Part shown: positions 1-64,000 of the stretch, piece by piece | How positions within the stretch are numbered: position 1 is the first letter of the stretch | How the letters are laid out: the number at the start of each line of letters is the position of its first letter | Assembly: GCA_937889545.1 (NCBI GenBank) | Contig: CALAOT010000072.1 | Span: forward strand, 1-64,000 | Length of the DNA: 64,000 nucleotides | Source: an uncultured Opitutaceae bacterium | GTDB lineage: Bacteria > Verrucomicrobiota > Verrucomicrobiia > Opitutales > Opitutaceae | Reading direction: 5' to 3' | The notes under the pieces: generated by a model | Database searches by the model: none | What the model was told of the DNA's origin: nothing | Seen by the model: only the letters and a program-made list of their open reading frames with translations | Program-made: the position numbers and the translations under genes

Positions 1-1
1 C

Positions 2-202
2 GCGCTCGCGGGCAGCCTCGCGGCGCTTGACCGCGCCGCCGAGCCGAACCTCTCCGCCACGGAGGTGCCGATCCTCGCGCCCATACGCCTGCTCGCCGCC
101 GCCGCCGCCAGACAGGACGAACGCGCGAGGCTCTCCGACGCCGAGTGGCGGGCGCGGGTGGTTTCGGCGGCGATGTCGGCCCGCGCGGCCGAGGCGCACT
201 GA
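2..202 (+). CDS. C-terminal end of an unidentified protein (cut by the window edge)
   Basis: An open frame runs from base 2 to a TGA at 200-202 and gives about 66 residues. They are Ala/Arg/Leu-rich and end MSARAAEAH. No start codon is visible, so this is the 3' end of a gene that begins outside the window. The sequence is helical in character and I recognise no family. It ends 34 bases before the sugar porter on the same strand, so it may belong to the same transcription unit. GC-rich third positions agree with real coding. The function is unknown. Confidence 0.55.
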   Translation, partial: ALAGSLAALDRAAEPNLSATEVPILAPIRLLAAAAARQDERARLSDAEWRARVVSAAMSARAAEAH

Positions 203-236
203 CCCGCGGTCCCGTCACAACATCAGGGAAGACCCC

Positions 237-2051
237 ATGCCCGCCCCGACTAACCCCGCCCCGGCCGCCCCAGGGACGTCAAAGACCGGCTACAACCGCC
301 TGCTCCTGCTTGTCGCCGGCCTGGGCGGCCTGCTCTACGGAATCGACGTCGGCATCATCGCCGGCGCGTTTCCATACCTGAAGGCGACCTCCGGCCTGGA
401 CGCCGACCAGCTTTCCTTCGTTGTCGCCGCGGTCCTCTTCGGCAGCGCGGTGTCCACCCTGGTCGCCGGCATGCTCGCCGACTGGATGGGCCGCAAGAAC
501 TTGATGACGGTGGCCGGGGTCCTCTTCGTCGCCAGCATCCCGATGATCGCCCTGTCGCACGGGTACGCGCCGCTGCTCACCGGCAGGCTGCTCCAGGGAA
601 TCAGCGGCGGTCTCGTCGGCGTCGTCATCCCCCTTTACCTGGCGGAATGCCTGGAATCAGGAAACAGGGGGAAGGGCACCGCCGTGTTCCAATGGCTGCT
701 GGTGTTCGGGTTTGTCGTCGCATCCGTTGTCGCCCTCTATTTCAGCTACAAGGTCGACACGGTCGCGAAGCTGGGCGACCCGGGCAAGCTCTTCGCCGTG
801 AACGACTCGGCGTGGCGCAGCATCTTCTGGCTGTCGCTGCCTCCCGGGATCCTCTTCGTGATCGGAAGCCTTGTCGTGGCCGAGTCCCCTCGCTGGCTGT
901 TCCTGCGCGGCAGGAAGGACGAGGCCCACAGGGCGCTCCTTCGTTCGCGCGACGAGGGCCAGGCCGACCTCGAGCTAATGGAGATGGAGGCGAACGCCGA
1001 CGCCGAGAAGGGGAAGTCCTCCGCCCGAGCCGGTGGCGCCAGGGAGTCGCTCCTCAGCCGGAAGTACGTGATCCCGTTCATCCTCGCGTGCGTGATCCTC
1101 GCCTGCAACCAGGCGACCGGGGTCAATTCCATCATCGGCTACAACGCGGACATCTTCATCCAGGGCGGCCTCTCCGACGTCCAGGCCCACTACGGCAACC
1201 TGCTCTTCACGCTCGTCAACTTCTTCATGACGATGGTCGCCGTCATGCTCGTCGACCGCAAGGGGCGCAAGTTCCTGCTCACGATCGGCACGGCCGGGAT
1301 CATCGCCTCCCTCGTCGCAGTCGGCTCGCTTTTCCATCGGACAGAGAAGCTCCGCGTCGACGCCCGGGAGGCCGTCCAGGCGTCCGTCGGCCCGGGCCAG
1401 AACGTGACGATCGCCTTCAATGCGGACTCCGCAAGACGGATGCTGGCGACGGCCGGCGACGCCGGCAGGACGCTCATGGGCAGGCCATTGACGCTGAGCG
1501 TGATCTACTCGTACGGCGGCTTCAGGTCCGCGACCGCCGTCATGCGCTCAGATGATGCGGCCGCGAGGCCGGTCGAAATCGACCGCGAGGGAGGGCTCCC
1601 CAGCAACAGGGTGAGCGCGTTCCTGTCGAACCCGTTCGCCAGTCTGGAACGGGCGAAGGCCGCCCCGCTCAAGATCGAGAATGCCCTGGTGACGCCCGTC
1701 CCCAGCACGCGCAACGGCTGGCTGACCGCCCTCTTCACGTTCAGCTTCATGGCCTTCTTCGCGATCGGCCCCGGCGTCGTCGTCTGGCTGGCGCTCTCCG
1801 AGCTCATGCCGACCCGGATACGGTCCAACGGCATGAGCATCGCCCTAACGCTCAACCAGGCCGTCTCCACGACGATCGCCGCCGTGTTCCTGCCTACGGT
1901 CGGCAGGTTCGGCTATTCGACGATGTTCTTCCTGTTCGCCGGCTTCACGGTCGTCTATTTCATAACGGCCGCATTCTTCCTTCCCGAGACGAAGGGAAAG
2001 ACCCTTGAGGAGATCGAGCAGCATTTCGAAGGGGCGCCGAGAAAGGCCTGA
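237..2051 (+). CDS. Sugar porter family MFS transporter with a large extracytoplasmic insertion
   Basis: A 12-helix major facilitator of the sugar porter type, predicted to import a monosaccharide across the inner membrane. Family marks include the helix 1 segment GLLYGIDVGIIAG, the loop signature DWMGRKN, PRWL after helix 6, a second DRKGRKF and the C-terminal PETKGKTLEEIE. The ATG at 237 is chosen because AGGGAAG lies five bases upstream; the frame is open further 5' but that part is Arg/Pro-rich and not protein-like. At 604 residues it is longer than the usual 450-500. The excess is a soluble stretch of about 125 residues (about 366-490) between helices 9 and 10, on the extracytoplasmic side. 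The aldose epimerase follows after 40 bases, which suggests co-transcription. The exact sugar cannot be read from sequence. Confidence 0.9.
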   Translation: MPAPTNPAPAAPGTSKTGYNRLLLLVAGLGGLLYGIDVGIIAGAFPYLKATSGLDADQLSFVVAAVLFGSAVSTLVAGMLADWMGRKNLMTVAGVLFVASIPMIALSHGYAPLLTGRLLQGISGGLVGVVIPLYLAECLESGNRGKGTAVFQWLLVFGFVVASVVALYFSYKVDTVAKLGDPGKLFAVNDSAWRSIFWLSLPPGILFVIGSLVVAESPRWLFLRGRKDEAHRALLRSRDEGQADLELMEMEANADAEKGKSSARAGGARESLLSRKYVIPFILACVILACNQATGVNSIIGYNADIFIQGGLSDVQAHYGNLLFTLVNFFMTMVAVMLVDRKGRKFLLTIGTAGIIASLVAVGSLFHRTEKLRVDAREAVQASVGPGQNVTIAFNADSARRMLATAGDAGRTLMGRPLTLSVIYSYGGFRSATAVMRSDDAAARPVEIDREGGLPSNRVSAFLSNPFASLERAKAAPLKIENALVTPVPSTRNGWLTALFTFSFMAFFAIGPGVVVWLALSELMPTRIRSNGMSIALTLNQAVSTTIAAVFLPTVGRFGYSTMFFLFAGFTVVYFITAAFFLPETKGKTLEEIEQHFEGAPRKA

Positions 2052-2091
2052 GCGGCTGTTTTTGATCGATAACCCGACCCGACCCCCGATC

Positions 2092-3231
2092 ATGGACTGC
2101 AAGGGTACCACGCCGCCCCGGGCCGCACGCAGCCGGATTGCCCGACTCATCGGGGCCGCCGCCCTCATCCTCTCCCCACACCCCATGGCAGCAAGCACGG
2201 CCAAGTCCACGTTCGGAACCATGCCCGACGGCACCGCCGTCGAGCTCTACACTTTGACCAACGCCAACGGCCTGGTCTGCAAGGTGATCACCTACGGGGC
2301 CGTGATCACGGAGCTCGATGTCCCCGACCGAAGCGGGAAGCTCGGCGACGTCGTGCTCGGCTTTGACAACCTGCCCCAGTACATCAGGGACAGCCCCTGC
2401 TTCGGCGCCGTGGTCGGCCGGGTCGCCAACCGGATCGCGAAGGGCCGCTTCGTCGTCGACGGCAAGACCTACACCCTGGCGGTCAACAACGGGCCGAACA
2501 CCCTGCACGGGGGGATCTTGGGGTTCGACAAGATCGTCTGGAAGGCCGAGGCCGCGGAAACGCCCGAGGGCCCGTCCGTCGTCTTCCGTCACGTCAGCCC
2601 CGACGGCGACGAGGGATTCCCCGGCGCGCTTGCTGTCCGGATGACCTACACCCTCACGAACGCGAACGAGCTCCGGTTCGACTACGAGGCGACCACCGAC
2701 AAGACGACGCCCGTCAACCTGACCAACCACAGCTATTTCAACCTCGCATGCAAGGGCGACATCCTGGGCCACGTGCTGCAGCTGAAGGCGCGGAAGTACA
2801 CGCCCGCCGACGCCGGCCTTATTCCAACGGGGGCCATCGAGGACGTCGCGGGCGGCCCGCTCGACTTCACCAAGGGCAAGCCGATCGGCCGCGACATCGA
2901 AAAGCTTTCCGCCACGCGGGGCTACGACCATAACTTCGTGATCGACGGAGGCGGCCTCGGCCTAGTGCTCGCGGCCCGGGTGATCGAGCCAGTTTCGGGC
3001 CGGGCGATTGAGGTCCTGACGGACCAGCCGGGCGTGCAGCTCTACACCAGCAACTCGTTCAACGGGACGCTCGCGGGCAAGTACGGCCTGGCGTTCCCGC
3101 TGCACGCCGGCCTCTGCCTCGAGACCCAGCACTACCCCGACTCCGTCAACAAGCCCAGCTTCCCCTCGACGCTCCTGCGCCCAGGGGAGACGCTTCGCAG
3201 CACGACGGTCTACCGGTTCTCCGCGAAGTGA
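2092..3231 (+). CDS. galM: Aldose 1-epimerase (mutarotase), probably exported
   Basis: Interconverts alpha and beta anomers of aldoses such as glucose or galactose. The GalM family is shown by NRIAKGRF, TLHGG (about residue 136), SPDGDEGFPG, TNHSYFNL with the catalytic His (about 209) and LETQHYPDS with the catalytic Glu region (about 343). The start at 2092 gives 379 residues with a basic, hydrophobic N-terminus resembling a signal peptide (RLIGAAALILS); a start at 2185 would give a cytosolic form. It lies 40 bases after the sugar porter on the same strand and converges on the GH13 gene, whose stop falls within the same short hairpin. It probably supplies the anomer used by the porter. Confidence 0.93.
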   Translation: MDCKGTTPPRAARSRIARLIGAAALILSPHPMAASTAKSTFGTMPDGTAVELYTLTNANGLVCKVITYGAVITELDVPDRSGKLGDVVLGFDNLPQYIRDSPCFGAVVGRVANRIAKGRFVVDGKTYTLAVNNGPNTLHGGILGFDKIVWKAEAAETPEGPSVVFRHVSPDGDEGFPGALAVRMTYTLTNANELRFDYEATTDKTTPVNLTNHSYFNLACKGDILGHVLQLKARKYTPADAGLIPTGAIEDVAGGPLDFTKGKPIGRDIEKLSATRGYDHNFVIDGGGLGLVLAARVIEPVSGRAIEVLTDQPGVQLYTSNSFNGTLAGKYGLAFPLHAGLCLETQHYPDSVNKPSFPSTLLRPGETLRSTTVYRFSAK

Positions 3232-3245
3232 CCGAGCCCGGTCAC
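3228..3245. terminator. Hairpin shared by two convergent stop codons
   Basis: The dyad GTGACCG-AGCC-CGGTCAC has a perfect 7 bp stem and a 4 nt loop. It contains the TGA of the epimerase (plus strand) and the TGA of the GH13 enzyme (minus strand). There is no clear T-run on either side, so it may slow or end transcription from both directions only weakly. The structure is seen; the function is inferred. Confidence 0.4.
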
Positions 3246-5689
3246 ATCGCGGAAAACCACAGCGCGCAACCCAGGGACGGCACCTCCAGGTCCGCCCCGA
3301 CCCTGCGGGTCGCGGCGCGGCTGCCCGGCGGGATGAACCGGTCGTGGTCGGCGAGCTGCCTCCAGGCTCCCCAGCCCGCGACGTCCCCGATCGCAATCGT
3401 GACATCGGCCGACGTCGGATTGATCGCGTACAGCAGGCGCTCCGTCCCCTTCGACAAATCCGCGTTCAGGACCACGGCGAGCGGCGCTCCGCCCCCGCTG
3501 AAGAACCGGAAATAGCCCTCCGAGGGCCGGCTGAAATGCCGGAGAAGCCGGCCGCGCGCGCTCCTGCGGAACGCGATCCAGTCCGCAAAGTAGGCGTGCG
3601 TCGCCAGGTGGCGGTACATCCGCCTGTAGTCCAGGGCGTTCACGTCGCCGCGCCTGTAGGTGTTGCCCAGCCCGCCCTTAGAGCGGAGGAAGTCCTGGCC
3701 CTGCGCGATCATCGGGATCCCTACCGACATGAAGAGCACGGACGCCATGAGGTGCGTGCGCCGCACGTCGTTGGGCGTCGGGTGGGTGCCGTCAAACCCC
3801 GGGTTCTCGGTGATGGAGTCGAGCCACGTCTGGTCGTCGTGCGACTCGGTGTAGTTGACGGTCTGGGCCGGCCATTTCGCGAAGTACCAGGGCGAGCCGC
3901 GAAGGAAGTACTCGAGCCGCTCCGCCGATCCCCCGCCGCGCACGTATTCCTTCAGGAAGTTCCTGAAGCCGTCGTTCCAGGAGGCCCAGCCCGTGTCGCG
4001 CAGCGCCCCCGCGATGTGGCCGCGGAAACTCCAGGGCTCGGCGATCAGGATCACACCGGGCTTCACGCGCTTGAGCGCGATCTCGACCTCCCTGAGCACG
4101 TCGATCCCCAGGATCTCCGCGAGGTCGAACCTGAACCCGTCGACCCCGTAGGCCTCGATCAGGTGGATGCAGCTGTCGATGATGAGCCTTTTCGCCATCG
4201 CCGCGCTCGCGCGGACGTCGTTGCCGCAGCCGCTCCAGTTGGCCAGGCTGCCCTCCGAATCCTGCTCGAGGTAGTAGAGCCGGTCGATGAAGAGAAGATG
4301 GGGGGGGTCGCCCACATGGTTGTAGACGACGTCCAGGACGACCGCGATCCCCCGGGCATGAAACGCCTTCACGAGCTGCTGGAGCTCGCGGACGCCCGAG
4401 GCGTCGGCCGGCGCGAGCGAGTAGCTGCTCTCGGGGGCGAAGAAACCGGTTGGCATGTACCCCCAATTGTATTCCTCGGGCGCCCTGCCGTCGAACTGCT
4501 GCAGGGGCTGGAGCTCCACGCAGTTGACGCCGAGGTGGTGCAGGTAGAAATCGGTGTCCTCGACCCACTTGAGCAGGCCGGAGAATCCCCGCCGCTCCAA
4601 GGCCGGCGCCTTCACGGGAGCCCTTGCGGACAGGTCGCGCAGGTGGGCCTCGACGATGACCAGGTCCTGCCAGGCGGGCGTCCGGAAATCGGCGTCGCCC
4701 CGGCCCACCCATTCCCGGGCGAGCACTATGCCCGGGCCGCCGCCGTCTGCCGCCGCCAGGGCGTAAGGGTCGAGCACGTCGGTTCTCACCGCATGGCCCC
4801 CCTCCCCCTCGTCCGCCCCTTCAATCGTGTACCAGTAGAACCAGCCGTGAAGGTTCTGGTCGAGCTCGACCTCCCACGTGCCCTCGGCCCCGTGCGAGTC
4901 GCCCCTCCTCGCCAGGGGGAATGCGCCGGCCGCACCCTTCTGCGCAAGGTCGTTGCAGGCGTGGACCGTCACCGACTCCGCCCTGGGAGCGAAGATCCGG
5001 AACGTGGTCGACGGCCCGGAGACGAGCGCGCCCAGCGGCAGGTCCGTCCCCAGGTCGAAGAAGAAGTCCCCGGGAACGAGCCGCAGCGAGCCGCTGGAGG
5101 CGTCCGCGCCCGCGGCGACGGACCATGCCCCGGCCAGGTCCAGCGCCGCCCGGAGCTCGAAGCGCCACAGGTGGCCCCCGGTCCGGTAGGGATCGATGAA
5201 TCGGTTGATGTTTCCCGCGTCGTCCTGGACGCTGTTGGGCGCGTCGTCCAGCGGATGGAGCCACTGGTTCTCCCCGGTGACGAACTTGAACCGAAGGTCG
5301 TCGCCTCGCATCACCCTGTCGGCCGGACCGGTCCAAATCAGCACCTGTTCGCCCTCCAGCTTGGCGGGCTTCAGGCGCCAGGCCTCGTCGCCCACGGCCG
5401 CCTGCCAGCCGTTGAACGCGCCGGCCACGTACACCCGGTCGGCCGCGGGATCGACGCCGCCGTGCTTGATGGGAAGCGCGAACGCCAGGGTGGCCGCCTC
5501 CCTCAGGAAATAGCTGTAGGTCTTCGCCGCCGTCAGGTCGGGCGCCCTCCCGAACCCGACCACCTCGACTCCCCCGGAAAGCGCGATCGCCGGGGGCGCG
5601 GAAGACCCCCAGTCGCGGTCAAACTCGACGATCCCCGAGGAGAGCGAATCGAGCCAGGCGCGTACGAGGCGGGGGGCGTTCTTTGACAT
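3242..5689 (-). CDS. Pullulanase / glycogen-debranching type GH13 alpha-glucan hydrolase
   Basis: Hydrolyses or debranches alpha-1,4/1,6-glucans such as glycogen or pullulan. An N-terminal sandwich region resembling CBM48 (about 90-175, with VAGAFNGW) precedes a GH13 barrel. All four conserved regions are present: VVYNHVGD (about 450), GFRFDLAEI with the nucleophile Asp (about 520), LIAEPW with the acid/base Glu (about 546) and NYTESHDDQ with the transition-state Asp (about 611). No signal peptide is seen, so it is probably cytosolic. The ATG at 5689 gives 815 residues; starts up to 5734 are possible but add an Arg-rich stretch. Subclass (pullulanase, isoamylase or a related debranching enzyme) is not certain. 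Confidence 0.88.
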   Translation of the reverse strand: MSKNAPRLVRAWLDSLSSGIVEFDRDWGSSAPPAIALSGGVEVVGFGRAPDLTAAKTYSYFLREAATLAFALPIKHGGVDPAADRVYVAGAFNGWQAAVGDEAWRLKPAKLEGEQVLIWTGPADRVMRGDDLRFKFVTGENQWLHPLDDAPNSVQDDAGNINRFIDPYRTGGHLWRFELRAALDLAGAWSVAAGADASSGSLRLVPGDFFFDLGTDLPLGALVSGPSTTFRIFAPRAESVTVHACNDLAQKGAAGAFPLARRGDSHGAEGTWEVELDQNLHGWFYWYTIEGADEGEGGHAVRTDVLDPYALAAADGGGPGIVLAREWVGRGDADFRTPAWQDLVIVEAHLRDLSARAPVKAPALERRGFSGLLKWVEDTDFYLHHLGVNCVELQPLQQFDGRAPEEYNWGYMPTGFFAPESSYSLAPADASGVRELQQLVKAFHARGIAVVLDVVYNHVGDPPHLLFIDRLYYLEQDSEGSLANWSGCGNDVRASAAMAKRLIIDSCIHLIEAYGVDGFRFDLAEILGIDVLREVEIALKRVKPGVILIAEPWSFRGHIAGALRDTGWASWNDGFRNFLKEYVRGGGSAERLEYFLRGSPWYFAKWPAQTVNYTESHDDQTWLDSITENPGFDGTHPTPNDVRRTHLMASVLFMSVGIPMIAQGQDFLRSKGGLGNTYRRGDVNALDYRRMYRHLATHAYFADWIAFRRSARGRLLRHFSRPSEGYFRFFSGGGAPLAVVLNADLSKGTERLLYAINPTSADVTIAIGDVAGWGAWRQLADHDRFIPPGSRAATRRVGADLEVPSLGCALWFSAM

Positions 5690-5739
5690 TCGGATGGAAC
5701 CTTGGAGCATCCGGCGTACCGCCCGGACGGGCAATCCGG

Positions 5740-5747
5740 AAAGCGCC
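5740..5747 (+). promoter_or_regulatory. Ada-box-like octamer upstream of the alkylation-repair genes
   Basis: AAAGCGCC lies 82 bases before the ATG of the ada-alkA fusion, in the divergent intergenic region. It matches the E. coli Ada box AAAGCGCA at 7 of 8 positions. One octamer in GC-rich DNA can arise by chance, so this is only a pointer to self-regulation by the Ada-type domain. Confidence 0.2.
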
Positions 5748-5828
5748 GCGCGCGGAATTGCACCGAAAGAATGCGGACGACACCGCAGCCCGGCTTTGAT
5801 AGGGTTGGCTCCTCAAACAGCCCTGCCC

Positions 5829-7268
5829 ATGAGAATGTCCCGCGCCCACATGCTCTCCCGGTTCCTCGCGAGCGACCCGGCGTGGAACGGCCGGTTCTTC
5901 ACGGGGGTCCTCACCACGGGGGTCTATTGCCTGCCCTCGTGCAGGGCGCGCAAGCCCAGGGCCGAGAACATCCGGTTCTTCCCCTCGTGCGACGCCGCGC
6001 GCTCCGCCGGCCTGCGGCCCTGCCTGAAGTGCCATCCCGACGACTTTGCCCGCGGTGCAGATCCCGTCCTAGAGTCCATTGAGGCGCTCGTAGCCGAGGT
6101 GCGCGCGGATCCCGGGCGGTTCAGGGACGCGGGATCCGTCGTCAGACGATCGGGATTCGGCACGACCCGCTGCTTCGAGCTGTTCCGGCAGCACTATCAC
6201 GCCACGCCCGCCGACCTGCTCCTCCGCGCCAAGGTCGACGCGGCAACGCGCCTGCTCGTGGGCTGCGACTCCCCCCTGGCCGACGTCGCCCTTTCGGCCG
6301 GATTCGAGTCGCTGTCGGTGTTCCACGAGCACTTCCGCTCGCACAACGGGATGACGCCCACTGCCTACCGGGGCCTCCGCTCGGAGGTTGCGTTCGCCGT
6401 GGACCTTCCGACCGGATATCCCCTCCCCCACCTGCTCCGGACCCTCGGACGGGATCCTCAAAGCGTCACGGAGCGGCTCGCCGGGGCGTTCTATGAGACC
6501 GCCGCGAAGCTCGACGGGGTGCCGGCGCTTATGAGGATTCATTTCGCGCGCGGCCGCGCCGAGGTCTCCCTGGGCGGAGCGGCCGCTGCCGGTCCAAGCC
6601 AGAGGATCGCGGCGCACCGCCTTGTCGCAGGGCTCCTTGGCCTCGACCAAGACGCGGCGGCGTTCGCCCGCCTGGCCCGGCGCCTAGGCGTGGCGAGACT
6701 CGTCTCGGGGCGGGCAGGCCTTCGCCTGAGCCGGACGCCGGGCGTCTGGGACGGGCTCCTGTGGTCGATCATCGGCCAGCAGATCAACTTTTCGTTCGCA
6801 TGCCTTCTCAAGCGCCGCCTCGTCGAGAACACGGGGACGCCGCTTCCGGGCGGGCTGTTCTCGCTGCCGGCGCCCGCGGCCGTCGCCCGTCTCGAACCCT
6901 CCGACCTTCGCCCTTGGCAGTACTCGAGGCAGAAGGCCGAGTACCTTGTCGGTGCCGCCCGGCTCGTCGCAGAAGGCAAGCTCGACCTCGCCGCGCTGCC
7001 GTCGATGTCTGCGACGCGGGCCGAGCGCACCCTGCTCGCCGTGCGCGGCCTCGGCCCCTGGTCCGTGAACTACCTCATGATGCGCTCCCTCGGTTTCGCC
7101 GACTGCGTTCCCATCGGCGACACCGGCGTCACGAGCGGCCTGCAGGCCCTCTTCAGGCTAGAGGAGCGCCCCGACTCGGACGCCACGCGGCGCCTGATGT
7201 CCGTCTTCTCCCCGCATCGAAGCCTCGCAACCGCCCATCTCTGGCAGATCAACAGACCACCGCCATGA
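5829..7268 (+). CDS. Ada-type methyl-acceptor / AraC regulator fused to AlkA DNA-3-methyladenine glycosylase
   Basis: Senses and repairs DNA alkylation damage. Domains in order: an Ada zinc domain with Cys34, Cys38, Cys65 and Cys68, Cys34 matching the methylphosphotriester acceptor of E. coli Ada; an AraC-type helix-turn-helix (about 85-185); an AlkA N-terminal region; and an HhH-GPD glycosylase (about 290-470) with GLGPWSVNY and the catalytic Asp431 in PIGDTGV. The 479-residue length fits this known fusion family. ATG 5829 is used; ATG 5835 is two codons in. The next gene, ogt, starts inside this stop codon (ATGA), so the two are translationally coupled. The fusion joins the regulator and base-excision repair; Ogt supplies the direct-reversal activity. 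Confidence 0.93.
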   Translation: MRMSRAHMLSRFLASDPAWNGRFFTGVLTTGVYCLPSCRARKPRAENIRFFPSCDAARSAGLRPCLKCHPDDFARGADPVLESIEALVAEVRADPGRFRDAGSVVRRSGFGTTRCFELFRQHYHATPADLLLRAKVDAATRLLVGCDSPLADVALSAGFESLSVFHEHFRSHNGMTPTAYRGLRSEVAFAVDLPTGYPLPHLLRTLGRDPQSVTERLAGAFYETAAKLDGVPALMRIHFARGRAEVSLGGAAAAGPSQRIAAHRLVAGLLGLDQDAAAFARLARRLGVARLVSGRAGLRLSRTPGVWDGLLWSIIGQQINFSFACLLKRRLVENTGTPLPGGLFSLPAPAAVARLEPSDLRPWQYSRQKAEYLVGAARLVAEGKLDLAALPSMSATRAERTLLAVRGLGPWSVNYLMMRSLGFADCVPIGDTGVTSGLQALFRLEERPDSDATRRLMSVFSPHRSLATAHLWQINRPPP

Positions 7269-7753
7269 CCGACACGACCAACTATCATTTCACGCAGTTC
7301 AGCACGCCGATGGGCAACTTCTGCCTGGCGGTCGACCCGGCCGGGGCCGTCGCGGCCACCGCGTTCGGGGAAAAGGGCGCCCTCCGCGGCAGGCTGCGCG
7401 GCGCCTCCCTCGTGCGCAACGACCGCACGACGGCCGCGGCGAGGAAGCAGGTCGAGGCATGGTTTCGCGGCAGCAGGCGCGACTTCTCGATCGAGCTCTC
7501 CCCGAGGGGCACGCCCTTCCAGCGCCGCGTCTGGGACGCGCTCCGGAGGATTCCCTACGGGCAAACCCGCTCCTATGGCGAGGTGGCCCGGATGGTCGGA
7601 AGCTCGCCGCGGGCCGTCGGGGGCGCAAACGCGGCGAACCCGATCTGCCTCATCGTGCCGTGCCACCGCGTGGTCGGATCCGACGGATCGCTCACCGGCT
7701 ATGCGTTCGGCGAGGACACCAAGCGGCGACTGCTCGAAATTGAGGCGCCATAG
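7265..7753 (+). CDS. ogt: Methylated-DNA--protein-cysteine methyltransferase
   Basis: Removes O6-alkyl groups from guanine by irreversible transfer to its own cysteine. The active-site motif IVPCHRVVG is present with Cys133; it is preceded by GTPFQRRVWDALRRIPYG and SYGEVARMVGSSPRAVGGANAAN-type residues that form the DNA-binding wing and Asn hinge. The 162-residue length is normal. The ATG at 7265 overlaps the TGA of the ada-alkA fusion by four bases. Its stop lies three bases from the trpF stop on the other strand, so transcription converges here with essentially no spacer. Confidence 0.95.
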   Translation: MTDTTNYHFTQFSTPMGNFCLAVDPAGAVAATAFGEKGALRGRLRGASLVRNDRTTAAARKQVEAWFRGSRRDFSIELSPRGTPFQRRVWDALRRIPYGQTRSYGEVARMVGSSPRAVGGANAANPICLIVPCHRVVGSDGSLTGYAFGEDTKRRLLEIEAP

Positions 7754-7756
7754 CGG

Positions 7757-8410
7757 TCAGCGGCCCATGGCCTTATGCACCGCCGTCACGAACGCCTTCA
7801 GCCTCGCGTGATCCTTCACACCCGGGGCGGACTCGACGCCGCTGTTCACGTCGACGAACCGGGCCCCCGTCTTGGCTAGGGCCTCGCCGATATTCTCGGG
7901 GTTGAGGCCGCCGGAGAGGACCCAGGTCTTCCCGGGCTGCTTCTGGCGGTGGCTCTTGAACTTCGACCAGTCTCCCGCCTTGCCCGTCCCGCCGAAGAGG
8001 GCCGTGTCGAACGCGTCGAGCAGGATTCCCCGCGACAGGCCAAGCCACGACGCCGGGACGTCGACCTCCGGCGGCAGCTTGGGGGCGAGCCAGAGGGTCT
8101 CGGCGCCCACCGAATGCGTCCAGCTCTCGATCCTCGCGAGCGGCAGATCATGCCGGAAATGCACCTGGAAATGGTCAAACCCCTCGCCGCGCAATGCCAG
8201 GAGCGCTTCCGGATAGGGTTCGACCGTCACCGCCACCTTGTGCCGTTCGGGAAGCCGCCCCGCCATCGACCGGTATTGCTTGATGGAGACATACCTGGGG
8301 GATTTGGGGCACAGGACGAATCCGAGAAAGTCGGCGCCGCAGGCGTCGGCGAACCTGGCGTCCGCGAGCGACGTCAACCCGCACACCTTTATCTGGATCC
8401 CGTCGACCAT
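7757..8410 (-). CDS. trpF: Phosphoribosylanthranilate isomerase
   Basis: Third step of tryptophan synthesis, an Amadori rearrangement of N-(5-phosphoribosyl)anthranilate. The TIM-barrel hallmarks are visible: KVCGLT with catalytic Cys10, LLDAFDTALFGGTG with the catalytic Asp (D132), LSGGLNPENI and DVNSGVESAPGVKD for phosphate binding. The 217-residue length is typical. It is the last gene of the minus-strand run ilvH-ilvC-hemC-hemD-degT-trpF, 13 bases after the aminotransferase. No other trp gene is in the window, so the pathway is dispersed in this genome. Confidence 0.95.
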   Translation of the reverse strand: MVDGIQIKVCGLTSLADARFADACGADFLGFVLCPKSPRYVSIKQYRSMAGRLPERHKVAVTVEPYPEALLALRGEGFDHFQVHFRHDLPLARIESWTHSVGAETLWLAPKLPPEVDVPASWLGLSRGILLDAFDTALFGGTGKAGDWSKFKSHRQKQPGKTWVLSGGLNPENIGEALAKTGARFVDVNSGVESAPGVKDHARLKAFVTAVHKAMGR

Positions 8411-8423
8411 GGCTCGACCGTTC

Positions 8424-9521
8424 CTAGCGGAACGCGTTTACCGCCTCCGCGACGGCGTGCACCTGGTCATCGGAAAGCTCGGGGAACATCGGCAGGCTGA
8501 CGCACGTCTCCGCGGCGCGCTCGGCGGCGGGAAACGAGCCCTTCCCGTATCCCAGGCCCGCGAAGCAGCGCTGGAGGTGCAGAGGCAGGGGATAGATGAG
8601 GTCCGTGCCGATGCCGCACCCGGCAAGATGCTCGCGCAGCGCATCGCGGCGCGGATGCGTGATCGTGAACTGGTGGTAGACCGACTCGCCGTACGCGGGC
8701 ACGGCCGGCAGCCGCGCCCCCTCGAGCCGGATCCCCGCAAGGTAGCTCCGTGCGATTGACCGGCGGCGCGCAGTCCACGAGGGCAGGTGCGGCAGCTTCA
8801 CGTTGAGCACCGCCGCCTGGAAGCCGTCCAGGCGGAAATTGCCGCCGACGATCCCGTGATGGTAGCGCTTCTCCATCCCGTGAACGCGGATCAACCTCGC
8901 CTTCGCGGCCACGTCGGCCCTGCGCGATACGAAGGCGCCCCCCTCGCCGCAGCCCCCGAGGTTCTTCGTCGGGTAGAAACTGAAGGTCCCTGCGTCGCCG
9001 AAAAGCCCCGCGGGCGCGCCCTTGTAGCGGGCGCCGACCGCCTGGGCGCAGTCCTCGATGACGAACAACCCGTGTTTGCGCGCGACGGCCATGATCTCGT
9101 CCATCCTGGCCGGCAGCCCGAACAGGTGGACGACGATGACGCCCTTCGTCCGGGGCGTGATCGCGGCCTCGAGTGCCGCCGGATCGAGATTGAAGGTCCC
9201 GTCCTCGATGTCCGCGAACACGGGCCTCGCCCCGACATAGGTTACGCCCCAGGCGGTGGCGATGAATGTGAACGGCGGGACGACGATCTCGTCGCCGGGC
9301 CCGAACCCGGCGATCATGCACGCGATGTGGAGCGCCGACGTGCCGCTGTTCACGCCGAGCGCGGACGGGTATCCCAGCGAGGACGCGAAGCCCCTCTCGA
9401 AATCCTCAACGTCCTTGCCTAGGCAGAAGCGCGTGGCGTCGTAGGTTGCCGCGAGCGCGGCCAGCGCCTCGCCCCGGAGCGCCCTGTGCTGGGGGCCAAG
9501 ATCGAGAAAGGGGGCCTTCAC
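8424..9521 (-). CDS. DegT/DnrJ/EryC1 family PLP-dependent sugar aminotransferase
   Basis: Expected to transaminate a nucleotide-linked keto-sugar for surface polysaccharide or an amino sugar. Family marks are GVNSGTSALHIA (PLP phosphate site), PPFTFIATA, DCAQAVGARYKG and SFYPTKNLGG, where Lys186 is the PLP Schiff-base lysine. The 365-residue length is normal. Its ATG overlaps the hemD stop by four bases and trpF follows after 13 bases. No nucleotide-sugar or glycosyltransferase gene is adjacent, so the substrate is unknown. Placement inside a haem/amino-acid run is unusual for this family. Confidence 0.92.
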   Translation of the reverse strand: MKAPFLDLGPQHRALRGEALAALAATYDATRFCLGKDVEDFERGFASSLGYPSALGVNSGTSALHIACMIAGFGPGDEIVVPPFTFIATAWGVTYVGARPVFADIEDGTFNLDPAALEAAITPRTKGVIVVHLFGLPARMDEIMAVARKHGLFVIEDCAQAVGARYKGAPAGLFGDAGTFSFYPTKNLGGCGEGGAFVSRRADVAAKARLIRVHGMEKRYHHGIVGGNFRLDGFQAAVLNVKLPHLPSWTARRRSIARSYLAGIRLEGARLPAVPAYGESVYHQFTITHPRRDALREHLAGCGIGTDLIYPLPLHLQRCFAGLGYGKGSFPAAERAAETCVSLPMFPELSDDQVHAVAEAVNAFR

Positions 9522-10309
9522 GAGAGGGACCTTACCAGTTCCGCCACGAGCTCGTCGATCCCGGGCGTCGGGGCCTCGAAGTCCACCTTGAGCCCCGCCC
9601 TGCGCATCGTCTCGCTCGTCTGGGGCCCGATGCTCCCGTGAAGCGGATTCGTCGCGCCCTCGGCGATCCTCAGGTTCTCACCCTGGTCGACAAAGCACTG
9701 GGCCGACGACGAGCTAGCGAACAGGACCGCGTCCGCGCCGCGCCTGCGGAATTCCGCGGCCAGCGGATCGCCGGCAAGGTCCACCGCCTCCGTCTTGTAG
9801 ACCTGCAGGCAGTCGACGATCGCCCGGGCCCCTTCCAGCCTCTGGACCAGGGTGTCGCGGTTGAGGTTGCCCGTGATGACGAGCACCTTCGAGTTGTCCA
9901 TGCTCCCGGTGGCGATCAGCTCATCGGCGAGCGCCTCGGCCGTGGCCTTCTTCGGGCGGACCTCGACCTTGATGTGTAGTTCCGCGGCGGCCCGGGCGGT
10001 GGCGTCCCCGATGCAGGCGATCCGGACGAGCCCCAGGGCCCGGATGTCGTCGAAGATCCGGAAGAACTCGCCGAAGAAGTGGTGGACCCCGTTCGCGCTC
10101 GTGAAGACGAGCCAGTCATAGGCCCCGAATTCCAGCATCACGTCGGCGAGCGCCTGCTTAGAGACCTCCCTGGAAATGCGGATCACCGGAAGCTCGACAA
10201 CCTCGGCGCCGAGCGCCGCCAGCCTGGCGGCCAGCTCCGACGACTGGTCGCGCGTGCGCGTGACCACGATTCGTCGTCCCATTAGCGGGGGTGTTGCGGG
10301 TTGGGCCAT
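9518..10309 (-). CDS. hemD: Uroporphyrinogen-III synthase
   Basis: Closes hydroxymethylbilane with inversion of ring D to give uroporphyrinogen III. Sequence features are the N-terminal RRIVVTRTRDQSSELAARL, the inter-domain segment YDWLVFTSANGVHHFF and ACIGDATARA, all typical of this low-conservation family. ATG 10309 gives 263 residues; an upstream extension of 24 codons overlaps hemC and is unlikely. It follows hemC after 16 bases, the classical hemCD pairing, and its stop overlaps the next ATG by four bases. Confidence 0.9.
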   Translation of the reverse strand: MAQPATPPLMGRRIVVTRTRDQSSELAARLAALGAEVVELPVIRISREVSKQALADVMLEFGAYDWLVFTSANGVHHFFGEFFRIFDDIRALGLVRIACIGDATARAAAELHIKVEVRPKKATAEALADELIATGSMDNSKVLVITGNLNRDTLVQRLEGARAIVDCLQVYKTEAVDLAGDPLAAEFRRRGADAVLFASSSSAQCFVDQGENLRIAEGATNPLHGSIGPQTSETMRRAGLKVDFEAPTPGIDELVAELVRSLS

Positions 10310-10325
10310 CGACGTCGGGGCCAGC

Positions 10326-11198
10326 CTACTTGAGCCCGAAGCGCCGGAGGATGCGCTCCGCCCCTGCGACTGGCAACGCAAGGTCCGCCCCGTCGATCGG
10401 CGTTGTCCTCAGGCCGACGGACTCATGGAAGAAAAAGAGCGTGCCGGCCGACGCATAGGCGCCCAGCGCCGTGTGGCATCCGCCGCCCAGCGCCGACTGG
10501 ATCGCCCTCTCAAGGCCGAGGCCCAGGGCGGTCTGCGCATCGAAGATCCCGGCGAAGCGGGCCTCGTCCTCCGTCCGGCACTGGACCGCGAGCGCGCCCT
10601 GGCCCACCGCCGGCACCATGCTCCCGAACCCCAGCGAATGGAATTCCAGCCCGGGCCAGAAGCCTATTCCGAGGCGCTTGAGCCCGGCGGCGGCGAGGAT
10701 CGTGGCGTCGGCGACGCCCCGCTCGGCGATCTTCATGAGCCGCGTGTCCACGTTGCCCCGTATCTCGACGAACCTGGCGCCGGGGAAAAGCATCGCGGCC
10801 TGGTGCCGCCGCCGGGGGCTGCCGGTCGCGATCGTCCGGGGCGCGCCAACGCCCGCGCGCAGGACGAGCATGTCCGCCGGGTCCTCGCGGGGGAGGTATC
10901 CCGCGGTTGAAAGCCCGGCTGCGGACTCGCCAGGAAGGTCCTTCGCGCTGTGGACCGCAACGTCCGCATCGCGCCTGAGGAGGGCCGCCTCCAGTTCGCG
11001 GGTGAAGAGCCCCTTGCCCCCCTTCTCCTCGAGCGACCATTCCGCCTGCCTGTCGCCCGTCGTGACCAACTGGAGGAGCTCGCATTCGGCGCCAAGGCGC
11101 TCGCGCAGATGCGCCGCCGCCCGCTTCGCCTGGGCAAGCGCGAGCGGGCTCCTTCGGGTCGCAAGGACGAGTCTGTTTCCCATTCTCATGCGCCCCAT
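10326..11198 (-). CDS. hemC: Hydroxymethylbilane synthase (porphobilinogen deaminase)
   Basis: Polymerises four porphobilinogens into hydroxymethylbilane. Diagnostic segments are LATRRSPLALAQ, TTGDRQ, GLFTRELE, VHSAKDLP with the catalytic Asp, GSPRRRHQ, IRGNVDTRL, and GGGCHTALGAY with Cys241, the dipyrromethane attachment residue. Three closely spaced starts (11198, 11189, 11183) are possible; the protein proper begins at GNRLVLATR. It has about 290 residues, slightly short of the usual 305-320. It sits 24 bases after ilvC and 16 before hemD in the same run. Confidence 0.95.
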   Translation of the reverse strand: MGRMRMGNRLVLATRRSPLALAQAKRAAAHLRERLGAECELLQLVTTGDRQAEWSLEEKGGKGLFTRELEAALLRRDADVAVHSAKDLPGESAAGLSTAGYLPREDPADMLVLRAGVGAPRTIATGSPRRRHQAAMLFPGARFVEIRGNVDTRLMKIAERGVADATILAAAGLKRLGIGFWPGLEFHSLGFGSMVPAVGQGALAVQCRTEDEARFAGIFDAQTALGLGLERAIQSALGGGCHTALGAYASAGTLFFFHESVGLRTTPIDGADLALPVAGAERILRRFGLK

Positions 11199-11222
11199 CC
11201 CATCCGGCGGTTGCCGGGGCGG

Positions 11223-12248
11223 TTAGTACGCTGCCTGGACCCCCTTCAGGTTCTTCTTGGACATCCAGGGCATCATGCTCCGAAGCCGCTGGCCGACCTT
11301 CTCGATCCTGTGGGCGGCGCCCTTCTTGAGGAGCCTGTTGTATTTCTTGAGCCCGCCCTTGTATTCGGCGACCCACTGCCGGGTGAACTTTCCGGACTGG
11401 ATCTCCGAGAGGATCTTCCTCATCTCCCGCTTCGTGGCGGCGTTGACGATCCGGGGCCCGCGGGTGATGTCGCCGTACTTCGCGGTCTCGGAGACCGAGA
11501 AGCGCATCCCGGAAATCCCGCTCTCGTACATGAGGTCGCAGATGAGCTTCAGCTCGTGGAGGCACTCGAAGTAGGCCATTTCCGGCTGGTATCCCGCCTC
11601 GACCAGCGTCTCGAACCCGGCCTGCACGAGCGCGCTCGCGCCGCCACAGAGCACCGCCTGCTCCCCGAAGAGATCGGTCTCCGTCTCCTCCTTGAATGTG
11701 GTCTGAAGGACGCCCGCACGGGTCGAGCCGATCCCCTTCGCCCAGGCGAGCGCCATTCGCTTGGCTTTTTTCGAGCGGTCCTGGAAGACCGCGACCAGGC
11801 TCGGCATGCCCTTGCCCTCGACATAGAGCCTGCGCACAAGGTGCCCGGGCCCCTTGGGGGCGACCATGATGACGTCGACGTCCCGGTGGGGCCTGATGAG
11901 GCCGAAATGGATGGCGAGGCCGTGGCTGAAGACCAGCGTCTTTCCCTTTGATAGGTTTGGAAGGATGTCCTTCCTGTAGACCAGCGCCTGCTTCATGTCG
12001 GGAAGCCCCACCAGGATGACGTCTGCGCGGCGCACGGCCTCGGCCGTGGAGACCACCTCGAAGCCGTGCTGCCTCGCGACCCTGCGCGACTTGGAGCCCG
12101 GATAAAGGCCGATGATCACCTTGCACCCGCTGTCCTTGAGGTTCAGCGCGTGCGCGTGGCCTTGGGAGCCGTATCCGAGCACGGCGAGCGTCTTGTTCTT
12201 GAACACGCCGAGGTCGGCGTCCTTGTCGGTGTAGACTTTAGCGGGCAT
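11223..12248 (-). CDS. ilvC: Ketol-acid reductoisomerase (class I)
   Basis: Second common step of valine, leucine and isoleucine synthesis: NADPH-dependent reduction and alkyl migration of acetolactate or acetohydroxybutyrate. Seen: the Rossmann motif [15 protein letters not shown], the metal-binding segment [14 protein letters not shown], and [14 protein letters not shown] in the knotted C-terminal domain. The 341-residue length marks the short class I form. It follows ilvH after 30 bases, a common arrangement. The C-terminus is unusually Lys/Arg-rich (MSKKNLKG). Confidence 0.96.
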
Positions 12249-12278
12249 GGTTAAGCTGTATTGGGTCCGGGGGCCGTC

Positions 12279-12749
12279 TCAACGCTTCAGGGCAAGCCGT
12301 CCCGTCCGGGCGATCTCGAGGATCCCGAAGGGCTCCAAAAGCCCCAGGAATGCGCTCACCTTCTCGTCCTCGCCCGTCACCTCGATGATGAGCGAATCCT
12401 GGGCCAGGTTGGCGATCCTCGCGCGGAAGATCTCCTTGATCTGGAGGATCTCCGGCCTCGTCTTGGCGTCGGCGCGGACCTTCACGAGGACCAGTTCGCG
12501 CGCGATCGTCTGTCCGTCCTTGAAATCCATGACCTCGACGACGTTCACAAGCTTGCGCAGCTGCTTCGTGCACAGGTCGAGCGCGGCATCGTCGCCCTTG
12601 AGCACGATCGTGATCCTCGAGAGCGACGCGTCGTGGGTCGGCGCGACATTGAGCGAGTCTATGTTAAAGCCGCGCCCGGAGATCATGCCGGCGACGCGGG
12701 CGAGGACCCCGAACTTGTTCTCAACAAGGACCGATATCGTGTGTCGCAT
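12279..12749 (-). CDS. ilvH: Acetolactate synthase small (regulatory) subunit
   Basis: Regulatory subunit that activates the catalytic acetolactate synthase and confers valine feedback. The N-terminal ACT domain is clear (HTISVLVENKFGVLARVAG, then GRGFNIDSLNV), followed by the C-terminal ALS_ss_C domain ending GILEIARTGRLAL. ATG 12749 gives 156 residues, close to E. coli IlvH (163). It opens the six-gene minus-strand run. The catalytic subunit ilvB is not next to it; the region upstream is non-coding, so ilvB must lie elsewhere. Confidence 0.94.
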   Translation of the reverse strand: MRHTISVLVENKFGVLARVAGMISGRGFNIDSLNVAPTHDASLSRITIVLKGDDAALDLCTKQLRKLVNVVEVMDFKDGQTIARELVLVKVRADAKTRPEILQIKEIFRARIANLAQDSLIIEVTGEDEKVSAFLGLLEPFGILEIARTGRLALKR

Positions 12750-13098
12750 GGTATGTTTGTGGGCGCGTTGCCCGAGTGCCAGGCCCTGGCGGCGTCGGGT
12801 CCAAAGGTCAACCAAGCCTGACCCGAAAAGGGAAGCATAAACGGTCGCTGGGGCGGGCGCTGGCAGCCTTGGACGCCGGACCGATATTGCCAACCGGGCA
12901 AGTTCCAAATGAAAGAATCTCCTTTGGGGTAGTGTAAGGAATCCTGTTTGTTAACAAACTGCCTTTTTGCTCGAGAGGACGAAAAGGTTCCTGTTTGTGG
13001 TCAGAAAGCGTCAGAATCTCCGCTCCATTCCGTTGCCCCAAACGGCGCGCAAGCCTGCTTACTTGAGTATCTCATCCTTCCAGTCTGAATCGATTGCC
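12750..13098. promoter_or_regulatory. Divergent intergenic region with a 14 bp perfect palindrome
   Basis: This 349-base spacer separates ilvH (minus) and the S4 gene (plus) and should hold both promoters. At 12946-12959 it contains GTTTGTTAACAAAC, a perfect palindrome that is strikingly AT-rich for its surroundings and lies 197 bases before ilvH. It is a plausible operator for an amino-acid-responsive regulator, but no regulator is adjacent. I see no T-box or other riboswitch signature, and no convincing leader peptide. Confidence 0.35.
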
Positions 13099-13476
13099 AT
13101 GGACAACCCCCGGCTCGACAAATTGCTCTGGAGCCTGCGGGTGTTCAAGACGCGCCCCCTCGCCACGACGGCCTGCCGCGTCGGTCATGTACTTGTCGGC
13201 GAACTCGAAGACAAACCGGGCCGAGATGTCCATGCTGGCGAAGTTCTCATCGTGCGCGTCGGCGTGATCACCCGCACACTCAAGGTCATCGCGATACCGC
13301 GCTCACGCGTCAGCGCGAAGCAGTTGCCGGAGTTCATGACGGACCTCACCCCCGTGGCCGAATACGAACGGGCGAAACAGGCCGGTATCGAGCACACGCT
13401 TGCCCGTCAACGAGGCAAGGGCCGTCCCACAAAAAAAGAGCACCGCGACATCTCAAAGTTATTAGGGTTTGGGTGA
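13099..13476 (+). CDS. S4-domain RNA-binding protein, HslR (Hsp15) type
   Basis: A 125-residue basic protein beginning with an S4 RNA-binding domain (PRLDKLLWSLRVFKTRPLAT and VLVGELEDKPGRDVHAGEVL) and ending in a Lys/Arg-rich tail (RGKGRPTKKEHRD). This is the layout of HslR/Hsp15, which in E. coli binds stalled 50S subunits carrying nascent chain. The ATG at 13099 starts exactly at the S4 domain; an upstream extension has no similarity. It is monocistronic and divergent from the ilv-hem run. Confidence 0.88.
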   Translation: MDNPRLDKLLWSLRVFKTRPLATTACRVGHVLVGELEDKPGRDVHAGEVLIVRVGVITRTLKVIAIPRSRVSAKQLPEFMTDLTPVAEYERAKQAGIEHTLARQRGKGRPTKKEHRDISKLLGFG

Positions 13477-13776
13477 CAGCCAAGCCGCCGGTGCCGGGTC
13501 CCGGGGCACATCCGTCGCCGGGCCTTTGTGGCAGCCTAAGCCGTGTCGGAATCCATCACCGCTTCATCTGTTCGCGGCCAGCGTCATCACTCCGGGTCGT
13601 CCGTGGGCGGTGGCGTCAGGATCTAGACGACGTGTGCGCTTCTGACGCCGACGAGATCGAGGAGGAGCGGCGCGAGGGTGGGTGGAACTCGGTCCAGCTG
13701 CAGCGGATCGAGGTCCTGGCCTGGTAGCCGCCCGTCTGCCCAGGCGCACGTAAAAACACGCCATTGAGGCTAACGG
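13477..13776. other. Intergenic region without a recognised gene
   Basis: About 300 bases between the S4 gene and the peptidase gene. One plus-strand frame starts with a GTG overlapping the S4 stop (13473) and runs to 13727, ending in an acidic stretch and NSVQLQRIEVLAW. It resembles nothing I know and may be a remnant. No terminator with a T-run is obvious. Confidence 0.4.
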
Positions 13777-15984
13777 CTACCGCGAGAACCCGGTCCGCAA
13801 CGTCCGGTTGAGGAACTCCATGGTCCGCTGCTCCTCGCGAAGCCTCACGACCGACGAATCCGCGCCGGCCATGTGCGTGCCGAGCATGGGCATGAATTCG
13901 TAGGTCCTGCCGGCAAGGAACAGCGTGTCGGCGAGCTGGAGCGAATGCTGGAAGTAGACATTGTCGTCAGCGAGGCCGTGGATGATCAGGAGCGGCCGCG
14001 AAAGCTCGCTTGCATAGGTGAGGACGCTGCTGGCCCGGTAGCCCGCCGGGTTCTCCTGCGGCAGTCCCATGTAGCGCTCCGTATAGAAGGTGTCGTAGTT
14101 CTCCCACGTTACGACAGGGGCCCCCGCGACGCCGGCCTTGAAGATGTCGGGCCTGCGGATCGTGGCCATCGCGCTCAGGTAACCTCCGAAGGACCAGCCG
14201 GCGATCCCCACCCGGGTGAGGTCCATCTCCTGATACTGCACACCGAGGGCGTGTAGGCCCTCGACCTGGTCATGTAGGACGAGGTCGATGAAATTGCCGC
14301 GCATGAGGCGCTGCCAGTCGTGGCCGCGCAGGGTCGTGCCGCGCCCGTCGAGGCGCGCAACGACGTAGCCCTGGTCCGCCATCCACTGGTCGATGAAGTA
14401 GGCCCGGGCGGAGGCGGTCACAAAGGTCGTCTGCGGCCCGCCATAGACGGAAAGTATGACGGGGTACTTCTCTCCCTGGTGATAGCCGCTCGGGCGAAGG
14501 AGCGCGGCGTTGTAGGAGCGTTCGCCCCTTGTTCGGACCAGCTCGACCCGCGGCACCGCCTTCGGCGCCTCCGCGAGCGAGGTCAGGCTGGCCCGCCTCG
14601 CGCCGGCGCCGGACAGCACCTCGACGCCAAAAGTGCCGTCGAGAAGGCTGAACGTGTGGATGATCGTGCGGCCATCCTCGGAGAGGACGGCATGATGCGC
14701 GCCCGGCGCGGCTGTCAGCTGCTGTCCGGCGCCGCCCGCGACGGGAAACCTCCAAAGCTGCGTCTCGGTCGGGTCGGCGCTTCCGAGGACGTAGACGAAG
14801 CCCGCGGCCTCGTCGGTGCCCACGAGCTCCCGGTAGCCGAGGCCGGGCGGGGTGAGCAGGCGGACGAGCGCGCCCGAGGCGTCATGCAGCTCGAGCTGCC
14901 AGAAGCCGCGCCGCTCGGTGGTCCACAGGAACTGCCGGCCGCCCTTCAGCCAGCGGGGAATCTTGGGCTCGACGAGGTTCACCCACGCCGGGTCGGTCTC
15001 GCCCAGGAGTTCCCGCGTCGTGGACGTCTCGGGATCGCCGGCAAGCACGCGCTCGTCCTGCTGGCGGCGGTCCTCGACCACAAGGGTCAGCGGGGCGCCC
15101 GCCTCGCGCCACTCGACGCGCGTGAGGTAGGGGTATTTGTCGGCGTCCCACGGGATCCATCGGGTCGCGCCGCCGTTCCGCGAAACAACGCCCAGGCGCA
15201 CCCGGGCGTTGGCCGAGCCCGCGTGCGGATAGGCGTATTTCCGCGGAGGGGCCTCGGGGTGCAGCGGGTCGGCGATGTAGCGCGGCTCGACTGCGGACTC
15301 GTCGGTCTCCTGGTAGGCGATCCAGAGCGAGTCCGGGGACCACCAGTAGCCGTCGTCGCGCTCCATCTCCTCCTGCGCGACGAACTCGGCCACCCCGTGG
15401 GAAACGCCGGCCGATGCGCCGGTCGTCAGCGCGCGGACCTTGAGGGTGGCGAGGTCGATGACGTGAAGCTCTCCGGAATGCACGGCGGCGACGAAGGCGC
15501 CGTCGGGTGAGAAATGCGGCGCGATCCAGTCCTCGCCGGGTAGGGCGACGACCCTGCGGTCGGCCCGGCTCACGACGTAAAGCCTGCCCGACAGCGTGAC
15601 GAGCAGCCGGGATCCGTCCTTTGAAAGGTCGAAGTCCGTGAATCCCCTAAGGCTGTTGCGGGTCCGTTCGCGGTGCGCCTTCTCCTCGGGTGAAAGCACC
15701 TCCTCGGCACCGCCCAGAATCTGGGCGGGAGTGATGAGTTCGCGCTCGCCGCCGGAGGCGACATCGAGCTCGTAGAGCCGCAGCACGGGATCGCGCGGGC
15801 CGCCGCGCAGGAAGATCACGGCGGACCCGTCGGGCGTGGGCCGGGGCGACACGGGCCGTCCGAGCGTATAGTTCCGGGTCTCGGCAAGGTCGCGGAAGAA
15901 GGTGATGCTTGGATCCTCGCCGGCGGCCAGCGCGGTCCCGCATGGCACAAGCAGGACAAGCAGCATTCGGGACGATATCGGCAT
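13777..15984 (-). CDS. Dipeptidyl-peptidase IV family serine peptidase (S9B), exported
   Basis: Cleaves X-Pro or X-Ala dipeptides from peptide N-termini, probably in the periplasm. A signal peptide (MLLVLLVPCGTALA) leads an eight-bladed beta-propeller with WSPDSLWIAY-type repeats and the Glu-Glu motif VAQEEMERDDGYWW that binds the free amino group. The alpha/beta-hydrolase domain follows, with the nucleophile in GWSFGGY (about 597), Asp in HGLADDNVYF (about 673) and His in LGTHMAG (about 704). The 735-residue length is normal for bacterial DPP-IV. It is divergent from the amylase gene and probably takes part in scavenging extracellular peptides. Confidence 0.94.
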   Translation of the reverse strand: MPISSRMLLVLLVPCGTALAAGEDPSITFFRDLAETRNYTLGRPVSPRPTPDGSAVIFLRGGPRDPVLRLYELDVASGGERELITPAQILGGAEEVLSPEEKAHRERTRNSLRGFTDFDLSKDGSRLLVTLSGRLYVVSRADRRVVALPGEDWIAPHFSPDGAFVAAVHSGELHVIDLATLKVRALTTGASAGVSHGVAEFVAQEEMERDDGYWWSPDSLWIAYQETDESAVEPRYIADPLHPEAPPRKYAYPHAGSANARVRLGVVSRNGGATRWIPWDADKYPYLTRVEWREAGAPLTLVVEDRRQQDERVLAGDPETSTTRELLGETDPAWVNLVEPKIPRWLKGGRQFLWTTERRGFWQLELHDASGALVRLLTPPGLGYRELVGTDEAAGFVYVLGSADPTETQLWRFPVAGGAGQQLTAAPGAHHAVLSEDGRTIIHTFSLLDGTFGVEVLSGAGARRASLTSLAEAPKAVPRVELVRTRGERSYNAALLRPSGYHQGEKYPVILSVYGGPQTTFVTASARAYFIDQWMADQGYVVARLDGRGTTLRGHDWQRLMRGNFIDLVLHDQVEGLHALGVQYQEMDLTRVGIAGWSFGGYLSAMATIRRPDIFKAGVAGAPVVTWENYDTFYTERYMGLPQENPAGYRASSVLTYASELSRPLLIIHGLADDNVYFQHSLQLADTLFLAGRTYEFMPMLGTHMAGADSSVVRLREEQRTMEFLNRTLRTGFSR

Positions 15985-16241
15985 CGCGCAAGCAAATCGG
16001 GCTCCGATGGCTGAGTCGAGACGGCTCGCGGCGCAGCTTCGCAGGCCCGGCCGGTGGCGGCGGCACGGATTGTTTGAGCTGGGCCCGGACCCGGGATTAT
16101 GCTGCCCCCTTAGGCGTCACATTGCAGCGTCACTTCCGGCACCGGTCCTTTCGCTGTGAATATTCTTGTTCCTAGGGCCGCCAGTTCTCGCCTAAATACC
16201 CCCCCAGAAAAGACCGGCCAAAGCCCGGCAGATTTGAAGCC

Positions 16242-17690
16242 ATGAAAGCCATCGCCCTGCTCCGTCCCTCGCTCCCGATACTGATCGCCTTTCTGGGCGC
16301 CCTGCCCCTTCGCTCCGAGGCGACCAAGGACTGGTCCACGGTTCCGGCCCGGCCGAGCCCGGCCTGGATTCGCGAGGCGGTGGTGTACGAGATCTTCCCG
16401 CGCCAGTTTTCGCCAAAGGGCGACTTCGCCGGCATCACCGCCCGCCTGGATGAATTGAAGTCCCTCGGCGTGGATGTGCTCTGGCTGATGCCGATACATC
16501 CCATAGGCCGCCTCAAGGCCAAGGGGAGCATCGGCAGCCCCTATGCGGTGCAGGATTTCTATGCCGTGAATCCCGACTACGGGACCAAGGAGGATTTCCG
16601 CCGGCTCGTGGAGGCCGCCCATGCGCGGGGGCTCAAGGTCATCATCGACGTCGTCGCCGACCACACCGCCTGGGACAGCGTGATGATGTCCAACCCGCGC
16701 CTCTACAAGCAGGATGCTGCTGGCCAGGTCATCGCGCCCCATCCTGATTGGGCGGATGTCGCGGGGCTCAACTATGCCAACCCCGACACCCGCCGGTACA
16801 TGCGCGAGATGCTGCAATACTGGGCGCGCGAGCTCCAGCTCGACGGATTCCGCTGCGACGTGGCCGCCGAGGTTTCGACCGGCTTCTGGGAGGAGGTGCG
16901 GGAGGATCTGGAGAAAATCCGCCCCGGGCTCTTCCTGCTGGCCGAGGCGGACAAGCCCGACTTGCTGGTTCATGCCTTCGACGCAGACTATGCTTGGCGC
17001 ATGCTGGGCACCCTGAACAAGGTGCTCATGGAGGGGGCGCCTGCGAGCGAGTTCCGCCGCACCTGGGAGGAGTCGGAGCAGCGGGCCTTCCCGCGAGGGT
17101 CCCTCCACCTGCGCTGCACCGACAACCACGACGAGGCCCGGGCCGTCAGCCGCTTCGGGTGGAAGGGCGCCCTCGCGGCCAGCGCCATGATGTTCACACT
17201 CGACGGCGTGCCGCTCCTGTACAACGGCATGGAGGTGGGGGATGCGACCGAGTCCGGAAACCCGGCGCTCTTTGAGAAAGTGCCGATCTTCTGGCACCCC
17301 AAGCAGCGCGAATCCTTCCGGGACACGTACCGCCAGCTGATCGCCCTTCGGCACCGGCACCCCGCCCTGTACGGCAGCGCGGTCGTCTGGCTGGAAAACT
17401 CCGCCCCGCAGAATCTCGTCTCCTTCCTGCGCCGCAGCGAAGGCGAGGAGCTGGTCACCGTGGTGAATTTCTCCAACCGCCCCCAGTCCGCCGCGGTCCG
17501 CGTTGAGAACGCCGGGGAGTTCTACTTGGTGCTAACGTCGGCCGCGCGGGATGGCGAGCCGAGGCCCGGGCTGCCCGGGGTCGCCCTAGGCGCCTACGAG
17601 TGGCGCATCTACCACAGGCCGCTCAAGCCTGGAGCCCCATCGGAGGCCCCGAAGAACCAGGCACCGGCCCAAGCGGGCGGAGCGCCCTAG
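16242..17690 (+). CDS. Secreted alpha-amylase family GH13 enzyme
   Basis: An exported alpha-glucan hydrolase or transglycosylase. A signal peptide (LPILIAFLGALPLRSEA) is followed by a GH13 barrel with VVYEIFPRQF, DVVADHTAWD, GFRCDVAAEV (nucleophile Asp206), LLAEADKPD (acid/base Glu235) and CTDNHDEAR (Asp297), then a small C-terminal beta domain. The 482-residue size suits maltogenic amylase or alpha-glucosidase subfamilies; the product is not predictable. The final ~20 residues are Pro/Ala-rich. Its TAG overlaps the stop of the gamma-glutamyltransferase on the opposite strand (shared CTAG), so the two genes converge with a four-base overlap. Confidence 0.92.
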   Translation: MKAIALLRPSLPILIAFLGALPLRSEATKDWSTVPARPSPAWIREAVVYEIFPRQFSPKGDFAGITARLDELKSLGVDVLWLMPIHPIGRLKAKGSIGSPYAVQDFYAVNPDYGTKEDFRRLVEAAHARGLKVIIDVVADHTAWDSVMMSNPRLYKQDAAGQVIAPHPDWADVAGLNYANPDTRRYMREMLQYWARELQLDGFRCDVAAEVSTGFWEEVREDLEKIRPGLFLLAEADKPDLLVHAFDADYAWRMLGTLNKVLMEGAPASEFRRTWEESEQRAFPRGSLHLRCTDNHDEARAVSRFGWKGALAASAMMFTLDGVPLLYNGMEVGDATESGNPALFEKVPIFWHPKQRESFRDTYRQLIALRHRHPALYGSAVVWLENSAPQNLVSFLRRSEGEELVTVVNFSNRPQSAAVRVENAGEFYLVLTSAARDGEPRPGLPGVALGAYEWRIYHRPLKPGAPSEAPKNQAPAQAGGAP

Positions 17691-19405
17691 TACCCGACGG
17701 CTTTCGCATCGGAGCTCCTGGGGTCCGACGCCCCGAGTATGAGCCCGCTCTTCGGGTTGACGGCAATGCTCTCGGCATCGCCCTGGCGGCCGAGTTCTTG
17801 GAGGGCGTGGCCCCTGTCCCTCAGCCCGGCGATGGTCTCGGGCGGCATGCCGCCCGATTCGTATGAGATGACGTCGGGCATCCACTGCTCGCTGATGCGC
17901 GGAGCGTCCACGGCCTGTTGCACGGGCATGCCGTAGTCGATGACGTTGGTGACGACCTCGAGAACCGTGTTGATGATGGTGGGCCCGCCGGGCGATCCCG
18001 TGACAAGCACGAGCCGGCCGTCCTTGAAGACAAAGGTCGGCGTCATGGACGAGAGCGGGCGCCTGCCGGGGGCAATTGCGTTGGCCTCCCCCTGGATCAG
18101 GCCGTAGGCGTTCGGCACGCCAAGTGCGGAGGTGAAGTCGTCCATCTGGTTGTTCATCAGGATGCCCGTGCCGGGAATGGTGACCCCGGAGCCAAAGCCG
18201 CCGTTCAGCGTGTAGGTGTTCGACACGGCGTTGCCGGCCGAGTCGACCACCGAGAAATGCGTTGTCTCCTTCGATTCGCGCCGGGCCTGAGCCGCAAACT
18301 TGCCGAGCCCGGGCAGAACCGCGGCGGCCGGCGTCGCCTTGTCCGGGGAAAAATCCGACATCCGGCCGCGGATGTAGGCGGGGTCGAGAAGCCGTTCCAC
18401 GGGCACCCCGACGAAGTCCGGGTCGCCCAGGTATTCGGCCCTGTCCCGGAACGCGCGCTTCATCACTTCGGCAAAAAGGTGGCACTTGGCGGCGGAGTTG
18501 TATCCGAGGGACGCGACATCGCGCGCCTCCAGCATGCCGAGCATCTGCAGGAGGGCGATGCCGCCTGAGCTCGGCGGCGGCATGGTGACGATGTCGTGGC
18601 CGCGGTACCTGCAGCGGAGGGGCGTGCGCTCGGCCACGCGATAGCTCCTCAGGTCGGCGAGCGTGATGTTGCCCCCGTGGGCGCCCATCGCATCGGCGAT
18701 GCGATGGGCCGTCTCGCCCTCGTAGAATTCGCGCGGGCCGTGATCCTGAAGGAGGGCAAGGGTGCGGCCGAGGTCAGCCTGCACCCATTTCTCGCCGGGC
18801 CCCAGGAACGCGCCGGACTTGAGGTAGACGCGCTTGGATTCGTCGAACTGGCTGAGGATTCCCGCGAACGAATGGAAACGGCCGGCGGTGGCCTGCGATA
18901 CCGTGTGGCCCTCTGCCGCCAGCCGGCGAGCGGGCTCGCAGATGTCCCTCCAGGTGACCTTGTGCGAGCCGTATTTCTCGACTGCGAGAGCGAATCCCGC
19001 AACCGATCCGGGAACCCCGCTCGCCCTCCAGCCAAGCGTGGAGGAGCCGGGGCCCTGGACGGGCCTTCCGTCCGGGCCAAGGTACATGTCCCGGGACGCC
19101 GCAGCGGGCGCGGTCTCACGGTAGTCGACCGCCACGTCGCGACCGTCAGCGAGGTGGATGAGCATGAAGCCCCCGCCGCCAAGGTTGCCTGCGATGGGAT
19201 AGACAACGGCCAGGGCGAGGCCGGTTGCGGCGGCGGCGTCGACGGCGTTGCCGCCATCGCGGAGGATCTCGATGCCGGCCTGCGATGCGAGGTCATGCGC
19301 CGAGGTGACCAGACCGTGCCTGGCCTCAATGGCCGCGTGCTGCGCCCGGATCGGCAGCGCGGGCAGGACTAGGGCAATCAGGAGCCTGGGGAACGCTGTG
19401 CGCAT
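17687..19405 (-). CDS. ggt: Gamma-glutamyltransferase, periplasmic
   Basis: Hydrolyses or transfers the gamma-glutamyl group of glutathione and related amides. It is made as a precursor that self-cleaves before a Thr: KETTHFSVVDSAGNAVS is visible, with the catalytic Thr382. Other marks are GGNAVDAAAATGLALAVV near the N-terminus, GGGGFMLIHL and the oxyanion region LSSMTPTFVFKDGR followed by GSPGGPTIIN. ATG 19405 gives 572 residues beginning with a signal peptide (RLLIALVLPALPIRAQ); further starts upstream (19432, 19474) would bury the signal. It is convergent with the amylase gene. Confidence 0.94.
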   Translation of the reverse strand: MRTAFPRLLIALVLPALPIRAQHAAIEARHGLVTSAHDLASQAGIEILRDGGNAVDAAAATGLALAVVYPIAGNLGGGGFMLIHLADGRDVAVDYRETAPAAASRDMYLGPDGRPVQGPGSSTLGWRASGVPGSVAGFALAVEKYGSHKVTWRDICEPARRLAAEGHTVSQATAGRFHSFAGILSQFDESKRVYLKSGAFLGPGEKWVQADLGRTLALLQDHGPREFYEGETAHRIADAMGAHGGNITLADLRSYRVAERTPLRCRYRGHDIVTMPPPSSGGIALLQMLGMLEARDVASLGYNSAAKCHLFAEVMKRAFRDRAEYLGDPDFVGVPVERLLDPAYIRGRMSDFSPDKATPAAAVLPGLGKFAAQARRESKETTHFSVVDSAGNAVSNTYTLNGGFGSGVTIPGTGILMNNQMDDFTSALGVPNAYGLIQGEANAIAPGRRPLSSMTPTFVFKDGRLVLVTGSPGGPTIINTVLEVVTNVIDYGMPVQQAVDAPRISEQWMPDVISYESGGMPPETIAGLRDRGHALQELGRQGDAESIAVNPKSGLILGASDPRSSDAKAVGY

Positions 19406-19523
19406 TGCGGCCGGGCCTGTTCTGGAGGACATTGCGATGATCGGCGGCCAAGCCTGCCGTGACCCATGCCTCATACGAGGCTTGAAAGGCCCGGACGTCG
19501 GTCCCGGTGATGGGTTCGAAATG

Positions 19524-20078
19524 TCATGGCTTAAAGGAAAACCCCAAGTCGCCAATCCGAATGGCGAATTCACCACCTGGGGGTGTCAAGATATATGGCC
19601 AAGATTCCGAGCTTTCCTTCCCGTCCTCGTCTCGCGTGACGAGTCGAGGCTGGTACAGGATGGTCCCATCCGGGCGCCTCTCGGCGGTGAGATGCAAGAA
19701 CACGCCCTCCTTGAGCGGGAAAACCTCCTCTTCGCCCAGAAACAGCGACGCGCGAACGCTCTGCACCCGCTGGCCGGGCAAAAGTGTGATGGTCCCATTT
19801 ATGGTCATCTTGCCGTCCTTCACCTTCGATTCTCGCAGACTTAGGCGAAGGGACTGGCCGTCTTTTTCAACAGTGATGACCTCATGCCCGCGATCAAACG
19901 ACCTGATGGTGTAGGAATGGAACGATTCGCCGACCTTGAGCCATCCCGAGGATTCGCCGCTGTCCTTGTCGCTGAGGGTGAACAGCGACTCGTCTGTGGT
20001 GAGGAAGAAGCCCGAGAACTGCATCTCGGCCCTGAGGCTGGCCGCAGTGAGCGCCAGAAGGATGAGGATTCTTTTCAT
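19524..20078 (-). CDS. Small secreted protein of unknown function
   Basis: A 184-residue protein with a clear signal peptide (ILILLALTAASLRAEM) and a mature part rich in beta strands (GFFLTTDESLFTLSDKD, then ILTPPGGEFAIRIGDLGF at the end). I recognise no catalytic motif or named domain. ATG 20078 is chosen because it starts the signal peptide and GGCGGAA lies upstream; the frame is open further 5' without protein character. It is 118 bases upstream of the gamma-glutamyltransferase start on the same strand, so co-transcription is possible. Function unknown; location probably periplasm. Confidence 0.75.
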   Translation of the reverse strand: MKRILILLALTAASLRAEMQFSGFFLTTDESLFTLSDKDSGESSGWLKVGESFHSYTIRSFDRGHEVITVEKDGQSLRLSLRESKVKDGKMTINGTITLLPGQRVQSVRASLFLGEEEVFPLKEGVFLHLTAERRPDGTILYQPRLVTRDEDGKESSESWPYILTPPGGEFAIRIGDLGFSFKP

Positions 20079-20283
20079 TGTTTTCCGCCCCGTGTCGCAA
20101 TGTCCCGCGGCCACGGCAGGCGCGGCATGATAAGGTCCAAGACTCCGAAATGTAAATGGCTCGGATTCGTCCTCGCAATGCGCCGAGGAGCCACCTCCAA
20201 TGGAAACGCCGATGCCGCCTGAAGCGACCCAAACATCGTTTGGCAAGCGAACCGCGCACCCCCCGTCCTAACCCCCAAAAAAC

Positions 20284-20558
20284 ATGCCAAAATTCATAAT
20301 CGAACGCGAAATACCCGGAGCAGGAAAACTAACCCACGACCCGCTTACCGGCATCTCCAAGAAGTCATGCGGCGTCCTGGCGAATCTCGGCCCCCAGATT
20401 CAATGGGTCGAGAGTTCGTGACCGGCGACGAGATCTACTGTGTATACATCGTCCCGAGCGAGGCGTTGGTGCGCGAGCACGCAAAGCAAGGCGGATTCCC
20501 GGCAAACCGGGTGTCGGAAGTGACACATATTATCGATCCGACCACGACAGAAGCCTGA
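20284..20558 (+). pseudogene. DUF4242 family small protein broken by a single-base frameshift
   Basis: The first part from ATG 20284 reads MPKFIIEREIPGAGKL, then SCGVLANLGPQIQWVES, and stops at TGA 20419-20421. The continuation FVTGDEIYCVYIVPSEALV, then GGFPANRVSEVTHIIDPTT, is in another frame. Together they give a full-length (about 91-residue) DUF4242 protein, a small ferredoxin-like fold family. The frames rejoin if one base is added near 20416. The intact conservation on both sides suggests a recent lesion or a base-calling error. I see no slippery site that would imply programmed frameshifting. Confidence 0.85.
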
Positions 20559-20644
20559 CCGATCGCCCAATCCGACGTCCGCGGCGGCTGCGGGCGGCCG
20601 CCGGGCAGGCCGCAGCCCCGGATCATTGCAACGCCAGCCCCAGA

Positions 20645-21172
20645 ATGAATCCGTGGCTCAAGAGGCTGTTCTTGATCACCTCAATAGGAGGCGGCTTTGC
20701 AGGTGCCGCTGTCACAGGCTCCCAGTTTGCGGATTCGGGACAAGGGCCGCTCAATTACGCGCTCATCGGAGTCGTCACGTTGGCTTATTCGGTGGGAATA
20801 ATCGGCGGCATAGAACTGATAGAGGATGAGGGGAAGGGTCTCAGGGTGCTGTCGTGGTATTACCTGGCACAGGTGCCGTATCTGATTTCGCCGGTGATCT
20901 CCTATCAGTTCTTTTCAGGCCTGACCTTGTTCGGCGCGGTTGGGAGCAGGGGTTTAACCTGGGGCGCGTATCTCGGCAGTAGATGGCTGTACGGCTTGTT
21001 CCAGATGCACGACCCGCGATTTGAGGTCGGGGCCAACGCCTTTGGCATCTGGGCGACGTGGTATCTTCGATGGGAGCTCGGGAAGAAGCTGGCCAGCCAG
21101 TCACCGGATCCGGAGCCTGCGCCCGCCGCGCCGGATGCGGGGCAGCCCCCGCGCCAGTTCCTCACGGGCTGA
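20645..21172 (+). CDS. Hypothetical membrane protein
   Basis: 175 residues with about four hydrophobic helices (for example LFLITSIGGGFAGAAV, YALIGVVTLAYSVGIIGG and WYYLAQVPYLISPVISY) and a Pro/Ala-rich C-terminal tail. No catalytic residues or named family can be assigned. The ATG at 20645 follows a non-coding stretch, and codon use matches the surroundings. It stands alone between the DUF4242 pseudogene and the convergent secreted beta-propeller-like gene. Probably a small integral inner-membrane protein of unknown role. Confidence 0.6.
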   Translation: MNPWLKRLFLITSIGGGFAGAAVTGSQFADSGQGPLNYALIGVVTLAYSVGIIGGIELIEDEGKGLRVLSWYYLAQVPYLISPVISYQFFSGLTLFGAVGSRGLTWGAYLGSRWLYGLFQMHDPRFEVGANAFGIWATWYLRWELGKKLASQSPDPEPAPAAPDAGQPPRQFLTG

Positions 21173-21269
21173 CGCGGAGACGGGGTTTCGGTGCTTCGGC
21201 TGGATGGATCCGAAGCACCTGGGCGGCGCGATCGCCTGGGGGCGTCACGACTAGGTGGTCGGCAACCTG

Positions 21270-22646
21270 TCAATCCGTGTACGCCTCAAACAGGGCTATG
21301 CCCGAGTTTCCCTTGGCCGAGGTGATTTGCACCGTGTAGGCTCCCGGCTGCAGCGTCAAGAGCAGCGCCGAGTCCGGGCTGGGGTTTGGCAGGGCGAAGG
21401 CCCCCACCTCAAGCGCGGCCGTGGAGATGGCCGTCGGGTTCGCGTTGGTCGCCCAGCCGGTGTTCGTCGCGATCACCGCCCCGCTGCCGTTGTACACCGT
21501 CAGGACAGGGTCCGGCAGCGGGCCCGACACGCCGAAGGTGCCCAGCACCGGGCCGTCCCCGCGAATCAAGACCGTCCGGGCGGCGGTGCCCTCAACCACG
21601 AAGCCGCCGATGAACGTCTGCGTGCTGCTGACGTAGCCGCGGGTCGATATGTTTCCAAACACGGTGGGCAGGGAGTTGGAGACGAGGATGGTGCCGCCGG
21701 TCCCGGTGACCACGAAACGCTGCAGCGTTTCCGAGTAGGCTGCGCCCAGCAGCGTTGCTATGCTGAGCGTCGAGGGACTGCTGCCGGAAAAGCGCTGCGT
21801 CCAGCTCACGCCGTCCGTTGACGACAGGATGGTGCCCTGCTCGCCGGCAGCCACCCAATACCCATCGCCGTACGTGAGTCCCCTATAGATCACATTGGGA
21901 ACGGTGCTGGTGCTGGGCGACGTGATGTTATAGCTGCCAGAAATGATGGATCCCCAGCCAACGGCGACCGTGTTTGGGGAAGCGGCTTGCTCATAGGAGA
22001 TCGCCTCCAGATTGCCCACCCCGGGCGCCGCCGGGACGGGCGCCCCCAGGGACAGGGTGGTCCCTGACATCCGCAGGATCACCCCTCCTGCGTTGATGGT
22101 TCCGTTGCCTGCGGCCGCCCCGCTGATCAGGAACACGGAGTTCACCTGGTCCCACGTTATCCCATGCAGGTAGCCGGTGACGCCAAGGCTGGAGGGCACG
22201 GTTTGCACCGTCCAGCCCAGACCATCAGGCGAGGTGACGACGGTGGCGCTGTCGCCCACCGCCAGCCAGACGCTTCCGTTGTAGAGGACGCTGTTCAGCT
22301 TGTTCCGGGTCACCGCCGTGGCGCTCACCCACGTCTTGAGGTCAGACGAGACGAGGATCGTGCCGCCGGCTCCCACCGCCACCCACTTGCCGTTCCCGTA
22401 AGCGATGGACACGAGCCAGGTTCCCTGGGCAAGCGTCTGGCTGCTCCAGGTAAGGCCGTCGGTTGACGTCAGCAACTTGCCCTGGTCCGTCACGGCGGCG
22501 AAGGTGCCATTGTCATAGGTTGCGCACCAGATTCCGTCGGAAAGCCCAGCGGGACTTTGGTTGCTCCAGAATATCTGGGCGAAGGCGGGCGTGCCGTACG
22601 CCGCGACAAGCATGGCAAGCAAGGGTAGGGTCTTTTTTAGTTTCAT
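21270..22646 (-). CDS. Secreted beta-propeller-like repeat protein with an Opitutaceae-type C-terminal domain
   Basis: 458 residues. A signal peptide (LPLLAMLVAAYGTPAFA) is followed by at least five repeats of the pattern GNGKWVAVGAGGTILVSSD or STDGVSWTQ, as in Ycf48/BNR-like propellers (about 25-330). The C-terminal part (about 340-458) contains FIGGFVVEGTAARTVLIRG, then DPVLTVYNGSG and the end QPGAYTVQITSAKGNSGIAL. That is a domain I associate with exported proteins of Verrucomicrobiota, where it may serve in sorting or surface display. It has no enzymatic motif. A start upstream of 22646 is possible but would put a non-signal sequence first. Confidence 0.8.
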   Translation of the reverse strand: MKLKKTLPLLAMLVAAYGTPAFAQIFWSNQSPAGLSDGIWCATYDNGTFAAVTDQGKLLTSTDGLTWSSQTLAQGTWLVSIAYGNGKWVAVGAGGTILVSSDLKTWVSATAVTRNKLNSVLYNGSVWLAVGDSATVVTSPDGLGWTVQTVPSSLGVTGYLHGITWDQVNSVFLISGAAAGNGTINAGGVILRMSGTTLSLGAPVPAAPGVGNLEAISYEQAASPNTVAVGWGSIISGSYNITSPSTSTVPNVIYRGLTYGDGYWVAAGEQGTILSSTDGVSWTQRFSGSSPSTLSIATLLGAAYSETLQRFVVTGTGGTILVSNSLPTVFGNISTRGYVSSTQTFIGGFVVEGTAARTVLIRGDGPVLGTFGVSGPLPDPVLTVYNGSGAVIATNTGWATNANPTAISTAALEVGAFALPNPSPDSALLLTLQPGAYTVQITSAKGNSGIALFEAYTD

Positions 22647-23133
22647 GGTGAGACTGGTTTGGGCGTGGTTTGTGGATCGCTTGACGAAATCCGAAAGCAT
22701 CGCGCTCCGGAGCGCCGGCCAGCCCAACCGGCGTTGATCAGCCAAGTTGTGGAGGCGGCGGGGCTTCGAACGAGAATTGCGCTCTTTTGTGGTGCATCGA
22801 GGACATGACAATCCACCGCGTGAAACCCGCTACTCCCGCAAAACGAGCGGAGGCGCCATTTCTTGCCTGTTTGACCTGACCGACCGCTGCTTGATCCGCC
22901 TGGGCCGCATTCGCTTGCAAAGCCGCTGCCGGTTCAGGCGATCCGGGCCTCGCGAATTGGGTCCGTGAAGGAGTGCCTGCTGAAAGCAGGAACGATTGAG
23001 AGCTGGCCGTCGGCCTGAATGACCATCCTTCGAGTCCAGGCCCGCGCCTGCTAAAAGGCCGGCGTAGTCAACGATCTCCGGCGACGTAGAGCACTTCGCG
23101 CAGAAGATCGCCTTAAGAATCCGCCCAGCGCTA
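22647..23133. other. Intergenic region with small hairpins, no gene recognised
   Basis: About 490 bases. It holds the promoter side of the secreted repeat protein (minus strand). A dyad at about 22714-22735 (CGCCGG and CCGGCG arms) and a hairpin at 22976-22990 (CCTGCT-GAA-AGCAGG) are present. The frames crossing it are short and unlike known proteins. Confidence 0.4.
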
Positions 23134-23222
23134 CGATGATCCGCGGCTACGGCTGGCGCAGCTTCTGCCCAGCAGGAGGCGTGACAGACGCAGACGGCGG
23201 ATCCGGTAGTTGGTTCGGCATC
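23134..23222 (-). repeat. attC-like imperfect-hairpin repeat, copy A (inside a gene's 3' end)
   Basis: Shares with copies B and D the central dyad (CTTCTGC-CCA-GCAGGAG at 23162-23178, one G-T pair), the outer arm GGCGGATCCGGTAGTTGG and the end GGTTCGGCA. It overlaps the last ~25 codons and stop of the retropepsin-like lipoprotein gene, so the repeat encodes that protein's C-terminal tail (NQLPDPPSASVTPPAGQ). Given as minus because the adjacent genes are read that way. Confidence 0.7.
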
Positions 23223-23758
23223 TTCCGAAAGGTAATCGTTGATTCTGCCAGATCGAGCGAGGCACCCAAAGGCACTAGCAGATCCACACCAACAATGCCC
23301 GCGATCGGGCGCCCTTTCTTGGAGACTAATTGATTGTGGAACATCGTACCCAGTATGTCTCTGGAAGGAATTTCTAGATTATCTACGCGAGCGAATCCTA
23401 GGTCGATCGAATCGAGCACGATCGTGTTCGCCTTTCTTGACCAATCCACCCCATAGATGACTCCCCTCTGCCCGACGGAGATCTTTGCCTTTAGAGTCCG
23501 CACAAATGCATCCGTAAACGAGGTCGAGCTACACCCAGAATCTACAAGAAAAGACTCTCTATTGCCGTTGATCGAGAGTTCTACGACAAAGAAAACCAGA
23601 CGCCCATCCATGGTGACCGTCTCCATTGGAAGTGTGGTCGCCTCGATCCCTTCCCACATAACAATAGGCTGCGACCATTTCTGAAGAACATTGTTTCCTT
23701 GCGGGGCAGCACATGATGCGAGAACCACAGCGACGCCCCCGACAAGAATGTGCTTCAT
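23147..23758 (-). CDS. Retropepsin-like aspartic protease lipoprotein
   Basis: A 203-residue exported lipoprotein with lipobox LASC (Cys16). The motif FLVDSGCSSTSF (Asp73) fits the catalytic D-S/T-G signature of single-domain retroviral-type aspartic proteases, and a later GIVGVDLL resembles the second conserved strand. Such proteins act as dimers; here it would work in the periplasm, tethered to a membrane. ATG 23758 begins the signal; an upstream start adds four residues. The last ~25 residues are encoded by repeat copy A and are probably not part of the fold. AT-richer codons than in region 1 hint at transfer. Confidence 0.7.
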   Translation of the reverse strand: MKHILVGGVAVVLASCAAPQGNNVLQKWSQPIVMWEGIEATTLPMETVTMDGRLVFFVVELSINGNRESFLVDSGCSSTSFTDAFVRTLKAKISVGQRGVIYGVDWSRKANTIVLDSIDLGFARVDNLEIPSRDILGTMFHNQLVSKKGRPIAGIVGVDLLVPLGASLDLAESTITFRKMPNQLPDPPSASVTPPAGQKLRQP

Positions 23759-23771
23759 GGCGCCGACCATC

Positions 23772-23860
23772 CTAATGAGCCGAGCCCAGTCTCAGTCGTG
23801 CCTCCTGCGTCGCAGGAGGCATGACGAGAACAGGCGTCGGGTCCGGTAGTTGGCTCGGCA
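23772..23860 (-). repeat. attC-like imperfect-hairpin repeat, copy B
   Basis: Complete copy, with a perfect 11 bp central dyad TGCCTCCTGCG / CGCAGGAGGCA around base 23810. It begins CTAATGAGCC and ends GTAGTTGGCTCGGCA on the plus strand. It lies 14 bases upstream of the lipoprotein start, exactly between two minus-strand gene units. Confidence 0.75.
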
Positions 23861-23954
23861 ATCTATTCATTTTGCCGATTCAATGTCTGGAGATTTCACG
23901 ATCAAAACGTAGTCGATGGAAGAATCGGACGTTTTGACCAACCTCGGATCGAGG

Positions 23955-23998
23955 TCAGCCTTCGGAGAGGCGTCGGTTTCGGTAGTTGGTTCGACATC
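23955..23998 (-). repeat. attC-like repeat, copy C (half copy)
   Basis: Only the outer part is kept: GAGGCGTCGGTTTCGGTAGT, then TGGTTCGACAT. The central hairpin is missing. It starts ten bases downstream of the nucleotidyltransferase stop (minus strand), the place where a cassette recombination site would be expected. Between C and B an open minus-strand frame (stop 23867-23869, ending KSPDIESAK) runs in the same frame as the upstream gene after its stop but lacks its own start codon. Confidence 0.6.
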
Positions 23999-24007
23999 CG
24001 TAACTCC

Positions 24008-24709
24008 TCAGAGACTAAGACCCTTATCTTTATCCTGACTCTTTTGCCGGGTTGCCTCATTCGTCAACTTGGACCACCAGTCTGGGTCCAACGAATAACC
24101 GGACGGCAAAGATTTGCTTCCCCTCAATCGAGCGGTATCGATGGCAAGCGCAATGTTTTGAACGACTGGCTGCATTTTCAGAAAGATCGCCCGTAGTTCT
24201 GGAACCTCTAATTTCCGTGCGCCCTTGAACTCCGCTTCGAGCGAACTTGGGCTGATGGTCTCGTTTTCCAATATGAACCTAATGTCATTCAAGTCCTCTC
24301 GGTCATTGCGCATCATCTTTGTCAATATCAGGTCTATTGAAGAGGGACGAAGAAGACGCAAGAATCTGAATTCATTCGACGGAATTTCGACCGTCTTCTC
24401 TAACCAGTTTGCGGTAAGCGGGACCTGCCAGTCTGTAAAAAGATGCGACACATAGAGTCCTGAGGGCTCAAGCTTCTTGTTAGTCCTGTCGATGGCTTCC
24501 CAAAATTGTGTGTCAGATTCAATCTTTGCCATCTCGACCGTGGGCAGAATCGCATCCACGTCCTGCGTTGTACCAAATCTGCGCCCGAGATCTCCGAACC
24601 CGAGCGCCAGGGCCGCCCTTCCGAATAGAACGATGCGTGTCTCCCTCTCCAGATAGGAATCTAACGTCTGGAGAATACGCTGGGGATTATTTATTGGCGA
24701 TGCAGCCAC
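24008..24709 (-). CDS. DUF6036-like nucleotidyltransferase-fold protein
   Basis: 233 residues from a GTG at 24709, chosen because GGGGGAG lies seven bases upstream. The segment RIVLFGRAALALGFGD then GTTQDVDAIL matches the DUF6036 nucleotidyltransferase-fold pattern, related to the toxin side of AbiE-type systems, with an acidic metal-site DVD. LRPSSIDLILTKMMRNDREDLNDI is also typical. It overlaps the preceding gene by 19 bases, so the pair is translationally linked. Such two-gene units often act as toxin-antitoxin or phage-defence modules, but the activity here is inferred only. Codon use is AT-richer than the genome core, consistent with acquisition. Confidence 0.7.
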   Translation of the reverse strand: MAASPINNPQRILQTLDSYLERETRIVLFGRAALALGFGDLGRRFGTTQDVDAILPTVEMAKIESDTQFWEAIDRTNKKLEPSGLYVSHLFTDWQVPLTANWLEKTVEIPSNEFRFLRLLRPSSIDLILTKMMRNDREDLNDIRFILENETISPSSLEAEFKGARKLEVPELRAIFLKMQPVVQNIALAIDTARLRGSKSLPSGYSLDPDWWSKLTNEATRQKSQDKDKGLSL

Positions 24710-25206
24710 TTTACGTCTCCCCCACCATTTCGTATAACGCCTGTTTGAGAGACAAACCTGCTCCAATGTGGGAGAACGCCATTGGCTATCGGATCCTGCT
24801 CTCCGAGCAAGGCCCTCAGGCGAAGCCAGAAGTCCTTGTTTGTGGAATCGTGCGTGCTTCCGGCTTCAGAAATATATGATAGCACTCGACCGATTCGTTC
24901 TTGCTTCGCCACGCGCGCCAATCCCTCGAGATTACATCGGCCCGCTAATTGTGCAGCGCATCGCACTGCAACGGGCTCAAATTCGTTTTCACCTAGGAGC
25001 AATAGCGCGACCAATTCCTCGTCGGCGATTGCCTCAACTCCAGGGTCAAAATCGGCAGGCGGATATGAGGGCGCGTAGTGCCGGCATCCCCGCGCAACCG
25101 CAAGTCGTATATAATCCCGCACTGAATTGATTGACAAGCGTTTAGCCCTTCGTAGCAAAACGGAGCAATTCCCGATATCTCCAATTTCTTTAGCTAAGGT
25201 TGCCAT
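24691..25206 (-). CDS. Hypothetical partner of the DUF6036-like nucleotidyltransferase
   Basis: 171 residues, mostly alpha-helical, starting ATLAKEIGDIGNCSVLLRR and ending DVKWLHRQ. The helices recall HEAT-like or helical-bundle proteins, but I cannot name a family. ATG 25206 is used; a GTG at 25227 is an alternative. Its 3' end overlaps the nucleotidyltransferase by 19 bases, so both are made from one message in fixed order. By analogy with AbiE-like pairs it could be the antitoxin or specificity partner; nothing in the sequence proves this. Repeat copy D lies 85 bases upstream. Confidence 0.6.
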   Translation of the reverse strand: MATLAKEIGDIGNCSVLLRRAKRLSINSVRDYIRLAVARGCRHYAPSYPPADFDPGVEAIADEELVALLLLGENEFEPVAVRCAAQLAGRCNLEGLARVAKQERIGRVLSYISEAGSTHDSTNKDFWLRLRALLGEQDPIANGVLPHWSRFVSQTGVIRNGGGDVKWLHRQ

Positions 25207-25290
25207 CGAATTGTAGCAGGGTGCCACCTGCCAAATTAATCAAACGCTATGGAAACTGCAAGCGGTTCTCCCCCGCGAGGTTCATGTCAA

Positions 25291-25386
25291 CGTCCTAATG
25301 ATCCGCGCCAAGTCTCGGCCATGACTCCTGCCCCGCAGGAGGCATGACGAGCGCAGGCGTCGGATCCGGTAGTTGGTTAGACACGA
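25291..25386 (-). repeat. attC-like imperfect-hairpin repeat, copy D (best preserved)
   Basis: The outer arms GATCCGCGCC (25300-25309) and GGCGTCGGATC (25356-25366) pair with one bulged base; the central arms CTCCTGC and GCAGGAG (25325-25341) pair around CCC. The element therefore folds along its whole length with unpaired bases on one side, as attC sites do. At 25376-25382 it carries GTTAGAC, a match to the integron core GTTRRRY. The opposite end reads GTCCTAAT, near but not equal to the complementary core. It is followed on the minus strand by the two-gene unit. Confidence 0.75.
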
Positions 25387-25447
25387 TTGCCAAATTGAGG
25401 AAACAAAACCAACTTGCGCCGGGCATTGATACGACCAACCTGAGGTT

Positions 25448-25648
25448 ATGAAGGTAGAAATTGAGCAAGAGAGCGATGGCCGCTGGATAGCAGAAGTACC
25501 TAGTTTGCCCGGAGCTATGGCGTATGGTCAAACAAGAGCTGAGGCAGTTTCGAAGGCTGAAGCGCTCGTGCTGAGAATATTGGCCGACAAATTGGCGCAT
25601 GGAGAATCCGTCCCTCAAATCACTGAGGTCTTTTCCGTACCCGCATGA
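25448..25648 (+). CDS. hicB: HicB-type antitoxin
   Basis: 66 residues matching the partial RNase-H fold of HicB antitoxins: MKVEIEQESDGRWIAEVPSL, then PGAMAYGQTRAEAVSKAEAL and LRILADKLAHG. It lacks an added DNA-binding domain, as in the short HicB forms. In a working pair HicB blocks the HicA mRNA interferase. Its TGA overlaps the ATG of the next frame, which is the remains of hicA. It lies 61 bases after repeat copy D, on the opposite strand to the other genes of that array. Confidence 0.85.
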   Translation: MKVEIEQESDGRWIAEVPSLPGAMAYGQTRAEAVSKAEALVLRILADKLAHGESVPQITEVFSVPA

Positions 25649-25719
25649 GTGTTTGGGACGCCCGTAAGGCGAAGGTCGTATTGGCCGCCCTGGCGGGCGA
25701 AGCCCTTTATCGTCCATAA
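25645..25719 (+). pseudogene. hicA: Truncated hicA toxin remnant
   Basis: Starts with an ATGA overlap on hicB and reads MSVWDARKAKVVLAAL, then an early TAA after 24 codons. HicA proteins of this kind start M-S-x-W-x-x-x-K-A-x-x-V-L-A-A-L and continue with the double-stranded-RNA-binding-like fold and its catalytic His. All of that is missing. The downstream 25 bases lead straight into the next gene. The antitoxin therefore appears orphaned. Confidence 0.65.
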
Positions 25720-25744
25720 TCTAATGTGATTATCGAGTTGGCCG

Positions 25745-26359
25745 GTGAACCACGCAAACAATTTGATACCTAGACACCACGTCCTAAGAGCCGACGCCGA
25801 CCTGCAAACCAGGCTCGGGGCGGTAGTTAGGGCTTGCCGTCACCGACTTGGAGTTACGCAGGAGGAACTGGCATGGAGGGCCGGCATCCACCGCACGTAC
25901 CTTGCCGACATAGAGCGGGGTAAGCGCAACGTGACGCTTCGGACTGCCGCGAATCTGTCGAGGACGCTCCAGATCACTATTGGGCATCTTTTCGCGTACG
26001 CCGCCGAACCGTCTGCAACCGCACAGCGCATTGACTCGGGACTGGTGCCGAACGAGGTGCGAGATATCTTGCTGGTGGAGCACCACCGGAGGGCGGCAGC
26101 CGAGACGGCGCGCGCATTCCGGCGGGCGAGGCTTGCGAACCCAATCAAGATCGTCCGCGACGGTGAGGCTGGGTTGAATTTTCTGTTCGGCACCGGACGG
26201 TATGCCAGGCGCAAGCAGGTGCGGCCGCAGTTAATCCTTCTCGTTCTCGACCTGCCTGGGATGTCGGGGTCGGAATTCCAGCGACGAGTCGCTGCCGACG
26301 AGCGCACGCGCGACATACTCGTCCTGGTCCTGACGGTTTCGAAACGACGGCGGAAATAG
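25745..26359 (+). CDS. XRE-type HTH fused to a degenerate, truncated receiver domain (copy 1)
   Basis: 204 residues from GTG 25745. The N-terminal half is an XRE helix-turn-helix (LGVTQEELAWRAGIHRTYLA, then DIERGKRNVTLRT, about 20-75). The C-terminal half aligns with Rcp1-like response-regulator receivers: VRDILLVEHH, ANPIKIVRDGEAGLNFLFGT, then LILLVLDLPGMSG and DERTRDILVLVLTVS. The phospho-accepting Asp expected in LLDLxLP is Val here, and the acidic pair after ILLV is altered to EHH. The protein stops right after the conserved Thr strand, so the last beta-alpha unit and its Lys are absent. The domain order (HTH first) is the reverse of ordinary regulators. Phosphorylation control is probably lost; DNA binding is likely kept. 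Confidence 0.85.
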   Translation: MNHANNLIPRHHVLRADADLQTRLGAVVRACRHRLGVTQEELAWRAGIHRTYLADIERGKRNVTLRTAANLSRTLQITIGHLFAYAAEPSATAQRIDSGLVPNEVRDILLVEHHRRAAAETARAFRRARLANPIKIVRDGEAGLNFLFGTGRYARRKQVRPQLILLVLDLPGMSGSEFQRRVAADERTRDILVLVLTVSKRRRK

Positions 26360-26548
26360 CGACTGCGGCCGGCTGGGCACGGGCGACGAGAGCGCAATAG
26401 CGTCAGGACGGACATCACGTCGTCCAAAGTGCGTGGCCGCCATTTTGGGTGGCAGCGCCGGGTCGCCGAATAGCGCAGGGCTTTATCCACCGTGCCGAAT
26501 TGTTCCCGTCCGTCAGTGCAGCGCGGCTCATAACCCCGCTTCTCAATT

Positions 26549-26561
26549 GTCACTTATAGTC
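26549..26561 (+). promoter_or_regulatory. 13-mer GTCACTTATAGTC, copy 1
   Basis: The exact 13-mer GTCACTTATAGTC occurs four bases before the GTG of the second XRE-receiver gene and again at 27404-27416, upstream of the receiver-only gene. An exact 13-mer pair within 1 kb is not expected by chance. TATAGT could act as a -10 element, or the whole as an operator for the neighbouring HTH proteins. Confidence 0.4.
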
Positions 26562-26565
26562 TATT

Positions 26566-27177
26566 GTGGAGGCTGTTACACTGAACCGAGTGGCAAAAAA
26601 ACATCGTGTTCCGGGGTCTGATTCAGACCCCCAAAGTAAGCTCGGCGCAGCCGTGCGGGCCCGTCGGCACGAGTTAGGGATTACGCAGGAGGAGCTTGCA
26701 TGGCGGGCCGACTTGCACCGCACTTATGTCGCGGACGTTGAGCGAGGTGCACGCAACGTGACGTTGTGGACCATCGCCAACCTAGCGAAGGCACTGCACG
26801 TCACCGCTGGCAATCTGCTTTCCCATGGCGCCACGCTTTCTGGAATGGCGCTGCGCAATAGCGCTGGATCGGCGCCGGATGAAGTGCGGGAGATCTTGCT
26901 CGTGGATCACAGTTCCACGATGGCGCGCGCCTTCGATCGCGCGAAGCTTGCGAACCCAATCAAAATCGTCCGCGATGGCGAGACCGGGTTAGATTACCTG
27001 TTCGGCACCGGCAGGTACGCAAAGCGAAAGCCGGCGCGACCACAATTGATCCTGCTCGTTCTCGAGCTGCCCAGGATGTCGGCCCGGGAATTCCTGCTGC
27101 GCGTCAGGAACGACGAACGTACGCGAGACATACCCGTCGTGCCCCTTACGGTTTCTCATTCCTCACGTTGCCATTAA
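26566..27177 (+). CDS. XRE-type HTH fused to a degenerate, truncated receiver domain (copy 2)
   Basis: 203 residues, a paralogue of the gene 200 bases upstream, with the same two halves. HTH: LGITQEELAWRADLHRTYVA then DVERGARNVTLWT. Receiver-like half: VREILLVDHS, ANPIKIVRDGETGLDYLFGT, LILLVLELPRMSA and DERTRDIPVVPLTVS. Again the phospho-acceptor Asp is Val, and the domain stops after the Thr-bearing strand. GTG 26566 is the likely start, with GTG 26590 as alternative. The pair arose by duplication and has diverged mainly in the linker (about residues 85-105). Because both copies keep the same substitution and the same truncation, the altered receiver predates the duplication and is probably functional in its unphosphorylated form. 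Confidence 0.85.
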   Translation: MEAVTLNRVAKKHRVPGSDSDPQSKLGAAVRARRHELGITQEELAWRADLHRTYVADVERGARNVTLWTIANLAKALHVTAGNLLSHGATLSGMALRNSAGSAPDEVREILLVDHSSTMARAFDRAKLANPIKIVRDGETGLDYLFGTGRYAKRKPARPQLILLVLELPRMSAREFLLRVRNDERTRDIPVVPLTVSHSSRCH

Positions 27178-27509
27178 TTTCGACCGGCTGAGTGCCGAGA
27201 CCAGCATCGCGAAGTCGCGCAGATTCGAAAGCGCAGCCGAGGTCGCTCCGTGGGATTTGGAGTTGGCGCCGCGGGAATAGGACAAGGTCCTCCCTCTTGC
27301 GCCGCATTCGCGTCGCCCTGTGGGTCGACTGGAAATTGTTCTTGTCGAGGAAAGACATGCGCTCCGCGCGGCAGGTATGCACCCCATAGCGCCCTGCCAA
27401 GACGTCACTTATAGTCGGCAAGATATCCGACCCAGTTCATTCGAATCCGGAGAATTATAGCTTCTGCGAAGACGGCTGGGCATCAGGTGAACAAGTCGCA
27501 AAACGCCCC
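27178..27509. other. Intergenic region carrying the second 13-mer
   Basis: About 330 bases between the second XRE-receiver gene and the receiver-only gene. It contains the second GTCACTTATAGTC at 27404-27416, 94 bases before the next start. No gene is recognised; frames through it are short and basic. Confidence 0.4.
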
Positions 27510-27995
27510 GTGAAAAACATTACCATCCTGATAACGGACGATCATGCGGTCGTTCGGCAGGGCCTGTGCGCATTGTTGAAAGCGGAGAGCGACATCGACG
27601 TGGTTGGGAAGGCGCGGAATGGCCGTGAAGCGGTGAGGATGGCGTGGACCTTTCGGCCAGACGTCATCCTGATGGACATCGGTATGCCGGTCCTCAATGG
27701 CTTCGAGGCGACGCGCCAAATCCTCGCGGCCAACCCCGAGGCCAAGGTGCTTATTCTTTCAGCGCACCAATACGATGAGTATGCCGAATCCATGGCCGCG
27801 GCCGGCGCCGTGGGTTTCCTGGAGAAGCGGACAGCCTGCAAGGTTCTCACCAAGGCGATCCGCGAAGCGGCCAAAGGCAATCTGTTCTTTAGGCCGGCCA
27901 TCGCCAAGCGAATTGCCCACGACCGAAAAGCATTTGCGCGGCCGCGAATCTCTGAACAGGGCAAGAAAGGGACTGCGTCGTTGGTCCCTCGGTAA
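27510..27995 (+). CDS. NarL-type response-regulator receiver without its output domain
   Basis: 161 residues from GTG 27510. A complete receiver is visible: ILITDDHAVVRQGL (acidic pair), VILMDIGMPVLNGFEA with the phospho-acceptor Asp (about residue 54), LILSAHQYDEY and GFLEKRTACKVL with the conserved Lys. In NarL/FixJ proteins a LuxR-type helix-turn-helix would follow after about residue 145. Here the protein ends GTASLVPR and stops where the HTH should begin, with no HTH in any frame downstream. It may work as a stand-alone phosphate sink or partner, or be a truncated gene. Unlike the two preceding proteins its phosphorylation site is intact. Confidence 0.85.
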   Translation: MKNITILITDDHAVVRQGLCALLKAESDIDVVGKARNGREAVRMAWTFRPDVILMDIGMPVLNGFEATRQILAANPEAKVLILSAHQYDEYAESMAAAGAVGFLEKRTACKVLTKAIREAAKGNLFFRPAIAKRIAHDRKAFARPRISEQGKKGTASLVPR

Positions 27996-28581
27996 GCGAC
28001 TTTCCCATTGATGAATCGAGCCGCGAGAAACTTCTCTCTTCTGTGCATAGATTGCCGCGCCAACCGGGTAACCCAGTTTCGTTCAGGATGCTAGTCTTTC
28101 ATTACAAATGACTAAACTGGTGGACGCCGAGGGACTCCACCGCTTCCGAGTGAGACGGACTTCTAGTTGCAGCTAGTTGCACTATCTTGTTCATTGGTCT
28201 CGCGACGCACGATTATACCGAATTCGGTGTGTCGTGAATGGATTCATTGGCGGGCGCTCGCGCGGTGTCTAGTAAAGGGTCCTTTCATGGACGCCGACGT
28301 CGACCTTGTGCTTGATCCTTGGACGGTGAAAAGGGCCAACGGATGGAAACGCAGATCCCAATTCCGGAATCCTGCAATCCCACAGGCGGCATCGTCACGA
28401 AGGTTGATGCAGCCACTTCGGAATGTATAATCATATAAGATAATATTTTATGGGATTTAGTTCCGGGTGGCATGGGCATTGCTAAAAGGATGGCATGATT
28501 CCGACGCCCCCTCGCGGCTAGCGCCAATTCCACCCAACCCCATACACCGGTTTTCTGCGTCCAAGTACCGCCGCAATTCTT
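27996..28581. other. Intergenic region before the permease gene
   Basis: About 590 bases. It contains dispersed repeat copy 1 (28118-28182). The rest, AT-richer near 28425-28455 (AATATTTTATGGG), probably includes the permease promoter. No gene is supported. Confidence 0.4.
28118..28182 (+). repeat. 66-nt dispersed intergenic repeat, copy 1
   Basis: Starts TGGTGGACGCCGAGGGACTC and ends TAGTTGCAGCTAGTTGCAC. The 5' part is a dyad (GGTGGA, 11 nt loop, TCCACC). It aligns over its full length with copies at 31435, 51148, 57366 and 60004; this copy is one base shorter (65 nt). Confidence 0.8.
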
Positions 28582-31122
28582 ATGATGAACGATTTTCGCC
28601 ACGCCTTCCGCCTGCTGATAAAGTCGCCCGGCTTCTCGGCGATTGTGATCGCCACGCTGGCCATAGCCATCGGCGTCAATTCGGCGATCTTCTCGATCGT
28701 CAATGATCTCCTGCTGCGTCCCATCGTGCCGCTCAGGCCGAAAGAGGTCGTCAACATCTTTACTGGCCGCAAGGAAGCCAACCGCGACTACCGCCAATTC
28801 TCCTACGCAGAGTTTAACGCAATGCGGGAGCCCAACCCTATCTTTGCTGATGTCGCAGCACTGGGGTTCACGATGACCGGCGTCGGCCATGACGAGTCCC
28901 TGCGCCGCAGCTTCGCATTCTTCAGCTCCGACAACATTTTCGCATTGCTCGGGGTTAAACCTGCCGCCGGCCGGTTCTACAATGCCGCCGAGGCTCGCCC
29001 GAACGCCAACATTCCCGTGGCGGTGGCGAGCTACGCGTTATGGCAGAGCATGGGTGGCCGACCGGAGTTCATCGGCAGTACGCTCGACGTCAACGGACAG
29101 CCGTTCACGGTGATTGGAGTGACGCCCCGTGGGTTCACCGGCGTAAATGCCATGGTTTCTCCCGATGTGTGGCTTCCGCTAGGTGTCTATGGGAATGGGC
29201 GGTTCACCGGCCCGTTTGAAGAGGCTGGACCGTCAAGCGATCTAGCGAGCCCAACGACCTTTGCGCTAAACGTCATGGGTCGACTCCAGCCCGGCGTGGA
29301 CCTGAAGTCGGCCGCTTCGCAGCTGCCCGTCCTGGGAAAACGCGTTGAATCCGCCGGGCCCTCGGATGCCGCAGGAAAGCGCGAACTGGAGATCCAGTAC
29401 CCCTCCCGCTTGAGCCTTAGCACCGGTCCATCCGCGGACGGCCCGACTCTTGGGATTGCGGCGCTGTTGGTCGCCATGGCTGGGGTCGTGCTGCTGATCG
29501 CCAGCCTCAACCTCGCGAACATGATGCTCGCTCGGGGCACCGCCCGCTGCCGTGAGTTTGCAGTCCGGCTCTCCCTCGGGGCGCCGCGCTGGCGCATCGT
29601 CCGCCAATTGGTCGTCGAAGGCCTCGTTCTGGCCTTGTTAGGCGGCGCGATGGGGCTGCTTCTCGCCCAATGGAGCGACGAGTTGCTGTCGCAGTCGCTC
29701 AACGGCCTGTTCCGCTCGATGAGCCTGTCCTCCGCGATCGACCTACGCCCGGATGGCACTGTGCTCGTTGCCACGGTGATCTTCTGCGTCGCGGCCACCC
29801 TCATCTTCAGTCTCATCCCCGCGATGAAGTCCGTTCAGGTCGACATGGTCCACGACCTCAAGCAGCAAGCGGGAGACTCGGCTTCGAGCGGGCGCTGGAA
29901 CCGATTTTTTTCCGGCCGGAACTGCCTGGTCATGACCCAGGTGTCCCTCTCCCTTGTGCTCCTGTTCTCGGGCGGCCTGTTCCTGCGCGGCGCACTCAAG
30001 GCGGCGGCTCTCAATCTGGGCTTCGACACAAGCGGCAGTATTGTTGCCGAGATCGACTACTCGATGTCCCATACGAGCGACTCTGTGGCCCGGCAAAGAA
30101 TGCAGACCATCCTATCGCGCGTCCGGGAGCTTCCCGGCGTCCGGCAGGCCGCCTTGGCCAGTCTCGTGCCCTACACGAATATTATGATCACGCGCCGGGC
30201 TGTGCCGGCCGAGACCGCGGCCGTCACCGATCCCAAGGCGCCGAAGCCGGGCTTCGACGGAATCTATTCGGCCGTTTCGCCCGGCTTCTTCGACTCCATC
30301 GGCGTGCGCCTGCTGCGCGGACGGACTTTCACCGCCGCTGAGGCGGAGAGCCGCGAAGCCCCGCCGGTCGTGATCCTGGACGAGCAGATGGCGAAGTCGC
30401 TCTTCCCGCAAGGCGAGGCGCTGGGCCGCCGCGTCAGACTGGATCCAATCGTTGACGGGGCTAAGGCGATGGAGGTGGTTGGCATCGTGTCGGCGCACCG
30501 CCAGCAACCGGGCACCGACAAGCCCAGCCTGCGGATCTACGTCCCACTCGCCAGGTCAAGCGCCGCGGCCACGTTCATGGACGTGCGCCTTGCGACTGAT
30601 GACCCGCGTGTCGCAGCGATGGCCATTGGCACGCTGCGCCGCGAGCTTATCGCCATCGACCCCAACGTGCCGCTCCTTCGCCTGCAGCCCCTTTCCCAGA
30701 TCGTCGACAACAATTTCTACCTCTGGATCGTGAGGATGGGCGCCATCATGTTCGGCGCGTTCGGCGCAATCGCGTTGCTGCTCGCCACGGTCGGCGTCTA
30801 CGGCGTAAAAGCGTATACGGTGGCCCGCCGCACAAGGGAGATCGGAATCCGCATGGCGCTTGGGGCCAGGTCGAACGACGTGCTCGCGCTCGTGATGCGT
30901 CAGGCCATGCTCCAGACTGCGGTCGGGCTAGCGGCCGGCACGGTCCTGGCGCTTATTGTGGGGCGCCTGTTGGCTTCGGCGCTCTTCAACGTCAGCCCGG
31001 CCGATTTTTTGGTGCTTGGAACATCCGCCGCCATCTTGGCCGTAACCACGGTCTTTGCCTGCTGGCTGCCTGCGAGAAGAGCGACCCGGGTGAACCCTGT
31101 CGAAGCGCTCCGCACAGAATAG
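28582..31122 (+). CDS. MacB/FtsX-family ABC transporter permease (duplicated-domain orphan type)
   Basis: 846 residues with two tandem units, each a MacB-like periplasmic domain plus FtsX membrane block. Unit 1: helix GFSAIVIATLAIAIGVNSAI, periplasmic part, then the triple-helix block near 290-420 including GAPRWRIVRQLVVEGLVLAL. Unit 2: a second periplasmic domain (about 480-690) and a final block with TREIGIRMALGARSNDVLAL and a C-terminal PARRATRVNPVEALRTE. This is the layout of the orphan duplicated permeases common in Acidobacteria and Verrucomicrobia, usually with no ATPase gene beside them, as here. The likely role is mechanotransmission or export; the substrate is unknown. ATG 28582 or 28585. 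Confidence 0.92.
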   Translation: MMNDFRHAFRLLIKSPGFSAIVIATLAIAIGVNSAIFSIVNDLLLRPIVPLRPKEVVNIFTGRKEANRDYRQFSYAEFNAMREPNPIFADVAALGFTMTGVGHDESLRRSFAFFSSDNIFALLGVKPAAGRFYNAAEARPNANIPVAVASYALWQSMGGRPEFIGSTLDVNGQPFTVIGVTPRGFTGVNAMVSPDVWLPLGVYGNGRFTGPFEEAGPSSDLASPTTFALNVMGRLQPGVDLKSAASQLPVLGKRVESAGPSDAAGKRELEIQYPSRLSLSTGPSADGPTLGIAALLVAMAGVVLLIASLNLANMMLARGTARCREFAVRLSLGAPRWRIVRQLVVEGLVLALLGGAMGLLLAQWSDELLSQSLNGLFRSMSLSSAIDLRPDGTVLVATVIFCVAATLIFSLIPAMKSVQVDMVHDLKQQAGDSASSGRWNRFFSGRNCLVMTQVSLSLVLLFSGGLFLRGALKAAALNLGFDTSGSIVAEIDYSMSHTSDSVARQRMQTILSRVRELPGVRQAALASLVPYTNIMITRRAVPAETAAVTDPKAPKPGFDGIYSAVSPGFFDSIGVRLLRGRTFTAAEAESREAPPVVILDEQMAKSLFPQGEALGRRVRLDPIVDGAKAMEVVGIVSAHRQQPGTDKPSLRIYVPLARSSAAATFMDVRLATDDPRVAAMAIGTLRRELIAIDPNVPLLRLQPLSQIVDNNFYLWIVRMGAIMFGAFGAIALLLATVGVYGVKAYTVARRTREIGIRMALGARSNDVLALVMRQAMLQTAVGLAAGTVLALIVGRLLASALFNVSPADFLVLGTSAAILAVTTVFACWLPARRATRVNPVEALRTE

Positions 31123-31176
31123 GCCTGCGGAGCAACGCGGCCCGGGGCCACGCAGTGACTAATCGCTAAAGCGCGT

Positions 31177-31200
31177 GTCACGACCGGCAATCGCCGTGAC
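31177..31200 (+). terminator. Possible hairpin downstream of the permease
   Basis: Arms GTCACG and CGTGAC with a 12 nt loop, 55 bases after the permease stop. No T-run follows, so its role in termination is doubtful. Confidence 0.25.
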
Positions 31201-31229
31201 CGGAGTGAACAGCCCCATGTCCAAGAATC

Positions 31230-31313
31230 GTTAGGAGTGTATCGATCATGGCCTCTCAGCTCAGATGTATTCCTGCATAACAGTGTATCGGCCATGACCG
31301 ATACACTCCTAAC
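31230..31313. repeat. 24 bp inverted repeat with 36 nt spacer
   Basis: The arms at 31230-31253 (GTTAGGAGTGTATCG...) and 31290-31313 (...CGATACACTCCTAAC) are complementary over 24 bases with one mismatch. The whole 84 bp unit could fold into one long hairpin or be a small non-autonomous mobile element. No direct target duplication is visible at its ends. It lies between the permease and dispersed repeat copy 2. Confidence 0.75.
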
Positions 31314-31434
31314 CATTTTCGGACAGATGGCGAAACGGATCTGCGATAAGGCCAGAGAGCGATTCTTGAGGCAAAGTCACTCTGATGCAATGTTTCGCCA
31401 AATATGGTGCGCCGCCTACCGACCTGAAGTTGAT

Positions 31435-31500
31435 TGGTGGACGCCGAGGGACTCCACCGCTACCGAGTGAGACGGGGTTCCTAGTTGCAGCTGGTTGCAC
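31435..31500 (+). repeat. 66-nt dispersed intergenic repeat, copy 2
   Basis: Same family as copy 1: TGGTGGACGCCGAGGGACTC at the start and AGTTGCAGCTGGTTGCAC at the end, with the 5' dyad GGTGGA/TCCACC intact. It lies between the permease (plus) and the GH87 gene (minus), 57 bases past the latter's stop. Confidence 0.85.
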
Positions 31501-31557
31501 TATCGAAGGGCGTTAGCCAACTTGTTCAGCGGCGACTCGCGCGAGCACCTGTTAGTC

Positions 31558-33303
31558 TTACCGCCCGAAAAGCCTAAAATGCTCGGACTCGTTTAGGACG
31601 TCGGCGATCGGCGAATTGACCAAAGCAATGCTCCCGAATGCGTCCTTTCTAATCCACAAGTCATGGTGGGGTGACCCGCCGATTCCTGAATTGGTGATGC
31701 TCACCTGTTCGAGTCTCGCGTCGGAAAGTGTGCCCTCCCCTTTTAGGCTGCCGGGCGCTACGATGGTCAGGCCGCTCGAGATGCTTTCTCGAATGGTGAT
31801 CCGCCTGATGGTGAGGCCCGAGATGCTGCGGCGGTCCATGCAGATTTGGAGCGAACCGCGCCAGGCCCAATCATGGTCATAGCCGCCACAGCGCAACAGT
31901 TCGCAGTTCGTAACCAGCGTCGTGCCGCTGAAGTTGTTGTCTATCTTGAGGTTCTCATCGGAGGTGGAGAAGGTTGTGCTGATCAGAATGCCGCACCCGG
32001 TGGCGATGTCGGTGAAGAGACAGTCCTCGACGCGGTTGTTAACCCCGCCGTAGATCGCAGCGCCATTTGCGAGGAACGTCAGCTGGCCCGTGCATCGACG
32101 GATGACGTTGGTTCCCGGCGGCGGGCCTTGCCCGACGAAGCCCTGGTCTGAAGGTGCCGGCCACATCGCGAAACAATCGTCACCCGTTCCGCGAGCGGTG
32201 CAGTTCTGTATAACCGTTCCGCTGGTGCCTACGCAGAGATTCACGCCGTCGGCGAGCAAATTGCGGAAGCGGCAGCCGTCGATGACAAGGTTCACGCCGT
32301 TATAGATCCATACGCCCACCTTGGTGTGCTCCAACCAGACGCACGAAACGGATGAGTCGGCGCAGTTTGCGCCGACGATGCCGTCGTTCGGCTCATTGTC
32401 ATTGCGGTAGTTCAACCTACCGAGGATCGAAAAATCGGCCAGGTGAATATGGCTGCCGGCGAGCTTGAACCGAATGCGTCGAGCCGACTGGCTATACAGC
32501 ATCTTGTCTCCGACAAAGTTCGTGTGCCACATGCCTGCGCCCTGGATTGTCACGGACGACGGAACAAATATCTCGCCGGTTACCTTGTAATCGCCGGCCG
32601 GCACCCAAATGGGCTTGCCCTGCTTTTGGGCCTCGGCGACGCACTTCCGGAGGGCGTCCGTGGCGTCCACCTCGCCGTTTCGATCCGCCCCAAAATCGAG
32701 GACGCACAACGAATTCGCAGGAGCAGTCAGCGGAGCGGGAACGTTCTCCAAGTCGACGAGATCGACGATGCAGTACGCTGTGTCCGCGACGACCCGCTGC
32801 AGACGAATCACATCGTCCCTGGCGATATTCAGGTCCTTGACGCGAAGTTCATCGTAGAAATTGCGCGGCTTACCTTCGTCGGGTTGGTTGGAAAATGGGT
32901 ATGTTCCGTAAAGCCATGAATATCTGGAAGTAAGCGCAAGCTTTCTGGCCTCCTTCCCATTGATGAATAGATCGAGGCTCGTGTTCGTTCCGCCGCCCTC
33001 CTTAGCATCCGGAAGGCTGTAGCGAATCACCAACGCATTGGCATTCGCCGCCGCGGTGAATTCCACGAATTCTCCGACGGCCACGAGCTTCACGCATTTC
33101 TGCCCGGATGATTCGGTCTCAACCAGGTACGGATCATATTTCGGACCTAGTACGAGGCCGGTGCTTTTCATGGCCTCGGCCTCATAAGTGGTCCAAGGCA
33201 TATCGGCCCCGACTCCCGCTGGCGCTTCGCACGCGCACGTGGCGCACGCGATGCTGAATGCGCGGCGCATGATGAGTGAAGTCATGGGGGTGAATATTGA
33301 CAT
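31558..33303 (-). CDS. GH87-type alpha-1,3-glucanase (mutanase/mycodextranase-like), exported
   Basis: 581 residues predicted to cut alpha-1,3-linked glucan (mutan, nigeran, pseudonigeran). An N-terminal signal-like segment (RRAFSIACATCACEAPAG) is followed by a carbohydrate-binding beta-sandwich (WTTYEAEAMKSTGLVLGP, then YSWLYGTYPFSN, about 35-190) and a right-handed beta-helix (about 195-570). GTGDDCFAMWP (about 376) fits the acidic catalytic cluster of GH87, with further repeats such as IYGGVNNRVEDCLF. The start at 33303 is preferred because GGAGCAAGG lies upstream. It is the last gene of the betaPGM-MFS-GH65-GH87 run (25 bases after GH65). Family assignment is from recalled sequence pattern; related beta-helix hydrolases are the main alternative. 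Confidence 0.75.
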   Translation of the reverse strand: MSIFTPMTSLIMRRAFSIACATCACEAPAGVGADMPWTTYEAEAMKSTGLVLGPKYDPYLVETESSGQKCVKLVAVGEFVEFTAAANANALVIRYSLPDAKEGGGTNTSLDLFINGKEARKLALTSRYSWLYGTYPFSNQPDEGKPRNFYDELRVKDLNIARDDVIRLQRVVADTAYCIVDLVDLENVPAPLTAPANSLCVLDFGADRNGEVDATDALRKCVAEAQKQGKPIWVPAGDYKVTGEIFVPSSVTIQGAGMWHTNFVGDKMLYSQSARRIRFKLAGSHIHLADFSILGRLNYRNDNEPNDGIVGANCADSSVSCVWLEHTKVGVWIYNGVNLVIDGCRFRNLLADGVNLCVGTSGTVIQNCTARGTGDDCFAMWPAPSDQGFVGQGPPPGTNVIRRCTGQLTFLANGAAIYGGVNNRVEDCLFTDIATGCGILISTTFSTSDENLKIDNNFSGTTLVTNCELLRCGGYDHDWAWRGSLQICMDRRSISGLTIRRITIRESISSGLTIVAPGSLKGEGTLSDARLEQVSITNSGIGGSPHHDLWIRKDAFGSIALVNSPIADVLNESEHFRLFGR

Positions 33304-33328
33304 CCGTGCCTTGCTCCGGGGAAAAGAG

Positions 33329-35632
33329 CTATCTTGCCTGCCGATATCTGACCGTCACAGGTCTGCCGGGGCTGCATTTCACCGGCTTTCCAGCCACGAG
33401 AACGGCATGCACACGCGTGTTGGCTCGCGAGGAGGCCACGGTCACTGAGTTCTTAGTGATGTTCATCCTGAAGTCGTCTCCCTTGTAGGCGAGATGAAAC
33501 TGCAGGCGTCTCCATTTCCGACAAAGCCGCGGATTGATTGCGACCCTTTTCTCATCCGCATGTACGCCACCAAATCCCAAGACCGCAGTCATCCACGCGC
33601 CGCCGTTCGCGGCGGGGTGCGATCCTCCCATGAAAACGCTTCCCACATACACCTTGTACTTGGCCTCTAGATCAATCTTCGCCGTCTTCAGGAAGTACTT
33701 GTATGCGAAGTCGAGATTGCCGAATTCAGCTGCCACCATGGCATAGGCGCAAGCGCTCAAGCTCGAGCCGTGTTCGGTGCGCGGCTCGTAATATTCCCAG
33801 TTCGCCCTCTTGATCTCGGCAGAGAAGCGGGTCCTGAAAAGATTGAGCATCATCACGACGTCGGCCTGCTTGATGATCTTGGTAGGCACAGCCAGCCCCT
33901 GTCCGGCACCCAGGTATTCATCGGGGTGGATCATTCGGGCCTTGAGCTCCTTGACGGACGATTCCCTTAGGCCCAAGTAGCCGTCGAATTGCTCGATGAT
34001 ACCCGTCTTCGCGTCGGCGCCCGGAATAAACAACCTGCGGGCCGCGTCGCGGAAGGCCGGTAGTTCTCCCTCAATGCGGAGTTTCTTGAGCAGCGTGCGC
34101 AGTTCCTTGGGGTGCCTTCGCCGGAGATGGTTCACGGTCGCGATGGCGATGGTAAAGGTCTCCTTCGCCACCATGCTCGTGAATGCGTTGTTGTTTACTC
34201 GCTCATGATATTCGTCCGGCCCGATGACATCTAGGATCTCGTAGCGTCGCTTTTCGTCCTTGTAGTAAGCGTATGAGTAGTAGAATCGGGCGCATTCAAG
34301 AATGACCTCGGCTCCGCCCTCCAGCAAGAGCGAGTCGTCGCCCGTCAACCGGAAGTAATCCCACATGGCGATAGCCACGTCGCCGCTGATATGCACCTGC
34401 TTGTCGCGAAAATAAGTGCGCAGCGCTCGACCTGTGGACGGATCCCCGATGTTGTAGTACGTGCATGCGTCGTCACCCGTCTCTTGGCTCTCCCAGGCAT
34501 AGAAAGCGCCCCTGTAACCCCGCCCCTCCGTCTTCGCCTTTCGCCGGGCCCCGTCGAGGGTCTTTATCCGGTAGCGCATCAGCTCGACTGCCTTCTCCGG
34601 GTAGGTATGGATGAAAAACGGAAACATGAACATTTCCGTGTCCCAGAAGATCGCGCCTTTGTATACTTGGCCTGACAATGCGCGCGCAGGTATCGAGTTT
34701 GCGCTGCCTTTGACCGGAGCGACCATTAGCAATTGAAGGATGCTGTAGCGCAGAGCGAGTTGCGCCTCATCATCGCCCTCGATCGTGACGTCGCTCCGGT
34801 TCCACTTTTCCTGCCACCTGGCGCCGTGCCTGGCTAGGCAGTCCTCGTATCCAAGCGATCTCGCCTGGAGGACGGTCTCGATGGCCGCCTCCGCCACCGA
34901 GCCCCGGACGGCGTCGTTGTCGGTGAATACCGCGAAATACTTGTGGAAGGTGTAGGTCGTCCCGGCCTCGGCGCGCAGGTGGACCACGCGCAGGCTGCGG
35001 TTGCCCCTGGATTCGTAGGTCACCTTTCCAAAGTCGATGTCGGCCGTCTCGGCGACCGCCACGCGCTTGGAGGACTCGTTCGTCCGGCCCTCCACAAACA
35101 GGACCGAGTCCCGCCTCGTCGCCGCGAGGCCGAGGAGGTGCGGGCCGTTCAGGTCCCAGATGTTGCCGTCGATGCCGGTGCGGACCGTCACCGTGGCCGC
35201 CCTGCTGCAGGTGATGCTGAAACGGATGACCCCGAGGTTCGGCGTCTCTGCGCTAAGGAAGCGCGCGGAACGCACGGTCAGGGTCGTCCCCTTGAAGGCG
35301 AATGAAGTCTGCCTTTCGAAGAGCGCGTTGCCAAACCGCAGCGTCTGCCGGTGCCGCGTAACCTTGTTGCCCAGCGCGGAGAGTTCCGCGCCGCCGAGCG
35401 AGACGCTCGTGAAGCCGCCATTCGGGGCGTTGACGGGCTCGCGCCAGGCCGGGCCGACGCGGTCGAAGATCCCGGCGAGGGTGATGCCCACCAGCTGCTC
35501 CGAGGTGAATTCATCAAGGGTGCCGCGGTAGCCCATGTAGCCGTTGGCTATCTGGTAGACGTTGCCGCGCCTCATGATGGTCTCCTTGCCATCGGTATGC
35601 TCGGCTGTGCTTATTGACCAAAGGTCTTTCAT
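33329..35632 (-). CDS. GH65 disaccharide phosphorylase (nigerose/kojibiose/maltose type)
   Basis: 767 residues, cytosolic. GH65 enzymes split alpha-glucosyl disaccharides with phosphate to beta-glucose-1-phosphate and glucose. Marks are RRGNVYQIANGYMGYRGTLD near the N-terminus, FWDTEMFMFPFF, and IGPDEYHERVNNNAFT with the general acid Glu474. The linkage specificity cannot be read directly. A neighbouring alpha-1,3-glucanase makes nigerose the best guess, and an adjacent beta-phosphoglucomutase fits the product. It begins six bases after the MFS transporter stop and ends 25 bases before GH87, in one operon. Confidence 0.9.
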   Translation of the reverse strand: MKDLWSISTAEHTDGKETIMRRGNVYQIANGYMGYRGTLDEFTSEQLVGITLAGIFDRVGPAWREPVNAPNGGFTSVSLGGAELSALGNKVTRHRQTLRFGNALFERQTSFAFKGTTLTVRSARFLSAETPNLGVIRFSITCSRAATVTVRTGIDGNIWDLNGPHLLGLAATRRDSVLFVEGRTNESSKRVAVAETADIDFGKVTYESRGNRSLRVVHLRAEAGTTYTFHKYFAVFTDNDAVRGSVAEAAIETVLQARSLGYEDCLARHGARWQEKWNRSDVTIEGDDEAQLALRYSILQLLMVAPVKGSANSIPARALSGQVYKGAIFWDTEMFMFPFFIHTYPEKAVELMRYRIKTLDGARRKAKTEGRGYRGAFYAWESQETGDDACTYYNIGDPSTGRALRTYFRDKQVHISGDVAIAMWDYFRLTGDDSLLLEGGAEVILECARFYYSYAYYKDEKRRYEILDVIGPDEYHERVNNNAFTSMVAKETFTIAIATVNHLRRRHPKELRTLLKKLRIEGELPAFRDAARRLFIPGADAKTGIIEQFDGYLGLRESSVKELKARMIHPDEYLGAGQGLAVPTKIIKQADVVMMLNLFRTRFSAEIKRANWEYYEPRTEHGSSLSACAYAMVAAEFGNLDFAYKYFLKTAKIDLEAKYKVYVGSVFMGGSHPAANGGAWMTAVLGFGGVHADEKRVAINPRLCRKWRRLQFHLAYKGDDFRMNITKNSVTVASSRANTRVHAVLVAGKPVKCSPGRPVTVRYRQAR

Positions 35633-35638
35633 AGAGTG

Positions 35639-37141
35639 CTACGCCGGCGGCCTCTCGTCCTTGACCCGGAGCATGAGCCCGGCTGCGACGATCATCGACA
35701 CGCCGCCCATCACGATCGCATCGATGGCGTGCCCGTGGAAGACGGTGCGCACCAGCAGGCCCAGCAGCGCCGCCGCGAGGATCTGCGGAATGACGATGAA
35801 GAAATTGAACATCCCCATGTAGACTCCCATCTTCCGGTACGGCACGACGCTGCTGAGGATCGCGTACGGCATCGTCAGCAGGCTCGCCCAGGCGATCCCC
35901 AGCGCGCACATGGACATGACGAGCATCCCGGGCTGCGTGAAGGCATGCATCGAGCACAGGCCGGCGCCTCCGATCACGAGGCAGGCGATGTGCGTCGTCA
36001 CGCGGCTCGTCAGCCTGGCGATCACCGGCAGAAGGAAAGCCACGAGCGCCGCCACCCCGTTGTAGACCGACATCAGGACGCCCACCCAGTTGGCGCCCGC
36101 GTTGTATGCCTCGCTCGTCGGGTCGCTGCTCCCGAAGTGGTAGCTCGTGACCGCCGAGGTCGCGTAGATGAAGAACGCGAACAGCGCGAACCAGGTGAAG
36201 AGCTGCGCGAGCGCGAGCTGCCGCATGGCGCCCGGCATGTTGTTGAGGTCGTAGACCAGCTCGACGAGGCCCTTCTTCTTCCCGGCGACGAACCGCCCTG
36301 CCGCCACCATCTGCACAACCCCGTAAAAGCTGGCCCCGAATGACAAGATGTAGAGGGCCTTGTCCCAGGCGAAGTGCCGGATGGCGAAGCTGGCCGCCAG
36401 GCCCCCCAGGAGCAGCAGCGCGCCGACGCCGTAGTATTTCTTCGAATCCAGCGTGACCTCCGGGTCCCCGGCATCCTCGCCGCCGGCGGCCCGCGCATGG
36501 AACGACTCCTGCTCCTCCGGCGAGTACTCCCTCACCGTGAAGATCGTCCACAGGACGGCGGCGAGGTACACGGCGCCCCCCAGGTAGAACGACCACTTCA
36601 CGGTGGCGGGGACCTGTCCCTGCGGCGCCGTGTTCGCGAAATGGAACCACCTCGTCAGCAGGAACGGCATGAGCGAGCCCACGACGGAGCTGGCGCCGAT
36701 GAAGAAGGTCTGGACCGCGAATCCGGTCGTCCGCTGCTCGTCGGGAAGCATGTCGCCCACGAAGGCCCGCATGGGCTCCATCGTGACGTTGATCGAGGCA
36801 TCCATGATCCAGAGCATGCCCGCGGCAAACCACAGCCCCGGAGAATTGGGCATGACGAGGAGCGCCAGCGACGCCAGGATGGCGCCGACGAGGAAGTAGG
36901 GCTTTCGGCGGCCCAGGCGGTTCCAGGTCTTGTCGCTCATGTAGCCGATGACCGGCTGTACCAGGAGCCCCGAGACGGGGCCGGCGATCCACAGGATCGG
37001 GATCTCGTCCACCTTCGCTCCGAGGGTCTCGAAGATCCGGCTCACGTTCGCATTTTGCAGGGCAAAGCCGAACTGGATCCCGACGTAACCGAAGCTCATG
37101 TTCCAGAGCTGCCAAAAGCTAAGCAGGGGTTTCTTGCGCAT
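35639..37141 (-). CDS. MFS transporter of the SLC45/GPH type, probable disaccharide importer
   Basis: 500 residues with 12 predicted helices. Characteristic segments are SFWQLWNMSFGYVGIQFGFA, GPVSGLLVQPVIGYMSDKTW, RLGRRKPYFLVGA and DLNNMPGAMRQLALAQLFTW. This is the family of bacterial maltose/sucrose-type symporters often found next to disaccharide phosphorylases. A hydrophilic loop of about 50 residues (about 205-255) divides the halves. It lies 27 bases after the beta-phosphoglucomutase and six before GH65, so it most likely brings the disaccharide from the periplasm to the phosphorylase. Confidence 0.88.
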   Translation of the reverse strand: MRKKPLLSFWQLWNMSFGYVGIQFGFALQNANVSRIFETLGAKVDEIPILWIAGPVSGLLVQPVIGYMSDKTWNRLGRRKPYFLVGAILASLALLVMPNSPGLWFAAGMLWIMDASINVTMEPMRAFVGDMLPDEQRTTGFAVQTFFIGASSVVGSLMPFLLTRWFHFANTAPQGQVPATVKWSFYLGGAVYLAAVLWTIFTVREYSPEEQESFHARAAGGEDAGDPEVTLDSKKYYGVGALLLLGGLAASFAIRHFAWDKALYILSFGASFYGVVQMVAAGRFVAGKKKGLVELVYDLNNMPGAMRQLALAQLFTWFALFAFFIYATSAVTSYHFGSSDPTSEAYNAGANWVGVLMSVYNGVAALVAFLLPVIARLTSRVTTHIACLVIGGAGLCSMHAFTQPGMLVMSMCALGIAWASLLTMPYAILSSVVPYRKMGVYMGMFNFFIVIPQILAAALLGLLVRTVFHGHAIDAIVMGGVSMIVAAGLMLRVKDERPPA

Positions 37142-37168
37142 GGGGCTTTCTGGCGCCGGGTGAATTAG

Positions 37169-37957
37169 TCACCTGGCGCTAGTGCGCTTGTCCTGAACCA
37201 GCAGGTTGATCTGCTCAAGGCTCGTCTCGGAGAGGTCCCGGACCACGATGTCGGCGCCGCCTTCACGCAGCTCGAGCTCATTGCCCTTCCTGGCGATCCC
37301 GACGACGAGGGCGAAGCCCCCTTTCGCACCCGCTTGGACACCGGAGACCGCATCCTCGATGACGACCGCCTGCGCGTTCGGCACACCGAGGTCGGCGGCC
37401 GCCGCGGCAAAAATGTCGGGCTCCGGCTTTCCTTCAAGTCCACGCCTGGACGATTCCACTCCATCCACGACCACCGCAAAGAGACGTCGCATGCCGGTCC
37501 GTCTGAGGATCTCCTCCGAGTTGTAGCTCGAGGTGGCCAACCCGATCTTGATGCCGCGCCGGACCATCATTCGGACCAACGCGATGGTCGAATCAAAAGT
37601 CCTTACCCCCTCTCTCTCGATGATTTGGTTGAAGATCACGTTCTTCCTGTTGCCTAGGCCGCAGATGGTTTCCCCTCCCGGCGGATCATTTGGCGCTCCA
37701 CGCGGGAGTTCGATCCCGCGGGACTTGAGGAATGCCTCAACTCCTTTGTAGCGGGGCCTGCCATCCACGAACGCGAGATAGTCCCCGTCGCGGGTGAACT
37801 CGGTGAATGGCTCGCCGTGCGCCGCGACCCGAGACTTGAGGAAATCGTCGAACGTTTGCTTCCACGCGCCCGAATGTGCGGCGGTTGTATCGGTAACGAC
37901 GCCGTCCATGTCGAATATCGCGGCCTGAAAGCACATTCGGGCGCCGCCGTCCACCAT
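37169..37957 (-). CDS. pgmB: Beta-phosphoglucomutase (HAD superfamily)
   Basis: Converts beta-glucose-1-phosphate to glucose-6-phosphate. HAD motif I is AIFDMDGVVTDTTAAH (nucleophile Asp16, acid/base Asp18); motif II sits in GLATSSYNSEEIL; the Lys in KPEPDIF and motif IV VIEDAVSGVQAG follow. The cap loop YKGVEAFLKSRGIELPRG fits the beta-PGM subfamily. ATG 37957 is used (262 residues); a GTG at 38053 would add 32 low-complexity residues and ATG 37936 would remove seven. It is first in the operon with MFS, GH65 and GH87 and takes the phosphorylase product into glycolysis. Confidence 0.9.
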   Translation of the reverse strand: MVDGGARMCFQAAIFDMDGVVTDTTAAHSGAWKQTFDDFLKSRVAAHGEPFTEFTRDGDYLAFVDGRPRYKGVEAFLKSRGIELPRGAPNDPPGGETICGLGNRKNVIFNQIIEREGVRTFDSTIALVRMMVRRGIKIGLATSSYNSEEILRRTGMRRLFAVVVDGVESSRRGLEGKPEPDIFAAAAADLGVPNAQAVVIEDAVSGVQAGAKGGFALVVGIARKGNELELREGGADIVVRDLSETSLEQINLLVQDKRTSAR

Positions 37958-38199
37958 GCCTGTTCCGCGGGCCGCCTTGGATGGGCCGCGGGTCGAGCCT
38001 GCCGATGTTCGCCCGTCGGCGGCCGGGGCGGAGTTGTCATTTGATGATTCCACTTAATTTGTCGCAGAGAGATTTGTTGACGCTGAGTGGGTGCTCACTT
38101 GAGCGGCTCCGCCATGTGGTCGCCTCCGGACTTGAAGTATTGGTTTGATTTAGCGTCTCGCGATCACGGGACGACCGCCCGTCGACCCCGTTTAATGAA

Positions 38200-38230
38200 A
38201 GTCGCCAGCCATTAAAATCGGTTGGCGACT
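38200..38230 (-). terminator. Hairpin downstream of the TonB receptor gene
   Basis: Arms AGTCGCCAGCC and GGTTGGCGACT pair over 11 bases with one wobble or mismatch around a 9 nt AT-rich loop. On the minus strand it follows the receptor stop by 40 bases and is trailed by TTTCATTAAA. It probably separates the receptor message from the downstream phosphoglucomutase operon. Confidence 0.6.
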
Positions 38231-38270
38231 GCCACTTACCCCTGATTGTCCCTACCTCAGGCCTAAGAAA

Positions 38271-41200
38271 TCAGAAACTGAATACGTTCTTGACCGTGAA
38301 CCCCTGCGTCGGACCGATACGATAGAACGCAGGTTGTGCCACACCGTTTATCGGTGCCTGATAGCTTACCGGAATCAGATAATTCCCTCTGCCGACGTTT
38401 TCGACGTTGAGCTGAATGTTCCATCCGATCTTCTTGGTGAGCTTACGGTGATAACCAACCCAAAGGTCGTAGTAGGTCTGACTCGGCGCATATTCTGGAG
38501 CGGATAGGTTGGGGAGGTACGGAGGCGGAAGCGTGGGATCTCCACTCGGGGGATAGCCGATGACCTCACGGTCTGTATAACGTATGCTACCACCAATGTT
38601 AACCCCTTTGAGGAAGCTGTGATCGAAGTCATAGTTCGTCGTCAGATTGAAGCGCCACTTGGCGAGTTGCTCAACCGCAACACCTCGCTGCTGCTGGAGT
38701 TCGGCATAAGCGCCACCTACTGCAGGGAGGCCGTTGTATGCGATGTAGTAGGCTTGGGCGACGTCAGGAACGCTTGGAGCGATGTCCTGCCCCCAGAACC
38801 ACTGCTGAGAGCCGCCGGGGCCCTTAACATAGGCCGCCGTCTCCGTCATGAATTTGGTCAAGGCCGCGTCACCGATTTGCGTGACGACCGCATTCGTTTC
38901 CGTAGCGTTAAGCGTAATGCGCCAATTCTTCGTGGGGTTGGCGTCGAGCTCAACTTCCCAGCCCTGGGACACTGAGTTTTCGGTAATCGCGAAGTTTTGT
39001 TCGCCTGGGGTGCCCTGCAACTGACTTCTCGGGACAAGGCCGGCCTGCACTTGAGACAAGCTACCCATACCCCAATTCTTAAAGAAGTTGGGGAAATCGG
39101 TGTTAAGCTGGGTCTCCCATGCCCGCGTGGCTGCGGTCGAGGCATTCTGTAGATTTTCCATCGCCTGAGTGTGGTAGTTATTGGCATCGAAGTACCAGCC
39201 CGAGCCCTCGCCTCCAACAGCTAGACCAGCCACGCCCCCATCGGGGCCGATGCCCGGATTAGTGGACTGAACAGACGTGGGTCCTGCTTGGAGCGGGGTG
39301 GACTGGTCAGTGTGATAATAAAAGACGTTGCCGTAGTACGCCGAGTTGCCAACGAAATTGGCCAATTCGGCGGCGAAGGATGTACCGTCGGGGTTCGAAC
39401 CGTTCGTGATTCCGGTCACGTAGCGATTGACCTTGAGGGCGAACATGCCGTTACGCGTCTCGAGCATGATGCCACGCTCGATGGTCTTGCCTGCCGGAGG
39501 CGCGACGGGATCCCCGTTAATGTTGACGCGGCTTGAGTCCGGCTCGAAGTTGCTCGATACGCTGTAGGACAGACTGACATCGACGGGAAGCTTGCTGGCA
39601 AACTGTTTCAGGCCAGGGAGTTCCCCAAGATGAGCTACAATGCTATAGGAGCGGGATTGAACTTCTACACGACCCTGTGTGCCGTTTGCGAAATTGACGT
39701 TATTGAAGTTGAGGCTTTGCGGGTCGTTCGCATCGCCAAGAGTGGCGGAATCAGCATAGCTCGTGTTGATATCCTTGCGCCAGCCATAGATACCCACAAG
39801 CGCGTCATCCAGCCATTTGCCTTCGTAGACCAACGCCTGAGAGGTGGTCACCGAGCGCGTAATACTATCGGAAGTCGCCAAAAGGTCGCGGTTGACGGAA
39901 GGGTCGGCTTCAGAATTGGTGACGGTCAGGGTCTGCTGGCCCGCCCAGCCGTTGTAGTACGCAGGGTTGGTTGGGCTCAATGCTGAGTTCGCCGGGTTCG
40001 GAGTGAAATTGAAGTAATTGATCGGTTGGCTACCGATCGTCGGGTTGCCGGTGACCCTGGGAATATTAGCCCCTGAGAGCGGCTTGCCGACCAACGAAGA
40101 CCCCAGATAAATGACCTGTTGCGGGTTTACACTTTGGAAGTTACTACCGCTGTATCCGCCGTCGAGAGTATCGGCGAGAGCGGTGTTTGAGCCGAGATAT
40201 CCATACTGCTGCCAAGCCATGGTGCTGGTTGTTTGCTTCTCCTTATCCGCCAAGCCGGTCAGGGTTTGGATGCCAAGGATCTCTTCCCACCACTCATTGC
40301 CGTCCTTCCTGAAGTCATGTGTGACAAAGCCCGTGACGCGCGAATCTTCGCGATCGCTGATATATTGGTCATTTGTAGAGTTGTCGTTGTTAATGACGTA
40401 CGGGCGGCCATAATTCGGATTCGCGCTAGCGGTTGCAAGCGACGTTCCGTCGTTGTTAGTCGACATGACGTCAATGTACAAGGGGACGGCACCGCCGAAG
40501 GGGTTGATCTGGCCGTTCTCGTAGTGCTGTTTGTTGTAAGCAACGTCGAAGCCAACCTGGTCATTGAGGAAGGTTTGCGAGAGATCCGCCGTCGCTGACC
40601 AGAAACGTTGCCATTCCGATTTCATGGTGCCGTCGATCAAATTCTTGTAGAAATTGAAGGCCGAAGGATCGGTCAGCGAGGTATCCGTGAAGAGGCCAGC
40701 GTTGGCGTAAGGCAGCCCCGCATAGATGGGTTCCCCCGATGCGCCGTTAATATGAAGCCATGCGCCGGGAAACGCGCCATAGGGCTCAACGAGGCCGGTG
40801 GTTGTGGCCAAACCAGGCTGAGGCAGGGAGGTGAAGCGGTACGTGCCCGCAGAACCTACGGTGGAACCGTTCTGGAAAACATTTAACGGAAAACTGGAAT
40901 TACCGACCTGGCCATTTGTAAACCACGGATCGTCATTCGAATTGCCGGCACGGCCGGCACCTGCATAACCATTAGCAGCGCTGGCGATGTAACCAGCGGG
41001 GAGGCCGGATACCCACGAATTCAAACCATTCAGTCCCGCCTGATAAGCTCCCGTATCGGCGGGGTTAAAAAACGGAGTAATGTGGTCCGTCGGGGGAAGC
41101 GCGCGAGGATTGTCGGAATCGACCTGGCCAGACTCGAAGTTCGCCTTGAAGATGGTATGATTTCCGCCTTTGTTCAGGAAAGCAGGTTCGACGCGGAGTG

Positions 41201-42011
41201 CACCGGATATGCGCTGGTCCTTCGAATAGGCCGGCTGCTGCTCATATTTTTCGTCGTCGTGCAGGACGTCGAGCCGGAAGGCGACCTGGCCAGGCACGAT
41301 CTGGAAATTGTAATCCAAGCTCTCGCGGGTGGTGCCCCAGCTGCCAAAGCGAAGGTCGAGGTTCCCAGAATTATTGAATTCGGCGCTCTTGCTGCCGGCA
41401 TTGATGATACCAGCGGGACTGCCTTCACCAAAGAGAATCGCATTCGGTCCGCGTGAGATATCGATGCGGTCGATGTTATATGAGTCCCATGGGATGTCTG
41501 AGAGAAAGAAATCGTGGGTATTATCGGCAGCAGCGAGACCGCGGATACGGGTGTCCTCGCTCGGATGGATGGTGTCTTCGGTACGGACCGCACTGCTGGT
41601 ACCGGGACCGGGACTGGCATAGTTGCCAAATACGCCACCCACTTCGGTGCCGCCGAGTCTTTGGAGCAGCGAGGTGTTGTCGGTCGCGTTGGTGTCCGCG
41701 AGGAATTGCGAGGTGACCACGGACACGGAACTGCCGATGTCGCGCAGATCGGTGCTGAGTCGGTTGCCGGCCAGCGTGGTCTCCGCGGTATAGCTTTCTT
41801 TGCCGGCGGTGGCGCTGACTTCGAACGGGGACAGCAGGAGAACTTCGTCTCCCGGGGCATCCGTTGTCGTAGTCGTAGTCGTCGTCGTCGTGCTGGCGGG
41901 CTGGGCGGGCTGGGCGGGACTCGGGGCTGTCTGGGCCTGGATACTCGCGCAGGCAGATATCGCGGCGACCAATACGGCTATGAGCCGTGAATGCCTTGGT
42001 GTGTATTTCAT
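38271..42011 (-). CDS. TonB-dependent outer-membrane receptor, Verrucomicrobiota type
   Basis: 1246 residues. A signal peptide (RLIAVLVAAISACASIQAQ) is followed by a Thr-rich linker of ten Thr encoded by a variable trinucleotide tract (about 41864-41892), then the segment LLLSPFEVSATAG typical of this phylum's receptors. A plug domain (LSTDLRDIGSSVSVVTSQFL, then NIDRIDISRGPNAILFGEG) and a very long beta-barrel follow, ending FTVKNVFSF. It should import a large ligand, probably an oligosaccharide released by the GH87 enzyme, with TonB energy. ATG 42011 begins the signal peptide; the frame is open 57 codons upstream without signal character. The receptor gene precedes the disaccharide operon and is separated from it by a hairpin. 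Confidence 0.92.
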   Translation of the reverse strand: MKYTPRHSRLIAVLVAAISACASIQAQTAPSPAQPAQPASTTTTTTTTTTDAPGDEVLLLSPFEVSATAGKESYTAETTLAGNRLSTDLRDIGSSVSVVTSQFLADTNATDNTSLLQRLGGTEVGGVFGNYASPGPGTSSAVRTEDTIHPSEDTRIRGLAAADNTHDFFLSDIPWDSYNIDRIDISRGPNAILFGEGSPAGIINAGSKSAEFNNSGNLDLRFGSWGTTRESLDYNFQIVPGQVAFRLDVLHDDEKYEQQPAYSKDQRISGALRVEPAFLNKGGNHTIFKANFESGQVDSDNPRALPPTDHITPFFNPADTGAYQAGLNGLNSWVSGLPAGYIASAANGYAGAGRAGNSNDDPWFTNGQVGNSSFPLNVFQNGSTVGSAGTYRFTSLPQPGLATTTGLVEPYGAFPGAWLHINGASGEPIYAGLPYANAGLFTDTSLTDPSAFNFYKNLIDGTMKSEWQRFWSATADLSQTFLNDQVGFDVAYNKQHYENGQINPFGGAVPLYIDVMSTNNDGTSLATASANPNYGRPYVINNDNSTNDQYISDREDSRVTGFVTHDFRKDGNEWWEEILGIQTLTGLADKEKQTTSTMAWQQYGYLGSNTALADTLDGGYSGSNFQSVNPQQVIYLGSSLVGKPLSGANIPRVTGNPTIGSQPINYFNFTPNPANSALSPTNPAYYNGWAGQQTLTVTNSEADPSVNRDLLATSDSITRSVTTSQALVYEGKWLDDALVGIYGWRKDINTSYADSATLGDANDPQSLNFNNVNFANGTQGRVEVQSRSYSIVAHLGELPGLKQFASKLPVDVSLSYSVSSNFEPDSSRVNINGDPVAPPAGKTIERGIMLETRNGMFALKVNRYVTGITNGSNPDGTSFAAELANFVGNSAYYGNVFYYHTDQSTPLQAGPTSVQSTNPGIGPDGGVAGLAVGGEGSGWYFDANNYHTQAMENLQNASTAATRAWETQLNTDFPNFFKNWGMGSLSQVQAGLVPRSQLQGTPGEQNFAITENSVSQGWEVELDANPTKNWRITLNATETNAVVTQIGDAALTKFMTETAAYVKGPGGSQQWFWGQDIAPSVPDVAQAYYIAYNGLPAVGGAYAELQQQRGVAVEQLAKWRFNLTTNYDFDHSFLKGVNIGGSIRYTDREVIGYPPSGDPTLPPPYLPNLSAPEYAPSQTYYDLWVGYHRKLTKKIGWNIQLNVENVGRGNYLIPVSYQAPINGVAQPAFYRIGPTQGFTVKNVFSF

Positions 42012-42180
42012 GGTTTGGAGTGTAGTTAGAAGGGCTGCGCTTCGCCTGAACCGGAATCTCCGATCAGGCGATGGGGTGAATGGGGTCGTTTGCGGGGTAG
42101 AGCAATCGCTAGCTGACGGGAAAGATCTGCCACAAGCCGGGCGCAATTCGATTCCACTCGTGTGCAAACGTTGCGGAGTC

Positions 42181-42348
42181 ACGGTTGCGAAAGAATCAAC
42201 GACGACGACCCGGGAGGCAAAGGACGCTGCGTTTTCGTCCCCGATGGCCAGCGGACGCGGACTTACGGTTGCGAGAGAATCAACGACGACGATCCGGGAG
42301 GAAAAGGATGCTGCGTTGTCATCCCCGATGGCCAGCGGACGCGGACTT
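42181..42348 (-). repeat. Two tandem 84 bp units at the 3' end of the ASPIC gene
   Basis: Units 42181-42264 and 42265-42348 each begin ACGGTTGCGA and end GCGGACGCGGACTT, differing at about ten positions. The period is exactly 28 codons. The gene's TAA (42263-42265) sits at the unit junction, and the equivalent position at the end of the second unit is TGA. Both units encode the same tail PGSSSLILSQP, so the terminal part of the gene has been duplicated downstream of its own stop. Confidence 0.9.
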
Positions 42349-45300
42349 GGCGCGGCGGATTTGCGTCCGAATAGCCAAAAAAACAGGCCGAAGTGGATTG
42401 GCTGTAGTAGCCGGAACCGGCGTACACCTCGCTGCTCCTGGTCGAGCCATCCGCCATTTCGACGGTGATCCTTGCACCCACCCCGGCAGGATTGCCGGCC
42501 GGCCCACGCAGCATGATGCTCACGGACTTGCGGCCGGCGACGCCTTTGTTCCGAAAGGCGAGCACATCGTCGTTGTTTCTCGAGACGAGAAAGTCGGGCC
42601 AGCCGTCGTGATCGAGATCGAGGACGACCAGCGCTTTCGCGTCACGCGGCACCACCAGACCGCTCTCGGCGGGAGGCACCGCGGTGAAGTGGCCCTGGCC
42701 ATCGCCGCGCAGCATCTGGCTGAGCCCGCCGTCGAAACGGCCGACGGCGGGAATGGGTGCGAACGAGTTTTGCACCGCGTAGATGCCGGCGTTGCCGTCG
42801 CCAAAAAAATCTCCGGCGACGATCCCCTGCAGCGGGGCGATCTGGGCGATCCGCGGCAGCGGTTCAAAGCGGTAGGTTCCATCGCTCTGGCTGAGAAACA
42901 CGCCGCTGCGCAGCTCCGTGGCCGCGAAGCGATCGGCTTTCGCAATCTTATCCTCGCCGAAAATATCCCCCACCGTGGCCCGCGCATAATTGTTGTTGAG
43001 GGGGAAATGTTTCAAAATGAACGGGAACACGGCGCCAAGGTCGCGGCGCGCGCGCCAGGGATAGACGCGGTCGCCCTCGTAATAGGCCTCGACAAGCCTC
43101 GGAGAACCGTCGCCGTTGAAGTCGCCCGAGTAAATCAGGGCCGGATGCCGCGCATCCGCGTGGTACTGCGTGTTCAGGCCCAAATTGCCCACCACGTAGT
43201 CAGGCCGGCCGTCGCCGTTGAAATCCGCCGCCGCGATCGACGTCCACCAGCCGGTGCCCGCCGCGGCAAAGCCCGCCTTTTCTGTCCAGTCCTCGAAGCC
43301 TATGCCGCGATTGTTATGGAAATATTTCACGTGGCCCCACTCCAGGGTCAGCAGCAGGTCCGGCCACCCGTCTCCGTCCACATCGCTCCAGAGAGCCGAT
43401 GTGATCATGCCGACTTCACGCAGCTCGGGAGCCAAAGTGTCGGTGACATCTTCAAACTTGCCGCCGTGGTTCTTCAGCAGGGCGCTTTGCGGCGCGTACG
43501 GGTACTGCCCGGAGCTGATGCGGCCGCCGATAAACACATCCAACCATCCGTCCCGATTGAAGTCCGCGGCGGCGACTGCCCCCGCATTGATCGACAATGG
43601 CGGCAAGGCGTCCTCGCCGGCAGGTCGCAAGCCGCCTTGGCCATCGCCAAGGTAGAGACGGGGCTGGTACTCCGACATCCCGGCGGGGAGTGAATTGCCC
43701 CCCATGGTGACGAGAACATCGTCGTTGCCGTCGCCATTAGCATCGAAAACCAAGACCGGCCCATTATCGACCGGATTGGCGGAAACTCCCGCAAGGGGAG
43801 CGACCTCGAAGTTTGCGCCGCCGGTGCGGCGGGCGATTGTCGGCAGATCCTGCTTGGTGCCTCCGATCACAATCGATTCCCGTTCTCCTCCGGCCAGTTT
43901 TCCCACCGCCAAGGCCGGACCGCGGCGATTGAAGCGAAACGGCACCAAACGCTGCAGCGAGGCTTCATCGACGGTCTCCTCCCGCATGCGCACGGCAAGG
44001 CCCAGGTCATGGCTCACCTCTTGAAACGACGTGCGGGGCGGTGAAACCTCCGCCGGCCGGGAAACGGATGCGGGCGCGGCGGGTCCAGCGGGTTCGGCAA
44101 TCAGATAACGCTGATCCAGCACCACATTTTCCCAAGCCTGCACGCGGCCACTGGGCCAGGTTACAACCAGACGCTCGATCACTGTATCCTCTCCCAGACC
44201 GAATTGGAGCATGGGCTCGCTGCACGAAAGGTAGCCCCGTGCCAGGCCCAGCGTGGACACCTGCACCCCCAGCGCGCTTTCGATTCGAACGGTGGCCCCA
44301 ATGCCAAAGCGATTCGACGCCGTCCCGCGGAGATCAAAAATCACTCGATGCCCCGTTTGGCAATCATTCCTCAGGACGGTGGCGCCGCCGTGGTAGTTGC
44401 TATAGACGATATCGAGGTCTCCATCCCCATCCAGGTCGCCGTAGGCGGCGCCAAAACTCACCGCCCGTTGATCGAGGCCCCAGTCCGCGCTGACGTCTTC
44501 AAACTGGAGGTTCCCGAGATTACGCATGGCAATGTGTTTTTCCGCTCGGATCGGACTCTCCGTCATGACTCGAATGGACTCGGACATGCCTTCGGCGCTC
44601 ATCTGACGTTTCACGACGTCAACGTTAGGATCGTACGGGAATCCATTTGTGACGTGCAGGTCGAGGCGACCATCATTGTCCAAATCCACCAGACGGATCG
44701 ACCAAGTCCAATCGGTGGCGGCGACTCCCGCCAGAAACGCCGCTTCCTGAAAATAACCCGTTCCCGTATTGATCAGCAGGGCATTTCGAGGAATCTTCGC
44801 CACTGTTGTGGCGCCATCCGGCCTTTCGTCGAGGCGCGCTCTGGAATCGGCCATCATACGCTGGTCCTTCTCATGGGTGGCGGAGGCCATGTCGGCGACG
44901 ATGAAATCGATCAGCCCGTCGTTGTTCACGTCACCGTAATCCGAGCCCATGGAGGAGAAAGCCGTGTGCGGCAACACGGTTCCGGAAACGTCGGTAAACG
45001 TTCCATCCCGGTTGTTATGGTAAAGGGAGTCCGGCACGCCGTAGTCGTAGCCGGCGTAAAGATCCGGCCAACCGTCGTTATCATAGTCCCACCAGGTTGC
45101 AGAATGACTGCGGGTGCGCAGAACGATGCCCGCCTTGTCGGTGACGTTCAGAAACGTCCCATCGCCCTGATTATGGAACAAATACCCTCGCCGCCCGCCA
45201 CTGTCGCTTTCGTTGGCCAGCATGTTCGTGGCGATGTATACATCGAGCAGCCCGTCGCGATCGTAATCGCTGAACGCCGCCATCACCGAGGAATCGACCA

Positions 45301-45892
45301 CGTCCAGGCCGTAGGCATGGGCCATCTCCTTGAAGGTGCCGTCGCCCTGGTTGATATAGAGCAGGTTCGGAGCATTATAGCGACAGACGTAGATATCCAG
45401 GAGGCCGTCGTTATTCACATCGGCAAAGGTGGCGCCAAACTTCCAAATCTTCGCCGCGTCACCCTTGTCCCCGACGCCGGCCTTGTCCGTCACGTCCTCG
45501 AACTTGAAGTTGCCGAGATTGCGGAAAAGGCGGCATGATTCCGTTTTGCTGACCACGAAAATATCCGGCCTTCCGTCGTTGTCGAAATCCCCGATCGCCA
45601 CGCCCGTCCCGATGGAGCCGCCGTTGTATTGTTGGAACAGGGCGCCCTTCATCTGTGGATCGGCGTACTGGTTTTCCGTCCGCACGCCAGTGGCTTCGGG
45701 CGGAAGCAGGGTGAACATGGTCTTTCCGGGCGGCCCGGAACGCGGATTCAACTTGTGCCCCACCAAAGGCGCGGTCTCAAACGGGACCGGCTTGGTCTGG
45801 GGAGTTTCCTGGGCCGCGACCCGAAGCCAGCCGCGCAGGCCGAAGCCCACGGCGGCGGCAGACGACCGCACGATCATTTCCCGACGATTCAT
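42263..45892 (-). CDS. Exported FG-GAP/VCBS repeat protein with ASPIC/UnbV domains (CRTAC-like)
   Basis: 1209 residues. The N-terminus MNRREMIVRSSAAAVGFGLR has a twin-arginine motif followed by a hydrophobic stretch, so Tat export is likely. There are many calcium-binding FG-GAP repeats of the form IGDFDNDGRPDIFVVSKT, ADVNNDGLLDIYV and DVDGDGWPDLLLTLEW, forming propellers. Two ASPIC/UnbV segments are seen (about 510-580, near GHRVIFDLRGTASNRFGIG, and at the C-terminus, VRVRWPSG). Such proteins are abundant in Verrucomicrobia and Planctomycetes; the function is thought to be glycan binding or cell-surface attachment but is not established. It follows the membrane protein by 51 bases. The extreme C-terminus lies in an 84 bp tandem duplication. 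Confidence 0.9.
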   Translation of the reverse strand: MNRREMIVRSSAAAVGFGLRGWLRVAAQETPQTKPVPFETAPLVGHKLNPRSGPPGKTMFTLLPPEATGVRTENQYADPQMKGALFQQYNGGSIGTGVAIGDFDNDGRPDIFVVSKTESCRLFRNLGNFKFEDVTDKAGVGDKGDAAKIWKFGATFADVNNDGLLDIYVCRYNAPNLLYINQGDGTFKEMAHAYGLDVVDSSVMAAFSDYDRDGLLDVYIATNMLANESDSGGRRGYLFHNQGDGTFLNVTDKAGIVLRTRSHSATWWDYDNDGWPDLYAGYDYGVPDSLYHNNRDGTFTDVSGTVLPHTAFSSMGSDYGDVNNDGLIDFIVADMASATHEKDQRMMADSRARLDERPDGATTVAKIPRNALLINTGTGYFQEAAFLAGVAATDWTWSIRLVDLDNDGRLDLHVTNGFPYDPNVDVVKRQMSAEGMSESIRVMTESPIRAEKHIAMRNLGNLQFEDVSADWGLDQRAVSFGAAYGDLDGDGDLDIVYSNYHGGATVLRNDCQTGHRVIFDLRGTASNRFGIGATVRIESALGVQVSTLGLARGYLSCSEPMLQFGLGEDTVIERLVVTWPSGRVQAWENVVLDQRYLIAEPAGPAAPASVSRPAEVSPPRTSFQEVSHDLGLAVRMREETVDEASLQRLVPFRFNRRGPALAVGKLAGGERESIVIGGTKQDLPTIARRTGGANFEVAPLAGVSANPVDNGPVLVFDANGDGNDDVLVTMGGNSLPAGMSEYQPRLYLGDGQGGLRPAGEDALPPLSINAGAVAAADFNRDGWLDVFIGGRISSGQYPYAPQSALLKNHGGKFEDVTDTLAPELREVGMITSALWSDVDGDGWPDLLLTLEWGHVKYFHNNRGIGFEDWTEKAGFAAAGTGWWTSIAAADFNGDGRPDYVVGNLGLNTQYHADARHPALIYSGDFNGDGSPRLVEAYYEGDRVYPWRARRDLGAVFPFILKHFPLNNNYARATVGDIFGEDKIAKADRFAATELRSGVFLSQSDGTYRFEPLPRIAQIAPLQGIVAGDFFGDGNAGIYAVQNSFAPIPAVGRFDGGLSQMLRGDGQGHFTAVPPAESGLVVPRDAKALVVLDLDHDGWPDFLVSRNNDDVLAFRNKGVAGRKSVSIMLRGPAGNPAGVGARITVEMADGSTRSSEVYAGSGYYSQSTSACFFGYSDANPPRQVRVRWPSGMTTQHPFPPGSSSLILSQP

Positions 45893-45943
45893 GGTGCTGT
45901 TTTCAGTAGAGTCGAGGAGTGGCGCGGCGGCGGCGGTCCGCCC

Positions 45944-48391
45944 CTACTGCAATCGAACGCGCAAGGTCGGGGGCACAAGGCTGAGCGCGAGGGCGTGTTC
46001 CGCCGGCGGCATGGTCACTCCCAATCCGCGACACAAAACCAGCAGCCGGTAAACGGACCCCGGTGACAGTGAACGGATGCGGTGATCATCGATGGCATTG
46101 ATACACAGCGTCAATTGGTTCTTGGCGAGCACCGTGACTTTGGCTCGGGCCAAAACCACCGCGAGATCGACGCGGCGGTTCCATGAAATCAAGGGCTGAA
46201 CTCTCAGCGCCAGGCGTGACTGCAGCACCTTCAGGATCTTGGCCAATTCGGCATCATCGTGGATGGCGTCTGCCACCTGGGCACGGGCGACCCAGGCGCC
46301 GAAATCGGTGGAGAATCGGGTCAGCCCCTCGGCCGCCGACCGGGCTCGACCCAAATCCCCTATTTCGGCAAAATACAGCGCGATATTGCCCAGGGTGGTC
46401 GCGTCATCCTGTTCATCGACAACCTCTAAAACCGTTACGGACTGGTCCTCGAAACCCGGGATGGAAGGCAAGGGGTAGGCCAGGGGACGCAGCCAGCGTG
46501 GAAGAGTCGTGAATTTCAGTTTATCGATGAAGGTTCCTTCGATTTGAGCGTCGGCAGCGCGGGCAAAGTCATCGAAGAACGTGTCCCAAGACAGCAGGAC
46601 GATGTGCGTGATGTTGCGGCGATTCACTATTTCCTTCGCCTCTTGGACGTTCCGGGCGCTCATGATGCGAATGGCGGCCCTTATGCCGTCTTTGTTTTCA
46701 TCGCTCACCGAGCCGAGGCCACGAAACGCTCCATAATAACAAAGGGCAGTGGATGCGCTGGGGGGCGAAAGCACGATCACGGTCCCCGGATCGGAATGCT
46801 GGCCGATCCAACCCGCAAGATCGCGCAGAATCAGGTCCTGAAGCTCTGTTCGGCTAAGGACATCGCCCTGGCTTGGCCGGTCCCAACCCGAAACGTAAAT
46901 TAACCCGGGGGCGAGCAAAACGACGACGACGCTGATCCAACCGAGGCGTGCCTTGGGGCCAATCGCCTGGGAGGAAATCCCCGGCGCCACCGCGGCCAGG
47001 GTAACCAGCAGCAATGCATCGAGGGTTTGCCACCAGGTGAGCTTAACGCAGGCGAGGGATAGCGCCACCATCACCGGTCCCAGCGTGATCGCAACTGCCG
47101 CCCGGGTCGGCTTCGCGATCTGGCGATTCTTCAGCACCCAGATGGCCGGAAGCAGCGCGCCCAACGGCGCCAGCGTCAGCCACAGCCAGATCGAAGGTCC
47201 CTGGATTCCTATCCATGCCGCCAGGTTTGGCGCCACGATCCCGCCGCGGAGCCGAGTCAGATGCGAGCCCAGGCTGTCGAGAACGAAAAGATCGACGCCG
47301 TGACGGATCAGGAGCGCGGCGGGCACGGCGATCACGACCGCGATGGACAACGAAACCAGGACGAGATTCTTGGGGGACCGGGAGAAGGTCCGGTTTTGCA
47401 GCCAAGCGCTTGCCTGGACCAGCAGCTCTCCCGCGCCGAGCCACGCCAGACCCTGGAGCGGGTGGACAAACGACAGTTCCCACGTCCAGAGTTCGGAAGG
47501 CGAGTATTCGATCAGTGAGGCCAGAATCGTGGTCGCGGCTCCCGCGCAGGCCCAAGCGCGCCAAGGAAGCAGAGGTGTCGGCCCGTTTGCGGGCGTATTG
47601 CCGCGCGGAGCGAGGAGGGGGACGAGGAGACCGCCGCCGGCAATTCCCCACAGGACCGGAAGCTGCACGGAAACTTTGACCCACAATCCCAATCCGCCCG
47701 CGATGGCGGCAAGAATGAACCAACGTCGCCTGGCTTCCTCGTTTTCGGGCGCTGCCGCGGCAGCGCAGGAAAGAAGCAGCACGCTCGCCATCGCGAGAGC
47801 CTGAGCGAGACCTCGGTCATCCGGCGCGCCCGGCCAAAACCCCGTGATGAAGGGAAAAAGAGAGACCAGGCCGACGGATACGAGAGAGGCGGAAAGCGAA
47901 CCAAAACACTTCGCGGCGAGAATCGCCGATCCCAATATGATAATTCCCCATAAAAGCGGATCGGCCAAGAGAGCTGCCTTTTCGACCAGCGTCGAGGGGG
48001 GCGCTCCAGTGGCTAAATGCTCACACCAGGCGAGGAAACCCAGCCACCATCGATAAGGTGAGGGCGTAAGCACGGTCCGGCCGAAAGGCGCATTTTCATA
48101 ATCGATGTGGCGCACTCTGGCTTCGCCGCGATTCAGCATGCGCTGGGTTTGCGCGAGCCAGTGGTAACTCGCGTCGAGTTGATCGGGTATGGGCAGCGAA
48201 TTGTTGGGCGTCAGCTCTGCATCGCCTGGAGCGGAACCGGTAACGCCCCCGGTGTGATTCTCAGCGGGGGCTCCGATGGTTGAGAGGTAATCGAGGCGAT
48301 TGATTCGGGCGGCGGTGTTCCAAATGAGAATGGCGCCGGCCCCCAGCAGGAATGCAATCCAGACCGAGGAGAAATGCCGTCGCGATTTCAT
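45944..48391 (-). CDS. Large polytopic membrane protein with a C-terminal soluble domain
   Basis: 815 residues. An N-terminal helix (VWIAFLLGAGAILIW) and a periplasmic stretch are followed by about ten more hydrophobic helices up to about residue 530. A soluble C-terminal half (about 535-815) has helical repeats (GNIALYFAEIGDLGRARSAA) reminiscent of TPR. The overall plan resembles GT-C-fold glycosyltransferases or O-antigen-modifying proteins (HIDYENAPFGRTVLTPSPYR after helix 1), but no diagnostic catalytic motif is visible. It is 51 bases upstream of the ASPIC protein, so the two may be made together. A decayed partial copy of the same protein lies head-to-head at 48586-49565. Confidence 0.75.
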   Translation of the reverse strand: MKSRRHFSSVWIAFLLGAGAILIWNTAARINRLDYLSTIGAPAENHTGGVTGSAPGDAELTPNNSLPIPDQLDASYHWLAQTQRMLNRGEARVRHIDYENAPFGRTVLTPSPYRWWLGFLAWCEHLATGAPPSTLVEKAALLADPLLWGIIILGSAILAAKCFGSLSASLVSVGLVSLFPFITGFWPGAPDDRGLAQALAMASVLLLSCAAAAAPENEEARRRWFILAAIAGGLGLWVKVSVQLPVLWGIAGGGLLVPLLAPRGNTPANGPTPLLPWRAWACAGAATTILASLIEYSPSELWTWELSFVHPLQGLAWLGAGELLVQASAWLQNRTFSRSPKNLVLVSLSIAVVIAVPAALLIRHGVDLFVLDSLGSHLTRLRGGIVAPNLAAWIGIQGPSIWLWLTLAPLGALLPAIWVLKNRQIAKPTRAAVAITLGPVMVALSLACVKLTWWQTLDALLLVTLAAVAPGISSQAIGPKARLGWISVVVVLLAPGLIYVSGWDRPSQGDVLSRTELQDLILRDLAGWIGQHSDPGTVIVLSPPSASTALCYYGAFRGLGSVSDENKDGIRAAIRIMSARNVQEAKEIVNRRNITHIVLLSWDTFFDDFARAADAQIEGTFIDKLKFTTLPRWLRPLAYPLPSIPGFEDQSVTVLEVVDEQDDATTLGNIALYFAEIGDLGRARSAAEGLTRFSTDFGAWVARAQVADAIHDDAELAKILKVLQSRLALRVQPLISWNRRVDLAVVLARAKVTVLAKNQLTLCINAIDDHRIRSLSPGSVYRLLVLCRGLGVTMPPAEHALALSLVPPTLRVRLQ

Positions 48392-48415
48392 TGGGATTAC
48401 GGGCTGCCCAAAACA

Positions 48416-48585
48416 GGCGCATTCAAGGTCGTCGGCAAGCTCTTCCTAGCATCCGGGCTATGCGGACGTGCCTCAGGTCAGCAAGCCACGGCGGATCTGG
48501 TGAAGCGTATTCAAGACAGCTCCGCGTGGGACAGCACTCTGATCATCATCACCTATGACGAAAACGGCGGGCGCTGGGAGCAGAG
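48416..48585 (+). pseudogene. Fragment of a phosphoesterase (acid phosphatase / phospholipase C type)
   Basis: In one frame ATADLVKRIQDSSAWDSTLI then IITYDENGGRW matches the conserved C-terminal part of bacterial AcpA/PLC-type phosphoesterases. Upstream, HPGYADVP and FKVVGKL belong to the same family but lie in other frames, so at least two frameshifts are present. The homology stops abruptly at about 48585, where the next fragment begins. Confidence 0.65.
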
Positions 48586-49565
48586 GCGTGGAGAGCCTGG
48601 GGTTACGGAGGGGCCGCGGCAGTCTTGGGCTTCTATCTGATCGAGTCTTTTCCTAATGGAATGGCCGACTGGGAGCTCCGAACCATACATCCACTCTACG
48701 GTGTGGCGTGGCTGGGCTTGGGTTTGGCCCTTTCGCTGGTAGCAGAAGCGACCCAACGCGGAATCCGAGCCTGGACGCTTCGCAGCTGGGGCTTGGCACT
48801 CCCGCTTGGGAAAACTTCGCAGGAATCCAGGCCGCCCATCCGCATCGTCAGCGCTTCTAACCTGGAGGAAGCCAAGGGATTGATCGATCGTCGCGGCGTC
48901 AGGTTTATAGTGATCCCTTCCTGGGATTCCTATCTGGACGAGTATGCCCAAAATGGAATGGGGCAATTGGAGGGTACATCTATTGCCCGGCTGCACGCGT
49001 GGAACATAACCCGTTGGCTGCGACCAATGGCCTTTCACCTGCCGGCCGGAGCCGACTTGGGCGGCCAGTCCGTCACAATCTTCGAGGTTGTCGATGACCA
49101 GGACGAAGCACTGGCGCTTAGCCGCTTGGCCCAATATTTCGTGGAAATGAACCGGATGGATCTGGCGGTAGGCGCCGCCCGCGGATTGCGGCGTTATCCG
49201 ACGGATCTTGATTCTTGGATAGCCCGTGCCGAGGTTGCTACTGCGACTGGCAATGAAGAGGCAGCAGGCGGCGCATTGAAGCTGATCATACCAGAATGAA
49301 GAGCGGCGCCTATCCTCGCCTGCCGCTGGACCGACGGGTGGGTCTCGCGGTTCTGTTGGCGCGAAATAGGCAGACGGACCTTGCACGTGATCAGACACGC
49401 GCCTGCATCGATCAATTGAACGAGAACGAATTACGGTCGCTCTCAACCGGCTCCCTCTATCGCCTACTGGTCCTGATCAGGGGTTTCGGCTTAAGGATCG
49501 AGCAGCCACCAATGCTCGATCTCGCCAGGAATCTTCTCCCTCAGGATTTGCGCGGTCGTTTCTGA
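48586..49565 (+). pseudogene. Decayed, internally deleted paralogue of the 815-residue membrane protein
   Basis: From 48586 the frame reads AWRAWGYGGAAAVLGFYLIE, parallel to WRAWACAGAATTILASLIEY of the neighbour. WELRTIHPLYGVAWLG pairs with WELSFVHPLQGLAWLG. The next segment jumps to RIVSASNLEEAKGLIDRR, parallel to RIMSARNVQEAKEIVNRR, so about 230-250 residues, including several membrane helices and part of the soluble domain, are missing. The frame stops at 49299, and homology resumes in another frame to 49565 (RVGLAVLLARNRQTDLA parallel to RVDLAVVLARAKVTVLA). The deletion plus frameshift mark it as non-functional. Confidence 0.85.
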
Positions 49566-49595
49566 GGACGGCCACAGCGACCCTGCACACGCGAC

Positions 49596-50681
49596 CTAAA
49601 CCTCGCAGCCGGTCTTGACTCCCATCGGCGGCCGCACAGTCCCGCCGTCGTGCCAGTGTCCGTGAACTTGAAGTGTACGGGGAAGTTGGGGAATCCCGCG
49701 TTCCCCGGCCTGCAATTTCGAAAACAACATGTCTACCGCGGCGCGGCCAATCTCCTCAGAATGCTGCTTAACCCCGGACCAATCCGAATGGACCCGGGTC
49801 ACGTCGAGCGAGACAAGGCCGATATCCTTCGGAATATGCCTGCCGCTGCCCGCCAGCCAGGCATCCATGACGTTGGGTTCGTTGCGGAATGTTGAAAGAG
49901 TCAGAACGCAGTCGACCTTGTGCTTGTCGACCCAGCTCAAAAATATGTCGACGTTCATCTGCGTTGGCAGCAGCGGCGGGATCTGGGCCAACGAAGGCAT
50001 TGTCACTGAAAGTCCTGCGTAACCGAAGGACCATCGACCATCGGTTATATTGTCCTGATACTTTTCAATCGCGAGGCCGATGCGGCGGTAGCCGCATTGC
50101 GTGATCGTCCTAGCGGCCATTGTCACGGCCTCCGAATGGTCGCTCAAGACGCAATCGAGACGTGGCGATGCGATTTGGTGGCCCACTTGAACAATTGCAA
50201 AATCGTTCCATGGAAACGAGATCGCGTGCGGCTCCGTCGGAAATGCCGCCAAGAGAGCGCCGGTAATCCCGCGGGCCGCGAGAATCCCGCCGAGCCGCTG
50301 TCCCGTCATCCCACTCGAACAAAGTGTGAACTCTGTGATTCCGTATCCGAATGATTCGGCGCGTTCGCGCGCCGCCTCCCAATTGCTTTGGAGAGTGGGA
50401 GTTGCCCGCCATTCATGAGAGTCTGCGACCGGTGTCACGAATGCGATGGTCCCAAGATGATTCTGTGCCTCGCCGCGGCGGGTGGCTCGCATAACCTGAC
50501 CCACCAGCGCATTGTGCTTGTAACCGACGGCCGTCGCAGCAGCGAAGACTCGCAGCTGCGTGGAATTCGCCATCTTCGCAGCGCCGCTCAGGCAGCGCGA
50601 TGCAGTGGAAATGGAAACTCCAGCCTTTCTTGCAACGGCTTGGAGTGTGGACGCCGTGCGGGGTGGCACAACGGTGTTCAT
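49596..50681 (-). CDS. LacI-family transcriptional regulator
   Basis: 361 residues. The N-terminal LacI helix-turn-helix TLQAVARKAGVSISTASRCL then a hinge region (about 50-65) precede a periplasmic-binding-protein-like sugar-sensing domain (GTIAFVTPVADSHEW, VLSDHSEAVTMAARTITQCG, YRRIGLAIEKYQ, IGLVSLDVTRVHSDWSGVKQ). Such proteins repress carbohydrate genes until their sugar binds. It stands at the upstream end of the minus-strand carbohydrate region, 1.1 kb before GH92 on the other strand, so either could be its target. The strong basic-hydrophobic break at position 36 (Ala-Lys-Met) matches normal LacI linkers. Confidence 0.93.
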   Translation of the reverse strand: MNTVVPPRTASTLQAVARKAGVSISTASRCLSGAAKMANSTQLRVFAAATAVGYKHNALVGQVMRATRRGEAQNHLGTIAFVTPVADSHEWRATPTLQSNWEAARERAESFGYGITEFTLCSSGMTGQRLGGILAARGITGALLAAFPTEPHAISFPWNDFAIVQVGHQIASPRLDCVLSDHSEAVTMAARTITQCGYRRIGLAIEKYQDNITDGRWSFGYAGLSVTMPSLAQIPPLLPTQMNVDIFLSWVDKHKVDCVLTLSTFRNEPNVMDAWLAGSGRHIPKDIGLVSLDVTRVHSDWSGVKQHSEEIGRAAVDMLFSKLQAGERGIPQLPRTLQVHGHWHDGGTVRPPMGVKTGCEV

Positions 50682-51123
50682 GTCTCTTTGAGTTCCTGAT
50701 GCGATTGGAATTCGCAGTCAAGTGATCTACGGCGGATTGACTCCAAGTGACGGCTCCAATCGGTCATCTCCCGAAAGAGCCAAAAGCACGAGTTATATTG
50801 TCGGATCCAACTCCTATTCAGCTGGCTTCCAAGACCGGGGGAATCAAAGCCGTTGCGATGAATTGCGGCGTTACCGAAGGGAACATCCACCATTACCTGA
50901 AGGCAGCGGGGAACCTGTACACAAATAATGAGAAATGTAAGTGCCTTAGCTCGTGGGCAATCCGAAACAAGACGATCCAATCGGAACGCCACTGGATAAT
51001 TGAAATGTGTGTGGAGGAAAAGTGAAATGTCATCGACTGATGAAGCGGGTGATCTAATGCTTCGCCTTCTTCATGCTAAGGATGCCATGTTAACTGGGTA
51101 ACGTCTCTTCTATGAAACATTTA

Positions 51124-51142
51124 GTGCTTCAAAATGAAGCAC
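51124..51142. repeat. Perfect 8 bp hairpin next to dispersed repeat copy 3
   Basis: GTGCTTCA-AAA-TGAAGCAC, six bases upstream of repeat copy 3. Not seen next to the other copies; possibly a terminator-like or regulatory stem. Confidence 0.5.
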
Positions 51143-51147
51143 CAAGG

Positions 51148-51213
51148 TGGTGGACGCCGAGGGTGTCGAACGCTGCCGAGTGAAGAGGCTGTTTTAGTTG
51201 CAGCTGGTTGCAC
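51148..51213 (+). repeat. 66-nt dispersed intergenic repeat, copy 3 (with extended 3' similarity)
   Basis: TGGTGGACGCCGAGGGTGTC at the start, GTTGCAGCTGGTTGCAC at the end. Its 5' dyad is weaker than in the other copies. Similarity with copy 5 continues past the core for about 90 bases (GCGCGTTGGGTCGC, then CCCTACTCTCC-like and TCAGCCT-like segments), so the full element is longer in these two places. Confidence 0.8.
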
Positions 51214-51803
51214 GATTTCGCGCGTTGGGTCGCCGGGGCCCTATTCCCGGTACCCCACTCTCCCAACGATTCCTAGCCTTTCACTCGGATCTATTCAGAA
51301 CTGACTGGAAGGCCCTGCAGGAGACGCGCTCGAGGCAGGCGATCGGATGTGCTCAGGTGTTGGTTCGGCTGGTCGTTGTTCAATTCGGAAATCAATGAGG
51401 ACCGGGTTTTTTGAATGTCAGGGGCGGATCAAATGCCACCTTCTCAACTTTCACGTCCCGAATTTCTAACGGCGTGGCTACGCCGTGAAAGGTACATCGA
51501 TCGACCTGGGGCCTATAGGATTCGAAAGATCTCGCGGAAAGCCTCCATGATCATGCAAGCCCTGACGGTTTCAGATGACGGCTCTTCAAGAGGCGCGATC
51601 GAATCTGGGCCTCGTCGTCGGATAGGTGCTCAAGGTTTAATGTTTCGAACTTGTGGTAGGGAGCCTTTCGAGCAAAAATCCCCGAATCGCTGGAGTCATT
51701 TCTGCTTATTGTAACCCTTATCGCAGCAAGACTTATGGCCTAGGCGATTTCTATTTCATGAAATGCTCGGTCTACCCCGGCCGCATTTGAAGAATGATGC
51801 TTT

Positions 51804-54065
51804 ATGCACAATCGAATCACTTGGCCGACCGTTGCCCTCATCCTGTGCTTTTCCCCTTTGCAGCCTTCGGGATGGGCACAGGGCACGACGGACCCCGGCC
51901 CGTCCCTCTCGCAATGGGCCGATCCGTTTATAGGAGCCGATAACGGCGGAGGCACCGTACCAGGTGCTGCTGTCCCATTTGGCTTTGTCGAGCTCAGTCC
52001 AGATACAACCCATGGCGACACAAACGGCTACGCCTCCTCGGGCAATATCATCGGATTCAGCCACACCCACGTCAGCGGCACCGGCGGCGCCAGCAAGTAC
52101 GGGAATTTCCGGGTCACGCCGATCGCCGGCCAATTGTCAGTTGGAAACCTGAACTTCCCAAAATCACAGGAGCAGGCCTCACCGGGTTACTACGCGGTAA
52201 CGCTCACGGGTGATCACGGAGACATCCGTTGTGAATTGACCGCCAGCCGCCTGGTTGGAATGGAGCGATTCACCTTTCCAGCTGGGTCGGAGGGAACGTT
52301 GATTGTCGACGCCAGTTCCCACGTCCTACTGGCGCAGCACGCCACCCATGCGGAAACGACGGTGCTCGACGCCACGCACCTATCTGGAAGGGCCAGTTTT
52401 GTCGGCGGATGGAATCCAGCCGCCTACACCCTCTATTTCTATGCGGAACTGAGTCGCCCCGCAACGCGTTCCGGCACTTGGACGGCGAACATGGGTTCCG
52501 AATCCATCGAAGCGGGACGGACGCACGTTGAGGGGGATCAGAACAGCGACTATCTCCACCACGTTGGGGCCTTCGCGGTCTTCGACATAACGAATGACCA
52601 CGTCGTCGAATTGAAGCTCGCCGTTTCCTTCATCAGTGGGGATAAGGCCCGAAAAAACCTTGAGGACGAAATGCCGGGTTGGGATTTCGACTCCATCCGG
52701 CTCCGCGCGGCGGACTCGTGGGAAAAGGTCCTCGGGAAAATTCAAGTGTCCGGCGGCACCGATTCCCAGCGGCGAATCTTCTATTCGGCGCTCTATCGCT
52801 CCCACTATATGCCCCACGACCTCACGGGAGAAAATGTCTGGTGGTCGTCCGCCGAACCGCACTATGAGGATTTTTACACCCTCTGGGATACGTTTCGCAC
52901 CCTTCATCCCCTGTTGACCCTGATCGAGCCGGACCGTCAACGGGACATGATCCGTTCGCTTCTGGACACCTATCGGCATACCGGTTGGCTCCCCGATGCG
53001 CGCATCGGCGGAGCCAACGGATTGACCCAGGGAGGCTCCAACGGCGATGTGCTCATTGCCGATGCCGTGGTGAAGGGCATGACCGGCTTCGATTATCAAA
53101 CCGCCTATGAGGCTTTGGTGAAGAACGCCGAAATCGAGCCCGAGAATCCGTTGATCGAGGGCCGGCAGCTTGAGGATTACAAACGCCTCGGGTATATGTC
53201 GCTCAGTCAAAGCCGTTCGGCATCGCGCACCCTAGAGTATTCCTACGACGATTTTTGCATCTCCGAAGTCGCGCACGCCCTTGGCCGGAATGGGGAGGCG
53301 GAGAAGTATTTGCAGCGATCGTCAAATTGGGCGAATCTATGGAATCCCGAGAAGCGGTGTATTCGCCCGCGCTACGCCGATGGCCGCTGGCTCGAGAATT
53401 TCAACGCTGAAACGGTCTATCCGGATACCAGCACAGCGGAATGGTGGGATGTGCCCTATTATGAAGGATCCGCGCTCCAGTACACGACCTTCGTGCCGCA
53501 CGACGTCCGCGGACTGATCGGGCGGCTGGGGGGCGACGAGGCGTTCACTCGTTGGCTTGACGATCTCTTTGACCGCAAACTCTACGACCCGACCAACGAA
53601 CAGGACCTCTTGGCTCCGTACCTGTACATCCATGCCGGCAGGCCGGACCGAACGGCGGACCGGGTGCGCACATTGCTCAAGGATGTCTATAACGAAACCA
53701 GGGGTGGTCTTCCCGGAAACGACGATTCAGGCACCATGTCATCCTGGTACGTTTGGGGGGCGATTGGGCTCTATCCCAACGCCGGGCAACCATTTTATTA
53801 CATCGGAAGTCCTGTCTTCCGGCGCGTTTCGATCGACCTCGGCTCGGGTCGAACCTTCATCATCGATGCGCCGGAAAGCTCCGATGCCAATCGCTACGTC
53901 CAAGGCGCGGAGCTGAATAGGAAACCCTTGAATCGCGCCTTGTTGACCCACGCTGAAATCGTTTCCGGCGGACACCTTCTTCTGCAAATGGGACCGGCTC
54001 GTTCGAAATGGGGCGAAGACGAACGGGCCCCATCGCCGGTTGCATCGGGAATTCAAGCCCATTGA
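51804..54065 (+). CDS. GH92 alpha-mannosidase, exported
   Basis: 753 residues. GH92 enzymes are calcium-dependent exo-alpha-1,2/1,3-mannosidases. A signal peptide (PTVALILCFSPLQPSGWAQ) is followed by family signatures: DPFIGADNGGGTVPGA, PFGFVELSPDT, SHTHVSGTGGASKYGN, then TQGGSNGDVLIADAVVKG, EYSYDDFCISEVAHALG and NDDSGTMSSWYVWGAIGLYP. The length is typical. It would act in the periplasm or outside on mannans or glycoprotein glycans. It is transcribed alone on the plus strand. Confidence 0.95.
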   Translation: MHNRITWPTVALILCFSPLQPSGWAQGTTDPGPSLSQWADPFIGADNGGGTVPGAAVPFGFVELSPDTTHGDTNGYASSGNIIGFSHTHVSGTGGASKYGNFRVTPIAGQLSVGNLNFPKSQEQASPGYYAVTLTGDHGDIRCELTASRLVGMERFTFPAGSEGTLIVDASSHVLLAQHATHAETTVLDATHLSGRASFVGGWNPAAYTLYFYAELSRPATRSGTWTANMGSESIEAGRTHVEGDQNSDYLHHVGAFAVFDITNDHVVELKLAVSFISGDKARKNLEDEMPGWDFDSIRLRAADSWEKVLGKIQVSGGTDSQRRIFYSALYRSHYMPHDLTGENVWWSSAEPHYEDFYTLWDTFRTLHPLLTLIEPDRQRDMIRSLLDTYRHTGWLPDARIGGANGLTQGGSNGDVLIADAVVKGMTGFDYQTAYEALVKNAEIEPENPLIEGRQLEDYKRLGYMSLSQSRSASRTLEYSYDDFCISEVAHALGRNGEAEKYLQRSSNWANLWNPEKRCIRPRYADGRWLENFNAETVYPDTSTAEWWDVPYYEGSALQYTTFVPHDVRGLIGRLGGDEAFTRWLDDLFDRKLYDPTNEQDLLAPYLYIHAGRPDRTADRVRTLLKDVYNETRGGLPGNDDSGTMSSWYVWGAIGLYPNAGQPFYYIGSPVFRRVSIDLGSGRTFIIDAPESSDANRYVQGAELNRKPLNRALLTHAEIVSGGHLLLQMGPARSKWGEDERAPSPVASGIQAH

Positions 54066-54264
54066 CTGAACAACGGGTCCGCATGCGAATCATCGCCCGG
54101 ACCGCCCCGTTCCCGGGTCAGTACTGATCGTGGTAGCACATCCAATCCTGCGCCCGATCCGGGTTCTCATCGCGCCCCTTGGCAGTCAGGTCGAGCAGAT
54201 TGTAGGTCGTGTTCAAGAGGTCAATCCCGCACGCGAAGGTCGAGTAAGTGTGAAAAACGGTGCC

Positions 54265-55554
54265 TTACTGGGCCTTCCCAAATTCGAAATACGCCAAGTT
54301 GTAGCCCCTGGCGTAATGGAGGGTGAGCACTTGGACCCCGGCCTGAAGGAACGTGATGTGTCCAACGGGGGCTTTGTTCCATTTATGCATGCTGCCGGTC
54401 ACAACGGGGAAAGTGCATTCGCATGCCGCCTTGCCGTTGATCGAGAACCGGATGGGCAGAACGTCTGCGACGTTTCCGTAAAGGGCCCCGATCTCGTAGG
54501 TGCCCGGCTCCTTCACATCGACGGTATAGTTGCACCACTCCCCGTCCTCGGTTCCGCCGATATAGAGCTGGTTGATGGGCGGATCCACCAGATTGGGGTG
54601 GTTGAGATCGGCCCAATCCTTCACAAAGGAAATATCGACGCCCTCGTCCCTGCGGAAATTCCAGTAGTAGGGCGTCGCGTGGGGCCGCTGATGTCGTTTC
54701 TGCTGGTTGAGCACCCCGCTCAGGATGTTGATAGGCGTGGTGTCGTGATAGGCCACCCCTTCGCCTCCCAGGTCGTAGAAGGCACATTCGATTTTACCGG
54801 GAATTGCCTGGCCTCGGGCGGAGGAAGCTGATTCCGCAGCCGATTCAAGGGCGGGGGCCAATGGGGTTCGGGCGCGATCGAAGGTGAACTGGTCGAGCTG
54901 GATACCGTAGTCAGCCGGGTCCCATACGAAGGTCTTGAAGGCGGAACCCCGGACCTCCTTGCGGGCCGCAATCGGCCTCGTCCACTTCATGGACCTTACG
55001 GGAATGGTGATGCGGTGCCACAAGCCGTCCGAGAAGTCCGGGTCGTAGTCGCGTAGGGAGATGGGCGCCGGTTGCAACTCGCTGACGCCAAAGAACAATT
55101 CCTGGGGCTTTTGCAGCCCGGTGACTTTGATCGAGAAGGAGACTGCGTCATAAGCGGTGAGATCAACTGGCTTGACCCACTGCCAGCCAAACACGGCGTA
55201 GCGATAGTTGCTGAGCGCGACGTGATAATGAATCACCCGTCTCCCGTCGCCGTCGGCGTCGTCGAGCCGGATGGAGGCACGTGGCTCTTCCTTGCCCACC
55301 CAGCCCGTACCGTCCGGAGTCTTGGCGTCCCAGGCCACCCAGACAGGGGCGTAGGCGTGATATGGCAGTTTCGGAGTGTCGGCTTCCCTTTTCTCTTCAG
55401 CCCGGTAGGCCGCATCGTCGAAGGGCCTTCCGAGGTAATCCGTGGGGATCTGTGAGACGGACGAGGCGGAAGTCTCGGGGCCTGGCTCGGCGTGAAGCGC
55501 TCCCAGCCCAAGGGCGAGCGCCAGGAGCGCAAGACCGTGGTGACGTGATTTCAT
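54265..55554 (-). CDS. Secreted carbohydrate-binding protein (two beta-sandwich modules), function unknown
   Basis: 429 residues. Signal peptide (LALLALALGLGALHAEP), then an N-terminal module (about 75-245) with ADGDGRRVIHYHVALSNYRY and YDAVSFSIKVTGLQKPQELF, resembling CIA30/CBM11-like jelly rolls. The C-terminal module (about 255-429) is CBM6/CBM35-like: GGEGVAYHDTTPIN, EGVDISFVKDWADL and YTVDVKEPGTYEIG. No catalytic residues are obvious. It may serve as a substrate-binding or surface protein of the polysaccharide machinery. The start at 55554 begins the signal; ATG 55569 adds five residues. Just upstream (about 55565-55650) a minus-strand frame reads CPNCAALISVDGKESFLFEG, which may be the end of another gene fragment. 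Confidence 0.75.
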   Translation of the reverse strand: MKSRHHGLALLALALGLGALHAEPGPETSASSVSQIPTDYLGRPFDDAAYRAEEKREADTPKLPYHAYAPVWVAWDAKTPDGTGWVGKEEPRASIRLDDADGDGRRVIHYHVALSNYRYAVFGWQWVKPVDLTAYDAVSFSIKVTGLQKPQELFFGVSELQPAPISLRDYDPDFSDGLWHRITIPVRSMKWTRPIAARKEVRGSAFKTFVWDPADYGIQLDQFTFDRARTPLAPALESAAESASSARGQAIPGKIECAFYDLGGEGVAYHDTTPINILSGVLNQQKRHQRPHATPYYWNFRRDEGVDISFVKDWADLNHPNLVDPPINQLYIGGTEDGEWCNYTVDVKEPGTYEIGALYGNVADVLPIRFSINGKAACECTFPVVTGSMHKWNKAPVGHITFLQAGVQVLTLHYARGYNLAYFEFGKAQ

Positions 55555-55694
55555 AAGGGGGGATCTCATTCGGAGACGAGGCCGGTGGAGGTCTGGCCCT
55601 CGAACAGGAAGCTTTCTTTGCCGTCGACGGAGATCAATGCAGCGCAGTTGGGGCATCTTTTTTCTGAAATGGGGCCTATGGTATCACTCGAAAC

Positions 55695-57233
55695 CTACTT
55701 AGAGCTGCCCGGGACGTACCTTTTGGACGCCTCCATCTCCTCAGCAATAAAGCGGGTGAAGTCGGAAATGTCTCCGTGGACTGAAGCCCTTTCCAACGCA
55801 GCCATGTAGGCCTTGCGCCTATCCACGCGAATGACCGTCCAGTCATATCCGCCCGAGGCCAGCATTAGATTCATCAGGAAGCGCCCGATTCGGCCATTTC
55901 CATCCGCATAGGGATGGATGAAGACAAAGACAAAATGGCCGAGCACCGCACGCACCGCAGGAGACTCCTCCTCCCTGAGGAGCTTGGATAGGGTCTCCAT
56001 AAGTTCCGGCACGGCTTCGTAGGAAGGCGGCACGTGATCCGAACCACGGATAAAGACACGGCGCTCGCGAAACCCGGCTAGAGCGGAAGCCGGCAGAATG
56101 CCGGCCTGCACGGAAGGGCTAAACAACGCACGGTACCATGCCTGAAGGTCACGATCGAAAACCAAGCGTGGCCTTTGATTGCGAAAGACGTCGCCCAAGC
56201 TGCCCAACACCACGGAGAACGCCGCCGAATAGCCCTTGGCGGCCATGGCATTCACTTGGGCGTTGTCATCAGGGTTAGCATCCGGATCCCATTTGCCATC
56301 GGCTATGCGTTGAATGAGTTCCGGAGTGACCTGATAGCCTTCGATTGAGAGCGAGTGATAGGCATCGTGGGCGTATATAGCCTTGAGGCGATCGAGATAC
56401 TTTGCCTGATCCGGCATCGAGCGCGGCTGCGGTGGGAATTGAGCGAGCACGGAATCACGAAGGCCTCGCCACATGGCCTGAACTCGTCCGACATATGGAG
56501 ATCGGTAGATAGCTCCCTCCTCCAGTTTGGGAGGGCCTTCGAATGGGTTCTGTCGCTTGGGCCTGACTCCGGCGGCCACGAGGTCGGCTTCTATTCGATC
56601 GGCCGACTTCCGAAAACCCAAGTGCTCTAGCGCACCCAAGAGGCGGCCCGCTGCGGCGAGATTGATTTCGCTGGTCAGGAGGGCGCGAGAAAGGTCCTCG
56701 GTTCGCACCATGCGCAACGCCAGTTCTGCGCTGGCCGCGGACTTCGTGAAGTACGACGGAGTGGCTCTCACGAGCGCGACGGCCAACGGCATGACCTGCA
56801 CGCCCTGCTTCAACTCGAGCCCTTGTGGAAGTGATCTCCTTCCAGGATAGATTAGGATCGAACTCCCGTTAGGGAGATTCAACGAGAACGTTCCACCACG
56901 CATCGTCGTCACAACCAGCTGTTTTGGTATGTTTGTGCTCTCAGTCCACAGTTTCAGGGAATGCTCGGCTGAAAGGCAGTAGCGCGCCCCATAACGTGAC
57001 TTCAAATAGGCAGCGGCAAACGACCAAAAATGAAGGTGCCAGAATGTAGTGTCGCCGGGCTGCGCCTGCGGTGTCATCAATGCATACCAGCCTTTGATGA
57101 CCTCAAACAGGAAGCCGCGCCGAACGAGCAACTCCCGGTCGGCTCTGGAGAGTTGTCGGAACCTAAGAATATGAGCCGGAGCGGCCGCTTGGGCGCGACG
57201 CAGGGCGTCTGCCAAGTCGCGTTGTGGGTTCAC
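55695..57233 (-). CDS. AbiEi-like winged-helix domain fused to a Fic AMP-transferase
   Basis: 512 residues from GTG 57233. The N-terminal third (about 15-180) looks like the AbiEi antitoxin winged helix and its following strand domain: LSRADRELLVRRGFLFEVIK, YCLSAEHSLKLWTEST and VTTMRGGTFSLNLPNG. The C-terminal half is a Fic domain with the active site HPYADGNGRIGR (about 437) and an N-terminal inhibitory motif SLSIEG (residues 294-299), marking an auto-inhibited class II Fic. Fic enzymes transfer AMP to target proteins. The AbiEi-like part may bind the repeats in its own AT-rich promoter and sense stress. The neighbouring DNA is AT-rich and holds other broken toxin genes, suggesting transfer. 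Confidence 0.9.
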   Translation of the reverse strand: MNPQRDLADALRRAQAAAPAHILRFRQLSRADRELLVRRGFLFEVIKGWYALMTPQAQPGDTTFWHLHFWSFAAAYLKSRYGARYCLSAEHSLKLWTESTNIPKQLVVTTMRGGTFSLNLPNGSSILIYPGRRSLPQGLELKQGVQVMPLAVALVRATPSYFTKSAASAELALRMVRTEDLSRALLTSEINLAAAGRLLGALEHLGFRKSADRIEADLVAAGVRPKRQNPFEGPPKLEEGAIYRSPYVGRVQAMWRGLRDSVLAQFPPQPRSMPDQAKYLDRLKAIYAHDAYHSLSIEGYQVTPELIQRIADGKWDPDANPDDNAQVNAMAAKGYSAAFSVVLGSLGDVFRNQRPRLVFDRDLQAWYRALFSPSVQAGILPASALAGFRERRVFIRGSDHVPPSYEAVPELMETLSKLLREEESPAVRAVLGHFVFVFIHPYADGNGRIGRFLMNLMLASGGYDWTVIRVDRRKAYMAALERASVHGDISDFTRFIAEEMEASKRYVPGSSK

Positions 57234-57282
57234 GGGAATGGGCAGACCATATTTCGCTCTTTTATAATGTCAAGTGATGCTT

Positions 57283-57356
57283 TGTTATTATGACAATATA
57301 TGCTTTTGTTTGATGCAAATAGCATCTTAATAACATACCCAACTAATTTGTTATTA
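57283..57356. promoter_or_regulatory. Three octamer repeats upstream of the AbiEi-Fic gene
   Basis: TGTTATTA at 57283-57290 and 57349-57356 and its exact complement TAATAACA at 57328-57335 lie in an AT-rich block (57255-57365) just upstream of the minus-strand start at 57233. The composition contrasts with the GC-rich genome. The arrangement fits operators for an autoregulated antitoxin-like DNA-binding protein. Confidence 0.5.
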
Positions 57357-57365
57357 ATGATTAAA

Positions 57366-57431
57366 GGGTGGACGCCGAGGGCGTCCATCACCTCCGAGTG
57401 AAGAGGCGGTCTTAGTTGCAGTTGGTTGCAC
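57366..57431 (+). repeat. 66-nt dispersed intergenic repeat, copy 4
   Basis: Starts GGGTGGACGCCGAGGGCGTC; the 5' dyad is the best of the set: TGGACGCC-GAG-GGCGTCCA is a perfect 8 bp stem with a 3 nt loop. Ends TTAGTTGCAGTTGGTTGCAC. It lies between the Fic promoter region and the AbrB/PIN pair. Confidence 0.85.
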
Positions 57432-57584
57432 GCTCTTGCACACATAACCGCCGGATACTTGGTGGGCGAAGATATGAAGCTTTGCCGACGGCGACTCTTG
57501 GCCCTGCCAGGCGCTATCTGCTCTTAAACCGCTTCTATACTCCTTCCGATTGACTTCCGTATTTCAGTAATCCAGTATTTCTGC

Positions 57585-57821
57585 ATGAGCACTACTATCA
57601 CGATTTCGCCGCGCGGAACACTCACCTTGCCCATAGCGCTGCGCCGCAAGCTGAGGCTTGATAAGAATCACGCGGTTCTCCTCGCCGAAGAAAGGCCGGA
57701 TGGGATTTTTCTTCATCCTGCCGTTACTGTCCCGATCCGCGATATTCCTGCGGCGACTATCAAGAAGTGGGTTACGGATGACGAGGCCGACGCCGCTAGC
57801 GTAAAGTTCGTCAAGAAGTGA
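57585..57821 (+). CDS. AbrB/MazE-type antitoxin of a PIN toxin pair
   Basis: 78 residues. The swapped-hairpin DNA-binding fold is seen in TTITISPRGTLTLPIALRRK then LRLDKNHAVLLAEERPDGIF, and the C-terminal helix IPAATIKKWVTDDEADAAS would wrap the toxin. Such proteins repress their own operon and neutralise the PIN ribonuclease encoded next. Its TGA overlaps the GTG start of the PIN frame (GTGA). Since the toxin gene is broken by a stop, this antitoxin may now be orphaned. Confidence 0.8.
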   Translation: MSTTITISPRGTLTLPIALRRKLRLDKNHAVLLAEERPDGIFLHPAVTVPIRDIPAATIKKWVTDDEADAASVKFVKK

Positions 57822-58231
57822 TCGTATTTCTCGATACGTCGACGATCTTGGCTGCTTGTTGGTCGACCAAGGGATTGTCCCACGTTCTAATCGAGCACGG
57901 ACTGAGTTCCGGGTAGAGACTTATTACGGCCGATTATTGCGTGGCCGAAGTCGAAAGGAACGTGTTCAAGCATCCTTCCGGCGCAACCAGCTGGAACCGC
58001 GTTATCCGGCCGAATCTTGAGGTTGTCGGATCAATCTACGTGATCGACAGGCCCATTGTCTTCGACGCCACGAAAGACAAGCCAGTGATTCTATCGGCCA
58101 TCGGCAGCGGTGCCGATTACCTTGTCACTTCGGACATCACCGATTTCGCCCACGTTCTTGGAACTGCGGTCTACGGGGTCAATGTCTGCGCTCCAAAGAT
58201 GTTCCTCTTGGAAATGGCTGTCGTGGAGTGA
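57818..58231 (+). pseudogene. PIN-domain toxin gene with an in-frame amber stop
   Basis: From GTG 57818 the frame reads VIVFLDTSTILAACWSTKGL, then LIEHGLSSG and a TAG at 57914-57916. The same frame continues RLITADYCVAEVERNVFKHP, through VFDATKDKPVILSAIG, YLVTSDITDF and FAHVLGTAVYGVNV to a stop at 58229-58231. The acidic catalytic residues of PIN (LDTS, AEVERN, SDITDF) remain on both sides. Related toxins commonly have GW-L-x-T at this point, so a TGG to TAG change is the simplest explanation. A GTG restart at 57941 would give only a 96-residue C-terminal piece lacking the first catalytic Asp. Confidence 0.85.
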
Positions 58232-58532
58232 CCTCGATGTGAACGCTTAGTCTGGCAAATCCAAAATGAGCCGATCAAATTATTGGACCTTTGAGCAGAT
58301 TGTCCGCCTTCAACTCCCGCGGCTATGGAGATCCATTTTCCTCTAATCGCCGCCCGGTCGTCCTCACGCAACCGCGCCCCTATAACCTTTGCCTTCACGT
58401 GGGTTCGCCCGTTGCCCGGGACGACTGGCCCTGGGCCATTGCCGAGGCTCCGAGGGCTGCCGTCGCCACGAGAAAACTACGCATTGGCGCGAGTGTTCTT
58501 TTCTTTGGGCGCATCTTTCGCATGGCTTGCAG
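58232..58532. other. Intergenic region, nothing recognised
   Basis: About 300 bases between the PIN pseudogene and the convergent GH16-like gene. No gene, repeat or strong hairpin is evident. Confidence 0.5.
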
Positions 58533-59534
58533 CTACCTGGTCCCGTTGCCTGTAGGAATCTGCCATACACGAACCCACTGGATGTGGAGAGGGGTGTTCG
58601 ACGGCGAACCGACGTAGACCACCATGTGGTCGCGGTCGATCACGCTGAATACGGCGCTGCCGGAGGGCGGAGGCAAAGCGTCCTTTGCGGCCCTCCAAGT
58701 CACTTTTCCCGACACCGGCTGGCCGTCAAAATAGGTCTGAATGAAACCCCGGCTGTCTCCGGCAGCCGCAACCCAGAGTGATCCAACCGTGTGAAATTCC
58801 CGCCAGTCGTTGTTCGCGGGCAATCGGATACGTTGCGTGTCAGGAACCCCGGGAGAACGACCATCATTCGCTATGTCGGAATATCCAAGGCCACCCGCGT
58901 TGCGATCTCGCATGCCGTACCAATCGTGAACTGTGGCGCCATACCAATTGGCCCGGCGGGCCTGGTCCTGCCAGCATTCGAAGAAGTCGTCCTCGGCAAA
59001 ATGCGCGAAACCGGCGAGCTGGCCCTCCCATTGGTCAGCGCCGGCGAGATATTCAAGGGAAAACGCGTAAAAGCAGGGCCACCAGTTGGTGCGGTTGTTG
59101 ATCGCCTGTTTGATGTCGTAGGCCACGGTGGCTGGATCGAATGAAATTCGGGCCTCAAAGTAACCGCCGCCGGAAAATACGCGACCCTCGTAGCCGCGAT
59201 GATTCGGGGCGGGCTTCGCGGTTGCGATCTGGCCTCCGCTGATGGTCAGCACCCTGTCCGACACCGAAATCTCCGGCTGGGACCACGTTCCCCAGACTGG
59301 GAAAAGACGCGCGTACCACAGGAAGCCGGCCGCGGGCCGGCCTTGGCTCCCCTTGAGGCAAATTCCGGACGCGTCGTCGAATGTGCCATTGAATTCCAAA
59401 CGATAGCCGGAGGCCTCGGGACGCAGAGGGTCAAAGGAGCCAGCTGCCGCGGCAAGGACCTGCGGGAAGCCTGATGTCGCCGCCGCGGCTGCGGCAAAGC
59501 AGATTGTTTGCAGGCGCCGGAGCCGTGGAATCAT
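58533..59534 (-). CDS. GH16-like exported glycoside hydrolase
   Basis: 333 residues with a signal peptide (RLRRLQTICFAAAAAATSGF) and a jelly-roll fold. EDDFFE (Glu181 to Glu186) fits the ExDxxE active site of GH16, with flanking GYFEARISFDP and VVYVGSPSNTPLHIQWVRVW at the final strand. GH16 enzymes cut beta-1,3/1,4-glucans, agar, carrageenan or porphyran; this sequence diverges from all I know well. ATG 59534 begins the signal; an upstream open frame does not look coding. It stands alone, convergent with the AbrB/PIN pair. The assignment to GH16 rests on the catalytic motif and fold elements, so a related concanavalin-A-like enzyme is possible. Confidence 0.7.
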   Translation of the reverse strand: MIPRLRRLQTICFAAAAAATSGFPQVLAAAAGSFDPLRPEASGYRLEFNGTFDDASGICLKGSQGRPAAGFLWYARLFPVWGTWSQPEISVSDRVLTISGGQIATAKPAPNHRGYEGRVFSGGGYFEARISFDPATVAYDIKQAINNRTNWWPCFYAFSLEYLAGADQWEGQLAGFAHFAEDDFFECWQDQARRANWYGATVHDWYGMRDRNAGGLGYSDIANDGRSPGVPDTQRIRLPANNDWREFHTVGSLWVAAAGDSRGFIQTYFDGQPVSGKVTWRAAKDALPPPSGSAVFSVIDRDHMVVYVGSPSNTPLHIQWVRVWQIPTGNGTR

Positions 59535-60229
59535 CGTAGGAAAGGGTGGTCTGTTGAAGGGGTACTTCAACGGAAATACACTGGGGATCAGCCATCGCGC
59601 GCGCCGGCTTGTTCTGCTCAAAGTCATCGGGGTCGCATTCGTCCCAACGACTGGCATACCGCACCAAATATCCTGCATCGCGCATGGTCACGCTTTCTCC
59701 GGATTTCCCTCTAGGATTGCCGGCAGCGCCACTATTGTTCACCCCTTATGGGAAGGCTGTGAAAGAAATGGACGTTTTTGGGGACCGTTTGGCCCGTCCG
59801 AGACCCTATTCCAAAGGGTGTTTCGCATTGGACGATGAAATCCCTGGATTGGGCTCCTGTTCTCGCCCTACCTCGCAGGGTTGATTTCATGCCTCGATAG
59901 GCACGATGGTGCATAGGAGGCGATCGGCGTTTGTAGCGCGGCAGATCGGCCAGCACGCGTTTCATTTCATGAGTTCAACATTTGTTCCGTTCCATTTGCT
60001 GACTGGTGGACGCCGAGAAAGTCCATCGCTGCCGAGCGAGGCGGTTGTTTTAGTTGCAGCCGGTTGCACGCATTTGCGCGTTGGGTCGCTGGCGCACCGT
60101 AACCTGAGCCCTACTCTCCTGAGAATTCTCAGCCTATTCTCCGGGTGTCGCGCCCGTCATTTCCTCTTCCACCACCTCTATGTGTTGCAAATCGACGGAT
60201 TGGTCGCTTCGGAGAACAAAATAAATCAA
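59535..60229. other. Intergenic region holding dispersed repeat copy 5
   Basis: About 690 bases. It contains repeat copy 5 with its longer 3' tail. The rest shows only short frames; nothing else is recognised. Confidence 0.4.
60004..60069 (+). repeat. 66-nt dispersed intergenic repeat, copy 5
   Basis: TGGTGGACGCCGAGAAAGTC at the start, TAGTTGCAGCCGGTTGCAC at the end. The 5' dyad is TGGAC/GTCCA with an 8 nt loop. Similarity to copy 3 continues for about 90 bases downstream. Confidence 0.85.
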
Positions 60230-60434
60230 TGCCCTGGTTGCGATTGCTGATGGCACAGTGTCGCTGAGTTTCGAGGCTGTCCAAAAACTCCATGACGGTT
60301 GGTGCCGCCAGATCGGCCAGCTGCAGGCAGGCCGGCCGCTTGCTACCGCGCACGGCAGCAAACTTGAGAAGCAACCGGAACGTATCACGGTAGGACGCAA
60401 GGGTGTGGGTGCTGACCTTGCGCTGGTTGATCAT
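60230..60434 (-). pseudogene. N-terminal fragment of a tyrosine recombinase (XerC/phage integrase type)
   Basis: MINQRKVSTHTLASYRDTFR, then LLLKFAAVRGSKRPACLQLA and TVMEFLDSLETQRHCAISNR, match the core-binding (SAM-like) N-terminal domain of transposon-type tyrosine recombinases. Homology ends near 60230; the catalytic domain is absent. It is probably the remains of an insertion element. Confidence 0.65.
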
Positions 60435-60447
60435 CCCATAGGAATGG

Positions 60448-60543
60448 TCAACGTTTGATGCGGCTGAGGAGAAAATTGACCATTTCGAGGTTGAAGGCCT
60501 CCGGGTCAAAAGGCTCGCCGAGCCAGTTGCCGAAGATTTCCAT
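60448..60543 (-). pseudogene. Short C-terminal fragment, possibly of a pRiA4b ORF-3-like protein
   Basis: 31 codons: MEIFGNWLGEPFDPEAFNLE and then MVNFLLSRIKR. The GE-FDPEAF-L-x-x-VN pattern recalls the C-terminus of pRiA4b ORF-3-like proteins. A TGA lies in frame just upstream, so only the end remains, directly before the recombinase fragment on the same strand. Confidence 0.4.
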
Positions 60544-60777
60544 CTGCGATCATCACCGCGTCGCGATCATTGGCGGCGCAGGAAACGGAGTTCGGTTTGT
60601 GAGCGCTCGATCTTGTGCAAGAGACCGGGGATCAGTCGGAGCGTCTTTCGGGTTTCCGCGACTTCACCCGGCCTCATGGCTTCGAGGTGAAGCACTGCCG
60701 GCCATATCGGCCATCGACCAACGGCCCTGATTCGCCTCAGGCGGGCACCAACGCAGATGCGGGCTGTCAGGAGTTCG

Positions 60778-60966
60778 ATGTCGCTCGACAAAAAGAGCAG
60801 CGGCTTTCCCGAGGTGAATGTGCACCGACCAACGACAAAGGTGAATTTGTGGATGATCGCGGGCATCTTGATGTTTCTCGTCGTGGCGGCTGCAGCGGCA
60901 TTTTGGATTTCGCGGGACGCGGCATCGCCGACCGGCGTGCCGGTGAGCGCGACGGAGAAGAAGTAA
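60778..60966 (+). CDS. Small single-span membrane protein of unknown function
   Basis: 62 residues: a hydrophilic start (SLDKKSSGFPEVNVHRPTTK), one transmembrane helix (LWMIAGILMFLVVAAAAAFW) and a short tail. AGGAG lies four bases before the ATG at 60778, a good ribosome-binding site. The start at 60757 is less likely. There is no known domain; it stands alone 166 bases from the convergent poxB stop. A possible small regulatory or stress membrane protein. Confidence 0.65.
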   Translation: MSLDKKSSGFPEVNVHRPTTKVNLWMIAGILMFLVVAAAAAFWISRDAASPTGVPVSATEKK

Positions 60967-61132
60967 ACGCGCCGTTCGCGCGCCTCGGCGCTACGACGAT
61001 GCGTCGGTTGACGGCGTTTCGCTGTCGCTATCCACCGCTCATCCACGAACTCGGTGCCACCTCAACGGTCGCCTGAAAATGTTGGCGCGGACCAACCCGA
61101 AATTATGGGGGTCGTGCGTATCGTGACCGCAC

Positions 61133-62857
61133 TCAGCGAAAGAGATTCGTCTTCATCAAATCGATTACCTCGTCGCCCCGACCGCTCAGCACCGCCTTGA
61201 CCATGTAGAGCCCGAAACCGAGCGCCTGCTCCGCACTGAGGGTCGGTGGCATCGAAAGCTCCTGGCGGTTGACGATCACGTCAACGAGGGCCGGCCCGTC
61301 ATGTTGGAGCGCCCTCGTCAGGGCCGGACGCAGCTCCTCGGGTTTTTCGACCCGCACGCCCAGGATGCCGGCGGCATTCGCCAGTTTGGCGAAATCGGGA
61401 TTGACCAAGTCCGTCCCGAAGGGGACCAGCCCCGCTGCCTTCATCTCCAGTTCCACGAAGCCGAGGGAGTTGTTGTTAAACACCACCATTTTTACCGGCA
61501 GCTTGAGTTGCGGCAGCGTCAGGATGTCGCCCAACAACATGGCGAGTCCGCCATCGCCGGAGAGGGTGATCACCTGCCGCCCCGGAAACGCCATCTGCGA
61601 CCCGATGGCCTGCGGCACGGAGGCCGCCATCGAACCATGCGTGAACGAGCCCAGCAGCCGGCGCCGGCCATTCATGTGGAGATAGCGAGCCGCCCAGATG
61701 GTGGGGGTGCCAACGTCGCAGATGAAGACCGCATCGTCCGCGGCGACCTCGTCCAACACTCTGGCGACATACTGGGGGTGGATCGGCGTGTGGCCCGGTT
61801 CGCCCACCGCGAGTTCATCGAGTTCTTTTCGCGCTTTTTGGTAGTGATCGACACACGCATCCAGATGCGTGCGCTGGGTCTTTTCCTGCAGCAGCGGCTC
61901 CAGTGCGGCCAGCGTGTCTTTCACCGTGCCAATCAAACCCAAATCCACGCGCGTTCGCCGTCCGATCTGTTCGCCGCGGCGGTCGACCTGGATGATCTTC
62001 GCCTCCTTGGGATAGAATTGCTGGTAGGGAAAGTCGCTGCCGAGCACCAAGAGCACATCGCAGTTCATCATCGCGTGATAACCGGACGAAAACCCGATCA
62101 GCCCCGTCATGCCGACATCGTAGGGATTGTCATATTCGATAAACTCTTTTCCGCGCAGGGCGTGGACGATGGGTGCTTTCAGCCGTCCCGCCATGGCGAG
62201 TAGATCCGCATGCGCACCCTCACAGCCGGCGCCGCCCAGGATGGTCACCTTTTGCGCGTGATTGAGCATCCCGGCGGCCTGGCCCAGGGCGGAGTCGGCC
62301 GGGCGCTCAATGGAGGCGACGTCCAAAATTCCGAGGGAGAGCGGCGCCGAGGAGCACTCGCACAGAGCAATGTCGCCGGGCATAACGATCACGGCGACGC
62401 CGCGCTTCGCCAGCGCGGTGCGCAGCGCGATCCCGAGGATCCGCGGGATCTGGCTCGCGTGGGAGATGAGTTCGCAGAAATGGCTGCAATCCTTGAAGAG
62501 TTGTTCGGGGTGCGTCTCCTGAAAGAAACCGCTGCCGATTTCCTGACTCGGGATCTGCGCAGCGATCGCCAGCACCGGAACGCGACTGCGGTGGCAATCG
62601 AACAGGCCGTTGATCAAATGAAGATTTCCGGGGCCACAGCTGCCGGCGCATACCGCGATCGTGCCGGTCAAATGGGCGTCCGCCCCGGCGGCAAACGCCG
62701 CCGCCTCCTCGTGCCGCACGGGGATCCACGCGATCGCATCATGGCGGCGAACCGCCTCCGTCAGCGCGTTCAACGAATCCCCGGCCACGCCATAAACACG
62801 TTTAACGCCCGCGGCGATGAGTGTTTCGACGAATACCTCTGCTACGTTTTTTGCCAT
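61133..62857 (-). CDS. poxB: Pyruvate dehydrogenase (quinone), PoxB type
   Basis: Decarboxylates pyruvate to acetate and CO2, passing electrons via FAD to membrane quinone. 574 residues, nearly the length of E. coli PoxB (572). Features: AKNVAEVFVETLIAAGVKRV and YGVAGDSLNALTEAVRR, VRHEEAAAFAAGADAHLTG with the catalytic Glu, the central FAD domain (ILGGAGCEGAHADLLAMAGR) and the TPP-Mg motif SGDGGLAMLLGDILTLPQLK ending FNNNSLG. The C-terminal ~25 residues can form the membrane-binding helix. ATG 62857 begins the family sequence; the frame is open upstream without similarity. Likely used at low growth rate or low oxygen. Confidence 0.92.
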   Translation of the reverse strand: MAKNVAEVFVETLIAAGVKRVYGVAGDSLNALTEAVRRHDAIAWIPVRHEEAAAFAAGADAHLTGTIAVCAGSCGPGNLHLINGLFDCHRSRVPVLAIAAQIPSQEIGSGFFQETHPEQLFKDCSHFCELISHASQIPRILGIALRTALAKRGVAVIVMPGDIALCECSSAPLSLGILDVASIERPADSALGQAAGMLNHAQKVTILGGAGCEGAHADLLAMAGRLKAPIVHALRGKEFIEYDNPYDVGMTGLIGFSSGYHAMMNCDVLLVLGSDFPYQQFYPKEAKIIQVDRRGEQIGRRTRVDLGLIGTVKDTLAALEPLLQEKTQRTHLDACVDHYQKARKELDELAVGEPGHTPIHPQYVARVLDEVAADDAVFICDVGTPTIWAARYLHMNGRRRLLGSFTHGSMAASVPQAIGSQMAFPGRQVITLSGDGGLAMLLGDILTLPQLKLPVKMVVFNNNSLGFVELEMKAAGLVPFGTDLVNPDFAKLANAAGILGVRVEKPEELRPALTRALQHDGPALVDVIVNRQELSMPPTLSAEQALGFGLYMVKAVLSGRGDEVIDLMKTNLFR

Positions 62858-63034
62858 GACGAACTGGTTCGAGGTGGTGGTTAAGTGCAGATTGGCGAGT
62901 CCCAAAATCGCCAACTTCGCTTGGGACGATCTTCCATTGGCAGACATCGGGGAAGCGTTCCCCTCGTTTCCGCGCGCAGGAGCATGGGCCGGAAGGGCGC
63001 GGGGGGCCATGGGGTATTACCCGGCGCCGGGAAA

Positions 63035-63235
63035 TATTGGTCGGCGCTGTGCGCCTACCTGCTCGTCGCCATCGCAAAACGGCAAAAGCACCTCGATCCT
63101 TCGAAGTACGAGGTTTTGCAAGTTGTCAGTGTCTCCTCGCTTGAGCAAATACCCTTGAATGAGCTGTTTGTGAAACTCGATACAAGAGATCCCGGGGTTG
63201 ATATACCTAAGCAGTTGGAAATCAACTACTCATAA
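63035..63235 (+). pseudogene. C-terminal remnant of an IS4-family transposase
   Basis: WSALCAYLLVAIAKRQKHLD, then SKYEVLQVVSVSSLEQIPL and NELFVKLDTRD, match the end of IS4-type transposases. The catalytic core is absent, and the fragment begins abruptly near 63035 next to poxB upstream DNA. An insertion sequence once lay here. Confidence 0.65.
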
Positions 63236-63566
63236 CTGGACAGCAGTGCCCCGGACATATGCTCTCCTATGTCACAAGCGGTGTGACGAAAGCGACCGAT
63301 TCTCTGTATGGTAGTCCGAGGTGATGACACGGACGTTATGGACCATCCAGGCCGACTCTAAAGGTGGCGCGAAAAGAAGGATCTGCTCAGTCAATCCGGC
63401 CAATAGCCAAACAATCAAGGCAACGAGACCATGACGTCCGAGATCTGGTTACCTCTAGCCTCCCAAGTTCAACTTCCCAATCAAAGCTGGAGATCCGGGC
63501 TCTTGTTTCCACTCGCCCTATTATCGGCTTCGAGCCACACTTTGATGTAATCAAATCTGGGATGTG
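63236..63566. other. Intergenic region, nothing recognised
   Basis: About 330 bases between the transposase remnant and the RibD-like gene. No gene, repeat or strong hairpin is evident. Confidence 0.45.
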
Positions 63567-64000
63567 ATGAAACGAAAACCGACGCATTCGAGGGCCGACC
63601 GGCCTCATGTGACTTGCCTGATGGAGATCTCCGTCGATGGACGGATCATGGTCGACCGCTGGCCCGATCCGGACTTGGCGGAAAGGGAGTTCGAAGCGCT
63701 CCACCGCAAGACCGCGGCGAAGGCCTGGCTTTGCGGGAGAGTGACGATGCGGTATTTTGCGGGCGCCGAACGCACGGCCACCAAGAGACTAACGCAGACG
63801 CAGCAACGGAATCGGGCAGGCAGCTCGGATATTCATGTCGCTGCCGGGATGGCTAAATCTTATGCCGTCGCGGTCGATCCGTCGGGGAGACTGCTCTGGA
63901 AGCGGAATGACATCGGGGGCGACCATGTGATCGTGATTCTAACCAGAAGGATCCCGGCCTCCCATCTCGCGTTCTTGCGAGAACGCGGCGTTTCCTACCT
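63567..64000 (+). CDS. RibD C-terminal / dihydrofolate-reductase-family protein (cut by the window end)
   Basis: The frame starting MKRKPTHSRADRPHVTCLME continues ISVDGRIMVDRWPDPDLAER, AWLCGRVTMRYFAG and GRLLWKRNDIGGDHVIVILT and is still open at 64000 (144 codons seen). ISVDGRI at the start, WLCGRVTM and the strand HVIVILT are the pyridine-nucleotide-binding pattern of RibD_C/DHFR-like reductases. These stand-alone proteins are common in soil bacteria, and the substrate is often unknown. ATG 63567 fits the family start with GGGA upstream. Confidence 0.75.
   Translation, partial: MKRKPTHSRADRPHVTCLMEISVDGRIMVDRWPDPDLAEREFEALHRKTAAKAWLCGRVTMRYFAGAERTATKRLTQTQQRNRAGSSDIHVAAGMAKSYAVAVDPSGRLLWKRNDIGGDHVIVILTRRIPASHLAFLRERGVSY

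Follow-up and report, generated by a model that had tools for sequence, protein, structure and literature searches.

In bacteria, disrupted genes are lost through deletional processes (Kuo and Ochman 2010; PMC2916853). The locus described here resembles such decay in its lineage-specific nonsense codons, frameshift and deletions, but differs from it in that decay set out from a chimera, joined from two truncated genes, and in that the 3' half keeps codon constraint. The mechanism is ordinary pseudogene decay, in which deletions (one of them at a repeat of 5 bp) act together with nonsense and frameshift mutations. The left part of the chimera is related to PF04185 acid phosphatases: a 62-codon piece is about 42% identical to WP_166478867.1 of Rhizobium leguminosarum, but compared with that protein only an internal piece is left, and its middle part is out of frame. 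The right part belongs to a membrane protein family whose profile and fold matches, the latter from a low-confidence model, are led by AglB, DPY19 and OST or translocon chains, which hints at a relation to the GT-C enzymes STT3/AglB/PglB and DPY19. Unlike STT3/AglB/PglB, the family has no PF02516 match in the own genome, reads WEN..DG at the place of the WWDYG motif and continues into a TPR-like helical part.

The window, i.e., the whole stretch of 64,000 nucleotides that was analyzed, covers positions 1-64000 of contig C72 of its own genome (G000), that of a soil bacterium, and coordinates refer to the window (Table 1). The pseudogene lies between two genes that are both intact. The preliminary description, made from the letters of the sequence, had presented a chimeric pseudogene in which a phosphoesterase tail is joined to a deleted copy of the neighboring membrane protein gene. 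The chimeric pseudogene is borne out, as a phosphatase scrap is followed by a lesioned paralogue and the same junction is found in a related genome, G002. The fragment at the left end is indeed a phosphoesterase, with a PF04185 match at 48470-48580 (E=1.4e-7, Pfam search) within an 88-aa ORF at 48374-48640, which scores 31.4 bits against a cut-off of 23 and covers only profile positions 259-295 of 356. It is not a tail, but an internal piece. In tblastn searches the remnant aligned to the 514-aa Rhizobium acid phosphatase without gaps (E=1e-12), and the corresponding piece in G002 matched the same protein with E=6e-11. The sequence HPGYAD lies in a different frame from the rest of the piece, and two compensating frame changes flank it. 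A profile search of the own genome gave no further PF04185 matches, and in a comparison of contigs only those carrying this locus in G000 (C72) and G002 (C25) had both a PF04185 match and the membrane family. Among 322 genomes of the order, a search for the source of the piece returned only this locus itself (G002 was evidently outside that draw), and the best match on Rhizobium plasmids reached 50% over 39 residues; neither search revealed a source.

Table 1. Features of the pseudogene locus and its surroundings in the window.
Feature	Position	Strand	Remarks
TonB-dependent receptor	38271..42182	-	Same module as the FG-GAP/UnbV and 815-aa genes
1209-aa FG-GAP (9 stretches)/UnbV_ASPIC (2 stretches) protein	42263..45892	-	Usual neighbor of the 815-aa family
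Intact 815-aa family member	45944..48391	-	Faces the pseudogene head-to-head; hints of a GT-C, STT3/AglB-like nature
Acid phosphatase (PF04185) remnant	48395..48580	+	About residues 371-432 of 514; also in G002
Paralogue 5' part	48586..48787	+	Covers residues 276 to about 342 in the numbering of the 815-aa family; the first 275 residues are lacking
GGGGC	48788..48792		Joint of the 622-bp internal deletion; in G002 the word stands at each end of the stretch lost here
Paralogue 3' part	48790..49299	+	Residues 554-723, up to the frameshift near 49283; within ORF 48559-49299
Paralogue last part	49296..49565	+	Residues 725-813 and stop, in a different frame; ATG overlaps the preceding stop (ATGA)
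LacI-family regulator	49596..50681	-	Marks the locus in 4 of the 13 genomes of the genus, counting the own one, at an E limit of 1e-60

As the preliminary description had said, homology to the paralogue begins with AWRAWGYGG right after the phosphatase piece, and the pseudogene stands head-to-head with the intact gene. No ORF is fused across the junction and no fusion protein can arise there, because the two pieces are in different frames. The remnant aligns to family residues 276-325, 554-723 and 725-813, and its main piece matches the family with E=4.9e-37; since the junction also recurs in G002, a chance match is excluded. Homology to the family extends over all kept parts, including the conserved C-terminus, and the inactivating lesions comprise two missing parts (residues 1-275 and residues about 326-553), breaks in the reading frame and, in G002, nonsense codons. 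The internal deletion that had been proposed was recovered: about 228 residues are missing by alignment to the neighbor, and 622 bp relative to the G002 allele. The chance of at least 5 bp of microhomology at random breakpoints, as seen with GGGGC, is 0.006. A frameshift had been placed near 49295; the frameshift is there, but it lies at about 49283, and the second ORF starts at 49296. The ATGA overlap between the stop of one 3' ORF and the start of the other, at 49296-49299, is a product of this frameshift in the G000 allele. Additionally, the alleles of G000 and G002 differ in length by one base near 48835. The genomes are draft assemblies, two of them named as MAGs, and single-base lesions could be errors. 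Neither promoter-like matches (0 found against 0.7 expected in a weak scan) nor terminators were detected in the region. As a warning, the DNA upstream of the 815-aa gene is gene debris.

The LacI-family marker was found in G000, G002, G010 and G008. The junction in G002 is identical to that in G000, and the two alleles share 97% nucleotide identity. The G002 allele keeps the 622 bp that are missing in G000, carries one TAA and one TGA, and is open for 260 codons in its 3' half. In G010, position 48449 is joined to about 49545 over AG, nearly the whole region is gone, and the LacI and 815-aa genes lie 109 bp apart on one strand; this joint shares only 2 bp, and at least 2 bp would be shared by chance with a probability of 0.17. 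On the left of the joint, about 50 bp are retained at 90% identity, comprising the first 16 or so phosphatase codons. On the right, DLRGRF-stop represents the last six codons of the paralogue, matching the conserved family C-terminus LLPxDLRxRL. The order in G008 is TonB receptor, FG-GAP gene, one family copy (plus strand, 49% identical to the 815-aa protein), a second FG-GAP gene and LacI (95%), and no match to the phosphatase piece better than E=0.017 was found there. The close similarity to G002 and G010 ends at about 50690, and gene content differs beyond this point, with GH92 in the window genome, 6-phosphogluconate dehydrogenase in G002 and a GntR-aminotransferase in G010. Because G002 has the same junction and G010 keeps both ends, the chimera predates the three species.

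Our data did not give the neutral codon pattern expected since inactivation. Between G000 and G002 there are 13 differences in the 396 sites to the left of the deletion, against 52 in the 765 sites to its right (p=0.015), and the differences in the 3' half are distributed over codon positions as 4/12/34 (p=5e-7; blocks 2 and 3, 717 bp). The dN/dS estimates, which use blocks 2 and 3 only as block 1 overran the deletion joint by 26 bases, gave dS of 0.20 and 0.16 and omega of 0.19 and 0.24. For comparison, dS between the two genomes is 0.037 for the 815-aa gene, 0.074 for LacI and 0.085 for the FG-GAP gene, and the pseudogene has more synonymous differences than LacI (p=0.003) and than the 815-aa gene (p=1e-8; site numbers rounded). 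These patterns suggest that the 3' half was still constrained as coding sequence while G000 and G002 diverged, at least for part of that time, or that the segment was exchanged. Thus, an older divergence under constraint may have been recombined next to a younger left half, or there may have been a late coding function, and the data fit either. One of these is needed as an extra assumption, because a gene that was dead before the species split should lack such constraint. The constraint therefore weakens the notion that the gene had already died when the species split, but not the lesions present today.

Collectively, these observations are very probably explained by an old, diverged member of the putative GT-C (STT3/AglB-like) family that was truncated and fused in the ancestor of three species and then erased independently in each. 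We observe the shared junction, the lesions and the scars directly; the order of events is one that we infer. The first 275 codons would have been lost in the common ancestor of the three Opitutaceae species, and the remaining paralogue fused to the internal acid phosphatase piece, close to where a second member of the family starts. The truncated product could not have been a whole transferase and presumably lost its function. Erasure would then have proceeded in G000 by the 622-bp deletion at the 5-bp repeat and by frame changes, in G002 by two nonsense codons and in G010 by deletion of nearly the whole region, while the 3' half either remained under coding constraint for a long time or was restored when it recombined with an intact allele.

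The preliminary description had instead pointed to duplication, then deletion and fusion; as a rival reading, this would mean that the neighboring 815-aa gene was recently copied, in tandem or in inverted orientation, before the other two events. Deletion and fusion stand, while the duplication of the neighbor does not. The head-to-head position speaks for such an origin, and so does the best tree, in which the neighbor and the G008 copy (G008_C50) group with support 100 and the pseudogene joins this pair with support 55. However, the pseudogene (G002 pieces, residues 276-815) is only 38.7% identical to the neighbor over 511 residues, and of the 35 other members compared, 25 exceed the neighbor in identity to the G002 allele, the best being C58_21k with 47.5% (G008_C50, 45.7%). 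When the G000 allele is compared over its C-terminal part, the neighbor reaches 44.3%, with 19 of 35 members higher and the best at 50.4%. The pseudogene branches outside the pair of the neighbor and the G008 copy, and constraining it as sister of the neighbor was rejected by the AU test (p=0.0004) and is borderline by the SH test (p=0.052); constraining it to G008_C50 gave the same values (AU 0.0004, SH 0.052), while placement with the C58_21k clade was not rejected (AU 0.093), all with a program warning of few replicates. The suggested alignment of family members thus showed that the neighbor is not the closest, and the search for an intact paralogue in relatives gave no close intact orthologue among the 36 members compared. 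These identities and trees used 36 of 64 distinct ORF hits (34 in alignment A1); the remaining hits were truncated versions of these genes, ORFs that were antisense or incomplete, and members from G011, G017, G018, G023, G025 (second), G033, G036, G039 and G052. By sequence comparison the pseudogene is an old outparalogue, and we consider a recent copy of the neighbor very improbable.

The third-position excess and an omega of about 0.2 in the 3' half would fit a truncated gene that was a functional, non-catalytic C-terminal half-protein, either recently dead or still translated as coupled ORFs, as would the open 3' half of G002 and the ATGA overlap in G000. The two nonsense codons in G002, the 622-bp deletion and frameshift in G000, the near-complete loss in G010 and the lack of a promoter-like match in the weak scan of the region argue against a half-protein, which we regard as improbable. 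A further alternative is that G010 represents the ancestral empty site and that the lineage of G000 and G002 gained the chimera by insertion. The short spacer between LacI and the 815-aa gene in G010 agrees with an insertion, but since the start of the phosphatase piece and the family's conserved last codons are both kept there, G010 carries a deletion and an empty site is hardly credible. The possibility that the junction is an assembly artefact, as raised earlier, or a binning artefact derives some weight from the 128 contigs of the own genome. It is refuted, as the same junction is found in a second assembly differing by 3% and the third has a deletion scar with both ends.

The 815-aa protein has no Pfam match above the cut-off and no NCBIfam match, and no description of its family was found in the titles or abstract openings of the papers listed. 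Weak Pfam hits among 34 members were led by Rv1476 and TPR_14 (3 members each); PF02516 gave no match in G000 (E 0.001), and it is not one of the 10 families that the scan of these members listed at E 0.1. In a profile search of solved structures, AglB C-terminal domains came top (3vu0, E=0.021; 3vgp, E=0.29). The fold model had a pLDDT of 44.0 from the single sequence and a mean of 45.8 with 8 sequences; the membrane part is mostly below 50 and the model is usable from about residue 570 on, so its fold matches are hints. The top seven Foldseek chains for this low-confidence model were two DPY19, four from OST/translocon complexes and, seventh, AglB, with E of 0.006-0.067 (none below 0.001) and TM of 0.13-0.17 by query length; 3vu0 ranked 20. 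Judging by their length, the OST/translocon chains matched are probably STT3. VIA-align superposed 3vgp on residues 519-659 with a Z of 6.1, at rank 45 and under many helical-repeat rows, where Z below 8 may mean a common arrangement only. Its best rows (Z up to 9.9) were mostly helical repeats on residues 660-815, and none of the 50 rows shown was a membrane GT-C chain. The place of WWDYG, which we take to be the STT3 oligosaccharyltransferase motif, does not hold this motif in the family consensus (W 18, E 23, N 28, D 18 and G 34 of 34) and reads SDENKDG in the 815-aa protein of the window. The RVRHVDYENAPxGR region presumably resembles the STT3 loop EL1. An hhalign comparison with two verrucomicrobial PF02516 hits gave no match. 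From these matches the family is a good candidate for STT3/AglB-like GT-C transferases, and we think this assignment likely.

The family occurs in 25 of 57 genomes (own included), with 0 to 10 match rows per genome across 13 same-genus genomes (pieces counted apart), so that the repeated amplification and loss suggested in the preliminary description is plausible. The single-contig relative G015 (5,957,605 bases; loci L026, L048 and L104-L106) has seven family matches. An FG-GAP/UnbV neighbor adjoins 26 of 30 non-pseudogene copies, as counted by eye in 27 chosen loci rather than over all family matches, and 22 of the 26 pairs are divergent. Two of the four copies without this neighbor lie at contig ends (L018, L060) and two lack it (L066, L105). 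The tandem cases are the 815-aa gene of the window, L059, L073 and one of two in L104. In the window, the 815-aa gene and its FG-GAP partner thus follow each other on one strand, an exception to the usual divergent arrangement, and the pseudogene is oriented as the partner should be. FG-GAP/UnbV copies of nearly full length number seven in the own genome, and one of them contains a TGA; four of the seven directly adjoin a family copy, and a shorter one adjoins C58_21k. More FG-GAP/UnbV matches, some with internal stops, lie at G000:C86:15768-21888 and G000:C6:48025-49467 and are possibly decaying members of the module. The stretch 38271-48391 of the window is an instance of this recurrent module of membrane protein and FG-GAP/UnbV protein, often with a TonB receptor.

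A more speculative view, which we hold to be possible but rather unlikely, is that the chimera is the scar of cassette exchange in an undescribed Opitutaceae surface-glycan or glycoprotein system. Each STT3/AglB-like transferase would have an FG-GAP/UnbV protein of its own, mostly encoded divergently from it and perhaps serving as its substrate, and in many cases a TonB receptor as well; pairs would be swapped, inverted and discarded at the LacI-marked locus, and before dying the truncated copy would have recombined with an intact allele and so been renewed.

The locus gives a clean three-stage example across close species, i.e., fused, internally deleted and nearly erased. The phenomenon is ordinary, and the membrane family is the part worth pursuing: a multi-copy, nearly unannotated, GT-C-like family tied to FG-GAP/UnbV proteins offers a concrete hypothesis of an enzyme and its partner.
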